Shown here one piece after another: positions 1-43,721 of a stretch of 43,721 nt of DNA. The notes under the pieces were generated by a model that was not told the DNA's origin, did no database searches, and saw only the letters and a list, made by a program, of their open reading frames with translations. The translations under genes and the position numbers were made by a program. Position 1 is the stretch's first letter, and each line of letters starts with the position of its first letter. The stretch is from a virus, in IMG/VR virus record IMGVR_UViG_3300020171_000060, positions 1-43,721 of that record; one strand, given 5' to 3'.

Positions 1-154
1 TAAAGTCAGAGAATGAGCCAATCAGATACTTACCGACTACCTCGGAAACCTCAATCGGCTCTGGACCAACAGTGTACCTCACGCCGTCATAAGTGGTCGT
101 GAAGCTCGAATCTCTTTCGCCGCTTTGCTGTCTAACCTTTATTCTCAGCCACAT
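1..154 (-). CDS. unknown protein, N-terminal part, cut by window edge
   Basis: Fifty-one codons are visible from an ATG at 154-152; the frame is open to base 1. The start overlaps the last 23 bases of the gene before it and has GAGGTG seven bases upstream. The peptide begins MWLRIKVRQQSGERDS and then contains TTTYDGVRYTVGPEPIEVSE. No family is recognised. Its place after the capsid genes suggests a head-tail connector or tail-completion protein, but that is position only. Confidence 0.6.
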   Translation of the reverse strand, partial: MWLRIKVRQQSGERDSSFTTTYDGVRYTVGPEPIEVSEVVGKYLIGSFSDF

Positions 155-572
155 CTTCCTTCACCTCTACCTTCTCAGCATCCCTGATACGCCTGAGACA
201 TTCAAGGGCTGTTTCAGGCGGTGCCTTGACAGCATCATAAGCTCTCTTCATCCGAGCATACTCAGCGCTATCCAGTAAGACGTGAGCATTCGCCCCTCTT
301 ATCTTGTCAGCCAGGTCCTTCATCTCAAAGGATTCCGGCACACTCAACCTGAGTTCCGGATTGAACAGCATACCGGCCAGTGAGCCCTTGACATCGAAAT
401 CATCGGCGACCTTCACCGGTCTACCTTTCACTATGACCAGCCGTCCGGTATCCTCATCCACCTTGTCCACCATGACCTCATAGTCCCGGACATCGACCTT
501 GTGCATTGTGCCTTTTGCAGCTTCTCTAACTGCCTGTTTTTCTGCTTTGAGCTCTTTCTTCTTTACGCTCAT
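132..572 (-). CDS. hypothetical protein of the head/tail region (146 aa)
   Basis: Acidic and basic residues are mixed throughout, with a Lys-rich N-terminus (MSVKKKELKAEKQ) and a charged C-terminus. The middle (about 35-75) looks like beta structure (RLVIVKGRPVKV), followed by helix. A good ribosome site (AAGGAGGTATGAA) precedes the ATG. It lies between the fibre-like gene and the partial left-edge gene in the late operon. No motif gives a function; a minor virion or tail-assembly protein is an inference from context. Confidence 0.6.
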   Translation of the reverse strand: MSVKKKELKAEKQAVREAAKGTMHKVDVRDYEVMVDKVDEDTGRLVIVKGRPVKVADDFDVKGSLAGMLFNPELRLSVPESFEMKDLADKIRGANAHVLLDSAEYARMKRAYDAVKAPPETALECLRRIRDAEKVEVKEDVAENKG

Positions 573-631
573 TTCATACCTCCTTAATATGATAGCTAGC
601 AGTGATTAGGCTCGCCGCCAAGCCTTTAACT

Positions 632-2617
632 CTAGGCAGTTTCCCAGAATCTGATATATCTAGTGGCTGAGCCTATCTTTATCTTAATTGCGCCTGTGCC
701 TGTGCCGCTCGCTACACAAGGCCCCTCATCTGCGCCACCTATAGAAGGGAAGAAAAAGGCGTTTTGAGGTCCTTCATTATCGTTAGTTTGGTTGCCCATG
801 GCAATCCCAACTATCGGGAGAGGAGTACCAGCAATTCTGATACCCTCAGCAAGCCCAGAACCTAATGCAGCTCCAGCAGTGGTTCTAATTTCAAGACCGA
901 CAGCTCCTGCTGGCATACCAACTCCCTCCATAGATAAGATTATGCCCCGCAGACTACCAGTCATTGCGCTGGAGTAAGCCCTCATCACCAGCCCCAACAC
1001 TGCGGACTCCCCACCTACGGCAACGGCGGCTGTATAGTCCACCTCGCCCTGCATACAGTAGGCATCTAAGATATTTTTATTAACCACTACATTCCAGTCG
1101 GAACACTTCAAACGCAATGCCGCCATATTGGCAAAGGCATGAGTAATCAGCATGTATGAAAGGTTCACTGTTGAAGAAGTTGGCGCAGTCCCGATAATAT
1201 TCAAGTTCATTTGAATCGGGTCTAGGTTGTAGTCTGCTGATGCTGCCATACTCAGGTCTTTTGCGGTTGCACGAGTGCCGTATGACCAGATGTAGTTGGT
1301 GCGATTTAAGTCAGGAACAAGTGTCGGGTTAAACGAAATACCAGTAGTGCTAGTTGATGTGATTTTACCTGCTATACCAAGTGTGCTACTCATAGTGACA
1401 GCACCACCAAACAAAGAACCACCAGCCCCAATTTCAAGGGAATATGGGGCTGTCATAGTAACTGAACCACCAGCCGTAGGTGCGCCAGCAATATAGACTG
1501 TTGAAGCCTTGCTAACCGTTGCAGCACTACCAGCAAACACTGGAGCAGCTACATATAACCCCATGCCATTTAGAACAGTAACTGTTGCTGTTCCTGAGAA
1601 TGTGGTAGTCCCTACCGTAATGTAGACACCATATCTACTATTATCTGTCGCCGAAGCGATTGTAACAGCAGGGGTAGTTAGCCCGATGGGAGTAACAGCA
1701 GTAACAGTATTCCGTGTATCTACTGCAACTATTTTGGTAGTTGCATCATAGACCTCAAGAGCAGATTGTGTATTTGCTTTTATGATTATGTCCGAAGCTG
1801 CTGAGTTCATACCGAGAATTGTACCAATATAAACAGCACCTGCCACACCCAAACCACCCGCAATTATCACAGCACCTGTCGTAGTGCTTGTTGAGTCGGT
1901 AGCCAATGAACTCTGAATCAGATATTCGGTAGTATACGTGCCTTGAACCGTCGACAGTGGAATATAGAACGCTGTCCTTACCCCGGCGGTTTCATTCACC
2001 GCAATCTGGAGCGCGTGATTATAGAATAGCTTACCCGACCCGATTGTCGGAGTTGTCGCGGCAGGAGCATGACCAACCTCAAACAGGATATTACTCCCAA
2101 CGCCAGTACCAGCTCCGCCGACTGTTTCTGAGAATACTAGGTAAGGTACAGTGGCAAAGCTACAAGTCAATCCTGTCGTGGGTTGCGGCAACGATTGAAT
2201 GTAAACAATCGCATTGGGTGTTACCGTGCTCGTTGCTAGTATCTCAGCATTTAGAGCACAAGTTAAACCAGTTCCTGGCCCAGAGGCAGATTGAAGTCTT
2301 ACTGCCGCATGAACACCAGTTGCCGATACTACTGCTCCAGTGGCAGTAACCGTTACTCTACCTCTAACACCTACCAAGTTACCAGAAGTCCAGCTAACAT
2401 CAGCCGTAACCAGACCGAATAGAGCATTGGCCGCTGCTGTTGGGGATGTTACCGTGGCGGCAATGCCATTGTTAAAATTCAATACCGCACTGGATGTCAA
2501 TACTAGATTAGTCCCATCCCAGTACAGAGTAACGTCCTGGTCATCACCAAAACACAGCTTCTTATTGTCCGCCAACCGGACCTTGTCAAATACGTGTGTC
2601 CCATGCCACCTAATCAT
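632..2617 (-). CDS. repetitive virion or fibre-like structural protein (661 aa)
   Basis: Residues 15-50 read CFGDDQDVTLYWDGTNLVL, a phrase often seen in phage and metagenomic structural proteins that build beta-rich fibres or decorations. The body is very rich in Gly, Ala, Thr, Val and Ser with alternating hydrophobic residues, as in beta-helix or stacked beta-sandwich shafts, and has few Cys or Lys. The C-terminus holds a glycine-rich patch (SGTGTGAIKIKIG), possibly a trimerisation tip. A GGAGGA box precedes the ATG. It lies three small genes downstream of the major capsid gene, so it is probably displayed on the virion. Whether it is a tail fibre, head fibre or decoration cannot be decided here. 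Confidence 0.65.
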   Translation of the reverse strand: MIRWHGTHVFDKVRLADNKKLCFGDDQDVTLYWDGTNLVLTSSAVLNFNNGIAATVTSPTAAANALFGLVTADVSWTSGNLVGVRGRVTVTATGAVVSATGVHAAVRLQSASGPGTGLTCALNAEILATSTVTPNAIVYIQSLPQPTTGLTCSFATVPYLVFSETVGGAGTGVGSNILFEVGHAPAATTPTIGSGKLFYNHALQIAVNETAGVRTAFYIPLSTVQGTYTTEYLIQSSLATDSTSTTTGAVIIAGGLGVAGAVYIGTILGMNSAASDIIIKANTQSALEVYDATTKIVAVDTRNTVTAVTPIGLTTPAVTIASATDNSRYGVYITVGTTTFSGTATVTVLNGMGLYVAAPVFAGSAATVSKASTVYIAGAPTAGGSVTMTAPYSLEIGAGGSLFGGAVTMSSTLGIAGKITSTSTTGISFNPTLVPDLNRTNYIWSYGTRATAKDLSMAASADYNLDPIQMNLNIIGTAPTSSTVNLSYMLITHAFANMAALRLKCSDWNVVVNKNILDAYCMQGEVDYTAAVAVGGESAVLGLVMRAYSSAMTGSLRGIILSMEGVGMPAGAVGLEIRTTAGAALGSGLAEGIRIAGTPLPIVGIAMGNQTNDNEGPQNAFFFPSIGGADEGPCVASGTGTGAIKIKIGSATRYIRFWETA

Positions 2618-2668
2618 TTTAGTTTTCCTCCTCCACCACTAATTTCCGCCTCCCGGCGGATTTGATTA

Positions 2669-3031
2669 CTATGTAAGTGCTACATCATCATTAGCGATAA
2701 TCTTCCAGACTAGGCCAGTCGCATTAACGCCAGCTAGCAAAATCGCCAAGTCGCCAGCCGTACCGAAGGTCATTATAGTATTGCCGGCAACATTAAATGC
2801 CTCTGAGACTGTTATAGCCCTAGTGCCAGACCCCGCTACAGAATAAGCATAAATCTTCAACTCCTGTCCACGGAATGCAGGGGCAGCCAGTGTGTTCGCC
2901 TCAACTGCATTAGCGATAACGAGCGGCACCTGGCCACTCTTATCAATCGGAATCGCCAGCCCGGTGCCGGGGTCAGTAATGAGATTATCTTCTACTCGCT
3001 TATGAACGACACGACCCTTCGTTTTTTCCAT
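2669..3031 (-). CDS. small virion-type protein (120 aa)
   Basis: A basic N-terminal arm (MEKTKGRVVHKR) leads into an Ala/Val/Thr-rich domain that looks all-beta (AYSVAGSGTRAITVSEAFN). Its ATG overlaps the previous stop (TAATG), so translation is probably coupled. Composition and place beside capsid genes fit a decoration or fibre-attachment protein. No diagnostic motif was seen. Confidence 0.55.
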   Translation of the reverse strand: MEKTKGRVVHKRVEDNLITDPGTGLAIPIDKSGQVPLVIANAVEANTLAAPAFRGQELKIYAYSVAGSGTRAITVSEAFNVAGNTIMTFGTAGDLAILLAGVNATGLVWKIIANDDVALT

Positions 3032-3321
3032 TACTTCTTAGCTCCTGCCCTTGCCTTAGCTTCTCGAACCACTCTCTTCGGATCCCGAGCAAATGCTGGA
3101 GCTGCCATCAGGACCGGCTCTGCCTTGATTTCCCGAGCTACCTCTTCTACTTTCGGCAACTCTTCCTGAACCTTACCGGGCAGAGCGGTTCCAGCAATGC
3201 GAATGAACTTCGCCCTGGCAAGAGACCCAATCTTCGGAGACTCATCTGGAATCTCCATAGTATCGCCCCTCACCAATTCTTGCCCCGCCCAGGTGAAAGA
3301 CTTCAATACATCGAACCTCAA
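3031..3321 (-). CDS. small protein after capsid gene (96 aa), TTG start
   Basis: The only start that fits the strong ribosome site GAGGAGGTGTAAA is TTG at 3321-3319. Residues 1-45 resemble a short beta domain (FTWAGQELVRGDTMEIPD) like small head-completion proteins; residues 50-96 are charged helix ending in a Lys/Arg/Ala tail. Its stop shares a base with the next ATG. Function unknown. Confidence 0.55.
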   Translation of the reverse strand: MRFDVLKSFTWAGQELVRGDTMEIPDESPKIGSLARAKFIRIAGTALPGKVQEELPKVEEVAREIKAEPVLMAAPAFARDPKRVVREAKARAGAKK

Positions 3322-3322
3322 T

Positions 3323-3448
3323 TTACACCTCCTCTAGTTTTAACTGTAGGGATTGCTTCAGTTCCCTAACTTCGGCATTGAGATGTCGCACCTGCCATTC
3401 AAGAGTTCGAATCCGTTGTTCTACCTCTTTTTGACCTACTGTTTCTAG
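3323..3448 (-). other. 41-codon coiled-coil reading frame without a usual start
   Basis: An open frame between TAG (3451-3449) and TAA encodes a clear amphipathic helix (EQRIRTLEWQVRHLNAEVRE). It has no ATG or TTG; its first GTG is internal and poorly placed. It shares the frame of the major capsid gene, separated from it by TGA, three codons and TAG. An ATT at 3412-3410 has GAGGT ten bases upstream. It may be a gene with a rare ATT start, a decayed gene, or a capsid extension lost to two stops. Confidence 0.3.
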
Positions 3449-3460
3449 CTACGCGATAGG

Positions 3461-4405
3461 TCACGCCACAGCGGCGAGAATCTCGTATCCACAGTCGGTG
3501 CTGGTTATCTTCTGGTCAAAGGCATGGTCGGCTAGGAGCACATCCCGGTTGCGCAGCTCATCAGGCACCCTCTTGATGGGTATGGTAAAGCCGCTCTGCT
3601 TCCAGGAGAATGTATACCCGGCTGATGGAGTCCTGAGACTTGGCGTCTTGGTGATATAAGCTACAAGTACGCGCTTTGGCCAGATATACCCACCGCTAAA
3701 CGCTACGCCCTCGGCAGAAGCGTTAACAATGGCGTCTCCAACCAGGAGTTGCTCGATACCATCAAAGACCTTGGCCACCATATCTTTAGTCAGGATGGCC
3801 TTCTCAGTATGCTTGTAAATATCGAGAATGTCGGGATGCCACTTTAGCTTATCCCAGACCTCTGCGCCCATCAACAGCACATTGGGATTGCGACCGATGA
3901 GTTTCTTAACAGCTTCGCGTGCTGTCTCAATATTGCTGATGGGATCGCTATTGGCGTAATCACTCCACTGGCTAGTACCAGATAGAGTGGTAGAGCTGGC
4001 CCAAGCAGTGCTGGTAGCAAATATCTTGGCTGCCAGGGCTACCTCCCGGTCCAGAGCAAACTGGTCTGCCAGCCATTCGGCACCGTCTGCCTCCAGGTCG
4101 ATGCCTGCATCCTGGTTATCGCTGGTCTCCCTCGGTAGAGGAAAACTCAAACCTTTATTGATGCAGACATATTGCTCAGCACTGACCTCCAGACCTCCTT
4201 CTGGGTACTTGCCACCCGGGCCTCTCCGTTCCACACTGTTGCGGAACCAGAAATCCTTGGTGAACTTGAAGTAATAATCGGACTGCTTATCCACATTGAC
4301 AAGCGGGAAAACCTTGTCTGCCACATAGTTATCGTTCTTGTACGCCATTGAGATATTACTAAGAGCAGTATCGATGTGAACTGATTGCGGTATTGGCTGC
4401 GCCAC
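3461..4405 (-). CDS. major capsid protein, HK97 fold (314 aa)
   Basis: Probable shell protein of the icosahedral head. The N-terminal arm (about 1-45, DTALSNISMAYKNDNYVADK) is followed by an extended-loop-like stretch (FWFRNSVERRGPGGKYPEGG), then a helix-rich peripheral domain (about 145-235) with SDPISNIETAREAVKKLIG and NPNVLLMGAEVWDKLK, and a C-terminal axial-type domain ending LADHAFDQKITSTDCGYE. It starts with GTG after a purine-rich GGAGGATAGG box. Upstream are the decoration gene and the protease/scaffold, the usual head-operon order. A fragment of the same peripheral domain is encoded again at 28.1-28.5 kb. Confidence 0.85.
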   Translation of the reverse strand: MAQPIPQSVHIDTALSNISMAYKNDNYVADKVFPLVNVDKQSDYYFKFTKDFWFRNSVERRGPGGKYPEGGLEVSAEQYVCINKGLSFPLPRETSDNQDAGIDLEADGAEWLADQFALDREVALAAKIFATSTAWASSTTLSGTSQWSDYANSDPISNIETAREAVKKLIGRNPNVLLMGAEVWDKLKWHPDILDIYKHTEKAILTKDMVAKVFDGIEQLLVGDAIVNASAEGVAFSGGYIWPKRVLVAYITKTPSLRTPSAGYTFSWKQSGFTIPIKRVPDELRNRDVLLADHAFDQKITSTDCGYEILAAVA

Positions 4406-4461
4406 GTATTATACCTATCCTCCTCCTCTTAAAATTTGTTCCACTTGTTCAATTACCTCCG

Positions 4462-4869
4462 TTAGGCCAGCGTCCCTAGAAAACCGCCTACACAAAGTTT
4501 TACTGGATGGAGACCGAGCGTAGTGGTCGTCTCCAGAGTAAAGCCAAGAAGCCAGTCACCGGATGTAGCTGTAACGGCGTGCCCGCTAGCATCGGCTGTT
4601 ACAGGTACTCCTGGAGCAAGTACACCAGTGAATATCACCTTGGCAACACCTTCGACCCTTACCACAGCTTCCTGGTCGACTGCCTCTGGGCTATTCTGAA
4701 GTACCCCAAGCATTGGTTGGGCAGTAGTGTGTCCAGCAGTTGCTATAATCACACGACCAGCTGTATCCAAAGTCACAATGTGGAACTGGCATGTTCCTAG
4801 TGCTCCTAGCACTCCCAGCGCTGCACTAGCTTTCAGGGTGATTTCAGGTCCGTCTGTATTGTTTCCCAT
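4462..4869 (-). CDS. head decoration protein, DUF2190-like (135 aa)
   Basis: A small Gly/Ala/Val/Thr-rich beta protein with no Trp-rich or catalytic motif except a single GDWLLGF near residue 104. The pattern LAPGVPVTADASGHAVTATS, with alternating hydrophobics, resembles capsid-cementing proteins that sit between protease/scaffold and capsid genes. It has GGAGGTGAATTAA before the ATG. Order protease-decoration-capsid is the main support; the exact family is uncertain. Confidence 0.6.
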   Translation of the reverse strand: MGNNTDGPEITLKASAALGVLGALGTCQFHIVTLDTAGRVIIATAGHTTAQPMLGVLQNSPEAVDQEAVVRVEGVAKVIFTGVLAPGVPVTADASGHAVTATSGDWLLGFTLETTTTLGLHPVKLCVGGFLGTLA

Positions 4870-4885
4870 TTAATTCACCTCCTCC

Positions 4886-6706
4886 TTATTTGGCCTCGGC
4901 AGTTACTATCCTGCGCTTGGCCATGAAATCTCGGTACAATTTCGGTTCGGACTTACGTAGTGCGGCGAAAGCGGTCGGCTCGTCTACGCCTTCCTTATCC
5001 ATGTAGGCTTTCACCTTCTTGTTGAACTCATGCTCATCGCTACCATCGCCTTCTGCCGCCGTGCCCTTTACCTTAAACACCCCAGCAGCAATAAGCCGTT
5101 TATTCTGGTCCTGATATCGACCGAGAACAACCTTGGCGACATCCTCTCCGCCAGCCTCCTCCAGCTTTACCAGCTCTTCAGCCAGTTCATCCGGAGTACC
5201 ACTGATTGCCTTGAGTTCGCCGGCAATATCCTTGTAATGCGCCTTCCTGCCATCCCTCTTCAGCTTCTTGTTATCAGTCTCCAGCTGGGCAACCCGGTCG
5301 GTAAACTTTTTCATTTCTGCCCCGCCACCTTCGGCCTTCGATTTCAGAGCATTGATAGCCGAGACTATCTCAGCCATACCAGCCCCTTCAGACAATCCCA
5401 GAGCCGACAGGATTGCTTTTAGATCCGGACCAGCCGGTGGCTCCTGCAGTTTCTTGATGGCAGCCATGACACCTTCGTCATTGGCTTTTTCATCAAGACT
5501 CAGCATCTTTAAGATTTCCTTGTTCATAACTTCCTCCTCCTTCTTTTTTGGATTAACATTCAGCTCAGTCTCGACATCACTGAGCATCTCTGGTAAATCA
5601 GTAAGACTCAATCCCTTGGACTTACGCCGTATCATGGCACATACCTTCGCGGCTGTCTCCTCATTGCCATACCGGTCTGTCTGTTCTCTCATGCACTGGT
5701 CCCAAGGATAGGCTTCAAAAACATCTCCCTCCTCTGCATACTTCTTCTCGAACATCTTATTTACCTTCTGTTGCAGCTCCTTCCACATAGCCCTGATGAT
5801 GCCAACTCCAGCACGACCTTTCATCACCGTATCAATCGATTTATCAATATCTGATAGCGCCGGCCTTAGTTCTTCGTAAGTCACCTCTTCACTATTCAGG
5901 GCAAACTCGATGACCGAATCCGGCTTATTCACTACCATATAAACGGCTGCCGTCTCAAGTCCGGATTCCTTTACTGCCGGCAGTTCAGCTCCTAACAGGG
6001 CCAGGCCAGTCAACACCTTCGGATATGTCTTACCCTTATCCTGATAGTCAAACATAATCTCAGCGCTAACCTTCTTATAACTCTTACTCTCAATCAGATC
6101 AGCTATCGGCTCCGGCACATCCGTCAAATCGGCGTACATAACATCGCCAGATACCCTGAGATTATCCACCCAGCCAAAAGCCATGATACCATTGCCGGCT
6201 TCACCTTTAATCAGCTCTGGCTCAATTCCCATCTTCAAAGCCAGTGCCTTGTTGAACTCGTCGCTGGTATGACCAATCTTGACCGGGGGATCAACCCTAC
6301 CAGACAGAGCCTTAAAAGCAGATACCATGTCGTCCATGTCCTTGACTGTATACTTATCTCCGTTATGAGTGCCTATGGCAAATATCGGGACTCCATAGAC
6401 CGTCCTGGTACCCATCTTTTGGTTGGCTTGGTGCATCCACCCCTGTTTCATCCTTATCCATCCTAGAGCTGAAGCAGCCTCATCAGCAAAAGCAATAGCC
6501 TTCACCTCATCCTTCTCCTTGGTCATAAACACATCAAATGCCTGCCAGAATTTACCAGCTACATCTACGGGCAGCCCTTGTGTCATCTCGCCGGGCCATT
6601 TACCTGTAGTCTGGTGCTCCAACCAAGCGCACAGTGCTTCGGGGTTTTTAGCGTCTTGATGGTCAGCCACGCAACTTTTGAAATCTGGATATCCAGCAAA
6701 ACTCAT
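4886..6706 (-). CDS. capsid maturation protease fused to scaffold (606 aa)
   Basis: Residues about 95-255 look like a prohead serine protease of the Mu gpI type: YGVPIFAIGTHNGDKYT, then PPVKIGH (His146) and KKVSAEIMF (Ser214), the likely catalytic pair, and LTGLALLGAELPAV. Residues about 400-520 are helical and Glu/Lys/Ala-rich with a Leu-spaced stretch, as expected for an internal scaffold released after assembly. Two copies of a small Cys-containing module occur, one at residues 6-40 (YPDFKSCVADH, LCAWLE) and one at 333-368 (YPWDQCMREQ, VCAMIRRK). Its ATG overlaps the stop of the preceding 35-codon gene. Protease and scaffold fused in one chain is common among such heads. Confidence 0.8.
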   Translation of the reverse strand: MSFAGYPDFKSCVADHQDAKNPEALCAWLEHQTTGKWPGEMTQGLPVDVAGKFWQAFDVFMTKEKDEVKAIAFADEAASALGWIRMKQGWMHQANQKMGTRTVYGVPIFAIGTHNGDKYTVKDMDDMVSAFKALSGRVDPPVKIGHTSDEFNKALALKMGIEPELIKGEAGNGIMAFGWVDNLRVSGDVMYADLTDVPEPIADLIESKSYKKVSAEIMFDYQDKGKTYPKVLTGLALLGAELPAVKESGLETAAVYMVVNKPDSVIEFALNSEEVTYEELRPALSDIDKSIDTVMKGRAGVGIIRAMWKELQQKVNKMFEKKYAEEGDVFEAYPWDQCMREQTDRYGNEETAAKVCAMIRRKSKGLSLTDLPEMLSDVETELNVNPKKKEEEVMNKEILKMLSLDEKANDEGVMAAIKKLQEPPAGPDLKAILSALGLSEGAGMAEIVSAINALKSKAEGGGAEMKKFTDRVAQLETDNKKLKRDGRKAHYKDIAGELKAISGTPDELAEELVKLEEAGGEDVAKVVLGRYQDQNKRLIAAGVFKVKGTAAEGDGSDEHEFNKKVKAYMDKEGVDEPTAFAALRKSEPKLYRDFMAKRRIVTAEAK

Positions 6707-6813
6707 TAGATTGCCTCCAATACTTCACCAACATTGGACTTGGTAACTCTAAGTGTGGTCCATCCTTGACCAAATAGCTCTAACTTATTACGGCTTTCAG
6801 TTGCTACAGCCAT
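6706..6813 (-). CDS. 35-residue protein leading the head operon
   Basis: Starts MAVATESRNKLELFGQ with GGAGAGAA directly before the ATG and ends with TAATG, sharing a base with the protease start, so it is probably real and translationally coupled. It begins just after the terminator at 6831-6852 and is therefore the first gene read when transcription passes it. No function is recognised. Confidence 0.55.
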   Translation of the reverse strand: MAVATESRNKLELFGQGWTTLRVTKSNVGEVLEAI

Positions 6814-6820
6814 TTCTCTC

Positions 6821-6852
6821 CAAAACAAAGAACCCGGCTTTTGTGCCGGGTT
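6821..6852 (-). terminator. intrinsic terminator or attenuator before head operon
   Basis: On the minus strand AACCCGGC and GCCGGGTT form a perfect 8-bp stem with a 6-base loop, followed by CTTTGTTTTGG. It lies about 60-70 bases after promoter P2 and directly before the 35-codon gene. Its position inside a transcribed leader suggests conditional termination. Confidence 0.75.
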
Positions 6853-6915
6853 CATAGACCTCTGACAGAATCGGGGCTCTTTGCCCTCTTTTTTATTACA
6901 TCTTATAACATATTA
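6822..6915 (-). ncRNA. short structured leader RNA, copy 1
   Basis: From the expected start about 7 bases after P2's -10 box, the transcript has a small hairpin GGGC-AAAGA-GCCC (6874-6886), a spacer, then the terminator. The same order is found at 22012-22084. The small stem differs by one compensated pair (GGGC/GCCC versus GUGC/GCAC) while AAGA in the loop is kept, which supports a selected RNA fold. It could be a stable small RNA, an attenuator, or an antitermination signal. Confidence 0.6.
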
Positions 6916-6921
6916 CTTATA

Positions 6922-6951
6922 ATCATAGCACTGCAATATAAATCTTGTCAA
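6922..6951 (-). promoter_or_regulatory. sigma-70 promoter P2 of head operon
   Basis: TTGACA (6951-6946), 18-bp spacer, TATGAT (6927-6922). The palindrome copy at 6923-6936 covers most of the -10 box, so a protein bound there would block this promoter. Confidence 0.75.
6923..6936. promoter_or_regulatory. palindrome copy 1 (possible operator)
   Basis: Minus strand TTGCAGTGCTATGA, 11 of 14 matches to TTGCAGCGCTACAA. It overlaps the -10 box of P2, a typical repressor position. Confidence 0.5.
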
Positions 6952-6962
6952 GTGTTAGAAGT

Positions 6963-6991
6963 AGAATAACACAAAGGGGACTAATTGTCAA
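6963..6991 (-). promoter_or_regulatory. sigma-70 promoter P1 of head operon
   Basis: TTGACA (6991-6986), 17-bp spacer, TATTCT (6968-6963). The -35 box overlaps the stop codon of the 69-residue gene upstream. P1 and P2 are in tandem 40 bp apart and both read into the structured leader. Confidence 0.7.
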
Positions 6992-7197
6992 GCCCCTTTC
7001 TTAACTAATTTCGGATAGACTATCACAAGACCTTGCTGCGGAATGACTAATTTAGATTGACTGCGTAATCGCCATGGACCAGAGGGCTGAACTGGCTGTG
7101 GTTTAGGGCAGACATCATGCTCATAAACATCGCTAATACTGTGTAGAGTGCCGCCGGGCTGCCCGCATTTACGGCAAACAATAAAATGGGCAACCAT
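6988..7197 (-). CDS. small zinc-ribbon-like protein (69 aa)
   Basis: Begins MVAHFIVCRKCGQPGG; a third Cys (EHDVCPKP) could complete a metal site. The second half is Pro/Ser-rich followed by beta-like LVIVYPKLV. It follows two other small CxxC proteins downstream of the portal gene. Such mini zinc proteins are common beside Mu-type head genes; function unknown. Confidence 0.5.
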   Translation of the reverse strand: MVAHFIVCRKCGQPGGTLHSISDVYEHDVCPKPQPVQPSGPWRLRSQSKLVIPQQGLVIVYPKLVKKGA

Positions 7198-7199
7198 TT

Positions 7200-7388
7200 C
7201 TATTTCCCTCCTATCGGCATCTTATGGGGCAAATCGAGAGTAGCTCCACAGCGTGAACAGTCCAGGGCTACAGCTACGGCACCATAGACCCTAACTGCCT
7301 TGTTACCGTTCATTATCTCAAGCACGCCATCCTTAGACTTGGCTAACAGTTTTCCGCATCTTTTACAGCGAATATCGGTTTCGCTCAT
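7200..7388 (-). CDS. Com-like zinc-ribbon protein (62 aa)
   Basis: The start chosen is ATG at 7388-7386, because ATAGGAGGAATT lies right before it; an ATG nine codons earlier lacks such a site. The protein has IRCKRCGKLLAKSKDG then LDCSRCGATLDLP, two CxxC knuckles about 35 residues apart. This resembles the Mu Com family of small zinc proteins, which in Mu activate translation of the mom modification gene. No mom-like gene is seen nearby, so the role here is open. Confidence 0.6.
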   Translation of the reverse strand: MSETDIRCKRCGKLLAKSKDGVLEIMNGNKAVRVYGAVAVALDCSRCGATLDLPHKMPIGGK

Positions 7389-7584
7389 AATTCCTCCTAT
7401 CAAAATTACCTTCATTGCTTAATTTAGCATTACAATTTATACAGCGCTGGTGCGTTCCCGATTCATAACACTTCTTCGGCACCCAACGTTCTTTACCACA
7501 ATCAATACAGGCCTCCCAGATAAATAGTTCACCACCTTTTAGTCCACGCTTTCTACCTGAGATTATATCCCCGATATTAGGCAT
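7363..7584 (-). CDS. zinc-ribbon protein (73 aa)
   Basis: MPNIGDIISGRKRGLKGG leads into CIDCGKERWVPKKC and CINCNAKLSNEG, giving two CxxC pairs. This type of small phage protein is frequent in metagenomic phages; its role is unknown. The end overlaps the next gene by 26 bases. The 26-residue peptide at 24.4 kb has a similar short opening. Confidence 0.55.
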   Translation of the reverse strand: MPNIGDIISGRKRGLKGGELFIWEACIDCGKERWVPKKCYESGTHQRCINCNAKLSNEGNFDRRNYERNRYSL

Positions 7585-7593
7585 ATATTCCTC

Positions 7594-10500
7594 CTATGCG
7601 ATATGGTCCCATCCGCCACTATCATTCTGCACTTCGATGGAACAGCGACACCGACCCAAGCAAGTCACGCTTCCAGCCGGCACAGTCGGCATGGAGGCCC
7701 AGCTATCATATTCACCTGCCAAGTCCGGGCAACCATAGTGAAACTCAGACTTCTTGCAGTGCTCGGCCGCCGGGTCCAGTACCCACCTGACACGTCTTGG
7801 CGGAAGACCTCGTTCTTCTCTGCTCTTACCCAAATCGGCTTCTCGCAAACCAGCCCCAGCAAAAATACTCTGCCAGAAAGCGCCGGCGTATCCAGACGGC
7901 TCAGTTCTCATAGATTCAAGCAATCCCAGTAGAGCTACACCGTCTAACTGGTATTCGTGCTTCGCCTCGAGATCATCCAGATGGCTGACTATCTTCTCCC
8001 TAATTCTCGGTATCAGACTTTCATCGACAAACTTATCATTCGTCTTGACCTGCTCATTGACCAGCTTATTACCCTGTTTATCCAGCGGGCCTTTATATCC
8101 TAACCTGACCGCCTCATCTATATGCTTAGCAGCAGCCGCCTTCAAGTCTCTAGCCAACGCCAAGAGCTGTTTATCCACTTCTTTGACCAATCCCCTCCGT
8201 TCACCTTCAGAGGCAGACAAAATGGCTTTCTGGGCTCTCTGGGACCACTTGTCATAAATATGCGTTAGGAGTCCCTGATACTCATTAGTGGCTCTGCCGG
8301 GCTTCGTTGTCGCCCTTCGACCCTTGATACCAGCTACCTCAGTATAACTACCCACCTCTACGACATCTTGTGATTGTTCTGACCACCTTTCCGGCACCGT
8401 GCCATTCTCTACCTTGCGCTCCTCAACAACCTGGTGACTCTCAGACTCAGCCTTCCATTCCTTATAGCATTTATCGCAGAACCAAGCTCTTGCGTTTCCC
8501 TCAGCCCAGAGGACTTCAACTGATGGTGCAGCGCTACAATTCATACACTGGTCACGGCGCTTCTTACCTATCGCGGTCGGGATATGCACTGAGCCAGGGT
8601 CAGGCTGGGCAAACTGACCGCCAAGTATAACTTTCTCTCGTTTATTACCTAAGCAAACATCAACATGGTCAACAACCATCTCCCCATCGGCAACAACATC
8701 AGGAGCCTTTTCACCTTGCTGCAGATACTGTAGCGTGATATGTGGTTGATATTTATAATCCTTCGAATATCCTAAATTGGCAAGGTCAAACGCCTTAGCC
8801 AATACAGACCGAAACTTTAACAATTCAGGGGACCCAACATAAGCTACGAACGGTGTTAGCCCCTCTTTGTTTACAGGGAAATTGCCAACCCCTGCAACTG
8901 CCACCTTGAACGGCTGAGTATTATCACAGACAGCCTTCGTGACCTTCATAATACTGCCGACATGAGCTTCGTCCATATCCTCGCCGTGGTAAGTCAACGT
9001 AATATGTAGATCATCGGGAGGCAATCCACCTTCTATGGCCAGTTTATTAGCCAGGCTTGCCTCAATAGGCACATCTACCATACATGAGCGATCGGATACA
9101 TACTCAGACCTCGGAATAGAAAACTTCCTATTGACCTCTCTCGGCTTAATCATCCAGCCACCGTCTGCCGTCTGATACCATTCATAGTTCAGAAATTGCG
9201 GGCCTAACGGTCCAGGTGGCTGCGGCTGATTTCTTGGGCCTACTCCTAATCCTTCCGGTCGGTCAGGCAATCCAGCCACTGCCCTCAAATAATCCTCTAG
9301 CTTCTCATCCGGCGTCAGCAGTTGAGCTGCCACCATCGCCTGCGCCGACTGCACCACCTTGGCTACATCCTTACTGCCAGGGTCAGCCCATTCAATAATC
9401 GGCATCCCTGAAGCGCCGGCAAGCATCCCCGGATTCATCGAAAACAGGAGCGGAACTAATTGCTGATTCCAGCACTCCTCTAATTCGTGCTGTATCGATT
9501 TCAAAGCCAAACTAAAGAAATCCTGAGAGCCTTCTACCAGTGCCTGTGTGCCGACCTGCTGCATACCCAACATCAAGAACTGGGCAAAAAACCTCATCAG
9601 GATTATCTTATTCAGGTCGTTGATGATTGCCCGAACATCGTACTGCTTCGAGCCAGGTGAGCCGAGAAGCTCAAACTTCCAACCGGGAGAATTGGCTTCA
9701 GGAGTCGGCGGAGCCGGTATGACTAGACCAGCTTCCTCATCTAATCTGAGATTGCGGATGAGCGTTTCGGCTGCTGCCTTATCAGCATCGGTAGCACCGT
9801 ATGGCAGATGGAAAACAGGTAGACCGCATAGGTCGCGTTCGGCTCCTATTGCCTCAATCACTTCGAGATTCTTTCTAGTATACCAGGCTCGATACAGCGA
9901 CCTTAACGGAGACGACCCTTCGGGAGACCTCTTCCTAGAGCGGAATGTAGCGTGGAGTAACTTCCAAGCCGGTATCGTAATCAGCTGACTGCTATTCGGG
10001 TCCTGCTGCACCATGGACTCGACCTTAAACTCCTCATCCATATTCCACTTATACAGCGTCTCCTGTCCCCTTGGGTCCAGAATATGCAAGCCAATCTTGC
10101 CATCAGTATACTGCGAAGGCGGACTGCCTTCAGGACCCATCCTCTTCTTGAACACCATCTCCGAAGCTGACCAGCCCCAGACCATCATCGACAAAACATC
10201 CAGAACGTGCTGCCTCCAACTATACTTTGTCATATCATTCATACAAGTTTCGAGGAACTCGGCATTATCCTTGTCTTTTTGTGATTCACCCGCCGGAGTC
10301 GTCTCAAACTCGGCTGCTAACAAGGGCATCCACATCGAATCCAAAAGAGTGCCGATAACAGCATCGTCCTGCATTTCCTTGAAAACCTTGGCCTTGCGAG
10401 TTCCCTTCAGAGATGTTAGATACTCTTCGCCTAAGACACCACTCCAAATTGACAAGCCGGTCACGCCAATCGTAATTCCTGAGTTACTTTTAGTTACCAT
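7594..10500 (-). CDS. portal fused to 2H phosphoesterase, zinc ribbon and gpF-like domain (968 aa)
   Basis: Residues about 1-440 look like a Mu gp29-type (DUF935) portal, the dodecameric ring through which DNA enters: DDAVIGTLLDSMWMPLLAAE, MMVWGWSASEMVFK, and a QYDVRAIINDLNKIILMRFF helix. Residues about 455-625 carry two HxT motifs 88 residues apart (His499-Ile-Thr, His587-Ile-Thr), the signature of 2H phosphoesterases, which include RNA ligase-like and cyclic-nucleotide-cleaving enzymes. Cys652/655/675/678 form a zinc ribbon. Residues about 760-968 resemble the gpF minor head protein, ending CLGRCRCSIEV. Portal plus gpF is known in Mu-like heads; the enzyme between them is unusual. A 20-codon leader frame overlaps its start. 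Confidence 0.8.
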   Translation of the reverse strand: MVTKSNSGITIGVTGLSIWSGVLGEEYLTSLKGTRKAKVFKEMQDDAVIGTLLDSMWMPLLAAEFETTPAGESQKDKDNAEFLETCMNDMTKYSWRQHVLDVLSMMVWGWSASEMVFKKRMGPEGSPPSQYTDGKIGLHILDPRGQETLYKWNMDEEFKVESMVQQDPNSSQLITIPAWKLLHATFRSRKRSPEGSSPLRSLYRAWYTRKNLEVIEAIGAERDLCGLPVFHLPYGATDADKAAAETLIRNLRLDEEAGLVIPAPPTPEANSPGWKFELLGSPGSKQYDVRAIINDLNKIILMRFFAQFLMLGMQQVGTQALVEGSQDFFSLALKSIQHELEECWNQQLVPLLFSMNPGMLAGASGMPIIEWADPGSKDVAKVVQSAQAMVAAQLLTPDEKLEDYLRAVAGLPDRPEGLGVGPRNQPQPPGPLGPQFLNYEWYQTADGGWMIKPREVNRKFSIPRSEYVSDRSCMVDVPIEASLANKLAIEGGLPPDDLHITLTYHGEDMDEAHVGSIMKVTKAVCDNTQPFKVAVAGVGNFPVNKEGLTPFVAYVGSPELLKFRSVLAKAFDLANLGYSKDYKYQPHITLQYLQQGEKAPDVVADGEMVVDHVDVCLGNKREKVILGGQFAQPDPGSVHIPTAIGKKRRDQCMNCSAAPSVEVLWAEGNARAWFCDKCYKEWKAESESHQVVEERKVENGTVPERWSEQSQDVVEVGSYTEVAGIKGRRATTKPGRATNEYQGLLTHIYDKWSQRAQKAILSASEGERRGLVKEVDKQLLALARDLKAAAAKHIDEAVRLGYKGPLDKQGNKLVNEQVKTNDKFVDESLIPRIREKIVSHLDDLEAKHEYQLDGVALLGLLESMRTEPSGYAGAFWQSIFAGAGLREADLGKSREERGLPPRRVRWVLDPAAEHCKKSEFHYGCPDLAGEYDSWASMPTVPAGSVTCLGRCRCSIEVQNDSGGWDHIA
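8526..8539. promoter_or_regulatory. palindrome copy inside portal gene
   Basis: GTGCAGCGCTACAA on the plus strand, 13 of 14 matches to TTGCAGCGCTACAA. It lies within the codons of the zinc ribbon (Cys-Ser-Ala-Ala), so it may be coincidence or a recruited site. Confidence 0.3.
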
Positions 10501-10556
10501 CTCCCACCCCCTATTTTCACTTTACGCTTATCAAATTGCAATATCCCCTCAGTCAT
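10494..10556 (-). CDS. 20-codon leader peptide before portal
   Basis: GGAGGTGGGGT precedes ATG; the peptide is MTEGILQFDKRKVKIGGGRW. Its TAA lies inside the first codons of the portal gene, a layout typical of translational coupling. It may serve only to load ribosomes onto the portal start. Confidence 0.4.
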   Translation of the reverse strand: MTEGILQFDKRKVKIGGGRW

Positions 10557-10569
10557 ACCCCACCTCCAT

Positions 10570-10743
10570 TTAACTCATGCTATTTTTTATAATCTCGACT
10601 TCAATTAAAAGATTTTGGCAAGCATCATTCGCTTTTGATAATGCCTCAACAAAAATTATTCTTGCCGATTCATAATTCTCGCCAGCCTTCAAAACATTAT
10701 TCTCACAATCACTCAGTTGTTTTATTGCCTCAAGTAATCCCAC
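10570..10743 (-). CDS. small helical protein (57 aa), GTG start
   Basis: GAAGGAG lies five bases before GTG at 10743-10741. The protein (MGLLEAIKQLSDCENNVLKA then YESARIIFVEALSKANDACQ) appears fully helical with heptad-like spacing. It sits between the portal and the 174-residue gene. Unknown function; a short coiled-coil assembly factor is possible. Confidence 0.5.
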   Translation of the reverse strand: MGLLEAIKQLSDCENNVLKAGENYESARIIFVEALSKANDACQNLLIEVEIIKNSMS

Positions 10744-10768
10744 TGCCACTCCTTCGCCTTGCTTATTA

Positions 10769-11293
10769 TTAGCCTTTTGGGCCTGTTATGTCAATGCTCT
10801 TCTGCCCAAACACATCCAGCACAGCCTGCCGATAGCCGCGGGTATACGACGCCAACTCAATGTATTCCTGCTGCCAATCAATCGATAACTCAGGACTGTC
10901 TTTATTCACTTTAGGCTTTGGGACTGGAACTGCAGGGACAATAGAACCTCCGGCAGCAACAATATCAGCAGCCCACTTCTTCTTTATCGTACACCAGCCC
11001 GATGCAGATATACCCCACTTCTCCAGCATAGCAACAGAACCTAGCTTGATAAAATCAGCTATAATCTCTGCCTTGTGAGACTCAATATCCCTGTGCTTCT
11101 GGTGCATATTGCCACCCTTTTTCTTTTGCTCAGGAACCATCTTATATTCCTCCTTCATACCATTTATTTGCCTATTTCTAATAACCACATCTTTGAGCAC
11201 TGACCTAGCATCAATAGGCTCTTTCTCGCGCTCTTTTTCAATTCGCTCCCTGTTTTTCTTGGCTTCATCTACATCAACAAAAGCCTCACTCAT
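10769..11293 (-). CDS. hypothetical protein with possible helix-turn-helix (174 aa)
   Basis: The first 70 residues are very charged (KKNRERIEKEREKE). Around residues 75-110 SHKAEIIADFIKLGSVAMLE and KWGISASGWCTIKKKW resemble a DNA-binding helix-turn-helix. The start overlaps the terminase stop by four bases (ATGA). Between large terminase and portal, it could be a packaging or head-assembly factor; this is positional inference. Confidence 0.55.
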   Translation of the reverse strand: MSEAFVDVDEAKKNRERIEKEREKEPIDARSVLKDVVIRNRQINGMKEEYKMVPEQKKKGGNMHQKHRDIESHKAEIIADFIKLGSVAMLEKWGISASGWCTIKKKWAADIVAAGGSIVPAVPVPKPKVNKDSPELSIDWQQEYIELASYTRGYRQAVLDVFGQKSIDITGPKG

Positions 11294-14200
11294 GCCTCAT
11301 CTCTTCTCCATATAGACTGCTTGCCAACGCCTGTCAATCCTTCAGTGCCAGTCACCACATGAATCCTTGCCCAATTCAAAAATTGTGTTACGCTATCCAC
11401 AATATCATCGTGAGTACCTTTGGGGAATGTCTCAAACTCATGCTCGAATACCGCACGCCAAGGCACATGTTCAGGAAGGAAAACCTTGCCCGCCTCGAAA
11501 AGTGGAGTTACAGCATTTGCCCGGGCTACTTTGTCCCTATCTACTGGCACGGCAATGACAGGTATTCTTGTGTTTGACCGAAGCTCTTGCAAAAGGCTTT
11601 GGCCACACCAAGCCGGCTTGCCATTTCGCCTAACATAAACAATACCATTCGGAACACTAACACAATGAATCATCCCGACATAATATACCTCATCAGCAGA
11701 AAAAGACATCGCACGGCTCCTACGTAAACCTATTTTGTAGACTTGCCTAAAGTTCTCCGGCGGGGTGCTCAACTTGTTACGACCTATAAGGACTGGCTTC
11801 GACGGTCGCTTCTTCTTATATGTGCTTGCCGAAAAGCCCATCTTTTGCGCTATCTCCACCAACTGTCCAGCTATACGCGGACTAACCGTAGTAATGTCTC
11901 GCAGATTTTGGCCGCCATCACCAAGCATATAATAATCCCAAAATAGGCTTAATTGCTGGGGGGTTGCATTTATAATCTCATCAGGAACATACTTGTCATA
12001 GGCATCATTGCCAAATTGAGCTACGTATTCAGCTAATCCGAGACTACAAATTATAAACCCATCATTATCATAATGAACCTCCCGCTTTATAATGGAAGAC
12101 AGCATTGTCTGAAATGCCCTAAAAGCTTTTGTATTCTGCTTACGTTGCGAGATAAACACATCATAATTCCTATTTGCAAAGTCAATCCGATACCACCCTT
12201 CAGATAGATACATTCCCATAAAAGCACAATACTCATCTCCAGTCATAAAAATTGGCTTTATCTCCCTCGGTGAAATCCTCCGCCCCAGCGTATCGAGTCT
12301 TTTACCGTATCTATTAGCCATTATAGCTTTGTCAGCATGAAATACTTTATCTCCAATTTCAACGCCATGCCATATTGATATCATTGGAATTGAAATATGA
12401 GAACCAGACTTATAACCGACCAGTTCGTTTGCCTCGACAATCACATCGCCTTTACGATAACTGTTACCGCCCAGCTTCCTAGGAAGGCTAGTAACTAGCA
12501 TACGGTGGTCAGGAGTCACCAACAAATCTATCGGTCGGCTATGGAAATGAATCATTGGACCAGCATAATCTTTATCAAGCCTTGCTGTTGCCTTCTGCCA
12601 TTCAAACTCTGTAGTGACGATATTACGAGTCGCAAACTCATCAGAATCTATATTTACATTTGGGAAGCAGAGCCAGCCACGCTTGGTTAGAATCTCAGTA
12701 TCTGATGAATAACACTGGCCAGAGGCTGCATCCTCAATCAACACAGCCATAGGACGATACTGCTCATAAACCGCATTTGCTGCCCGCTTCAGTTCCGGGA
12801 AGCCAACTCGATTGCGGTACATATCAACAAGATAAAAGCCATTCGCCAATACATTCCAAGTCGTTCCGACTGAGTAATCGTTCGAGGTTTTCTCCTTGAA
12901 TCCAGTATCCCATGACTGAACTACACCAGTTACCGGCATATTTCTTTCACCTTCCAGTTGCCAAGGAGCTTCACCTTGCTTCCAATACCGCCACCATTGC
13001 CTTTCAAATATACCGCCCGCCATTGAAGCCACATTGCGCTGAAACATCATCTCAAAGCCCCGGAATCCTAAATCGTTCAGGCGTTCATTTAAGGCATCGA
13101 GAGTCCAAAATCCAGGGTATGTCAATTCGCCATCGGCGATGATCAATTTCCCATCCTGCTCGGTATAAAGCGGATTCTCTATTGCTGGAATACTCAAGAC
13201 AACCCATCCATCTTTTTCAAATTCTGCCGCTGGGTCATTTTCATGCCAGCGCGTCATAATGGCAACAGCCCGCCCGCCCGGAACCAGACGGCTCATTGCC
13301 GTTGTCCTTATCCATTCCATCAACTTCTGCCGTTGGTATTCCGTGGCCATATTCTCAGCGTCGCAATTATGTGATACCATCAATGGACTGCAGTAACTAG
13401 ATGCGTCAGCCACAGTCAAATTCACGACTTCGCGCTCATCTTTTATCATTTTTAAGGACTTAATTGGCACAAGCACCTGATTATTCCGAAAACAACCATA
13501 AACTCTCCGCGGGGCTTCCTTTGCCATCCCAGTTATTAAGGCAGATAAATCCGGACCACACCGTAACTTATATGCTCTATTATTAGACTTAAACGACGTA
13601 CCAGACTGAATATATCCACCTATGCCCCCAAGAATGCCAAATCTCATTAACATCAATTGGACTTGGGCTAATAATTCGTATGAGATACTCGCAAAGGTAA
13701 AGCCACCTCTGACGGATTTATTCCCATCTCCCCGAAAATAACCTTTAATCAATTCAGCAAGATAACTAAGTGGTAAACCCAATACCCACATTGGGCATCT
13801 TTTCATGCCTTTCTTTCTGAATTGTCCCTGTAGCCATAAGCTTAACCGCTTATCAGTGATTATCACTGTGGTACTATTCCGCGGACCTGGGGTCCGTGTA
13901 GCCTTTCGGTTCAGCACACTCCGAGATATTTCCTCAATATCAATGGGCCACGATTCTTTAACATTAAAAGAGAAACGAACATAACCGCGACCAGAATCGC
14001 CCTTAGCTAACCAGTAACCAACTAGCCGCCAAAAGAGCGGGTGATTCAAATAATTTTTTTGTTCCAAACCTTTATGTTGACCAACACTCACCTTGACTTT
14101 GAGAATGTTCTCCCATTCATTATCCAAATCCGGTGATGATAATTGGGGGACAGGAAAAGAAAGATAATCATTTTTATTGAGGTCTCGAGCACAAACCCAA

Positions 14201-14949
14201 TCGGCCGACTTTATCTTCTTACGCCGAAACTGCCCTCGACCAACAAGAAGTCGGTGTTCTGGTGTAACGATATAGGAGTCAGGACAATATACAGGGCGAA
14301 TAGCCATACAGTCACGTACTCTGCGATGGCTGACTCTCGTAACTCGATGCAATTTTCCATCCTGACCCATAACACATTGACCTACCGAGACCTCGCCAGC
14401 AGCGGACAATCCACCTTCGGTCCAGATTGGCGTTTCAGAGTCAACACAGATATCATCAAAAACCACTTCCTGAACTGTACCGCCGAGAACTGGACCGCCC
14501 ACACCAGTAGCTTGAAGGGTCGGGTCCTTGTCAGCCTCGTTCTTCCTTTTGATAAACCACTCATTCTCACCCCAACCCTTGTTTACATCAGGATTCACAT
14601 TATAAAGGAAGCGATAGTTCTTGTTATAAGCTATCGTGTCACGGAGGGCTACGCTATATTTGTTTGCCTGCGTAGCAGTATTCGACACGTAGATGCAATG
14701 GTAACCTTCCGGGTCACTCCCAATGCGCCAGCCCAGATAATCACCAATCACAGGCGACTTGCCCCATTTCGGCGGGGCGATAATCAGAAGACGCTTAATC
14801 GACTGGTCCTCGAGAGCCTCTGCCCATATTAGCTGATGATAAGGCATACTGTAGCCGTGGACAAACCTGGTATGCCACCTTAGCCGGCTCTTTATGAGCT
14901 GCCGGTACTGTTCTATCTCTGGGGGCAATCCTGCCAATACTTCACTCAC
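11290..14949 (-). CDS. terL: large terminase subunit with two inteins (1219 aa)
   Basis: Motor and nuclease that pack DNA into the head. Walker A is APPKWGKS (58-65); Walker B ends VVFDDI (162-167). Nuclease acids are Asp681 (SWDTGF), Glu739/Asp740 (LIEDAASGQ) and Asp1181/1182 (THDDIVDS). Residues 168-528 and 746-1117 are inteins, so the mature enzyme would have 486 residues, the usual size. One intein sits directly after Walker B, the other in the second nuclease motif; splicing gives FDDI-CDAENM and ASGQ-SLLQEL. Translation starts at GTG 14949, about 13 bases from GAAGGAG and overlapping the stop of a 19-codon frame. The small subunit is not certain. Confidence 0.9.
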   Translation of the reverse strand: MSEVLAGLPPEIEQYRQLIKSRLRWHTRFVHGYSMPYHQLIWAEALEDQSIKRLLIIAPPKWGKSPVIGDYLGWRIGSDPEGYHCIYVSNTATQANKYSVALRDTIAYNKNYRFLYNVNPDVNKGWGENEWFIKRKNEADKDPTLQATGVGGPVLGGTVQEVVFDDICVDSETPIWTEGGLSAAGEVSVGQCVMGQDGKLHRVTRVSHRRVRDCMAIRPVYCPDSYIVTPEHRLLVGRGQFRRKKIKSADWVCARDLNKNDYLSFPVPQLSSPDLDNEWENILKVKVSVGQHKGLEQKNYLNHPLFWRLVGYWLAKGDSGRGYVRFSFNVKESWPIDIEEISRSVLNRKATRTPGPRNSTTVIITDKRLSLWLQGQFRKKGMKRCPMWVLGLPLSYLAELIKGYFRGDGNKSVRGGFTFASISYELLAQVQLMLMRFGILGGIGGYIQSGTSFKSNNRAYKLRCGPDLSALITGMAKEAPRRVYGCFRNNQVLVPIKSLKMIKDEREVVNLTVADASSYCSPLMVSHNCDAENMATEYQRQKLMEWIRTTAMSRLVPGGRAVAIMTRWHENDPAAEFEKDGWVVLSIPAIENPLYTEQDGKLIIADGELTYPGFWTLDALNERLNDLGFRGFEMMFQRNVASMAGGIFERQWWRYWKQGEAPWQLEGERNMPVTGVVQSWDTGFKEKTSNDYSVGTTWNVLANGFYLVDMYRNRVGFPELKRAANAVYEQYRPMAVLIEDAASGQCYSSDTEILTKRGWLCFPNVNIDSDEFATRNIVTTEFEWQKATARLDKDYAGPMIHFHSRPIDLLVTPDHRMLVTSLPRKLGGNSYRKGDVIVEANELVGYKSGSHISIPMISIWHGVEIGDKVFHADKAIMANRYGKRLDTLGRRISPREIKPIFMTGDEYCAFMGMYLSEGWYRIDFANRNYDVFISQRKQNTKAFRAFQTMLSSIIKREVHYDNDGFIICSLGLAEYVAQFGNDAYDKYVPDEIINATPQQLSLFWDYYMLGDGGQNLRDITTVSPRIAGQLVEIAQKMGFSASTYKKKRPSKPVLIGRNKLSTPPENFRQVYKIGLRRSRAMSFSADEVYYVGMIHCVSVPNGIVYVRRNGKPAWCGQSLLQELRSNTRIPVIAVPVDRDKVARANAVTPLFEAGKVFLPEHVPWRAVFEHEFETFPKGTHDDIVDSVTQFLNWARIHVVTGTEGLTGVGKQSIWRRDEA
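11599..12714 (-). mobile_element. intein 2 in terminase nuclease domain (372 aa)
   Basis: Begins with Cys746 (CYSSDTEILTKRGW), has the TxxH block B (Thr812...His815), two LAGLIDADG-type motifs (FMGMYLSEGW near 910-919 and YYMLGDGG near 1006-1013), and ends NGKPAWCGQ before Ser1118. The last residue is Gln instead of the usual Asn and the residue before it is Gly instead of His, so the final cyclisation step would use glutamine. The homing endonuclease domain seems intact. Confidence 0.85.
13366..14448 (-). mobile_element. intein 1 in terminase ATPase domain (361 aa)
   Basis: Begins with Cys168 (CVDSETPIWTEGG), shows block B VTPEHRLL (Thr229...His232), two LAGLIDADG-type motifs (LVGYWLAKGD, 309-318; LIKGYFRGDG, 400-409), and ends SPLMVSHN before Cys529. 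This is a standard Cys/HN/Cys intein with an apparently complete homing endonuclease. It is inserted just after the Walker B aspartates, a highly conserved target. Confidence 0.9.
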
Positions 14950-15001
14950 TACTCGAGATCAACTCCTTCTTAAACACCTGCAAACATCTAGTCTGTTTCA
15001 T
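14942..15001 (-). CDS. 19-codon frame overlapping terminase start
   Basis: ATG after GGGAGAGAC; peptide MKQTRCLQVFKKELISSSE. The stop is inside the GTG-start region of the terminase, and its GAAGGAG near the end is the only visible ribosome site for terminase. Possibly a coupling leader. Confidence 0.3.
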   Translation of the reverse strand: MKQTRCLQVFKKELISSSE

Positions 15002-15009
15002 GTCTCTCC

Positions 15010-15625
15010 CTATTTGTTGGACATATTTAGACCGCCAGTTAATATGACCACGATGCTAAACAAGTCCACATTTCGCCCGACTAACTCCGAATTGTATTTG
15101 ATTATGAAGTTCCTCAAGTCTAATTGGTCTATATGCCACATAGCCATCCCATTCTTTTGAGGTTTTTTGTCAGTGTGCCGACTAGCTTTTAGTGCACCTG
15201 AAATCAATCCATGACTGCACTTTTTTGTGGTCAACGCCGAGTATTTCGCCAACCTCTTTTTTAGTGTACCAACCATCCCTAAATCTGAGTCCCATTTTCA
15301 GGCGGGTGGCTTTAATCTTTACTGCATTGACTGAGCGGTGCAGTTTTTTGGCTATTGTGAATATCGAATAGCGGTGTACCAATTTTTCGAGCGACCTCAG
15401 TTCCCTATCTGTCCAATCAGGGCTTTTGTTCTGCAAAATCCCCATCCTGGCAGCCTGCCCCTTAACAGCATTAAAAGTAACACCAAGTTTATTTGCCAAC
15501 CTGAACGCAGAAAGATTATGCCCGTCATAATCCCTACAAACTATACCTCGCTCCTCTTCTGTCCAGCGATGCTTATGAGAAGAACCGCCCTTTTTGCCTG
15601 CCTCAGATAATTCATTCCTGTTCAT
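15010..15625 (-). pseudogene. DNA-binding protein split by +1 base frameshift (about 204 aa if intact)
   Basis: The first frame (15625-15182) has Myb/SANT-like repeats (HRWTEEERGIVCRDYDGHN; WTDRELRSLEKLVHRY) and the beginning of an excisionase/MerR-type helix-turn-helix (YTKKEVGEILGVDHKKVQSW). It stops after WIDFRCTKS. The next frame continues the domain with SGALKASRHTDKKPQ, MAMWHIDQLDLRNF and a tail to 15010. Removing one T of TTT (15203-15201) joins them as WIDSGALK. Intact, it would bind DNA just upstream of terminase and might be the small terminase subunit or a late regulator. The extra base could be mutation or sequencing error. Confidence 0.7.
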
Positions 15626-15651
15626 GGCTCTTTTTTAAGATGTTAAATATC

Positions 15652-15753
15652 TCAAGACTTACCCCCGCTCAAAGGATGGATTATATTCACTCTACCAAAC
15701 GGAGGCAACATATCGATCTCTTTTTCAGGTCTATATGAGCGGACGAGCCTCAT
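15652..15753 (-). CDS. 33-residue peptide
   Basis: ATG at 15753 overlaps the stop of a 10-codon frame (ATGA). The peptide, MRLVRSYRPEKEIDMLPPFG then VNIIHPLSGGKS, has protein-like composition, but no good ribosome site was seen. Low confidence. Confidence 0.35.
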   Translation of the reverse strand: MRLVRSYRPEKEIDMLPPFGRVNIIHPLSGGKS

Positions 15754-15806
15754 AGGATGCCGATACCATATTTCGCTACCATTCCTTCAACGTCGCCATA
15801 ACTGCT

Positions 15807-16013
15807 CTAGGGATTTTGCTTCGGCTGTATTTCATACTCCTCGAGCACCTTCTTAACACCAACGATTTCATCAGTCTCCAAGAGCCTCTGCACTGTGACC
15901 ATAGCAACTTTACTTACGGCTAATTCAATTATCACACTGGTTACATTCTCAGGCGCTATCTTCAGTATCTTGCATACCTCTATGCCAATTACAATACCCA
16001 AATGCTTACTCAT
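15807..16013 (-). CDS. hypothetical protein (68 aa)
   Basis: GGAGGTAAGAG precedes the ATG. The sequence (ILKIAPENVTSVIIELAVSK then VAMVTVQRLLETDEI) suggests an alpha/beta domain with repeated hydrophobic helices; no motif is recognised. It lies in a run of small genes upstream of the broken DNA-binding gene. Confidence 0.5.
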   Translation of the reverse strand: MSKHLGIVIGIEVCKILKIAPENVTSVIIELAVSKVAMVTVQRLLETDEIVGVKKVLEEYEIQPKQNP

Positions 16014-16044
16014 CTCTTACCTCCTTACTTACCTACCTGTCTAC

Positions 16045-16317
16045 TCAAACACACCAGCCACAAGGACCGAAGGATAATCCAGACTCAAGTTTTTGGGCTA
16101 TCTGGCTATACTCGTTCTCTGTTATCCCATACTTTTTCAAGACTTCATCGGTAGCAGGTATGGGATCAAACCTCATATCTCCACAGCCGTACTCCTCAGC
16201 ATTTTCTTGGTCATGGTCAGAACGCTCACCAAAATCTCTACAGGTAGCATCAATTCCATTTATCTTAAATATCCGTGTTTCACAAAAAGCCTCAAAAACC
16301 TCTAGTATTAATTCCAT
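16045..16317 (-). CDS. conserved-looking phage protein (90 aa)
   Basis: Reads FKINGIDATCRDFGERSDHD, then AEEYGCGDMRFDP, VLKKYGITENEY and LSFGPCGWCV. Seven acidic residues near the middle and four Cys suggest a metal-binding fold. A GGGAGGTAG site precedes the ATG. Similar small proteins are, from general memory, found in other phages without known function. Confidence 0.55.
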   Translation of the reverse strand: MELILEVFEAFCETRIFKINGIDATCRDFGERSDHDQENAEEYGCGDMRFDPIPATDEVLKKYGITENEYSQIAQKLESGLSFGPCGWCV

Positions 16318-16328
16318 TTTCTACCTCC

Positions 16329-16637
16329 CTAATAAATCGGATAATCGTCTGCATCCAATTCTGGGACAACAACCTCTTGCAGGCGGTTACCCTTTTTTAT
16401 CAATACCTTATCGCCCGGCTGATAATGCCTATTCGGGTCATATATTCTAGCTTTGACTGTCAAGCTAGAAACCTCTGAATTATCAACTGTTAGCCTCGAA
16501 TAGCTTTGACTGTCAAGCTGGCGAACCTCAAACTTATCCTTGCCCTCTACAGTCACGACTAGCGGACCTGTCACCAAGAGGTCCGTCACAGCCTTGACTG
16601 TCATCCTCTGCAACTCTCTAAACTTGATTCTTGCCAT
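16329..16637 (-). CDS. hypothetical protein (102 aa)
   Basis: A basic N-terminal helix (MARIKFRELQRMTVKAVTDL) leads to beta-like segments (GPLVVTVEGKDKFEVR) and a C-terminal SH3-like stretch (HYQPGDKVLIKKGNRLQEVV). The gene overlaps its upstream neighbour by about 20 bases. It contains a DNA repeat read in two different frames (16448-16519). Function unknown; Phd-type antitoxin similarity is too weak to claim. Confidence 0.5.
   Translation of the reverse strand: MARIKFRELQRMTVKAVTDLLVTGPLVVTVEGKDKFEVRQLDSQSYSRLTVDNSEVSSLTVKARIYDPNRHYQPGDKVLIKKGNRLQEVVVPELDADDYPIY
16448..16519. repeat. two copies of a 19-bp imperfect palindrome
   Basis: Identical TAGCTTTGACTGTCAAGCT at 16448-16466 and 16501-16519, 53 bp apart; a shortened third copy (CCTTGACTGTCA) lies at 16592-16603. 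Each is an inverted repeat around GACTGTC. The copies are translated in different frames within one gene. Confidence 0.6.
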
Positions 16638-17214
16638 CCTGACATCCCTGCTCTATTCGCTTTATCTCCCTGACTGTTTCAAGGAGAGTTCTCGCCGACT
16701 CTGGGGTGATGTTAATAGTCCTGGCATCGATAAGTGGCACCTGGGGCCGGGACTTCAATATCCCTAAATCCTGGGCTACCTGAACATACTGAGCTAGCGC
16801 GTGCAAGTACGTCTGCATAACACCATCATTGACAGCTAGAGGCATACCACCAAACAGCGTATCTTCCTGATTCAAGCCCCGGGCCACCCTGTCTTCACAG
16901 AGAGCAATCAGCCGACTCAAATGAGATATGATATCTACCTTGAAGTCCACTCCCTTGAGCTTCTGCTGAATAATAGTGGGCGGCAACACCGTGGCGGAAT
17001 TCATCATGTGCTTATCACGCCACCTGCGGATAGCTGTTTCAGCCGGCACTCCATCGGCACCATATTTCTCCACCAAGTATTCATGCGTTGTCGGTACTGG
17101 CCAGCCACTGGCCAAGCAATCTCTCAGGTCAACAAAATGCTCATAGAGTTTGACGGTGCTTTTATCACGCACACGCCAATACTCTTCATCCTTTTTCCTA
17201 TACTTCCGTGGCAT
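16618..17214 (-). CDS. hypothetical protein, possible terminase small subunit (198 aa)
   Basis: ATG at 17214 is seven bases from GGAG, a better start than the GTG three bases earlier. The N-terminal half is basic with a helix-turn-helix-like LVEKYGADGVPAETAIRRW; the C-terminal half is helical (QVAQDLGILKSRPQ; SARTLLETVREIKRIEQG). It could recognise DNA ends or regulate transcription. The distance from terL is about 1.7 kb, so assignment as small terminase is tentative. Confidence 0.5.
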   Translation of the reverse strand: MPRKYRKKDEEYWRVRDKSTVKLYEHFVDLRDCLASGWPVPTTHEYLVEKYGADGVPAETAIRRWRDKHMMNSATVLPPTIIQQKLKGVDFKVDIISHLSRLIALCEDRVARGLNQEDTLFGGMPLAVNDGVMQTYLHALAQYVQVAQDLGILKSRPQVPLIDARTINITPESARTLLETVREIKRIEQGCQDGKNQV

Positions 17215-17249
17215 CACTTTACTCCATGAAATATTGTCATATTAGACAT

Positions 17250-17561
17250 CTAACCTCCTAGGGAATAATCACTGTGATATTTACAGCCGCCGTGTTCAAA
17301 ACAAATATGCCCTTCATTTGGGCTATTGGTGTTGAAGCAAAAACCATAATCAAGGTCAAGCGCACCAAACCATTTGCACCATTCACATTGATGCGGTATC
17401 CATTGATTTTTATGGTCGTAGTCTGGTTGTTCCTTACCTGTTTCGTAAGAACGCCTTACCCATTCTTTAACACGACCCTTAACATATTTAGGTGTCATCC
17501 ACTTCAGGTTATTTGGATATGCCCCACCACGACTTATTTCGGTATCATCAAATAGCTTCAT
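17250..17561 (-). CDS. Cys/His-rich protein (103 aa)
   Basis: Contains CEWCKWFGALDLDYGFC, then HICFEHGGCKYH: at least five Cys and three His arranged as a zinc site. The beginning (MKLFDDTEISRGGAYPN) is polar. A GGAGAGAG box precedes the ATG. No enzyme motif; a zinc-binding accessory protein. Confidence 0.5.
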   Translation of the reverse strand: MKLFDDTEISRGGAYPNNLKWMTPKYVKGRVKEWVRRSYETGKEQPDYDHKNQWIPHQCEWCKWFGALDLDYGFCFNTNSPNEGHICFEHGGCKYHSDYSLGG

Positions 17562-17569
17562 TCTCTCTC

Positions 17570-17586
17570 CTAGATACTGACTAACT
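17570..17586 (-). repeat. junction repeat family A, copy 1
   Basis: Minus strand AGTTAGTCAGTATCTAG between two unrelated small genes, directly before GGAGAGAG. Other copies: 22822-22838 and 36613-36629. Confidence 0.6.
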
Positions 17587-17764
17587 AAGACTTTGGCAAT
17601 TCTCCCTCTTTAAGTTTGTGCCATTTTCTGATTTCCCAAAAGCCTAAACCGAAAAACCAATCATAGATATAAGCCACTGATTTCGCTTTGTGCCACCTGA
17701 AGCAGTAGAAACCTCGCCATTCGGGAAACCAATTTACAAATTGATACTTCTTGCCCATTGTCAT
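17585..17764 (-). CDS. hypothetical protein (59 aa)
   Basis: ATG at 17764 is chosen because GAGG is five bases upstream; a longer frame would run far into the HNH gene. The protein is aromatic and basic (KYQFVNWFPEWRGFYCFRW then YIYDWFFGLGFW). Three hydrophobic aromatic patches hint at membrane contact. Downstream of the HNH insertion, it seems to have kept its native start after that event. Confidence 0.5.
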   Translation of the reverse strand: MTMGKKYQFVNWFPEWRGFYCFRWHKAKSVAYIYDWFFGLGFWEIRKWHKLKEGELPKS

Positions 17765-17773
17765 ATTAGCCTC

Positions 17774-17789
17774 TAACCTCATCACGCTC
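17774..17789. repeat. 16-bp direct repeat, left flank of HNH gene
   Basis: TAACCTCATCACGCTC on the plus strand, identical to 18286-18301. The HNH coding region and its promoter lie precisely between the copies, like a target duplication. Confidence 0.65.
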
Positions 17790-17792
17790 AAC

Positions 17793-18248
17793 TTATAATT
17801 TTCCACCGATGCCCCGATATTCTCTTTCCTCATATTTTTTTATCCACTGGCAATTCATACAGAGGGTTTGATAACCTTCGGGATAGTCATTCTTTTTAAG
17901 CCAACGATACATCTTAGAGCCGTGTCCTGTAACTTCCCTATGAATAGTCCCTCCACCATTGATGTGGTCAATTGAGAGACAAGGAAACCTATTTTCACCA
18001 CATTTCACACAGGCAAATACACCATTGCCATAATGAGTTAAAACCTCAACCTTCAACCTTTCGTGATACCTTTTAGTCGCTTCCCGATTAGCCATTCTAT
18101 GTTTTTCTCTCCAAGTCACAAAGTAACTTTTACGCCTTTGGCAACTTGCCCTATTCCATTCCCTGACTTTATCTTTATTTTTTCTTTGGTATTCTAAATT
18201 TTGAGCAATAATTCTTTCTTTGTTTGCTAAGTAATATTCTCTCTTCAT
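17793..18248 (-). CDS. HNH homing-type endonuclease (151 aa), leaderless start
   Basis: Zinc and HNH core: CVKCGENRFPC, LSIDHINGGGTIHR, and LCMNCQWIKK. A basic N-terminus (YYLANKERIIAQNLEYQRKN) probably contacts DNA. The promoter's -10 box ends six bases before ATG, so transcription should begin at or next to the start codon, with no ribosome site. Flanked by 16-bp direct repeats. Related to the HNH protein at 23.3-23.7 kb (shared IDHI.G.G and PEGYQTLCMNCQ). Likely a selfish mobile gene. Confidence 0.85.
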   Translation of the reverse strand: MKREYYLANKERIIAQNLEYQRKNKDKVREWNRASCQRRKSYFVTWREKHRMANREATKRYHERLKVEVLTHYGNGVFACVKCGENRFPCLSIDHINGGGTIHREVTGHGSKMYRWLKKNDYPEGYQTLCMNCQWIKKYEEREYRGIGGKL

Positions 18249-18254
18249 ATTCTA

Positions 18255-18283
18255 AGTATAATACAACTAGAGAGAATAGTCAA
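18255..18283 (-). promoter_or_regulatory. promoter of HNH gene
   Basis: TTGACT (18283-18278), 17-bp spacer, TATACT (18260-18255), six bases before ATG. The promoter at 26149-26177 has the same boxes and the same distance to its HNH start. Confidence 0.75.
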
Positions 18284-18285
18284 AT

Positions 18286-18311
18286 TAACCTCATCACGCT
18301 CTGGCTACACC
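18286..18311. repeat. junction repeat family C, copy 1
   Basis: A 26-bp segment matching 22352-22377 at 24 of 26 positions; key words are TCATCACGCT and TGGCTACACC. Its first 16 bp are the right-hand HNH flank repeat. Confidence 0.6.
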
Positions 18312-18799
18312 TTATATTTAATTATTGGGGTATCATAACTAACATATAGAGGGTGTTTCGGTTGCCCATCTGCGTTTATCCCCAAGCAGTAAGGCTCTTT
18401 AATCATGGAGAGAACGACTGGTGCTCTCTTAGCTACTGGCTTGAAAGAACCCCATCCGCAAAGTTGCCTATTAGAAAGCATAACCATCTGTTTTAAGTAA
18501 TAGTCGGTAAACTCTCCTACGGAATTGTCATTGTTCAGAAGAGCTTTCGGGTCAGTAGATACGAAAGCGTAAAGGTTGCCCATAAAAAACCCGCCAAAGC
18601 CGTTCCTATCCGCTCTGACTATTCCCCTAGTGATGGTCGGGTCATTCTTGAACTCGTTAGCGTCTGAGGGATTCAAGCCTACTTGTAATAGAATTGGTCG
18701 TGAAGGATTCCATACTCTCCATAGGGCATAGCGGTATTTCCTATCCTCTGAGAATATAGCACCTGTAGGTTTATCGGGTAACTCTAAATTCCAGTTCAT
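18305..18799 (-). CDS. DUF1643-family protein (164 aa)
   Basis: The family pattern is strong: FSEDRKYRYALWRVW, VGLNPSDANEFKNDPTITR, GIVRADRNGFGGFFMGNLYA, then CLGINADGQPKHPLYV. DUF1643 proteins occur widely in bacteria and phages; the activity is not established, though the conserved NPS and GN-L-A patches look catalytic or nucleotide-binding. It lies between a membrane micropeptide and the HNH insertion. A 14-codon remnant resembling its opening occurs at 22.3 kb. Confidence 0.85.
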   Translation of the reverse strand: MNWNLELPDKPTGAIFSEDRKYRYALWRVWNPSRPILLQVGLNPSDANEFKNDPTITRGIVRADRNGFGGFFMGNLYAFVSTDPKALLNNDNSVGEFTDYYLKQMVMLSNRQLCGWGSFKPVAKRAPVVLSMIKEPYCLGINADGQPKHPLYVSYDTPIIKYKV

Positions 18800-18832
18800 C
18801 TCCCTCTCCCCTCTCCTACTAACTATTGACTG

Positions 18833-18925
18833 TTAAAGCAATCTGACCAAGACTACTAACGCTATCAAACATAAAACGACTATGCCGAAGAGTAGTAAGA
18901 TTGCTCTGCTATCGTGCTTATTCAT
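18833..18925 (-). CDS. single-span membrane micropeptide A (30 aa)
   Basis: MNKHDSRAILLLFGIVVLC and LIALVVLVRLL form one hydrophobic helix after a short polar head. ATG overlaps the upstream stop (ATGA). The 31-residue peptide at 36377-36472 is clearly related (shared LLFGIVV or LILFGIVV, CLI, VRL). Confidence 0.6.
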   Translation of the reverse strand: MNKHDSRAILLLFGIVVLCLIALVVLVRLL

Positions 18926-19404
18926 TCTTTCACCTCTACCTTACACTTGACGCCCTGAATCACCGGGCCTCGCGCTCCCTTTTCATCCACCAGCAGGCCG
19001 GTATGGTTGACTACACTCTCCACATGGAGTTTGACGCCATTGAACACCAGCTCGTTATTCGGGGGTGGCCATATACCCTTTAACAATACTTCATCAAATA
19101 CAACCTGCCCGCCTACTACTTCATAATCCTTGTCCAGTTCGCCTATGAGTTGCCCAGCCACGGTCAACAGCAGCCTGTTTTTCTTTTGTCCTGCCTTGAG
19201 CAGCTTGTCTACCTCATTCAGAGCATCAGTCACATTCATATCGCCTAGCATGTTCTGGCTTATACTTAGGCAGGTCTGGTTTAGTGCCTTGACCAGATTA
19301 AAAAACTCCTCCATAGTCATTGTTGTCTTGAACTCGGCCTCAGCCAGCCTAAATGTCCACTCACAGGTCTGTGTATCTCTCCTCAGATGCCATTGTATAT
19401 TCAC
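18922..19404 (-). CDS. hypothetical protein with shared N-terminal domain (160 aa)
   Basis: GTG start after GGAGGTAAGAA. Residues 1-43 (MNIQWHLRRDTQTCEWTF, EEFFNLVKALN) match the N-terminus of the 78-residue protein at 24.1-24.4 kb. The rest is helix then beta (VFDEVLLKGIWPPPNNELVF, GVKLHVESVVNHTGLLVD). The two proteins seem to use one N-terminal module with different C-termini. Function unknown. Confidence 0.55.
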   Translation of the reverse strand: MNIQWHLRRDTQTCEWTFRLAEAEFKTTMTMEEFFNLVKALNQTCLSISQNMLGDMNVTDALNEVDKLLKAGQKKNRLLLTVAGQLIGELDKDYEVVGGQVVFDEVLLKGIWPPPNNELVFNGVKLHVESVVNHTGLLVDEKGARGPVIQGVKCKVEVKE

Positions 19405-19420
19405 TTCTTACCTCCTTCTA

Positions 19421-19434
19421 TTGCAGCGCTACAA
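19421..19434. promoter_or_regulatory. palindrome copy (TTGCAGCGCTACAA)
   Basis: Exact consensus copy. It contains the last Leu and stop codon (TTG TAG) of the PAPS-reductase-like gene and lies 17 bases before the next GTG start, beside its ribosome site. Confidence 0.55.
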
Positions 19435-20151
19435 CCTGTCTTTTACCCACCAGTTAAAATACTCCTCGCCTGTTTTGAAAGTCATCGGCGTTCCTCGTTC
19501 TATACGCACTTGAACATATCGCTCTGCTGCTAACTTCCAAAGTTTAACTGTTTTAGGAAATAGTTCCAAGCTCATCTTATAATCCTTTTTGCCCTGGAAG
19601 GGGCACAAAATGCAGCCGATGCGGGTAAATCCGAGCTTGTACAACACACACGTTTCTAGTTCCCGCTCATAAAGATACTGCCAAACATCAGCATCAGACC
19701 AGTTTAATATCGGCAATATCCACTGACCGCCGCCCGGGTTATCCATTCGGCAATTGTATGCCTTCCGCCTATCCGATTCTGCTTGTCGCATACCTAGTAT
19801 TTTAATCCTACCTTCTCCGCCACCTTCTTTGATAACAGCACAACACCACCTCTGCTTACGAGTAGGCAGACCTTTTGACAGAAACGGCTTACCCCAAAAC
19901 CCCTTGGCTCGGTATTCCCAGACAACATCAGAATACTTTGATTTGATAAAGTCATATATCTGCGGCGGATCAATCGGCGAAACATTATAGGTAGGCAAAA
20001 ATTTAACCCCGGCCCGCTTGGCAAGATCATAGATTACTACACTGTCTTTCCCGCCAGAAAAGCCAAGAAAATAGCCTTCAGGCGGTTCATAAGCCTGGAG
20101 AACGTCAATCGACAACTGGTCTATTGGTTTTCCCTCAAACGTCAACTGCAT
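19429..20151 (-). CDS. PAPS-reductase/PP-loop family protein (240 aa)
   Basis: The nucleotide loop FSGGKDS lies at residues 31-37. Further features are QIYDFIKSKYSDVVWE, RWCCAVIKEG, ILGMRQAESDRR, WILPILNWSDADVWQYL, and a Cys group (CVLYKL, RIGCILCPFQ) that could hold an iron-sulphur cluster. This superfamily activates sulphate or other substrates with ATP; phage members are common but their substrate is usually unknown, and DndC-type members act in DNA phosphorothioation. No other dnd gene is visible here. It is encoded next to a ParB-methyltransferase, so DNA or RNA modification is possible. Confidence 0.85.
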   Translation of the reverse strand: MQLTFEGKPIDQLSIDVLQAYEPPEGYFLGFSGGKDSVVIYDLAKRAGVKFLPTYNVSPIDPPQIYDFIKSKYSDVVWEYRAKGFWGKPFLSKGLPTRKQRWCCAVIKEGGGEGRIKILGMRQAESDRRKAYNCRMDNPGGGQWILPILNWSDADVWQYLYERELETCVLYKLGFTRIGCILCPFQGKKDYKMSLELFPKTVKLWKLAAERYVQVRIERGTPMTFKTGEEYFNWWVKDRL

Positions 20152-20158
20152 ATCGTCA

Positions 20159-20404
20159 TCATCCTACCAGTCTCTTGACTATTTCCTCATTTATATCCTT
20201 GCCTTCAACTGGGATAACCGCCGCCGGACTGTTGTCAGATTGACCTTTAATATCCCCGCTATCTCCTTTGGGCTTTTTCCTTCCTGGCAACGGGCATGTC
20301 TGGCATTTACTGTGATACTCACAGCCTGTATCACCCGGATGCTTCACCTCCACATCAACCATCTCCTTGAATACTACCGAGTACTTCTCTGTGCGAGTAG
20401 GCAC
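20159..20404 (-). CDS. Cys-containing hypothetical protein (81 aa)
   Basis: GTG start after AAGGA. The centre has GCEYHSKCQTCPLPGRKK, three closely spaced Cys and a His that may bind metal; the ends are charged. It lies between a small helix-turn-helix-like gene and the PP-loop gene. No known family. Confidence 0.45.
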   Translation of the reverse strand: MPTRTEKYSVVFKEMVDVEVKHPGDTGCEYHSKCQTCPLPGRKKPKGDSGDIKGQSDNSPAAVIPVEGKDINEEIVKRLVG

Positions 20405-20425
20405 TTTATCATTCCTTTCCGATGG

Positions 20426-20743
20426 TTACCGCCCTTTTAATATCTTATAACGTTGCCATCGTCCCGGGTAGCGGTTCTCCAGCCACCATTGCGCCGCCTG
20501 CCAATTTTCCGATGCCGCCTTCTGAATGATAGCGACATTTCTTGCCTCTGCCTCAGCTTCTGCCCGGCTTATGCCTGTTTGTAATTGTCCATAAATGCTA
20601 TCGGGTTTATCATCAGCGAGCCCCTGCCATGCCTTGTAGGTCTCTGCATCTATACCACAGGATAGACAGGCTATATCAATATAACTCCCAGATCTTACCA
20701 AATCAATTATTCTAGCCATAAGTTCAGGCACTAATTCAGTCAA
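20426..20743 (-). CDS. terminase small subunit-like or HTH protein (105 aa)
   Basis: TTG start; overlaps the methyltransferase gene by eight bases. Contains a helix-turn-helix-like GSYIDIACLSCGIDAETYKA followed by SRAEAEAEARNVAIIQKAAS and NWQAAQWWLENRYPGRW. This pattern resembles proteins often annotated as phage terminase small subunits or DNA-binding homologues. It is far from terL, so a regulatory role is equally possible. Confidence 0.6.
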   Translation of the reverse strand: MTELVPELMARIIDLVRSGSYIDIACLSCGIDAETYKAWQGLADDKPDSIYGQLQTGISRAEAEAEARNVAIIQKAASENWQAAQWWLENRYPGRWQRYKILKGR

Positions 20744-21989
20744 TCTTTATCGCCTTCTTACCAGTAAAATTCTGCCAGCGTTGAATTATTACATCGCAGT
20801 ATCTAGGCTCTAGTTCTAATCCGTAACATCGTCTGCCTAACTTTTCACACGCAATAAACTGTGTCCCGCTACCCGCAAAAGGCTCGTAACAGATTTCATT
20901 TATTCTGGTATGGTTATTTATTGGGATTTCAAACAAAGCAACTGGCTTCTGTGTTGGGTGTAATTTATCGTTTTCACGAGATATTTCCCAGACATCAGAT
21001 TGATTCCGTTCCCCATAAAAAGAACACTTCCCACCACCTTGAAGCCAGCCATGTAAAGCCCACTCGCAGCGGGGGTGATAATGCAACCTACCTATGACAA
21101 AACTAGGCTTAACCCAAATTATAGGCTGGTGGATTAAATAGCCAGCATCTACCATTGCTTGCTCAAACAGCATACGTTTGGCACGGTGCCAAACGTATGC
21201 TGGAAATGGCGGGGGCCCTGCCGCACGAGCCGCTATGAGAAAGTCATAGATAAACTGCTTTAGTTCATAGCCAGTTTTATCATCGGAAGCTATTGAGCCG
21301 TGCCGTTCGGCACGGCTATGTCCATAGCCGTGCGCATGCATATCTCTTGCTTTCTGCACCCATGAATCGCCATAAGGCGGGTCAGTAGCCATCAAGACTG
21401 CTTTCTCGCCATTCATTAAGCGGTCAACATCCTCTTTCTTCGTGCTATCGCCACAAAGTAAGCGGTGGCAAGTTTTAGGGTCATCCCCCAACTGCCACAA
21501 ATCCCCAGTCTTACAGATGATTTCAACCTTGTCAGGTATCTCGTCATCAGGAGTTAAGCCTTGTTGTGGTATTGCAAACTGGCTAATTATTTTGTCCAAT
21601 TCATTAGAATCGAAGCCGGCAAGTGTAGCATCCAATCCCGAATCCTTGAAATCAGCAAGCAAGTCAGCAAGAGCGGGCATATCCCAGTCCGTCTCGTCCT
21701 GAAGCCTATTATCAGCCAGCATATATAACTCAGCCTGCTTACCCTTGAGAGGTAAAAAGATAGCGGGTACTGTCTCCAATCCCGCCTTAATTGCTGCCTT
21801 TAATCTCGCATGTCCAGCCAGAATATAACCATCCACTGATACTAATATGGGATTAGTCCAGCCAAACTCTTTGATACTTACCACCAATTTATTGATAGCT
21901 GAATCTGGATGTACACGAGGATTCTTGGGATGAGGCTTGAGTTCGCCAATTGGAACTTGTCTGAATTCAATTCCTTTTTGGGCTTTCAC
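20736..21989 (-). CDS. ParB-domain DNA methyltransferase (417 aa)
   Basis: Residues 10-100 form a ParB/Srx-like domain (IGELKPHPKNPRVHP, GYILAGHARLKAA, MLADNRLQDE). Residues 155-417 are an amino-methyltransferase of the DPPY class: catalytic DPPY (203-206), YVWHRAK, IIWVKPSF, HPTQKP (344-349) and SAM-binding FAGSGT (371-376). It probably methylates adenine or cytosine N4 in DNA; the site is unknown and no restriction nuclease is adjacent, so an antirestriction role is likely. GTG start after CAGGAGTTGAT, directly after a palindrome copy. The gene contains exceptional inverted repeats. Confidence 0.9.
   Translation of the reverse strand: MKAQKGIEFRQVPIGELKPHPKNPRVHPDSAINKLVVSIKEFGWTNPILVSVDGYILAGHARLKAAIKAGLETVPAIFLPLKGKQAELYMLADNRLQDETDWDMPALADLLADFKDSGLDATLAGFDSNELDKIISQFAIPQQGLTPDDEIPDKVEIICKTGDLWQLGDDPKTCHRLLCGDSTKKEDVDRLMNGEKAVLMATDPPYGDSWVQKARDMHAHGYGHSRAERHGSIASDDKTGYELKQFIYDFLIAARAAGPPPFPAYVWHRAKRMLFEQAMVDAGYLIHQPIIWVKPSFVIGRLHYHPRCEWALHGWLQGGGKCSFYGERNQSDVWEISRENDKLHPTQKPVALFEIPINNHTRINEICYEPFAGSGTQFIACEKLGRRCYGLELEPRYCDVIIQRWQNFTGKKAIKID
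21168..21202. repeat. 35-bp near-perfect palindrome in methyltransferase gene
   Basis: Two 17-bp arms (CAGCATACGTTTGGCAC and its complement) pair without mismatch around a single G at 21185. In mRNA this would be a very stable hairpin; in DNA a possible cruciform. It encodes the conserved YVWHRAK region. Confidence 0.85.
21296..21333. repeat. two overlapping inverted repeats in methyltransferase gene
   Basis: AGCCGTGCCG-TT-CGGCACGGCT (21296-21317) and GCACGGCTATG-TC-CATAGCCGTGC (21310-21333). They share bases 21310-21317, so the two hairpins exclude each other, as in a switch. Confidence 0.8.
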
Positions 21990-21999
21990 ATCAACTCCT

Positions 22000-22013
22000 G
22001 TGCAGCGCTACAA
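22000..22013. promoter_or_regulatory. palindrome copy before methyltransferase
   Basis: GTGCAGCGCTACAA (13 of 14 to consensus), between the terminator at 22026 and the methyltransferase ribosome site. Confidence 0.55.
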
Positions 22014-22084
22014 AACCAAAAAGAAACCCAGCACAAGCTAATGCTGGGTATGTCCTCGATCCGGTGCTCTTGGCACTCTCATTA
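22012..22084 (-). ncRNA. short structured leader RNA, copy 2
   Basis: A consensus promoter should start RNA near 22084. The transcript has hairpin GUGC-CAAGA-GCAC (22064-22076), a spacer with CGGAUCGAGGAC, the terminator (22026-22049) and a U-rich tail. It matches the unit at 6822-6915 in order, loop AAGA and terminator sequence (ACCC.GC...GC.GGGU), with paired changes in both stems. Small RNA or attenuator. Confidence 0.6.
22014..22049 (-). terminator. intrinsic terminator/attenuator before methyltransferase
   Basis: ACCCAGCA and TGCTGGGT form an 8-bp stem; minus-strand tail TTCTTTTTGGTTTTG. Lies about 35 bases after the promoter start and before the gene. Confidence 0.75.
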
Positions 22085-22090
22085 ATTACC

Positions 22091-22118
22091 ATTATACCAC
22101 TTCTTCACAGCTTGTCAA
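22091..22118 (-). promoter_or_regulatory. consensus sigma-70 promoter
   Basis: TTGACA (22118-22113), 16-bp spacer, TATAAT (22096-22091) with upstream TGG giving an extended -10. Both hexamers are perfect. The -35 box overlaps the end of the 67-residue gene. Confidence 0.85.
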
Positions 22119-22308
22119 GCCCCAGTCTCTTCCTTATTTCCGCCTCTTTCTCGACCTTCTTAAACACCGAGATCACCCCACAATCATTCATCCAATAGCC
22201 AAGTCCTCGGTCTGGTTTCTCAGGGTCAAAGTCAGGATGCTGACATTCGCCGTAGTTAGTATCAAACTCGTAATAGTCATACACGCAATCGCCACTACAT
22301 TTATTCAT
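22105..22308 (-). CDS. Cys-rich small protein (67 aa)
   Basis: MNKCSGDCVYDYYEFDTNYG then ECQHPDFDP and DCGVISVF give four Cys and a His in zinc-site spacing; a basic helical tail follows. GGAGGTAAG precedes the ATG, which overlaps a 14-codon upstream frame. Function unknown. Confidence 0.55.
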   Translation of the reverse strand: MNKCSGDCVYDYYEFDTNYGECQHPDFDPEKPDRGLGYWMNDCGVISVFKKVEKEAEIRKRLGLDKL

Positions 22309-22349
22309 CTTACCTCCTTATCGGGTAACTTTAATCCGTTAAAGTTCAT
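22305..22349 (-). pseudogene. 14-codon remnant of a DUF1643-type gene start
   Basis: MNFNGLKLPDKEVR resembles the DUF1643 opening MNWNLELPDK, and both have TTACCCGATAA. It is directly downstream of repeat C, as the two parts would be after exchange. It may also act as a coupling leader for the next gene (ATGA overlap). Confidence 0.4.
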
Positions 22350-22351
22350 TC

Positions 22352-22377
22352 TAACTTCATCACGCTTTGGCTACACC
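22352..22377. repeat. junction repeat family C, copy 2
   Basis: 24 of 26 positions match 18286-18311. It lies in the gap between two unrelated small genes. Confidence 0.6.
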
Positions 22378-22397
22378 CAAAACTAACCCTCAATCCA

Positions 22398-22601
22398 TTA
22401 TCTTCCATATAGATTGGTCAACAAGCCATTGTGGTGAATAGAAAACTTATCAATGAGACTCCGTATAGCATCCTCATCGTAAGCAAGCGTTTCGCCTCTA
22501 TGTTCTCGTTCTTTATTTGTTGCTAACATAGCTTCAAGTTCAATTCGTGCTTCCAAAATAATACCCTCAGTGTAGATTATTCTCAGTAGTTCTTCGTTCA
22601 T
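22398..22601 (-). CDS. hypothetical protein (67 aa)
   Basis: Acidic helical protein: MNEELLRIIYTEGIILEARI then LEAMLATNKEREHRGETLAY. GAGGTTAGAAG precedes ATG. No motif. One of many cassette genes of 50-90 codons. Confidence 0.45.
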   Translation of the reverse strand: MNEELLRIIYTEGIILEARIELEAMLATNKEREHRGETLAYDEDAIRSLIDKFSIHHNGLLTNLYGR

Positions 22602-22612
22602 CTTCTAACCTC

Positions 22613-22783
22613 TTAATCAAACTCCACGACTACTTTTGGCTGTTGTAACACGTGATAATGAGCAATCCCATCATCAGTAAATAATGTCCCCATTAATAGT
22701 TTTGCTCTCTGAGTAGCCTCGTGAGGGGTTTCGCCCTCTTTAATATCCATCGTAATCTCAAAGATAACTTGCCATCTATTCAT
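22613..22783 (-). CDS. hypothetical protein (56 aa)
   Basis: MNRWQVIFEITMDIKEGETP then HEATQRAKLLMGTLF. An alpha/beta pattern; start preceded by GGGGGTGAGAAG, part of leader repeat B. No recognised family. Confidence 0.5.
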   Translation of the reverse strand: MNRWQVIFEITMDIKEGETPHEATQRAKLLMGTLFTDDGIAHYHVLQQPKVVVEFD

Positions 22784-22801
22784 CTTCTCACCCCCTGTTT
22801 A
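22781..22801 (-). repeat. leader repeat family B, copy 1
   Basis: A leader with AAACAGGGGGT directly before ATG. Similar leaders precede the genes starting at 23080 and 36807. Confidence 0.5.
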
Positions 22802-22821
22802 TTTATAGTGGGCCCGCCGAA

Positions 22822-22838
22822 CTAGATACTGACTAACT
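22822..22838 (-). repeat. junction repeat family A, copy 2
   Basis: AGTTAGTCAGTATCTAG, identical to 17570-17586, immediately after the stop of the 80-residue gene. Confidence 0.6.
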
Positions 22839-23080
22839 CACTCTTTCTTTTGATAATTAGCACAGCCAAAAACTGTGTTCCCATCAAAACAGAAAGGATA
22901 CATTCCGCTACCAGGCCAGACACAACGAACTACTACTTTTTTCTCTGTTGCTATATTCTCCGCTATTTGATAACGTTCCTTACCACCTGCTCCGATACGA
23001 CCTTCTGGCAATGATTTCGAGCAGGCGATATGACAATCACCAGGGATACTCTGAGCATTTTTACAAGTCCAGCATTTCAT
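22838..23080 (-). CDS. Cys-rich protein (80 aa)
   Basis: MKCWTCKNAQSIPGDCHIAC, then VVVRCVWPGSGMYPFCFDG and FGCANYQKK give seven Cys. The spacing suits a zinc-binding domain. It uses leader repeat B (ATTAATATG). Function unknown. Confidence 0.55.
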   Translation of the reverse strand: MKCWTCKNAQSIPGDCHIACSKSLPEGRIGAGGKERYQIAENIATEKKVVVRCVWPGSGMYPFCFDGNTVFGCANYQKKE

Positions 23081-23098
23081 ATTAATACCCCCTGTTTA
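23078..23098 (-). repeat. leader repeat family B, copy 2
   Basis: TAAACAGGGGGTATTAATATG before the 80-residue gene start; the copy at 36805-36824 has ACAGGGGGTATTGATATG. Confidence 0.55.
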
Positions 23099-23278
23099 TT
23101 TCTTTATCTCTCCTGGTAGTGGCTCGACCTGTCTAGGGTGCAGATTGCGTCGGTTCGACTGTTCCCGTTTTAGAGCTTCAATACCTAACCTAATAGCATC
23201 ATCCAGTAATTCAGGTGCTACCTCAGAGGCATCTCTTATAAATACCTCTAACCTGACAATAGCTTCATCTATGGTCAT
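23096..23278 (-). CDS. small helical phage protein (60 aa)
   Basis: MTIDEAIVRLEVFIRDASEV then LLDDAIRLGIEALKREQ. This pattern (DEAI...A..LGIEALKR) is common in short phage proteins of unknown function. ATG directly follows the HNH stop. Confidence 0.55.
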   Translation of the reverse strand: MTIDEAIVRLEVFIRDASEVAPELLDDAIRLGIEALKREQSNRRNLHPRQVEPLPGEIKK

Positions 23279-23674
23279 CTAACTCGTCCTCCCTGCGTAT
23301 TCCTTCTCTTGAGACCTTTTGATATATTGGCAATTCATACAAAGAGTTTGGTATCCTTCGGGGAAGCTATTTTTCTTTAGCCAGACATAGAATTGCCTAC
23401 CTCCGCAAATACCTAATGCCTGTCTATGCTGGACACCATTACCATCTATATGGTCAATAGATAGAGCACGAATATCTGTGAAGCCACATTTAACGCAAGC
23501 ACAAATGCCATTACCATAATGCTTTATAACTTCTAGCTTCATTTGTGCCCGATATTCCCAATAATGCTCTGTTCTGACGACCTTATGAAGTCGGTTGTAT
23601 GCTTTATTACGCTCTATTATTTCTGCCCTATGGCTTTCGTAATATCGCCTTCCCTTTTCAGACTTTATGGTCAT
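23279..23674 (-). CDS. HNH endonuclease (131 aa)
   Basis: CVKCGFTDIRALSIDHIDGN, VQHRQALGICGG and QTLCMNCQYIKRS give the zinc and HNH residues. It is a paralogue of the HNH protein at 17.8-18.2 kb, sharing the C-terminal order and a basic start (YYESHRAEIIERNKAYN). Unlike that gene it has a ribosome site (GGAGGGAG) and no promoter of its own. Likely a mobile nuclease. Confidence 0.8.
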   Translation of the reverse strand: MTIKSEKGRRYYESHRAEIIERNKAYNRLHKVVRTEHYWEYRAQMKLEVIKHYGNGICACVKCGFTDIRALSIDHIDGNGVQHRQALGICGGRQFYVWLKKNSFPEGYQTLCMNCQYIKRSQEKEYAGRTS

Positions 23675-23801
23675 TTTTACACTCCCTCCTTATGCTGTTG
23701 TTTGGCAGTTGGGGCAGATATAGCGGGGCTCCCCACCCACCCATTTGTAGAGGTGCATCCAGTGCCCGCATTTAGGGCATTTCATTTTACACTCCCTCCT
23801 T
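23675..23801. repeat. 17-bp leader repeat (family D) around zinc-ribbon gene
   Basis: TTTTACACTCCCTCCTT occurs at 23675-23691 and 23785-23801. On the minus strand each contains AAGGAGGGAGTG before an ATG, and the pair enclose the 31-codon gene. Confidence 0.6.
23690..23785 (-). CDS. zinc-ribbon micropeptide (31 aa)
   Basis: MKCPKCGHWMHLYKWVGGEP then YICPNCQTTA: a complete CxxC...CxxC ribbon in 31 residues. Strong ribosome site AAGGAGGGAG. Probably a nucleic acid or protein binding module. Confidence 0.6.
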   Translation of the reverse strand: MKCPKCGHWMHLYKWVGGEPRYICPNCQTTA

Positions 23802-23969
23802 GCCTATCCAGTAGGCTGATTTCTTCGACGTCAGGTACTTGCAGGTTTTACGCAGGCAGATGTGGACTCCCATGCGCCACTTCCCTTGACGGCACGTGGG
23901 GCACTTCCGGGCTATCTCCTCGTCGGTCCACCGGGAGCGCCGCTTCAAGGTCTTGTCTCTTTTGCTCAA
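23787..23969 (-). CDS. zinc-binding protein (60 aa), overlapping frame
   Basis: TTG start after GGAG. KCPTCRQGKW and HICLRKTCKY give a zinc site in a basic protein. It overlaps the antitoxin-like gene by 122 bases in another frame; both are plausible, so one may be extended only by chance. Confidence 0.4.
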   Translation of the reverse strand: MSKRDKTLKRRSRWTDEEIARKCPTCRQGKWRMGVHICLRKTCKYLTSKKSAYWIGKEGV

Positions 23970-24126
23970 GGGACTCCGTTTGCCCTCTTATGAGCGGCTC
24001 TACTTTAGAGAGCAAATCCCTAGCCATGATTAGTCGAGCGATGGTATCCGTGAACGTCTCCCTGACACGCTGGAGACCCAAAAGCCTCATGTAGACCGCC
24101 TCACTTACTTTAATTGACTTACTCAT
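23848..24126 (-). CDS. antitoxin-like protein (92 aa)
   Basis: SKSIKVSEAVYMRLLGLQRV followed by ETFTDTIARLIMARD resembles short VapB/UPF0330-like antitoxins that bind DNA. No toxin is adjacent. The C-terminal third (PHVPSREVAHGSPHLP) is low in structure and lies in the overlap with the next gene. ATG overlaps the upstream stop. Confidence 0.6.
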   Translation of the reverse strand: MSKSIKVSEAVYMRLLGLQRVRETFTDTIARLIMARDLLSKVEPLIRGQTESLEQKRQDLEAALPVDRRGDSPEVPHVPSREVAHGSPHLPA

Positions 24127-24359
24127 TTACTCAAAACCTCCATGAACCTTTTAAACTGCCAGCCTCGCTCAGCAGCCCCGGCAGCAGCCCTGGCAGCATC
24201 CCCGGCAGCAACCCCGGCAGCATTCCAGGCAGCATTTAGCCCTTCAACAAGGCTAAAGAACTCGTTTATATCCTGCCCTACCGAGAACCTGAACATCGGA
24301 GCCGAGAACGTCCACTCGCATAGCTGCTCTTTACTTCTGAGTATCCAACTAACATTCAT
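24123..24359 (-). CDS. paralogue of 160-aa protein, with Ala-rich repeat (78 aa)
   Basis: Residues 1-43 (MNVSWILRSKEQLCEWTF; EFFSLVEGLN) match the 18.9-19.4 kb protein. Residues about 44-68 are Ala-rich four-residue repeats (NAAG, VAAG, DAAR, AAAG) encoded by 12-bp tandem repeats. The shared N-terminal domain likely defines a small family; function unknown. Confidence 0.55.
   Translation of the reverse strand: MNVSWILRSKEQLCEWTFSAPMFRFSVGQDINEFFSLVEGLNAAWNAAGVAAGDAARAAAGAAERGWQFKRFMEVLSK
24168..24235. repeat. 12-bp tandem repeats in coding region
   Basis: About five and a half units of GGCAGCANYCCN in frame. The unit length is a multiple of three, so copy changes would alter length without frameshift. 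Confidence 0.7.
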
Positions 24360-24436
24360 TTCTTACCTCCTAATGCACAGTTTTTGCTAATCCGACCAAT
24401 TTCCCTTCCACGCCTAATCTCATCTAATACTGGCAT
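24356..24436 (-). CDS. 26-residue basic peptide
   Basis: MPVLDEIRRGREIGRISKNC. Start follows GAGGGTTAA and stop overlaps the next ATG. The opening is weakly like the 73-residue zinc protein at 7.4 kb, so it may be a truncated relative. Confidence 0.4.
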   Translation of the reverse strand: MPVLDEIRRGREIGRISKNCALGGKK

Positions 24437-24673
24437 TTAACCCTCAACCTTATAAGGATAGTCACAAAGGCTCTCTTTTGAGAAGCTACAGTTCTGGCAG
24501 TGGATCTTGTCCAGCTTTATCGGACACGCAAACATCCTATCATGTTCCTCTTGTTCTTGAGATGCTAGGTCAGCGATAGCCGCCGCATCGTCGCTTGCTC
24601 TCATCTCCGCCTCCCGCTCTGCAGCTTTATCAGCTTCATACTGTGCTATTTCATCTGCGCGTAGCTCTCTCAT
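24437..24673 (-). CDS. hypothetical protein with Cys motif (78 aa)
   Basis: Acidic helix (ADEIAQYEADKAAEREAEMR) then CPIKLDKIHCQNCSFSKESL and CDYPYK, a four-Cys site. Likely zinc-binding. Ribosome site AAGGAGG. Unknown function. Confidence 0.5.
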   Translation of the reverse strand: MRELRADEIAQYEADKAAEREAEMRASDDAAAIADLASQEQEEHDRMFACPIKLDKIHCQNCSFSKESLCDYPYKVEG

Positions 24674-24722
24674 CGTTTTGCCTCCTTATTCCTCTGTCTC
24701 TCCCGGTAAGGTGAAAGCAATC

Positions 24723-24776
24723 TTAATTCCCTTTCTTGTCTAGTTCCAGAATTTCAACCGCTTTATCTATATTCAT
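24723..24776 (-). CDS. 17-codon peptide
   Basis: MNIDKAVEILELDKKGN after GGAGG. It resembles the start of the 60-residue DEAI-type protein and could be a truncated copy. Evidence is weak. Confidence 0.25.
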   Translation of the reverse strand: MNIDKAVEILELDKKGN

Positions 24777-24785
24777 TTATCCTCC

Positions 24786-25583
24786 CTAAAATAGTTCCTT
24801 AATATCCCTCTCGGCTTGTGCTACATCAAAAGGCGGTCGGGGAAATACCCCGATAGCGACAGCCAACCACTTCTTCAAGTCAAGTTTTACGAAATACTCT
24901 TTATGGAGCTTCTCCAAGAGGTTGACTGCCCTATGCCCATAATTAGCCCAGTCTATCTCTTTTGATCGGGGGTGATAATTGAGGATACCGAGCTTGTATT
25001 TGTTGACAAACTCATGGGTCATCCTGATTAGTTCAAGACTCTGCTCAGGATATAAGACTGGCTCTAAGGATACCCAGGTATAGATTCCCCTGGCATAGGC
25101 TTCTTTTAGGCTCTCAATTCGCTCTGAGGGCATTGCTGCACCTGGCTCCCATTCCTTAGACTGAGCCTCATCTACACAGGTCAGGGTGACTGCGAACTCA
25201 TCTCCAGCTTTTAATAGGGACATATCAGGTAGCGCCCGGTATCCGCCTTTGGTTAAGATTGCTACCGACTGTCCGTAGAAGTGCAGGACTTCGATAGCCT
25301 GTCTTGCTAATTGGAACTGGTCATTGATAGGCTGGTAGCAATCTCCAATGAAAGACAGAAGCACTTTATGGTGTCCAGTAATTTTAAGCACCTCAGCATC
25401 CCGTTTAAGAGATTCTAAGAATCTCGGCCGAGGGGCAGGCGTTACAAAAAAGTCCTCCTTGCTGATATGTAGTGTCTGGGGAGAGTAACAATACACACAT
25501 TTATGCATGCAGCGTAGATAGATATTGCAAGCCAATTCGCAGTATTCTTTTGCCCTCCCTTGGGGGCTATAAATAACGTGCAT
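24786..25583 (-). CDS. radical SAM protein, SPL-like (265 aa)
   Basis: The cluster motif CxxxCxxC is at Cys25, Cys29, Cys32 (CMHKCVYCYS). Further order HKVLLSFIGDCYQPIND, QSVAILTKGGYRALPD, FAVTLTCVDE, and YTWVSLEPVLYPEQSLELI fits the (beta/alpha) barrel of spore-lyase-like radical SAM enzymes. It probably binds one 4Fe-4S cluster and SAM; the substrate in phages is unknown, perhaps modified nucleic acid. The start is right after the HNH gene; a 25-codon copy of its beginning lies upstream of that gene. Confidence 0.85.
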   Translation of the reverse strand: MHVIYSPQGRAKEYCELACNIYLRCMHKCVYCYSPQTLHISKEDFFVTPAPRPRFLESLKRDAEVLKITGHHKVLLSFIGDCYQPINDQFQLARQAIEVLHFYGQSVAILTKGGYRALPDMSLLKAGDEFAVTLTCVDEAQSKEWEPGAAMPSERIESLKEAYARGIYTWVSLEPVLYPEQSLELIRMTHEFVNKYKLGILNYHPRSKEIDWANYGHRAVNLLEKLHKEYFVKLDLKKWLAVAIGVFPRPPFDVAQAERDIKELF

Positions 25584-25584
25584 A

Positions 25585-26142
25585 TCATTGCTCCTTCTTG
25601 TGTATTTTCCTATGGCATTCAGCGCATAAGGTTATTCCATTCTCTACTACAAATCTCAATTCTGGATATTCGGCAAACGGCTTTTTATGATGTGGATGAA
25701 GTTGAGGTCGATTCCCAACCTCATGTTTTGCACCACATTGCTGACAAGTATAATTATCCTTGGCAAAGACGGCGACACGCCATTGCTTAAATTCAGATGA
25801 TTGCCGGATAATTTCATTTACTGGGCTAATTCCCCCTTTCCAGTTTCTTCCGTTTTCCCCCTTGTTGGCTAAACTCATCTTTTCTCGGTATTCTTGGGTG
25901 TGGTGTCTACCTGTCCAAGTTTTAAGTCTCTCTCTTTCAATCGGATTCTTAAAAAGTTCCTTTAGTGTATTGGATATTTTCTGCTTTTGCTCTGGTGACA
26001 TTGGCCCCTTGGGGATTCGCATCGCTGCCCTTGCATATTCTGGCATTTTCTTGCCAGTCCAATATCCTGGTTTTCCTTTCATGGCAACGGATAATTTCCG
26101 TTTATGTTCTTCGCTCTTAGGTATCCCTGGATTTCCTTTCAT
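25585..26142 (-). CDS. HNH endonuclease with NUMOD3-like repeats (185 aa), leaderless start
   Basis: ATG at 26142 (MKGNPGIPKSEEHKRK) is selected because a promoter -10 box ends six bases before it. The N-terminal part has NUMOD3-type DNA-binding motifs (KRKLSVAMKGKPG; REKMSLANKGENG). The C-terminus has HNH features: YTCQQCGAKH, LHPHHKKPFAEYP, ITLCAECHRKIH. It sits within the 5' end of the radical SAM gene. A homing endonuclease is by far the best explanation. Confidence 0.85.
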   Translation of the reverse strand: MKGNPGIPKSEEHKRKLSVAMKGKPGYWTGKKMPEYARAAMRIPKGPMSPEQKQKISNTLKELFKNPIERERLKTWTGRHHTQEYREKMSLANKGENGRNWKGGISPVNEIIRQSSEFKQWRVAVFAKDNYTCQQCGAKHEVGNRPQLHPHHKKPFAEYPELRFVVENGITLCAECHRKIHKKEQ

Positions 26143-26148
26143 ATAACA

Positions 26149-26177
26149 AGTATAACACAGTAGAAAGATTAAGTCAA
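26149..26177 (-). promoter_or_regulatory. promoter of NUMOD3-HNH gene
   Basis: TTGACT (26177-26172), 17-bp spacer, TATACT (26154-26149), six bases before the ATG. The -35 lies inside the truncated radical SAM fragment. Nearly the same as the promoter at 18255-18283. Confidence 0.75.
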
Positions 26178-26246
26178 GTATAGATTGGCTGCCCATGCAC
26201 AATACTCAGCGGCTCTGCCTTTAGGCTGATAAATTACTCTTAGCAT
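26169..26246 (-). pseudogene. truncated start of a radical SAM gene (25 codons)
   Basis: MLRVIYQPKGRAAEYCAWAA then NLYLT-stop matches the intact gene's opening MHVIYSPQGRAKEYCELACN. The match ends at the HNH promoter. The copies differ in DNA, so the intact gene or the HNH unit probably came from a divergent phage by recombination. Confidence 0.75.
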
Positions 26247-26611
26247 AGTATCCCTATCCTTTCTCTTTTTTGGGCAGTATCAAAAAAGCCTAACTGAATA
26301 GATTGCTTGCCTAGGCTTGGGGTTTTGACTATATTGGCGGCCGCTCGTATTATTATCTGTTCCCTGTCGGATAGCAGATTAAGTTCCTCGACAAGCATCG
26401 AAAGGACGGCGTTCTGCTCTTCGATTCGGATATCTATGCCAATGATGTCATCGGCGTATTGGTCGTATGCTGCCCATTCTGGGTTATTGGCTTGAGTTTT
26501 CTGGAGACGCTGAAGGCGTCTCACCGTTAGCATCCTCTCCGCCTCGATGCTCTCTCTATATTCTTGGCAAACAGCAAGGGTGAACTTTCCAACAATTATC
26601 TTATCTAACAT
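26240..26611 (-). CDS. hypothetical helical protein (123 aa)
   Basis: Long helices with Glu/Arg (CQEYRESIEAERMLTVRRLQ; IGIDIRIEEQNAVLSMLVEE), then NLLSDREQIIIRAAAN, a phrase like a sigma/HTH helix. It overlaps the ParB gene end and the fragment downstream. Possible coiled-coil partner of ParB; inference from position. Confidence 0.5.
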   Translation of the reverse strand: MLDKIIVGKFTLAVCQEYRESIEAERMLTVRRLQRLQKTQANNPEWAAYDQYADDIIGIDIRIEEQNAVLSMLVEELNLLSDREQIIIRAAANIVKTPSLGKQSIQLGFFDTAQKRERIGILC

Positions 26612-27453
26612 AATGACGCCATCCTTCTATTCTGGAGACTGGATTTGAACTGCCCGACCAGTTTATACAGCATCTCTATTTTTTCTTGCGTTATGTCCAG
26701 CTTTTCCGCAATCGCCTGAGCAGTGATTCCGGGGTTATCATATTCCAATTTATTGATTTCTGTGAAGGCTTGGCAGGCTCGGTCTAATGCCGTTTCAACC
26801 TTATGCCTAGCCTCTATCTCTTTGTCTGATAGTTTTGGCTCTTCAGCAAACATCTCTATCTGGTTTTCTTCTGCCTGTATCTTCTCACAAAGACCGCGAC
26901 ATTCCGAGACCGATAGTTTATTCTGCTGCATTACTCGGAGTGACCTGAGCTGGCCATCATCACTTAGTTTGCTTTGGGCAATAGCCACCACTAAGGATAT
27001 TTGACTATGCTTGACCATGTGCTGTATTTCTGGCCGGCACTTGTTGACATTCAGTAGCCAGCTAATAGTATTGATTGGCTTACCCACAACCTCACTTAGC
27101 TCTACTAGGGTGTGCCCTGAGTCAAGATAACTTTTATAAGCCTCGGCCACTTCCATCGGATTAAGGTCTACCCGGTTGATATTCTCGATTAGCTGGAGTT
27201 CCTTAGCCGAGTCGCCATTATAGACGATGCACTCTATCGTTTCCCATTCCAGTGAACAGACCGCCCGGTAGCGCCGCTCCCCGGCAACGATGATATAGCC
27301 GTCTCCATTCTTCTTGACTGTAATTGGTTGGAGCAAGCCGTTCCGTTTGATAGATTGCGCCAACTCAAAGATGCCCTCTTCATTAAAATCCTTGCGCGGC
27401 TGTGTCGGGTCTGGACTGATAGCTTGTATCGGTATCTGTCTGATTTCCCTCAT
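26605..27453 (-). CDS. parB: ParB/RepB-family partition or regulator protein (282 aa)
   Basis: The start is ATG 27453 (MREIRQIPIQAISPDPTQPR), overlapping the previous stop by four bases; the longer frame has no ParB similarity before this point. ParB box: IVAGERRYRA and LQLIENINRVDLNPMEVAEA, followed by a helix-turn-helix TLVELSEVVGKPINTISWLL. A C-terminal helical part may dimerise. No parA is seen, so it may be a DNA-binding regulator or one half of plasmid-like partition. The repeated 14-bp palindrome is a candidate target. Confidence 0.85.
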   Translation of the reverse strand: MREIRQIPIQAISPDPTQPRKDFNEEGIFELAQSIKRNGLLQPITVKKNGDGYIIVAGERRYRAVCSLEWETIECIVYNGDSAKELQLIENINRVDLNPMEVAEAYKSYLDSGHTLVELSEVVGKPINTISWLLNVNKCRPEIQHMVKHSQISLVVAIAQSKLSDDGQLRSLRVMQQNKLSVSECRGLCEKIQAEENQIEMFAEEPKLSDKEIEARHKVETALDRACQAFTEINKLEYDNPGITAQAIAEKLDITQEKIEMLYKLVGQFKSSLQNRRMASLC

Positions 27454-27653
27454 TTCCCCGCTCCACCTAGTAGCATTCTTGCCATCGTATGAATGTCTAT
27501 TGGCTGACCTTGACCTTCCGGGTAGACAATGCCAACAACCACCCTCGCCGTTGGGAAGCCTATCCTTTTGAGGCAGTTCTCCATCATGGCGCTGTCTTTG
27601 TCCGAGCTGGTATTTGTGTCCGCTAATCCTTGTAACCATTCCCTTGCTGTCAT
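27450..27653 (-). CDS. hypothetical protein before ParB (67 aa)
   Basis: MTAREWLQGLADTNTSSDKD, then RIGFPTARVVVGIVYPEGQG. First gene of the promoter at 27702-27730; GGGAGGTAAAGGG precedes ATG. Its stop overlaps the ParB start, so the two are coupled and may act together. Confidence 0.6.
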   Translation of the reverse strand: MTAREWLQGLADTNTSSDKDSAMMENCLKRIGFPTARVVVGIVYPEGQGQPIDIHTMARMLLGGAGK

Positions 27654-27701
27654 TTCCCTTTACCTCCCTTCAGTTCCTTTCCTATTTTTTATCCTATATT
27701 T

Positions 27702-27730
27702 ATTGTAGCACTACCACGCCTAGTTGTCAA
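27702..27730 (-). promoter_or_regulatory. sigma-70 promoter of ParB operon
   Basis: TTGACA (27730-27725), 17-bp spacer, TACAAT (27707-27702). A palindrome copy at 27703-27716 overlaps the -10 box, suggesting autoregulation or repression. Confidence 0.8.
27703..27716. promoter_or_regulatory. palindrome copy at ParB promoter
   Basis: TTGTAGCACTACCA on the plus strand; on the minus strand 11 of 14 match TTGCAGCGCTACAA. It spans the -10 box. Confidence 0.5.
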
Positions 27731-27774
27731 GGATTTTAGGCACAAATCAGTTACCCAATTCTATATTCATCCGA

Positions 27775-28014
27775 CTAAGCCTCCGGCTTTTCATCTAGTT
27801 CTCCCTGACTAGACTCCACTTTATTGCCGGCTGCATCGACCAGATATATTTCTTTGCGTTCCTTAGCAGTGGCGAATAATTGTGCTTCATAAACTCTATC
27901 GCCATCGACCAGAGAACCATTTTCAATAGCTTTCCTTAATTCCTCTCCACCGATAATGTGCGCACCACCTTGGGCACCAATGACTACGTAGGTTTTTTTA
28001 CTATATATACGCAT
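27775..28014 (-). CDS. hypothetical protein (79 aa)
   Basis: MRIYSKKTYVVIGAQGGAHI, then GSLVDGDRVYEAQLFATAKE. A small alpha/beta protein with acidic C-terminus; AAGGAGGTAATCA before ATG. No family recognised. Confidence 0.5.
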   Translation of the reverse strand: MRIYSKKTYVVIGAQGGAHIIGGEELRKAIENGSLVDGDRVYEAQLFATAKERKEIYLVDAAGNKVESSQGELDEKPEA

Positions 28015-28092
28015 TGATTACCTCCTTTCTATCCCTTTCTGGCTTTTTAATAATATATTCTCAGCTCTTTTGTTCCATTCTATTTCCCTCCT

Positions 28093-28470
28093 TTATTTAA
28101 TTCCAGTTTCTATTAGATAACCAAATTTACCAACTTCACGCAGATAATCATCATTCGACTGAGGATTATGACTGTAAATAACAAGACAATTACCAACCAT
28201 CTCCTCATTCAAGAGTATGCGTATGCCAAGCATTCCCTCGATTCTGTATTTATGAATGGGCGGCATCGGAATCCTTCGTGAATGTTCCTTATGAAAATCC
28301 ACTACTAGTGGATGATTCAGGAAAATATCCAATACCTTTTTACTCATAACAAGAAGATTAGGCTTTTTGCCACAAGCCAATAATACCTTTTCCCTTGCCT
28401 TTTCTATATCCGCTAATGGGTCAGAATATATGAAGTTATCCCAAGGAGAGATACATTTGCCAGAATCCAT
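28093..28470 (-). CDS. stand-alone capsid peripheral-domain homologue (125 aa)
   Basis: Residues 8-60 align without gaps to about residues 147-199 of the major capsid protein: SDP..DIE.AREKV matches SDPISNIETAREAV, KKPNLLVMSKKVLD matches RNPNVLLMGAEVWD, and the HP and D..K that follow are kept. About 20 of 53 positions are identical by hand count. The weaker match continues through IEGMLGIRILLNEEMVGN. The N-arm, extended loop and axial domain are missing. It has its own ribosome site (AAAAGGAGGAAAGC) and an upstream promoter-like TTGACA. It could interfere with competing capsids, act in capsid sizing, or be a remnant under selection. Confidence 0.75.
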   Translation of the reverse strand: MDSGKCISPWDNFIYSDPLADIEKAREKVLLACGKKPNLLVMSKKVLDIFLNHPLVVDFHKEHSRRIPMPPIHKYRIEGMLGIRILLNEEMVGNCLVIYSHNPQSNDDYLREVGKFGYLIETGIK

Positions 28471-28570
28471 GCTTTCCTCCTTTTACTTATTATAAACTCT
28501 CAATCCAGGCTCATTGAAGAATCGATTGAAATCTCGTTCCCATAGATGTAGAAGTGCATAATGTCAAGTA

Positions 28571-29797
28571 TTATTGAGGGGTTATTCTCAAGGATTCCTC
28601 TATGTATATTTCCACGCCAGGAATCTCTGGTATTCCAGCCCTAACTACTTTATTGAGCAAAAGCGAGTTCTCAATCTTATATTGGTCAGGCAACTTTGCA
28701 AAGTCAACCACTCTATATTTTCTGGTTTTCACCAAACCGCTTGTGCCAACTTCTGTCCTTGTTAATCGTGGTGCTTCGGGTATTTTGACCGGAGTTACGT
28801 CCACAGTAAACTCGCCATGATTCAACGCCGCCTGTTTTCGTGCCAACTCTATTGCCTGTCTATTGACCTCCTCAGCCTCCTGCCGGCGCCTGTCCTGTTC
28901 CACCTTATAAGCAGTTACCTTATCCCTAGCTGTTTTGTCTGCCTGGGCCAGCGGGCCTGTCAGCAACTTAAACGCGCCGTTTACAGCATCCACATGGGCA
29001 TTAAGCGGGCCGACATATTCCTGCCTCTTCTCCTCGACGGCCTTCTTGAGCTTGCCCATAATGCTGAGGTCAGAAGTAGCCAGCTTGGCGTCATCCTCGC
29101 TGGCAACGACCAGTTTATCAGCCCATTCCTTAATCCGCATTATTTCGCCAAGAAGCTGCTGGACCTTCAAGTCCTTGCCAGGCTCTATCCTGACAACTGC
29201 CGTGGGGAACGCCTGCGGAACCACTACGGCTTCCTCTTCTTCCCGAACCACCTCACCAGCCGTAGAGTTGCCTTCCTGCTTCAACCACGGTTCGCCAGTC
29301 GTCGCCACCCTAGTCTGACCTGCTGCATCTGCGGTTGATTGCCTAGCCTGACCTTCGATAGAGTTCTTGCTAAATTCTATTTCAGCTTCCAGATGGGCAT
29401 TTAATCTTTCGATGTTGGCTTCATCGATAAATCTCGCTGATATTTTTGTTAATTCAGGGTCTATTCTCAGTTTGACAATAGAACCAGCCGGTATTGTCTT
29501 GACCTTATCCTTGAAAGCCTGTATCTCAGATTCCGGGACATCTATAGCGGTCACCCGAGCCTTGCCAGTGGTATCTCTTATTGGGACCCAAACAACATCG
29601 CCCACCTTCAATCGGTCTACCGAGTAGTATGTATACTCCCGGGCACTCAGCTTCCCTGTCGTTTCCGAGTAATACCTGATCTTGACTATCTGCTTGACTG
29701 ACCTTGCCCTTTCTAGTCTAGCCTCTATCATGCACCTTTCGCATCCTTCCCCTAAGATAAACTCTCCGTGCTTACAATGACCCTTCTTTTGATCCAT
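28571..29797 (-). CDS. coiled-coil protein with N-terminal Cys/His site (408 aa)
   Basis: Residues 8-25 (CKHGEFILGEGCERCM) may bind metal. A beta-rich part includes GDVVWVPIRDTTGKARVT. Residues about 230-325 are a charged helix (GKLKKAVEEKRQEYVGPLNA; AQADKTARDKVTAYKVEQDR), with a basic/hydrophobic end. Similar helical proteins are seen near phage recombination genes, but no specific function can be assigned. It is the largest unknown early gene and a candidate for nucleic-acid handling. Confidence 0.55.
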   Translation of the reverse strand: MDQKKGHCKHGEFILGEGCERCMIEARLERARSVKQIVKIRYYSETTGKLSAREYTYYSVDRLKVGDVVWVPIRDTTGKARVTAIDVPESEIQAFKDKVKTIPAGSIVKLRIDPELTKISARFIDEANIERLNAHLEAEIEFSKNSIEGQARQSTADAAGQTRVATTGEPWLKQEGNSTAGEVVREEEEAVVVPQAFPTAVVRIEPGKDLKVQQLLGEIMRIKEWADKLVVASEDDAKLATSDLSIMGKLKKAVEEKRQEYVGPLNAHVDAVNGAFKLLTGPLAQADKTARDKVTAYKVEQDRRRQEAEEVNRQAIELARKQAALNHGEFTVDVTPVKIPEAPRLTRTEVGTSGLVKTRKYRVVDFAKLPDQYKIENSLLLNKVVRAGIPEIPGVEIYIEESLRITPQ

Positions 29798-29836
29798 TCT
29801 GTTCTCCCTCCTTTTCTGTTAATTCTGGGGCTGGCA

Positions 29837-30019
29837 TTAGCTTCCCCTATCCTCAAGAATTGTTTTCTTGTCTCGCTCATAGAGCCTCAAAAGAGATTGG
29901 CGAATCTCATAGGGACTTATTGTATCCCTTTCGGCTGCTTCTTGGTAAGTCATCTCGTCTATTCTGTTTGGTATGGGTATCTGCCCATAGGCTTTGAGTA
30001 ATGCTATTATGCTAGGCAT
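29837..30019 (-). CDS. hypothetical protein (60 aa)
   Basis: ATG 30019 has GGAGGAATTAAA just upstream; the longer frame overlaps the 38-codon gene. MPSIIALLKAYGQIPIPNRI then EAAERDTISPYEIRQSLLRL: compact helices, perhaps a small DNA-binding fold. Unknown. Confidence 0.5.
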   Translation of the reverse strand: MPSIIALLKAYGQIPIPNRIDEMTYQEAAERDTISPYEIRQSLLRLYERDKKTILEDRGS

Positions 30020-30020
30020 T

Positions 30021-30137
30021 TTAATTCCTCCAAAGGTAAAGTTTGATTGCCCAAGTAGCCGGCAGGTCGCCGTAGCCACTGGCACACGCCTGCCTCAAAA
30101 GTGCAAGTGTGTATTTGAACTTACCTTGTAGTCTCAT
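30021..30137 (-). CDS. hypothetical micropeptide (38 aa)
   Basis: MRLQGKFKYTLALLRQACAS then GYGDLPATWAIKLYLWRN. ATG overlaps the previous stop (ATGA) and the end contains the next ribosome site. Basic and aromatic; unknown. Confidence 0.5.
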   Translation of the reverse strand: MRLQGKFKYTLALLRQACASGYGDLPATWAIKLYLWRN

Positions 30138-30268
30138 CCCTTCACCACCTTACTCAGCACTTCGGCGATAAAGTGCTCCAGTGTCTTACCCTCTATCGCT
30201 GCCTGCGCCTTGACCTTGCACCATAGTTCTGAGTCAAGCCGTATATTGACCATCTTCTTTTTTGCCAT
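30134..30268 (-). CDS. ribbon-helix-helix-like protein (44 aa)
   Basis: The start at 30268 (MAKKKMVNIRLDSELWCKVK) has AAGGAG nine bases upstream. VNIRLDSELWCKVKAQAAIE then TLEHFIAEVLSKVV matches an Arc/MetJ ribbon-helix-helix. It is likely a dimeric DNA-binding regulator and a candidate reader of the palindromes. Confidence 0.65.
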   Translation of the reverse strand: MAKKKMVNIRLDSELWCKVKAQAAIEGKTLEHFIAEVLSKVVKG

Positions 30269-30282
30269 CTTACTTATCTCCT

Positions 30283-31101
30283 TCATTTTATCTCCCCAAT
30301 AACTGTCACCTTCCGGCATCGCACTTTGCCAGAAAGACAACAGATAATATCCTCCAACTTGACCAAAACCGCTATCAAAGTATCTCCCTCAGTATAATAA
30401 AATGGGGTCGAGGCGTGTATCCCTCTTCCGCAATCCACATCTGTGTTTTCGTCAGGATTTATGGCTATGGATTCCTTGCCATCCTCATAGATAAACTCCG
30501 AATCGTAGCACGATTTGTAATGTCCTGCCTCGATTTTATTTACTCGTTTGTAGAGTGTATATGACCCAAAAGTAGGATAGATATTTAGAGAGCAGGCGAT
30601 TGCTGTCTGAAGATTAGCCTTGAAATCAATGGTGAATCTCCCAAAAGAGACCCAAGCATTGCCATAGACCCTAGCATCGCCATAGACCCTAGCATTGCCA
30701 TAGACCCTAGCATCGCCAGAGACCCTAGCATTGCCAGAGACCCTAGCATCGCCAGAGACCCTAGCATTGCCAGAGACCTGAGCATTGCCATAGACCTGAG
30801 CATTGCCAGAGACCCTAGCATTGCCAGAGACCTGAGCATTGCCATAGACCCTAGCATCGCCAGAGACCCTAGCATCGCCAGAGACCCTAGCATTGCCAGA
30901 GACCCTAGCATTGCCAGAGACCCTAGCATCGCCATAGACCCAAGCATCGCCATCATCGGAGAGGTTTTTGGTGGACTCAATATATCCACCAATCTCAGCC
31001 TTAGCGACTATCCCAAATGCTTTTCTCGCCTTGATACGATATAAAGGTTTACCATCCAGAGATAGCCTCGTGTCTGTTTTAACTATGGTATATTTTTTCA
31101 T
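30283..31101 (-). CDS. hexapeptide-repeat beta-helix protein (272 aa)
   Basis: Residues 51-152 are 17 perfect six-residue repeats of G[DN]A[RQW]V[SY], expected to form a left-handed or similar beta helix. The flanks are unrelated; the C-terminal 110 residues contain CYDSEFIYEDGKESIAINPD and ADPST-like loops with several Cys. Comparable proteins are found in phages and bacteria, often annotated by the repeat only. The changing Tyr/Ser pattern and repeat number may alter a binding face. Confidence 0.75.
   Translation of the reverse strand: MKKYTIVKTDTRLSLDGKPLYRIKARKAFGIVAKAEIGGYIESTKNLSDDGDAWVYGDARVSGNARVSGNARVSGDARVSGDARVYGNAQVSGNARVSGNAQVYGNAQVSGNARVSGDARVSGNARVSGDARVYGNARVYGDARVYGNAWVSFGRFTIDFKANLQTAIACSLNIYPTFGSYTLYKRVNKIEAGHYKSCYDSEFIYEDGKESIAINPDENTDVDCGRGIHASTPFYYTEGDTLIAVLVKLEDIICCLSGKVRCRKVTVIGEIK
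30646..30951. repeat. 17 tandem 18-bp coding repeats
   Basis: Repeat unit reads like GCCAGAGACCCTAGCATT on the plus strand with a few switch positions (CATAGACC/CAGAGACC, ATC/ATT, CTG/CCT). Length change by slippage or recombination would stay in frame. A second open frame across the repeats is only a shadow of this periodicity. Confidence 0.85.
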
Positions 31102-31211
31102 TTCTCCTCCTTTCCGATTTTACGAATATAAACCTGCTTACAAACTGGACACAGTTCTCGGTCAAATGCAGGCCAAGCCGATACGTGTAGATGTTTCTTT
31201 GGGCATGTCAT
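31098..31211 (-). CDS. zinc-binding micropeptide (37 aa)
   Basis: MTCPKKHLHVSAWPAFDREL then CPVCKQVYIRKIGK. Cys3 with His7/His9 and the CxxC pair could hold zinc. First gene of the promoter at 31251-31279, GGAGGGAAAGGGA before ATG. It overlaps the next start (ATGA). Confidence 0.6.
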   Translation of the reverse strand: MTCPKKHLHVSAWPAFDRELCPVCKQVYIRKIGKEEK

Positions 31212-31250
31212 TTCCCTTTCCCTCCTATTCCTTTCTTTAATCCTATAATA

Positions 31251-31279
31251 AATATATCATATATTGTATAGTTTGTCAA
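31251..31279 (-). promoter_or_regulatory. sigma-70 promoter of hexapeptide-repeat operon
   Basis: TTGACA (31279-31274), 17-bp spacer, TATATT (31256-31251). A palindrome copy lies 29 bp upstream of the -35. Confidence 0.8.
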
Positions 31280-31308
31280 GTAATTTCTTTACATAATCAT
31301 AATATATT

Positions 31309-31322
31309 TTGCAGCGCTACAA
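31309..31322. promoter_or_regulatory. palindrome copy upstream of 31.3 kb promoter
   Basis: TTGCAGCGCTACAA exact. The reverse strand contains TTG TAG, the end of the ASCH reading frame. Confidence 0.55.
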
Positions 31323-31723
31323 AATGGGCAAATATATTTCCAGAGGCACTAGCTTCTTGACCAATTGAAACCTGACCACGTAAACCAGTCCATCGGCTGC
31401 TTTCCAGTCTTCCCAGAACTGCCTCGGGCGCTTACCTTGAATCCAGATTCCTTTCTCTTCCATCCAGAGCATACCTTCTGCCTGATAGTCCATTTCTGTC
31501 ATGTCACCGGTTAGTTGCTGGTAGGGATTACAAGTCAACCTGACAACTGCTACCTGCCGGCCGCCGACTCTCGGGCCCCTGTCCCATCCTTGAACTTCCA
31601 TACCCATCTTAAACCACCCATCTTAAACCGCCTGGCATATTCATCAGTCCAGTTACGCCGGGTACAACTCTTGTGTCCACTAAGAAGCACGGCTGTTGTC
31701 CAGGCGAAGCTAATGATTAACAA
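31317..31723 (-). pseudogene. ASCH-domain protein broken by 14-bp tandem duplication (130 aa if intact)
   Basis: TTG 31723 has GAGGAGAAG upstream. The first frame reads LIISFAWTTAVLLSGHKSCT, RRNWTDEYARRF and then enters GGTTTAAGATGGGT twice (31629-31602). Removing one copy makes it continue GWDRGPRVGGRQVAVVRLTC, FWEDWKAADGLVYVVRFQL. The whole is an ASCH (PUA-like, RNA-binding) domain. As it stands, translation stops shortly after the duplication, or an internal start makes the C-terminal 96 residues. It may be recent inactivation or slippage-based control. Confidence 0.75.
31602..31629. repeat. 14-bp tandem duplication in ASCH gene
   Basis: ACCCATCTTAAACC twice, directly adjoining. The extra copy shifts the frame by 14 bases (two modulo three). 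Confidence 0.9.
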
Positions 31724-31895
31724 CTATCTTCTCCTCAATCTTATCTTCAAGCCTCGACAATATCGATTTGCCAGTCTGCCTGCTCAGTAACCCATAACGA
31801 ATCAAGACATCCACAGCATGCTTTGTCTCCCGTATCATCTTAAAAACTTTAGCCGAATCCTTAATCCTAACCTTAATACTCACTTCACTTGGCAT
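31710..31895 (-). CDS. hypothetical basic protein (61 aa)
   Basis: MPSEVSIKVRIKDSAKVFKM, then AVDVLIRYGLLSRQTGKSIL: helical with positive charge, possibly binding nucleic acid. Overlaps RusA's end and the ASCH start region. Unknown. Confidence 0.5.
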   Translation of the reverse strand: MPSEVSIKVRIKDSAKVFKMIRETKHAVDVLIRYGLLSRQTGKSILSRLEDKIEEKIVVNH

Positions 31896-32323
31896 TTCTT
31901 CCCCTCCGAACTGATAGTTACGATAATCCTCGGGCTGCCGCCTACTTCGGGTTGCCCGGTCTCGACATTGTAGAAGCGGTCGTTTATCCCTAGGGCATTC
32001 TCTATCGAGTCCATTATCGGAATCGTAATATTGTGCAAGTCAGGAGTAGACCGTCTATCAGCAAATACTCCATCAATCTTGACCTTCAGGGGCAAACTAA
32101 AGGATAGCCCCTCACTGTTTACCAGGGACTTCAGCATAAATGAGAACTGCTCCATCCACCGCACTACTTCCGACCTGACTATTCCCTCCCTGGTCTTGTA
32201 TCTATTTTTCGAGAGTGTTGGCAAATACTCCATCTCTATCCGGACAGACCTTAGCATTCCCCCGCTAATACCCATTGACGCAGTATTGACCACCTTAGCC
32301 TCCTGAACATACTCAAATCTCAT
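31880..32323 (-). CDS. rusA: RusA-like Holliday junction resolvase (147 aa)
   Basis: The core matches RusA: LPLKVKIDGVFADRRSTPDL, HNITIPIMDSIENALGINDR, then GSPRIIVTI. Asp residues (D in STPDL, D in IMDS, D in INDR) are the metal-binding acids of a dimeric resolvase that cuts four-way DNA junctions during replication or recombination. Adjacent to the helicase loader and initiator, as usual in phages. Confidence 0.8.
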   Translation of the reverse strand: MRFEYVQEAKVVNTASMGISGGMLRSVRIEMEYLPTLSKNRYKTREGIVRSEVVRWMEQFSFMLKSLVNSEGLSFSLPLKVKIDGVFADRRSTPDLHNITIPIMDSIENALGINDRFYNVETGQPEVGGSPRIIVTISSEGKKCQVK

Positions 32324-32333
32324 TTAGACCTCC

Positions 32334-32579
32334 TCAACAAATAAAAAACTGCCTGACTGGAGCCGTATCCAGTTTAACAGGCATAATAAAATATCCTTTT
32401 CCCTTAGACAACTCCTGCGCTTTCTCCAGAGAAGAGCAAACAGAAATCAAAACCCAGCGCCTTGCCCTATGCAACTCTGCAGGGTCCAGCATATTTACAC
32501 ACTCATCTTTCCAGTCACCAACAACCCACACATCAGCACTATCTAAAAAGTTACGAATATCCTCTGGAAACTCCATCAC
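32334..32579 (-). CDS. hypothetical protein (81 aa)
   Basis: MMEFPEDIRNFLDSADVWVV, then AELHRARRWVLISVCSSLEK and YFIMPVKLDTAPVRQFFI. An alpha/beta pattern resembling small domains beside replication proteins. Start after GGAGAAGGTG. Unknown. Confidence 0.5.
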   Translation of the reverse strand: MMEFPEDIRNFLDSADVWVVGDWKDECVNMLDPAELHRARRWVLISVCSSLEKAQELSKGKGYFIMPVKLDTAPVRQFFIC

Positions 32580-32616
32580 CTTCTCCTCAGTCTATACTCC
32601 GGCGCCTTAATCTCAA

Positions 32617-33285
32617 TCACCCGGCACCAGTTTTCCCTTCTAATGGTCTCTGGTCTGGACTCTCATTGAAAACCAATCGGGCACTACCTTTATCTTTGAA
32701 TCTGGAAAAAATTCGCTCTGGTATAGACTTAATATCGAGATTCGTGGTAACTACAGTCAGAAGTTTATGCTCCAGCCTATAGTCTATAATGTCCTCCAGT
32801 TCACCCCATTCCCACGACCCACCTGTTGACCCAGAACCCACATCATCCAGTATTAGGATATTCCTAGTCCTGAGCCGATTAAAATAATCTTCATAACTGT
32901 TCTCATCGCGCCCGGGCTTCCCCATAAGGCTTTTAAGATGGCGGACAATATCGCTCCACCTATCACGCCGGCAGAAGATACCCCGGTCATAAAGTGCTAT
33001 AACCAGAGCCTCGCAGCACCGAGTCTTCCCATTGCCAGTCCCGCCATAAACCATCAGCATATGCCAAGGAGCCCCAGTCGCCAGTTCCCTGAAGGCTCGA
33101 TATACCGGCTCGAATCCCTTTGGGTGTCTCATACTCTCAAAGGTGTGACCACTGTAGGTAACACCCCGGTACTTCAGAGACTCCTCACGCTTTTGGGCGG
33201 CAGTCAATGCTGGCTTTTCCTCATAAATCTTCTGGTCTGGTGTAGACTGTCGGTAACGCTCTAGGATTTCTTTGATTGGTTCCAT
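32617..33285 (-). CDS. DnaC/IstB-like helicase loader (222 aa)
   Basis: Walker A is GGTGNGKT (81-88), Walker B ILILDDVG (143-150), sensor-like VVTTNLD and the arginine-finger-like IFSRFKDKG. Length and N-terminal helical region fit the AAA+ loaders that place DnaB on DNA. The start overlaps the DnaD-like gene by 65 bases. No phage DnaB is seen in the window, so it probably recruits the host helicase. Confidence 0.85.
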   Translation of the reverse strand: MEPIKEILERYRQSTPDQKIYEEKPALTAAQKREESLKYRGVTYSGHTFESMRHPKGFEPVYRAFRELATGAPWHMLMVYGGTGNGKTRCCEALVIALYDRGIFCRRDRWSDIVRHLKSLMGKPGRDENSYEDYFNRLRTRNILILDDVGSGSTGGSWEWGELEDIIDYRLEHKLLTVVTTNLDIKSIPERIFSRFKDKGSARLVFNESPDQRPLEGKTGAG

Positions 33286-33940
33286 TTCGACCTCCTTGTT
33301 TATCTAGTGGGAAAACCCCTTTCCAACTGTTCATTATGGAGCGATCAAGCACGGCATTAGGGTCATCCCCAGCGAGTTTTAATCTCTCTAGCTCCTTAAT
33401 CAATAAGGATTTGGCTCTTTCTGTAGGGAGAGACTTCTTTCCTCGACGCATCTCTACGAAGGCATCCCAGGTTTCTTTATTAAGCCACTCCGGTAGTATT
33501 GTATTGTTTTGTTTAGTATTGTTTAGTATTGTTTGTCGGTTATTGCCTGCGGAAACAGGGTTTATGTTAGCAATAACTGGTCGGATAGGCGTGCCAGTAA
33601 GTCGGCGGCGATAAACCAATTCCAGATTTTCAACTAAATTTTGGCTCCAGATAATCTTTGCCCGATGCAGTTCCGAGTCGATAGCAGAGAGGTCGGCGAG
33701 TAATTGTAGTATTTTAACAGCAATATCCTCGCTGACGTGTGTTTCTGCTAACAGAAACCTCCAACTAGCAGAGTTATTGTAATCATAAACTTGGCTCTCG
33801 CTTCTACATAAGAGTTCTAACAGTTTAAACCAAAATGCGTACCCATCATTCCCAAATTCATTCTGCAGTATCAATTTTGTCTTGCCACCATTAACATAAT
33901 GCGGGAAGTAATCAATCGTTTGTTTCTTGGGTCTAGCCAT
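33221..33940 (-). CDS. DnaD-type replication initiator, DUF4373-like N-terminus (239 aa)
   Basis: KQTIDYFPHYVNGGKTKLIL then GYAFWFKLLELLCRSE resembles the Lin1244/DUF4373 winged-helix domain seen in phage initiators. The linker is Asn/Thr-rich and encoded by GTTTAGTATT repeats. The C-terminal part WNKETWDAFVEMRRGKK-like and LLIKELERLKLAGDDPN resembles a DnaD extension. It probably recognises the origin and hands over to the DnaC-like loader. Confidence 0.7.
   Translation of the reverse strand: MARPKKQTIDYFPHYVNGGKTKLILQNEFGNDGYAFWFKLLELLCRSESQVYDYNNSASWRFLLAETHVSEDIAVKILQLLADLSAIDSELHRAKIIWSQNLVENLELVYRRRLTGTPIRPVIANINPVSAGNNRQTILNNTKQNNTILPEWLNKETWDAFVEMRRGKKSLPTERAKSLLIKELERLKLAGDDPNAVLDRSIMNSWKGVFPLDKQGGRNGTNQRNPRALPTVYTRPEDL
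33493..33534. repeat. A/T-rich short tandem repeats in initiator gene
   Basis: GTTTAGTATT occurs twice in tandem (33511-33530), with related TAGTATTGT copies before them. Placement in an initiator gene suits origin iterons or a melting region, although the same DNA also encodes a polar linker. Confidence 0.4.
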
Positions 33941-34195
33941 TTAATCATCCTCCCACTGGCAGCGTTTGTAGATAATCCTGAGTAGCTTTTTATTGACACG
34001 CAAAAAAGATGCTGGGTTAGTTGTAGCCCTCCCAGCAATATATTGATCTGATAGGTTCTTTACCTCAAGAGAATCGCGGAAGTGATACTCGAAACGTGGC
34101 TGAGAGTAGTCAATAGATAATGGGATATAGCCCTCAGTGATTAAATAAGTGGCAAGTCCAGTGTCCGATGTCTTAAAGTGATTGTTATCTACCAT
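33941..34195 (-). CDS. DUF5659-like protein (84 aa)
   Basis: FKTSDTGLATYLITEGYIPL, then DSLEVKNLSDQYIAGRATTN and PASFLRVNKKLLRIIY match the DUF5659 pattern (substrate unknown). It is the first gene after the promoter at 34227-34255, directly before the initiator. GGGAGTTATAG precedes ATG. Confidence 0.7.
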   Translation of the reverse strand: MVDNNHFKTSDTGLATYLITEGYIPLSIDYSQPRFEYHFRDSLEVKNLSDQYIAGRATTNPASFLRVNKKLLRIIYKRCQWEDD

Positions 34196-34226
34196 CTATA
34201 ACTCCCATAACTACATCCTATTTGAG

Positions 34227-34255
34227 ATGATAACACAGGTTTAAGGCATTGACAA
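34227..34255 (-). promoter_or_regulatory. sigma-70 promoter of replication genes
   Basis: TTGTCA (34255-34250), 17-bp spacer, TATCAT (34232-34227) with upstream TGT for an extended -10. Reads into DUF5659, DnaD-like, DnaC-like and RusA. Confidence 0.7.
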
Positions 34256-34285
34256 TACCCCGAAATAGATATATTATTGTTAAGC

Positions 34286-34624
34286 CTATTCCTGCACTAT
34301 GCCGCCAGGACCTTCAAGCTGCAAGCTCAGCGGTTTGCCGGCGGCAGATACAGACAGAACATTACCATCTTCCAGAGTAATTGTCAAGCGCCGTCCACGA
34401 AGCTGGAAGCCTTTTATGACACCACCGATGACTGCCTGCCCAATCGGGTGCTTCTCATAATGCTGTTCTTCCTTTTGACAGTCATGCAGAGTGCCATCAA
34501 GGTTATACAGCACCAGTTGCCGGTCACCATTGGCATACTCAGATTTCAGCCTTACATCGGCATTGCAATCGGGGCACTTCTCCGGTGGTTTAGCTATTCT
34601 ACTCATATAATTGTTTTCTACCAA
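34286..34624 (-). CDS. zinc-knuckle protein (112 aa), TTG start
   Basis: TTG at 34624 is eight bases from AAAGGAGG; an earlier GTG lies within that ribosome site. KCPDCNADVRLK and a later HDCQKEE may bind zinc. The C-terminal half (GFQLRGRRLTITLEDGNVLS) is beta-like. It follows a folded leader RNA with three internal hairpins. Function unknown. Confidence 0.55.
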   Translation of the reverse strand: MVENNYMSRIAKPPEKCPDCNADVRLKSEYANGDRQLVLYNLDGTLHDCQKEEQHYEKHPIGQAVIGGVIKGFQLRGRRLTITLEDGNVLSVSAAGKPLSLQLEGPGGIVQE

Positions 34625-34646
34625 TTTAATCACCTCCTTTCTATTA

Positions 34647-34739
34647 AGCTGGGGCTAGGGGAGTTTCTACCGGGCTACTCCCTGGGCGTATACTAACCAG
34701 CGAGGAGGGCACCACGCCGTCCCGTTGCCCACCCCAGCT
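34647..34739 (-). ncRNA. folded RNA leader, 8-bp closing stem with three hairpins
   Basis: AGCTGGGG/CCCCAGCT closes the element. Inside are stems GGGCA/TGCCC, CTGG/CCAG and GGGAGT/ACTCCC, making a cloverleaf-like four-way junction about 10 bases before the ribosome site. It is not a tRNA: no T-loop or anticodon arm fits. Likely a cis-acting control element or processed RNA. Confidence 0.55.
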
Positions 34740-34740
34740 A

Positions 34741-34754
34741 TTGCAATGCTACAA
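34741..34754. promoter_or_regulatory. palindrome copy before folded leader
   Basis: TTGCAATGCTACAA, 12 of 14 to the exact copies. Contains TTG TAG, the end of the HNH gene. Confidence 0.5.
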
Positions 34755-35183
34755 TTTCATTAAATTCTCTATCACTTCAAAGCCCAATCGCTTTTGTTCT
34801 ACTGTTTCCCTCGTCGGTTGCTTACGCTTCTTTATTCCGTGTATTTTATTCCAATAAACGCTTCGCTGAATATCCTCACGCTTTAACGGCGACTTATGGA
34901 GAATAGGTTTTTTCAGCCATGAATAATACGGTAACTTGATGCTCTCGTTCAACCTTTCTTGGTTAAGCTCCTCAAGATGTGCATTTCTAATCTCCCGCCG
35001 CTTATTCTCCACCTCAATAGCTTTATCTATTAAGTCATCGTCAAACCATTCTATTCCCCTGTCGTGGTAAGTTCGATGACAACGGCGACAAAGGTTAATC
35101 GTCTCAGGACTGAGTTTGCCCTCTTTGCAATCGTAATGGTGGGCGTCAACAAACTTGTCGCTACCACAAATCTCACAGTTCAT
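34749..35183 (-). CDS. HNH endonuclease-like protein (144 aa)
   Basis: MNCEICGSDKFVDAHHYDCK, then INLCRRCHRTYHDRG give the two Cys pairs and an HH-type active site. The C-terminal 90 residues are basic and helical. ATG overlaps the stop of the following HNH gene in transcription order (ATGA). Two adjoining HNH genes of different classes could be phage nucleases for replication or packaging rather than homing enzymes. Confidence 0.75.
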   Translation of the reverse strand: MNCEICGSDKFVDAHHYDCKEGKLSPETINLCRRCHRTYHDRGIEWFDDDLIDKAIEVENKRREIRNAHLEELNQERLNESIKLPYYSWLKKPILHKSPLKREDIQRSVYWNKIHGIKKRKQPTRETVEQKRLGFEVIENLMKL

Positions 35184-35464
35184 AGCAATTTTCTAATCTC
35201 CCTCCCTGGAACCAGCTCATCAGCGTCCTCATTCCAGCTATGGTCGTGTCGCTCTTGATGACAACCGATACAAAGTAGCATACAATTCGCCTCACTATCT
35301 GACAACTTCTTAAATATGCCGTGCCTACCTCCGAGTCCTTTTCTAACGATATGGTGAAACTCAGCGCCAGACGCCATGCAGCGTTGACCTGTCCAGAGTT
35401 TCCTCTCACACAGACCGCCTGAGCGTCTTAAAACCGCCTCCCTTACTTCTTTATTGAATGGCAT
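35180..35464 (-). CDS. HNH endonuclease-like protein (94 aa)
   Basis: MPFNKEVREAVLRRSGGLCE, then SGAEFHHIVRKGLGGRHG, and MLLCIGCHQERHDH. The HH followed 25-30 residues later by CxxCHxxRH is the classic HNH metal finger. ATG 35464 is taken; a TTG two codons earlier overlaps the previous stop. Short phage HNH proteins of this kind often aid packaging, but no terminase is adjacent. Confidence 0.75.
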   Translation of the reverse strand: MPFNKEVREAVLRRSGGLCERKLWTGQRCMASGAEFHHIVRKGLGGRHGIFKKLSDSEANCMLLCIGCHQERHDHSWNEDADELVPGREIRKLL

Positions 35465-35466
35465 TT

Positions 35467-36366
35467 TCAAACTCTTGTCGCTGTCTTTGAATTTATGACC
35501 TCACCACAACGCGGACACACGATGTTATCTGGCTTGTCATCACCGTCACCACCTACGTTCTGCCCAAGCTCTTCTCTCAGGTCTAAATCAGACAAAATGC
35601 GGGCGGCTTCTATGACCTCCATGGTTAGTTCGCCTTTCCGGGCCAGAGGCAATAACCGGGTGAGCTTCGCTACGCCAATCTCGGCCAGCAGCTTTTCGTC
35701 TAGCCCCATGTTCTTGACTAGATATTCATAGATAGCGGAAAGTCTGGTCGCCCAAGAATACGAAGAGGTCATAGGCAATTTTAGGTCCTCTACATATTCC
35801 CGATATGTCTCATAATGCAGAATAGTCCACTCCCCGGCAATCCGGGCGCCGTATAAGAGTTGACCCATCTTGAGAAACATAACCTCAGCTCCTATTGCTA
35901 GGGCCTCTATCGCCTGCTTATGACCGTAGGCAGTTTTCTCAGCTTCGGTCGGGTCACCACTCAGAGCGTGAACATCTATCTTGTCAATCTCTTTCTTCAA
36001 CTTCTTCTCAGACTGAGTGGCCTTATCAGCATCGGCCTGGTCTGCCTTGGCAACTGCCCGAGCCTTTTCAACAGCATCATCCGGTACCAGCGGCTTCTCC
36101 TCGGTCTGTCCGGTCCCCTCTTCCGTCGTTCCCTGCTCCGGAGTCTTTTTCTTACGTGATGCCGTCCGCTTTACCGCTTCCTTCTTTTCATCAGCTGGCA
36201 CTGTTCCTACTCCTCTATTAGCGACCTTCTGTGAGCTGGCCGGCAATATCTCGATAAGACAAGCCGCTCGGTTCCAGCCTACTTCCCTCAGGGCTTGGTC
36301 TAGTAATTCAGCCTCCCTCTCCACTACCTCTCCGGTTTCCGTGTTGGTTAATTTATACCTGTTCAT
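35467..36366 (-). CDS. hypothetical protein with C-terminal zinc pair (299 aa)
   Basis: The first 40 residues are ordered; 50-140 are Lys/Glu/Ala-rich and probably flexible (AVKRTASRKKKTPEQGTTEE). Residues about 155-240 are helical with EVMFLKMGQLLYGARIAGEW and YVEDLKLPMTSSYSWATRLS, which could be a DNA-binding domain of the DUF3102 type. It ends CPRCGEVINS. A DNA-organising or transcription role is possible. Confidence 0.55.
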   Translation of the reverse strand: MNRYKLTNTETGEVVEREAELLDQALREVGWNRAACLIEILPASSQKVANRGVGTVPADEKKEAVKRTASRKKKTPEQGTTEEGTGQTEEKPLVPDDAVEKARAVAKADQADADKATQSEKKLKKEIDKIDVHALSGDPTEAEKTAYGHKQAIEALAIGAEVMFLKMGQLLYGARIAGEWTILHYETYREYVEDLKLPMTSSYSWATRLSAIYEYLVKNMGLDEKLLAEIGVAKLTRLLPLARKGELTMEVIEAARILSDLDLREELGQNVGGDGDDKPDNIVCPRCGEVINSKTATRV

Positions 36367-36376
36367 TTTTACCTCC

Positions 36377-36472
36377 TTATCCGATTAGTCTGACTACAAT
36401 CACCAGTGTAATCAGACAACCTACTACTATTCCGAAGAGGATTAGACTTGCAGTCTCACTTCCTTTGTTCAT
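36377..36472 (-). CDS. single-span membrane micropeptide B (31 aa)
   Basis: MNKGSETASLILFGIVVGCL then ITLVIVVRLIG. Related to the 30-residue peptide at 18.8-18.9 kb in length, polar head, FGIVV core and VRL end. Membrane helix is evident; function unknown. Confidence 0.6.
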   Translation of the reverse strand: MNKGSETASLILFGIVVGCLITLVIVVRLIG

Positions 36473-36473
36473 A

Positions 36474-36596
36474 TTAGGTCCCTAGCTTCACAGATGGCAT
36501 TTGATAAAGTTTCACCATCTTAGAGAGAAGGAATACAATAAATACTTGCTTCAAACTAGTACAGTCTATCGTAAAGATATAAGTTTTTATTTTCAT
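36474..36596 (-). CDS. hypothetical peptide (40 aa)
   Basis: MKIKTYIFTIDCTSLKQVFI then VFLLSKMVKLYQMPSVKLGT. GGGGAGAGAGAT precedes ATG. Hydrophobic with basic ends; possible membrane contact. No family known. Confidence 0.4.
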   Translation of the reverse strand: MKIKTYIFTIDCTSLKQVFIVFLLSKMVKLYQMPSVKLGT

Positions 36597-36612
36597 ATCT
36601 CTCTCCCCTCTC

Positions 36613-36629
36613 CTAGGTACTGACTAACT
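36613..36629 (-). repeat. junction repeat family A, copy 3
   Basis: AGTTAGTCAGTACCTAG, one difference from the other two; here it is translated as the C-terminal LVST-stop. Confidence 0.6.
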
Positions 36630-36807
36630 CATCCTTTAATTGTTTAAGGTGGTTATCGCAAAGCCAAATCTCAGTCCGTTTAGCACCAAGCAAGGTTATC
36701 TGGTTTGGAGCTAACACCTCAGACTTCTTCCAGTCATCTAACATTCGGCAAACATCACAATAGGCATAAGGTCTTTTCGGTATCCGTCTTACTTTAAGGA
36801 TGTTCAT
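36613..36807 (-). CDS. Cys-containing small protein (64 aa)
   Basis: YAYCDVCRMLDDWKKSEVLA, then EIWLCDNHLKQLKDEL. Three Cys and a His form a likely zinc site. It begins with leader repeat B and its last codons are made by junction repeat A, so both ends look exchanged as a cassette. Confidence 0.55.
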   Translation of the reverse strand: MNILKVRRIPKRPYAYCDVCRMLDDWKKSEVLAPNQITLLGAKRTEIWLCDNHLKQLKDELVST

Positions 36808-36824
36808 ATCAATACCCCCTGTTT
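36805..36824 (-). repeat. leader repeat family B, copy 3
   Basis: AAACAGGGGGTATTGATATG before the 64-residue gene; near-identical to 23078-23098. Confidence 0.55.
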
Positions 36825-36873
36825 TTCACCATTTAGGTACATCTAACTAAAATTACTTTCGTCCTGTTTCATT

Positions 36874-37209
36874 CTATCCCTCAAATGGCACAGCCTCATA
36901 AAGAGAAGACCTTTGATTACTCTCCCAGTAGCATAAATCTTCCTCATTTAGTACTGAAGATTTAATTAGCGATTTTGCTTTAGCTAGTTCTGGCAAAACC
37001 TCTTTGACTATGGCAAGGATTTGGTCAGCAAAAGCTCTTTGGCATACTGCCAGTGTTTCTATGGTAATAAGTTTATTGGGCGAAGTTACTTCCAGCCTAA
37101 ACTCATTTAACAGCTTTTCTATCTCATCTCGCCTAGCCCTCTCTACTTCGTTAATTGTCAAGGTAGGTGGCTCTTCCGGTGTCTTCTTTATTTTTTCAAT
37201 CTTATCCAT
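36874..37209 (-). CDS. hypothetical helical protein (111 aa)
   Basis: MDKIEKIKKTPEEPPTLTIN then AVCQRAFADQILAIVKEVLP and ELAKAKSLIKSSVL. The ATG lies after AAAGGAGGTGA and directly follows the long folded region at 37.2-37.5 kb. No recognised function. Confidence 0.5.
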   Translation of the reverse strand: MDKIEKIKKTPEEPPTLTINEVERARRDEIEKLLNEFRLEVTSPNKLITIETLAVCQRAFADQILAIVKEVLPELAKAKSLIKSSVLNEEDLCYWESNQRSSLYEAVPFEG

Positions 37210-37526
37210 TATTCACCTCCTTTATTCTAGCTAGGGTGAGGGCTGGTGGACGATGCCATCCAGCACCAAGTTTATCTTGGTTAGCTTCCCTCACCCTTTA
37301 CCAAGACCTGAGCCTTCCTTCCCCCACTTGCATAGCAGAGGCGAATTCAAGGCTTAATGCTATCCACCTTTCGGCTCAGGTTTGCCAGCCAGTAGCACCA
37401 GTCCGTAAATACGCCCGATATGCTACTTCGCACATTGCCTGACCCAAAAGGTGGAGGATTCTCACCTCTATTTATGCACCACACTACTTTTCAGTTCTGC
37501 TCTTTCGGGTGGCTGGCACCTTGCCC
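37210..37526 (-). ncRNA. 317-base gene-free region with strong RNA folding
   Basis: No convincing ORF. A 9-bp stem GGGTGAGGG/CCCTCACCC (37234-37242 and 37288-37296) closes hairpins CTGG-TGG/CCA-CCAG and ACCAAG/CTTGGT, a three-way junction. Next, ACCTGAGCC/GGCTCAGGT (37306-37314, 37373-37381) encloses ATAGCA/TGCTAT. CCACCTT (37365-37371) can pair with AAGGTGG (37449-37455). It may be one large noncoding RNA or a complex leader of the 111-residue gene. Confidence 0.55.
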
Positions 37527-38102
37527 TCATAGTATTGGTTCTCCAGTTAGCATTGATAGCAATACAAAAGCATGACCACACTTCTTGCTCGGATTATTAG
37601 CAACATCCCTCAAAGTCATGCCTAATGCTATGTGGTCATAAGCATCATAGTCCAAAAGAATTAAATCTGGATGTTCTATACTTACTTGGCTATTGTGATA
37701 AATCTGTTCCAGTTGCTTAAAACTGTCTGTTTCAGCTACTAACTCCATATAAATTGGAATGTATATCTTCTTACGAGCCTCAACATAACCAAGTTTTTCT
37801 CCATTCCACAAAGAAAAACAAGGTATTCTACCTTTTCCCATCGGGTAGCGATATGCTTTCTCAGAGGTAAAGCCAGAGTATCTCCATTCTTCCCATTTGC
37901 CTCTGGCTACACTCCCATCACCATCAAGAAACTCTGGATATACCTTGCTGTATTGCCACAAGTTCTCAAAGTTTTTTGAGCCATATCTTCTGGCATCAAG
38001 CACAAATGGACTTAATCCTCTCCACTTACCAGAACTGCTTGTAGTATCTACCACTACGACATCTTGTGGTATCTTGCTAAACTTAAATAATGCTTTGACC
38101 AT
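37527..38102 (-). CDS. DUF6939-like protein (191 aa)
   Basis: KWRGLSPFVLDARRYGSKNF, ENLWQYSKVYPE, AYRYPMGKGRIPCFSLWNGE, KLGYVEARKKIYIPIYMELV, then LILLDYDAYDH. This pattern agrees with my memory of DUF6939 proteins from phages and bacteria, whose role is unknown. Motifs LDARRYGSKN and DYDAYD look catalytic. AAGGAG is four bases before ATG. Family name is moderately sure. Confidence 0.6.
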   Translation of the reverse strand: MVKALFKFSKIPQDVVVVDTTSSSGKWRGLSPFVLDARRYGSKNFENLWQYSKVYPEFLDGDGSVARGKWEEWRYSGFTSEKAYRYPMGKGRIPCFSLWNGEKLGYVEARKKIYIPIYMELVAETDSFKQLEQIYHNSQVSIEHPDLILLDYDAYDHIALGMTLRDVANNPSKKCGHAFVLLSMLTGEPIL

Positions 38103-38145
38103 TTTACTCCTTTTGGCAACTTGCCCTCTGCCTATCGCATCATCG

Positions 38146-38220
38146 CTAGTTCGCTTGAATGTCTAACCTGGCATCTTTAACCTGTGATGTTCGGCTTTGG
38201 GCAAGTGCTTGCTGGCTCAT
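38146..38220 (-). CDS. 24-residue peptide under a pseudoknot
   Basis: MSQQALAQSRTSQVKDARLD. Strong ribosome sequence GGAGGAGAGGTAAATAAA. The first codons belong to the outer stem that pairs with 38292-38300, so start access may be controlled. No domain is visible. Confidence 0.45.
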   Translation of the reverse strand: MSQQALAQSRTSQVKDARLDIQAN

Positions 38221-38300
38221 TTTATTTACCTCTCCTCCTAACAGTTGGGTTGTGCTGTTATAGCGCCTTTACCCAATCTTTAAGGTAGTAACCAGCAAGC
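38212..38300 (-). promoter_or_regulatory. H-type pseudoknot and closing stem over a ribosome site
   Basis: Stem 1 TTGGGT/ACCCAA (38276-38271 with 38250-38245) and stem 2 TAACAG/CTGTTA (38260-38255 with 38244-38239) interlock; stem 2 ends directly before GGAGGAG. A 9-bp stem GCTTGCTGG/CCAGCAAGC closes the whole region. This resembles small riboswitch or translational operators, but matches no class I can identify. Confidence 0.55.
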
Positions 38301-38470
38301 CCCATTTACTTATTACCTTGCTAAGCAGGGTCATCGCAGTGGTTATCTGACATCGTTGTCCATGATTTCGCTAATTCTACATAGGAGGTAACCTATAAAT
38401 AGCATTTTGAAACGCACCGCTCTCTGCCTAGCAAGCCTATTCCTATTCTACTGTTAAACTGCTTCCGCTT
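38221..38470 (-). other. mainly gene-free leader region
   Basis: Apart from the pseudoknot, only short frames are seen: 20 codons (MLFIGYLLCRISEIMDNDVR) and 15 codons (MGLAGYYLKDWVKAL), the latter across the pseudoknot. Neither has strong support. No consensus promoter or terminator was found. Confidence 0.4.
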
Positions 38471-38734
38471 TTAGAGATTAACTCTAATACCCTTCTCATA
38501 GTATTTCACTTCACCGTCTAATCCAATCTCTTTGAGGTCATAATTTGGAGCACATGACTCGCCATAGTTTTCATTAAGCTCTAAGCCCCGAACTCTGTCT
38601 AGCACACGAATATGTTTGTTTCTCACCTGCCCTGTTAGAATGAGATGTCCACAACCAGCACATACACCGTATTTCAGTAAAGTAGAGTCGCTATGGTAAT
38701 GATTCCTCTTTGCCCAAGGGAGTTGTATTTTCAT
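38471..38734 (-). CDS. zinc-finger-like protein (87 aa)
   Basis: STLLKYGVCAGCGHLILTGQ and a later YGESCAPNYD. CxxC plus a third Cys and His may bind zinc. The rest is charged. A weak GAGTAGAGGA box precedes ATG. Unknown function. Confidence 0.5.
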   Translation of the reverse strand: MKIQLPWAKRNHYHSDSTLLKYGVCAGCGHLILTGQVRNKHIRVLDRVRGLELNENYGESCAPNYDLKEIGLDGEVKYYEKGIRVNL

Positions 38735-38778
38735 TCCTCTACTCCAGTTCTAACTTGCTTCCGCCATTGCGGTTCGGT

Positions 38779-39420
38779 CTATTTCTTTGTCATTATCTCA
38801 GCCAATCTTAAATACGCCTTGCCAAAATCAGGAATGTCGGGTATATCGTTAATCGCCAAAGCCTCGATAACCTGAGTTCTGTTCAGATCAAATACCTCTT
38901 TGCATTTGGTCAGGAACTGGCCGGCGTTCTCAAAGCCTTTCTCCTTACTTTCACCAATAACCCCTTCTTTTGGCTTTTGAGGGGCTTGGGGAGGCATCTG
39001 ACTAACTTTCTGCAATCTTGCCCTGGCCCAATCAAATACCAGTTCTTTCAGGTCGCCGGGAACGAAGTTAACTTTTAGAATAGCCTCCTGCTCTATTAGT
39101 CTGACAATGCTGGTGAAAGCTGTTTGCGATTCGGTGCTCCGTCTCTCGGCATCGAACTGCTCAGGCGTTTTGCCGAAGACAGTCTTCCCATTACTCGGAG
39201 TAACAGATGCCTTCCCTTCCTCTACGACCTTCCACTCGATGATATTGACATACTTGCCGGTTACCTTTAGCTCGACTTCAAGCGTGCTGCCGGGAATTAC
39301 CTCTGTTATTTTAGTATCGAAAGTGGTAAACTCGGCATCCTTGTCATCGACTACAGCATAAAACTTCTTTTCCCCTTTACCTAGCGGTCCCCTGACTTCC
39401 TTTACAACTATTTTCTGCAA
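38779..39420 (-). CDS. OB-fold-like, possible SSB-type protein (213 aa)
   Basis: Residues 1-75 (KGEKKFYAVVDDKDAEFTTF, STLEVELKVTGKYVNIIEWK) have the five-strand feel of an OB fold that binds single-stranded DNA. The middle is a variable linker; residues 165-213 (AGQFLTKCKEVFDLNRTQVI; DFGKAYLRLAEI) are helical and may contact partners. Located before replication genes. SSB identity is inferred, without a clear acidic SSB tip. Confidence 0.5.
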   Translation of the reverse strand: MQKIVVKEVRGPLGKGEKKFYAVVDDKDAEFTTFDTKITEVIPGSTLEVELKVTGKYVNIIEWKVVEEGKASVTPSNGKTVFGKTPEQFDAERRSTESQTAFTSIVRLIEQEAILKVNFVPGDLKELVFDWARARLQKVSQMPPQAPQKPKEGVIGESKEKGFENAGQFLTKCKEVFDLNRTQVIEALAINDIPDIPDFGKAYLRLAEIMTKK

Positions 39421-39425
39421 TTCCC

Positions 39426-39728
39426 TTACCTCCTTTCTGATTTATTTAAGCGCACGGCCCGTATTATATCTAGGCGTTCCTTAGTGGTCAACTCTACGGA
39501 CCAGAACTCACTACTTTTTCTCATCTCGTAAAATAAGAGATGCCCAACAAAAACCAACCCAATCATCATAATCAATCGCCTGATAACTACAAGCCTCAGC
39601 CGGAATTCGGATATGACCCACGGCTCTTCATGTCCGCCGTGCCTTTCCCCTTTGTACAGTGGGCACTCACCAACAAGACGAAAATCACCATGCTCACAAT
39701 GACCTACGTCTGCCATTCCCTTTGCCAT
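39426..39728 (-). CDS. membrane protein with Cys/His head (100 aa)
   Basis: Starts VGHCEHGDFRLVGECPLYKG, with a likely metal site, then a hydrophobic segment about residues 45-65 (VVIRRLIMMIGLVFVGHLLF) and a basic tail. GGAGGTAAGGGA before ATG. The CxHG(D/E)F head is also present in the 408-residue protein. Function unknown. Confidence 0.5.
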   Translation of the reverse strand: MAKGMADVGHCEHGDFRLVGECPLYKGERHGGHEEPWVISEFRLRLVVIRRLIMMIGLVFVGHLLFYEMRKSSEFWSVELTTKERLDIIRAVRLNKSERR

Positions 39729-39755
39729 TCCCTTACCTCCTTCTTTCCTTACATT

Positions 39756-39899
39756 CTACTTTAACAGAAATATAGCGCCAATGATTGCTAGTACATGATT
39801 GCCGGTCTTCACCTCCCAGCCAGTAGCTGCGGAGATAACTGCCCCTATAATATAACCCACTAATAAACCCCCACCACACCAGTTCATAAATAATTTCAT
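39756..39899 (-). CDS. two-span membrane peptide (47 aa)
   Basis: MNWCGGGLLVGYIIGAVISA and NHVLAIIGAIFLLK are hydrophobic helices separated by TGWEVKTG. GGGAGACAAGT precedes ATG. Could be a small holin-like or membrane regulator; not assigned. Confidence 0.5.
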   Translation of the reverse strand: MKLFMNWCGGGLLVGYIIGAVISAATGWEVKTGNHVLAIIGAIFLLK

Positions 39900-39925
39900 A
39901 CTTGTCTCCCTTCTATATCCTTTCT

Positions 39926-40180
39926 TTATAATCTATCCATTGACCAATCACACAAAAATTGTCGTAACTTTTCATGCTCAATCTCATACTCAGATTTGCC
40001 GAAAAACTTATGCCGTAATCTAGAAAACCATCCATAATGTTCGGGCAAGAGCCCGAATGGTAGTATATGTTTCCGTGCTTGAATCGGTTCACCCTCTAAT
40101 TGCAATTCTACAATTTCATCTCTTGGAATTAAAATACCTTTCCTTGCTGTCGATATGTCTCGAAATTGATACTGCTCCAA
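39926..40180 (-). CDS. hypothetical protein (84 aa), TTG start
   Basis: TTG at 40180 follows AAAAGGAGGGAAA; earlier starts do not have a ribosome site. Contains RKGILIPRDEIVELQLEGEP and HEKLRQFLCDWSMDRL. First gene of the promoter at 40218-40246. Unknown. Confidence 0.5.
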   Translation of the reverse strand: MEQYQFRDISTARKGILIPRDEIVELQLEGEPIQARKHILPFGLLPEHYGWFSRLRHKFFGKSEYEIEHEKLRQFLCDWSMDRL

Positions 40181-40217
40181 TTTCCCTCCTTTTCCATTCT
40201 TAATTCCCGTTGATATA

Positions 40218-40246
40218 AGTGTAGCAGAACGTTTAAGGTTTGTCAA
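40218..40246 (-). promoter_or_regulatory. sigma-70 promoter of rightmost early genes
   Basis: TTGACA (40246-40241), 17-bp spacer, TACACT (40223-40218). A perfect palindrome copy lies 10 bp upstream of the -35. Confidence 0.8.
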
Positions 40247-40256
40247 TAGCCAATTT

Positions 40257-40270
40257 TTGCAGCGCTACAA
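40257..40270. promoter_or_regulatory. palindrome copy upstream of 40.2 kb promoter
   Basis: TTGCAGCGCTACAA exact, in the intergenic gap before the promoter. Confidence 0.55.
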
Positions 40271-40299
40271 CACGCTTCTAGCGCGGCATAATTTTGACC

Positions 40300-40536
40300 T
40301 TACCCCTTATTAAATAAACTTTTTAATCCTTCGATAATGCCGATAATGACAGCAGTAGTAATTCCACTGGTGGTTGCAACTGCTTTCTTGCTAGTCCCAG
40401 TTATACTCAGGTTATCAACCTTAGTGGTTAGAGCATATACCTGCTTGGCTATGAATATAGCACGGTCTTCGGCGGTCATAGCCTTAATACGCTCTTCAAA
40501 CTCAAGTTGCTCATTTAACTCGTCCCCATTAGGCAT
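40300..40536 (-). CDS. possible holin or membrane protein (78 aa)
   Basis: An acidic helical N-terminus (DELNEQLEFEERIKAMTAED) precedes one hydrophobic segment (ATTSGITTAVIIGIIEGLKS) and FNKG. Location after the tail protein fits a holin/lysis slot, but only one membrane span and no endolysin are visible. AGGAGGGTCTA before ATG. Confidence 0.5.
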   Translation of the reverse strand: MPNGDELNEQLEFEERIKAMTAEDRAIFIAKQVYALTTKVDNLSITGTSKKAVATTSGITTAVIIGIIEGLKSLFNKG

Positions 40537-40547
40537 TAGACCCTCCT

Positions 40548-40655
40548 TTACTTCCAGCTTATGGTAAGGCTAAAAGCAACATCACCATCGGCTGGATTGA
40601 TGTCAAACAGATTTATTGTTACCTTTATTTTCCAGATTTTGAATGTGAACTGCAT
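40548..40655 (-). CDS. beta-rich micropeptide (35 aa)
   Basis: MQFTFKIWKIKVTINLFDIN then DVAFSLTISWK. AAGGAGGTTAAGAA is a strong ribosome site. Alternating residues suggest a small beta sheet. Function unknown. Confidence 0.5.
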   Translation of the reverse strand: MQFTFKIWKIKVTINLFDINPADGDVAFSLTISWK

Positions 40656-40673
40656 TTCTTAACCTCCTTCATA

Positions 40674-40745
40674 TTATGACGTCGCTGCCCGTAATGCCAC
40701 ACCTAACACAACAACCTCCACCATCATTACGGGCAACGAACTCAT
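40674..40745 (-). CDS. 23-residue peptide containing inverted-repeat DNA
   Basis: MSSLPVMMVEVVVLGVALRA. ATG overlaps the upstream stop, GGAGGCATGGT before it. Hydrophobic and short; its codons carry the 11-bp inverted repeat, so the DNA or RNA may matter more than the peptide. Confidence 0.35.
   Translation of the reverse strand: MSSLPVMMVEVVVLGVALRAATS
40686..40735. repeat. 11-bp perfect inverted repeat
   Basis: TGCCCGTAATG and CATTACGGGCA with a 28-base loop. No U-tract follows, so an ordinary terminator is unlikely. It lies just upstream of the 35-residue gene's ribosome site. Confidence 0.7.
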
Positions 40746-41005
40746 ACCATGCCTCCTTGCTCACTATGCACCCTCAAATAATAGATAGCAGCGTGATATA
40801 TTTCTATCCACCTAATATGCCAGTCATAATCGCCATAGACAGCTGGACTATACTCTTCAGGTCTTTCGACCACTAAGCCGGCATAAGACTCATGTATCCA
40901 AATATCATACTCTAATTCTTCAATGACCTTACTGACCGGCATACTAGGCAATTCATTCGGATAAAGAGGCGCTAACTGAGTTTTCTTAAATATACCAAAA
41001 CACAT
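40742..41005 (-). CDS. hypothetical protein (87 aa)
   Basis: MCFGIFKKTQLAPLYPNELP, then VIEELEYDIWIHESYAGLVV and YDWHIRWIEIYHAAIYYLRV. Aromatic and acidic helices. It is directly after the tail gene, so a tail-chaperone or lysis-related role is possible but unproved. Confidence 0.5.
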   Translation of the reverse strand: MCFGIFKKTQLAPLYPNELPSMPVSKVIEELEYDIWIHESYAGLVVERPEEYSPAVYGDYDWHIRWIEIYHAAIYYLRVHSEQGGMV

Positions 41006-41006
41006 T

Positions 41007-43721
41007 CTAAGCGACCTCCTCTAAACACATTATGCAGTCAATACTGGCACCTCCATTGTAGATATGATGCTTGAGGCTATTAATATAAAAGTCCTCATTC
41101 ACGCCAAAGGCAGACCAGTTCAGCGTAACGCGGTCAGACAACCGCCGGGCCAGTATCTGCATCAGAGTCTCCTTTGTGCTGTTGACCATTACCACATCAA
41201 TCTTGGCCCTTGGATTGTCTTCCTTATCTTCTATATCATCGGCTAGTGCCTTACACTCATCATAGGTCGTGAATAGTTCGGAGTCTACAACACAAGACCT
41301 TTCACCGTAATCCTCTTCCGATGTGGCATCAACGACATAAGCACCTATCGCATCCAGTAGTTTGTAGCCATGTCCTCTTACTCTGAGCCATGTCACCCAT
41401 ATCGTACCGGTAGCACAAGTCAGAGTCAACTTGCCACCCTTGCCATAATTGAACTCATCGCTGGAATCTATGGCAGCTAAAGCTACAGTGAGCTGTGCTG
41501 TCTTATCAAGACCGCCACCATTAGCGGCAGCGTTAGCCTTATAGTCATTATAATCAGTTATGGTCAGGTCACCAACCGCCCCCATCGCAGCGCCAGATGT
41601 ACCCCCAGAGATAGTATCCGTAGTAACAAACAAATTATCAGCCACATCCAGTTTGACTAGGATAGACTTACTGCTGGCTTCCTGGACCTTGCCAGTATGG
41701 CCAGACACCGAACCTGTGACTGTCTCTCCGAGTTTGAATTCCTTAATAACATTAGGGTCTGCTGTAATCTGACCTTCTATCAGTTCTTGAACTACAGTGC
41801 TGACTGGGTCCACCAGCCCAGCTATGGCATCAAAACCATCCGCCTCAAAGTATATGACCTTCGGTGTGCCGGCAGTGACACTCAATGTGCTACTGGTTAC
41901 AGGACCATGGACAACATGAGCCTCCTGGCATATCCAGAGGTCATATTCGTCGGTGACATCAGCAATTAAGGCAACGTCTTCTATCTGTTGCTTGACCGAC
42001 AATTTATAATTAACAGTAACCCGGTTGATAACATCCTCCATGCCGGACCGCCACTTCATGTCTGTCATAAAGATACTATTAGTCGCCCTGATAGCATAGA
42101 TTATACTCCTAGCAGCATCATGCGGAGCAGCAGCCCTGTGTCCCCTAGCCTCAAATCTCCACAAGCCATCTGGATCCTGATAGAAAAAGCCGTTCTCTTC
42201 TGATTCTATCTGATGGAGCTGCTCGAGAGCATATACATCCCACCATGCCTTGGTGAAAGCCTGTATTGTTACACCCTCATCAAGAATGAATCCCAACTGC
42301 GCCGCTTTACTAGCATTATTAACTAAGATTTCCTGTATAAACTCTCCTGTCCCCTCCGGGAATCCAGTAAGCGGATATGCACGCCTTCTCAACTTCAGTT
42401 GAGCCAGGGTCTTGAAATCATTACTACATTCAATATATGCTGTCCTGGCCTCAATACCCGGATTCGGGCCTATCCGGTCTATCGTGCCATAGAACAGATT
42501 ATAGCTACATCCCCAGTTATCATACCGAGCAGCAGAATTGATGCTGGCACCACCTATTCCATGCTTTGTTGCAGTCAGATTAGCTGTGTCGCTGGTGCTA
42601 ACTATTAAAGACATATCAGCCAGAACATAAATAAACGCTCCATGCAGAATAACCTTAACAGTCTTGGTCGCGGCATTCGCCCATGCCAATGCTGCCTCAG
42701 CCACCAGAGAATCCACCGTGGCAACAACCTTCCTGACCTCCAGGTTCGTGCCGTCAGTGCGGATATACATATAATTGCTGGTGTTAGTGTAGCGGAATAC
42801 GATTATGCCATCGTTATTCGCTCCCTTGGTGAATGTCACCGCTATATGGGCATCTTTTTCGCCTGTCTCCATGATAGCCAGCCCGGCCCCTGCAGTTTCC
42901 TTAACTTTGTTGGTATCTATCGACCAAGTGCCAGAGGCTTCAGTCCACAAACTAACAGGATTATACGGAGCATCAGGAATATGAGCCGCGAGAGTCACAG
43001 CGTCAGCATCGGTGAAAGAATCAAAGGGGAAACTGATGCCAGCAATAACCTTATGCCCTGCTCTTAAAGTATTGCCACCTTGATTCAGGACACTACTAGC
43101 ATTCGGTGGACTATATTTATGATTGGAGTTTTTAACTGTGAGCGCCATAGATGCAGCCGTAGCACGGCCCAATTCCCGGTCTTTACCAGTCTGAGTATCT
43201 ATATCAACCACATCGGCGGTGATGTCTGATTCAGCGTCTGTCAGGTCATCATCGTCATCCCAATCGACCAAAACATAATGATGAGAATATACCGCTATGA
43301 TGTTGGCTAAAGCAGCGGCAAGGGTCTTAAAAGTCACATCAGCGCCATAACTCGTTCCATACGAATTGGTTGCATAAGCCCTACAATGATATACCGTTCC
43401 TGCCGTTAACCCTGTTATACTAGAGTTAAAAGTGCCAGCATCAGCAGCACCCTGAGTAGTCTTACTATTAGCTGTCGTAGGATTAGCCGATGTTGACCAG
43501 CAAACTCCATGTTGGGTCACCGGGGCAGAGCCGATACTGACGATTGTTCCATGTCCGGTTGCGCTTATTGCCGTTATATTAGTAGCTGCCTGAGTTGTGA
43601 CCGTTGAGTCGCCAGTGTAAGTCACGACAATATAGGGTCGGGTGGGAACACTAGGATTAGAAACAGCGTAACCTCTCAAATAGGTCACCTGCAAGGACAC
43701 AAACGACGGAGCACTGTTAGC
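41007..43721 (-). CDS. large tail/baseplate-type protein, N-terminus outside window
   Basis: The frame remains open to 43721 (ANSAPSFVSLQVTYLRGYAV); the GTG at 43700 has no ribosome site, so the start is missing. Near residues 30-125 a fibronectin-like segment includes APVTQHGVCWSTSANPTTAN and GTVYHCRAYATNSYGTSYG. A later concanavalin-like part has FRYTNTSNYMYIRTDGTNLE. Residues about 430-540 (ECSNDFKTLAQLKLRRRAYP; ESEENGFFYQDPDGLWRFEA) resemble central tail or baseplate proteins. Likely host-contacting virion part. Confidence 0.7.
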   Translation of the reverse strand, partial: ANSAPSFVSLQVTYLRGYAVSNPSVPTRPYIVVTYTGDSTVTTQAATNITAISATGHGTIVSIGSAPVTQHGVCWSTSANPTTANSKTTQGAADAGTFNSSITGLTAGTVYHCRAYATNSYGTSYGADVTFKTLAAALANIIAVYSHHYVLVDWDDDDDLTDAESDITADVVDIDTQTGKDRELGRATAASMALTVKNSNHKYSPPNASSVLNQGGNTLRAGHKVIAGISFPFDSFTDADAVTLAAHIPDAPYNPVSLWTEASGTWSIDTNKVKETAGAGLAIMETGEKDAHIAVTFTKGANNDGIIVFRYTNTSNYMYIRTDGTNLEVRKVVATVDSLVAEAALAWANAATKTVKVILHGAFIYVLADMSLIVSTSDTANLTATKHGIGGASINSAARYDNWGCSYNLFYGTIDRIGPNPGIEARTAYIECSNDFKTLAQLKLRRRAYPLTGFPEGTGEFIQEILVNNASKAAQLGFILDEGVTIQAFTKAWWDVYALEQLHQIESEENGFFYQDPDGLWRFEARGHRAAAPHDAARSIIYAIRATNSIFMTDMKWRSGMEDVINRVTVNYKLSVKQQIEDVALIADVTDEYDLWICQEAHVVHGPVTSSTLSVTAGTPKVIYFEADGFDAIAGLVDPVSTVVQELIEGQITADPNVIKEFKLGETVTGSVSGHTGKVQEASSKSILVKLDVADNLFVTTDTISGGTSGAAMGAVGDLTITDYNDYKANAAANGGGLDKTAQLTVALAAIDSSDEFNYGKGGKLTLTCATGTIWVTWLRVRGHGYKLLDAIGAYVVDATSEEDYGERSCVVDSELFTTYDECKALADDIEDKEDNPRAKIDVVMVNSTKETLMQILARRLSDRVTLNWSAFGVNEDFYINSLKHHIYNGGASIDCIMCLEEVA

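Follow-up and report, generated by a model that had tools for sequence, protein, structure and literature searches.

Lone A-domains of capsid-type proteins are already known from some microbes. Family 4 (A-domain) encapsulins (PF08967/ENCP4) are proteins of about 100 residues that consist of the A-domain with all other domains missing, and they include PF0899 of P. furiosus (structure 2PK8); these cellular proteins of thermophiles are mostly encoded in operons with metabolic enzymes (PMC8346489). A capsid homologue of another kind is Ccm of SaPIbov5, a satellite-encoded, full-length protein of 355 aa with all domains, which forms whole pentamers and redirects capsid size; A-domains pack around the center of pentamers and hexamers, those of Ccm and CP tightly so (PMC8569155). 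Interference with virion assembly is described for Tab (tail assembly blocker), which a prophage encodes and which keeps invading phages from completing virions by targeting tail assembly via the tape measure protein, with no capsid relation claimed in the available part of the source (PMC10884400).

The window analyzed here, a 43,721-nucleotide stretch of viral DNA (IMG/VR record IMGVR_UViG_3300020171_000060), contains a small gene whose 125-residue product is probably a solitary A (axial) domain without N-arm, E-loop, or P-domain, as judged largely from modeling (Table 1). Similar to Family 4 encapsulins, the product is free-standing, close to their length of about 100 residues, and apparently built from the HK97 A-domain alone, but it is phage-borne and related to phage_cap_E. 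PF08967 gave no match to the protein at E-values up to 1, and none in the window as a whole, where the search was a weak one whose control set gave no matches either. In the archaeal operon types, Family 4 genes lie downstream of a hydrogenase, OsmC, GAPDH, or DeoC gene, whereas the neighbors here encode a 408-aa protein upstream and a 79-aa ORF and ParB downstream; the protein resembles Family 4 encapsulins in form, but neither its sequence nor its gene context places it in that family. The A-domain of Ccm (7rwz) superposes on our model (Z 8.1), and Ccm, too, is a capsid homologue whose gene is separate from the coat gene of the capsid that it joins; the full fold of a Ccm-type size redirector (P-domain plus E-loop) is absent from a protein that is only A-domain-sized. 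The likeness to Tab is that of a phage-encoded blocker of an invader's virion assembly, which is the role proposed below. The nearest relatives in sequence and fold are Bordetella BB3626 (3bjq) and the phage_cap_E/phrog_1005 head proteins, which differ in having the other domains as well, as capsid-type proteins of full length (about 315 aa).

A previous sequence-only reading of the window had held that no example of such a protein is established, which was too strong given the A-domain-only proteins of thermophilic archaea (PMC8346489) and the redirection of capsid size by Ccm (PMC8569155). Literature searches did not find a published lone capsid domain in phages, and within the searches reported here the lone A-domain occurs in this phage and nowhere else among phages.

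Table 1. Coordinates of the small gene, its parts, its neighbors, and the capsid gene of the same phage.
Feature	Position	Strand	Basis
Solitary HK97-fold A-domain-like protein (probable), 125 aa	28093..28470	-	Intact ATG ORF, capsid homology, predicted structure, coding score
Ribosome binding site AAAGGAGG	28476..28483	-	Minus-strand sequence; ends 5 bases before the ATG at 28470
Stretch homologous to capsid protein, codons 7-67; A-domain helices and first strand	28270..28452	-	BLASTP 23/61; conserved invariants
Codons 68-125, modeled as closing part of the A-domain; P-domain strand excursion absent	28096..28269	-	Model only
Upstream 408-aa protein, partial match to exonuclease-labeled PHROG	28571..29797	-	phrog_10477, E 8.6e-9; synteny anchor
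Downstream 79-aa ORF, no assigned family	27775..28014	-	ORF list
ParB-like partition protein, next downstream	26605..27639	-	ParB_N, E 2.3e-24
Full-length major capsid protein of the phage, 314 aa	3461..4405	-	phrog_1005, E 6.6e-81, whole length

Homology and predicted fold

The frame is intact from its ATG to its end, and the strong ribosome site that had been noticed from the sequence was confirmed 5 bases ahead of the start. At 0.114 per codon, its codon score falls inside the span of 29 presumed phage genes (0.06-0.32) and exceeds those of all 34 opposite-strand ORFs (top score 0.026). The GC content is 37%, against 46% for the window, and lies in a local trough. The flanks of 100 and 78 bases are too small for further capsid remnants, and none were detected in them.

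By sequence, the 125-aa protein is homologous to phage_cap_E/phrog_1005 capsid proteins. Pairwise BLASTP aligned it without gaps to the phage's own capsid protein at 23 of 61 positions (E 4e-13), slightly stronger than the roughly 20 of 53 identities counted by hand in the sequence-only reading. The similarity extends to profiles, where that reading had suggested looking for it: the phrog_1005 major head protein matches with an E-value of 3.5e-10 (residues 10-65 on profile positions 149-203), phrog_29 matches with 3.6e-6, and an HMM built from 51 capsid proteins gathered for this analysis scores 43 bits. Pfam Phage_cap_E (PF03864) reached an E-value of 0.0085, which is below its curated cut-off; the top PDB sequence match is the capsid-like 3bjq (phmmer E 0.0016), and the best matches in phage records are capsid proteins or proteins without a name. 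Residues W10, S16, P18, H53, and P54 correspond to capsid invariants (W, S-x-P, HP) kept across 36 sequences. For residues 68-125, similarity to the capsid HMM, PHROGs, or other families searched was not detected, and the alignment score of the C-terminal half against the capsid profile was reached by 16 of 300 shuffles and is marginal at best.

Which part of the capsid protein is represented is indicated by the location of the match and by structure prediction. A helix-rich stretch of the capsid protein at about 107-132, taken by inspection as the P-domain spine helix, precedes the match, which starts at residue 144. The AlphaFold model (m089ec111b2b2; input alignment of 35 capsid proteins) has a pLDDT of 78.4 and a pTM of 0.74, whereas a single-sequence prediction without capsid rows was poor (pLDDT 40); because the model was fed capsid rows, its fold for residues 68-125 is partly conditioned on them. 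The top fold match cited is 3bjq (residues 139-312; Z 14.2), and many encapsulins are also among the matches. The model further aligns with HK97 residues 241-383 (Z 8.8) and superposes on 92 of the 94 residues of 2pk8 (Z 9.3, rmsd 3.0), an A-domain-only protein that is absent from the input alignment and so gives partly independent support. A MAFFT alignment places the C-terminal end of the protein on the capsid C-terminal strand, with the intervening P-domain strand region absent.

Since the model aligns with this portion of HK97 and with nearly all of 2pk8, the product is most plausibly a lone axial domain; the A-domain fold of residues 68-125 is a model-based prediction. The sequence-only reading had correctly proposed a fold comparison with HK97-type capsids and the absence of arm and E-loop, but it described a peripheral domain lacking the axial one, and these two labels were reversed. 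We reject the peripheral-domain reading on the fold alignments and on the location of the match after the presumed spine helix. The gene is also not that of a complete major capsid protein, as it has only 125 codons, starts its match at capsid residue 144, and has only four in-frame codons between the previous stop and its ATG.

Distribution, divergence, and genomic neighborhood

With the single protein as query, no relatives of the solitary gene were found in viral contigs or bacterial genomes. An alignment-based scan of viral contigs identified 26 loci, in which every capsid-HMM match was either a capsid-sized frame or a frame truncated by a contig end. When the capsid A-domain stretch was compared with 50,697 phage records, 165 matches were obtained in 165 records, one place in each, and none of these records held a second, solitary copy. 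A 61-column profile gave 63 matches in 989 bacterial genomes from three phyla, all in open frames of at least 308 aa, with no solitary copy among them. Rarity is judged here by sequence only: the weaker fold matches of the model include several small viral proteins (78-161 aa; examples are H9YS96, H6WG95, A0A516KNT4, and A0A6J7VQR9), some of which may be fragments, and which are leads and unconfirmed members.

The protein is highly divergent: its tip branch measures 1.73 changes per column, where the median is 0.2, and its amino-acid make-up is odd. A tree from 62 columns cannot place it. Grouping with the clade of the phage's own capsid protein was not rejected (p-AU 0.29), and that capsid protein itself groups with two other phages (support 98/96). 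A recent duplication of the own capsid gene is not supported, given the 38% identity, the long branch, and the grouping of the own capsid with these other phages. Divergence without stop codons and with the invariants kept argues for selection, because drift without constraint would be expected to introduce stops over a branch of this length; the argument assumes that a large share of the divergence arose once the gene had been truncated.

Some 24 kb separate the gene from the head genes. It sits between a recombination-type gene and ParB, with replication genes (O-like and DnaC-like) further upstream, and it is probably expressed early. The location beside ParB and away from the head genes had been described correctly in the sequence-only reading, and the profile similarity and the intact frame support its central idea, that a capsid domain is encoded on its own among early genes. 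The ParB gene has its own strong promoter-like site at 27730-27702 (11 of 12 matches). The 79-aa ORF between ParB and the small gene has no Pfam or PHROG family and no relative among viral contigs.

Conservation of the locus in related contigs, a check that had also been suggested, could be followed through the 408-aa protein, which has homologues in nine viral contigs. None of these yielded a relative of the solitary gene; the genes after the 408-aa gene vary by contig, none of them is capsid-like, and the locus behaves like a variable accessory-gene site. The contigs with a ParB relative (L083) and a 408-aa relative (L023) both terminate near this slot. They come from one sample (3300014613) and end on the two sides of the equivalent locus (L083 7-603, ParB relative, 83% identity; L023 9484-10852, 408-aa relative, 44%), so the corresponding slot of a relative may have fallen into an assembly gap.

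Possible functions

The best explanation overall, which we put forward tentatively, is that of a free-standing, capsid-derived A-domain that interferes with head assembly. It would have originated from a phage_cap_E-type capsid protein that lost the N-arm, E-loop, spine helix, and P-domain strands and then diverged for a long time. From an early-region accessory gene, a soluble A-domain would be produced that may bind the A-domains of coat proteins and, once bound, may cap or poison coat subunits or capsomers. Its most likely use would be against related phages that compete or superinfect, whose head assembly it would disturb; less likely, it would regulate the size or timing of the phage's own heads. 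A soluble A-domain could cap capsomers because A-domains pack at the capsomer center and because the two main A-domain helices provide the major contacts among the subunits within a facet (PMC8346489); the conserved half of the protein holds the corresponding helices in our model. Ccm and Tab provide precedents for the redirection of assembly and for the blocking of virion assembly, respectively, and interference is favored over a structural role, given a gene that is accessory, probably early, and removed from the head genes. The hold of a lone A-domain on capsomers without E-loop and P-domain may be weak, and interference with superinfection would be most useful in a lysogen.

The same features could also fit a relic, that is, a capsid fragment brought in by recombination, open by chance and without function. 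The failure to find relatives in viral contigs and bacterial genomes, the very long branch, the odd composition, and the low GC content are all in keeping with such a fragment, but we consider it rather unlikely, given 125 codons that stay open despite high divergence with capsid invariants kept, a strong ribosome site with coding-like codon use, frame ends that coincide neatly with both ends of the modeled domain, and short flanks without room for, or trace of, other capsid pieces. It also seems unlikely that the protein is an adaptor or scaffold in the manner of Family 4 A-domain encapsulins, forming small rings or binding an early phage enzyme and not a coat protein. PF0899 is the closest free-standing structural match, in P. 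furiosus an A-domain encapsulin is stably complexed with GAPDH (PMC8346489), and the adjoining genes are of recombination and partition type and not head genes; however, a PF08967 match is lacking, none of the four known partner enzymes adjoins the gene, and the sequence is recognizably near phage capsids and not Family 4.

Less probable still is a role in the virion, as a minor subunit or vertex component assembling together with the phage's own capsid protein in the way that Ccm occupies pentamers (PMC8569155). The position of A-domains at capsomer centers would suit such a component, whereas the distance from the head genes, the probable early expression, and the lack of the parts by which subunits are held in the shell (P-domain, spine helix, and E-loop) would not, and Ccm itself is a full-length capsid protein. 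We give little credence to a decoy that binds coat-protein-recognizing host immune sensors of the CapRel type without activating them: CapRel(SJ46) contacts the A-domain of the coat protein (PMC9712102), early expression would come before that of the coat protein, and an Acb1-like, anti-CBASS-type domain in the phage's portal makes counter-defense plausible, but the coat protein activates CapRel and does not block it.

Interference with head assembly stands as the preferred reading. Stated more broadly, the gene could possibly represent a capsid axial domain turned independent early protein, acting on the coat proteins, or coat-protein sensors, of rivals or hosts. If true, it would be a one-domain, capsid-derived weapon or decoy and the phage counterpart of the archaeal A-domain encapsulins. 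Should it disturb assembly, the product would amount to a compact inhibitor of capsid origin.

Other features of the window

Further features lie on the minus strand. The portal protein (7594-10500; 968 aa) contains an inserted 2H-phosphoesterase domain at about residues 482-610, with matches to 2_5_RNA_ligase2 (E 8.5e-12) and to the anti-CBASS Acb1 family (E 4e-5); the relatives L021 and L027 are without this insert. The terminase large subunit (11290-14949; 1219 aa) carries an intein with a LAGLIDADG endonuclease at about 167-528 and a second large insert at about 787-1115, judged against shorter relatives. A ParB N-terminal domain is fused to an N6/N4 DNA methylase at 20736-21989, separate from the ParB gene in Table 1, and at 24786-26202 a radical SAM protein adjoins a NUMOD3/HNH homing-type endonuclease. 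The product of 30283-31101 has many near-exact ARVSGNARVSGDARVYG-type repeats, is beta-helix-like, and matches phage families without assigned function.
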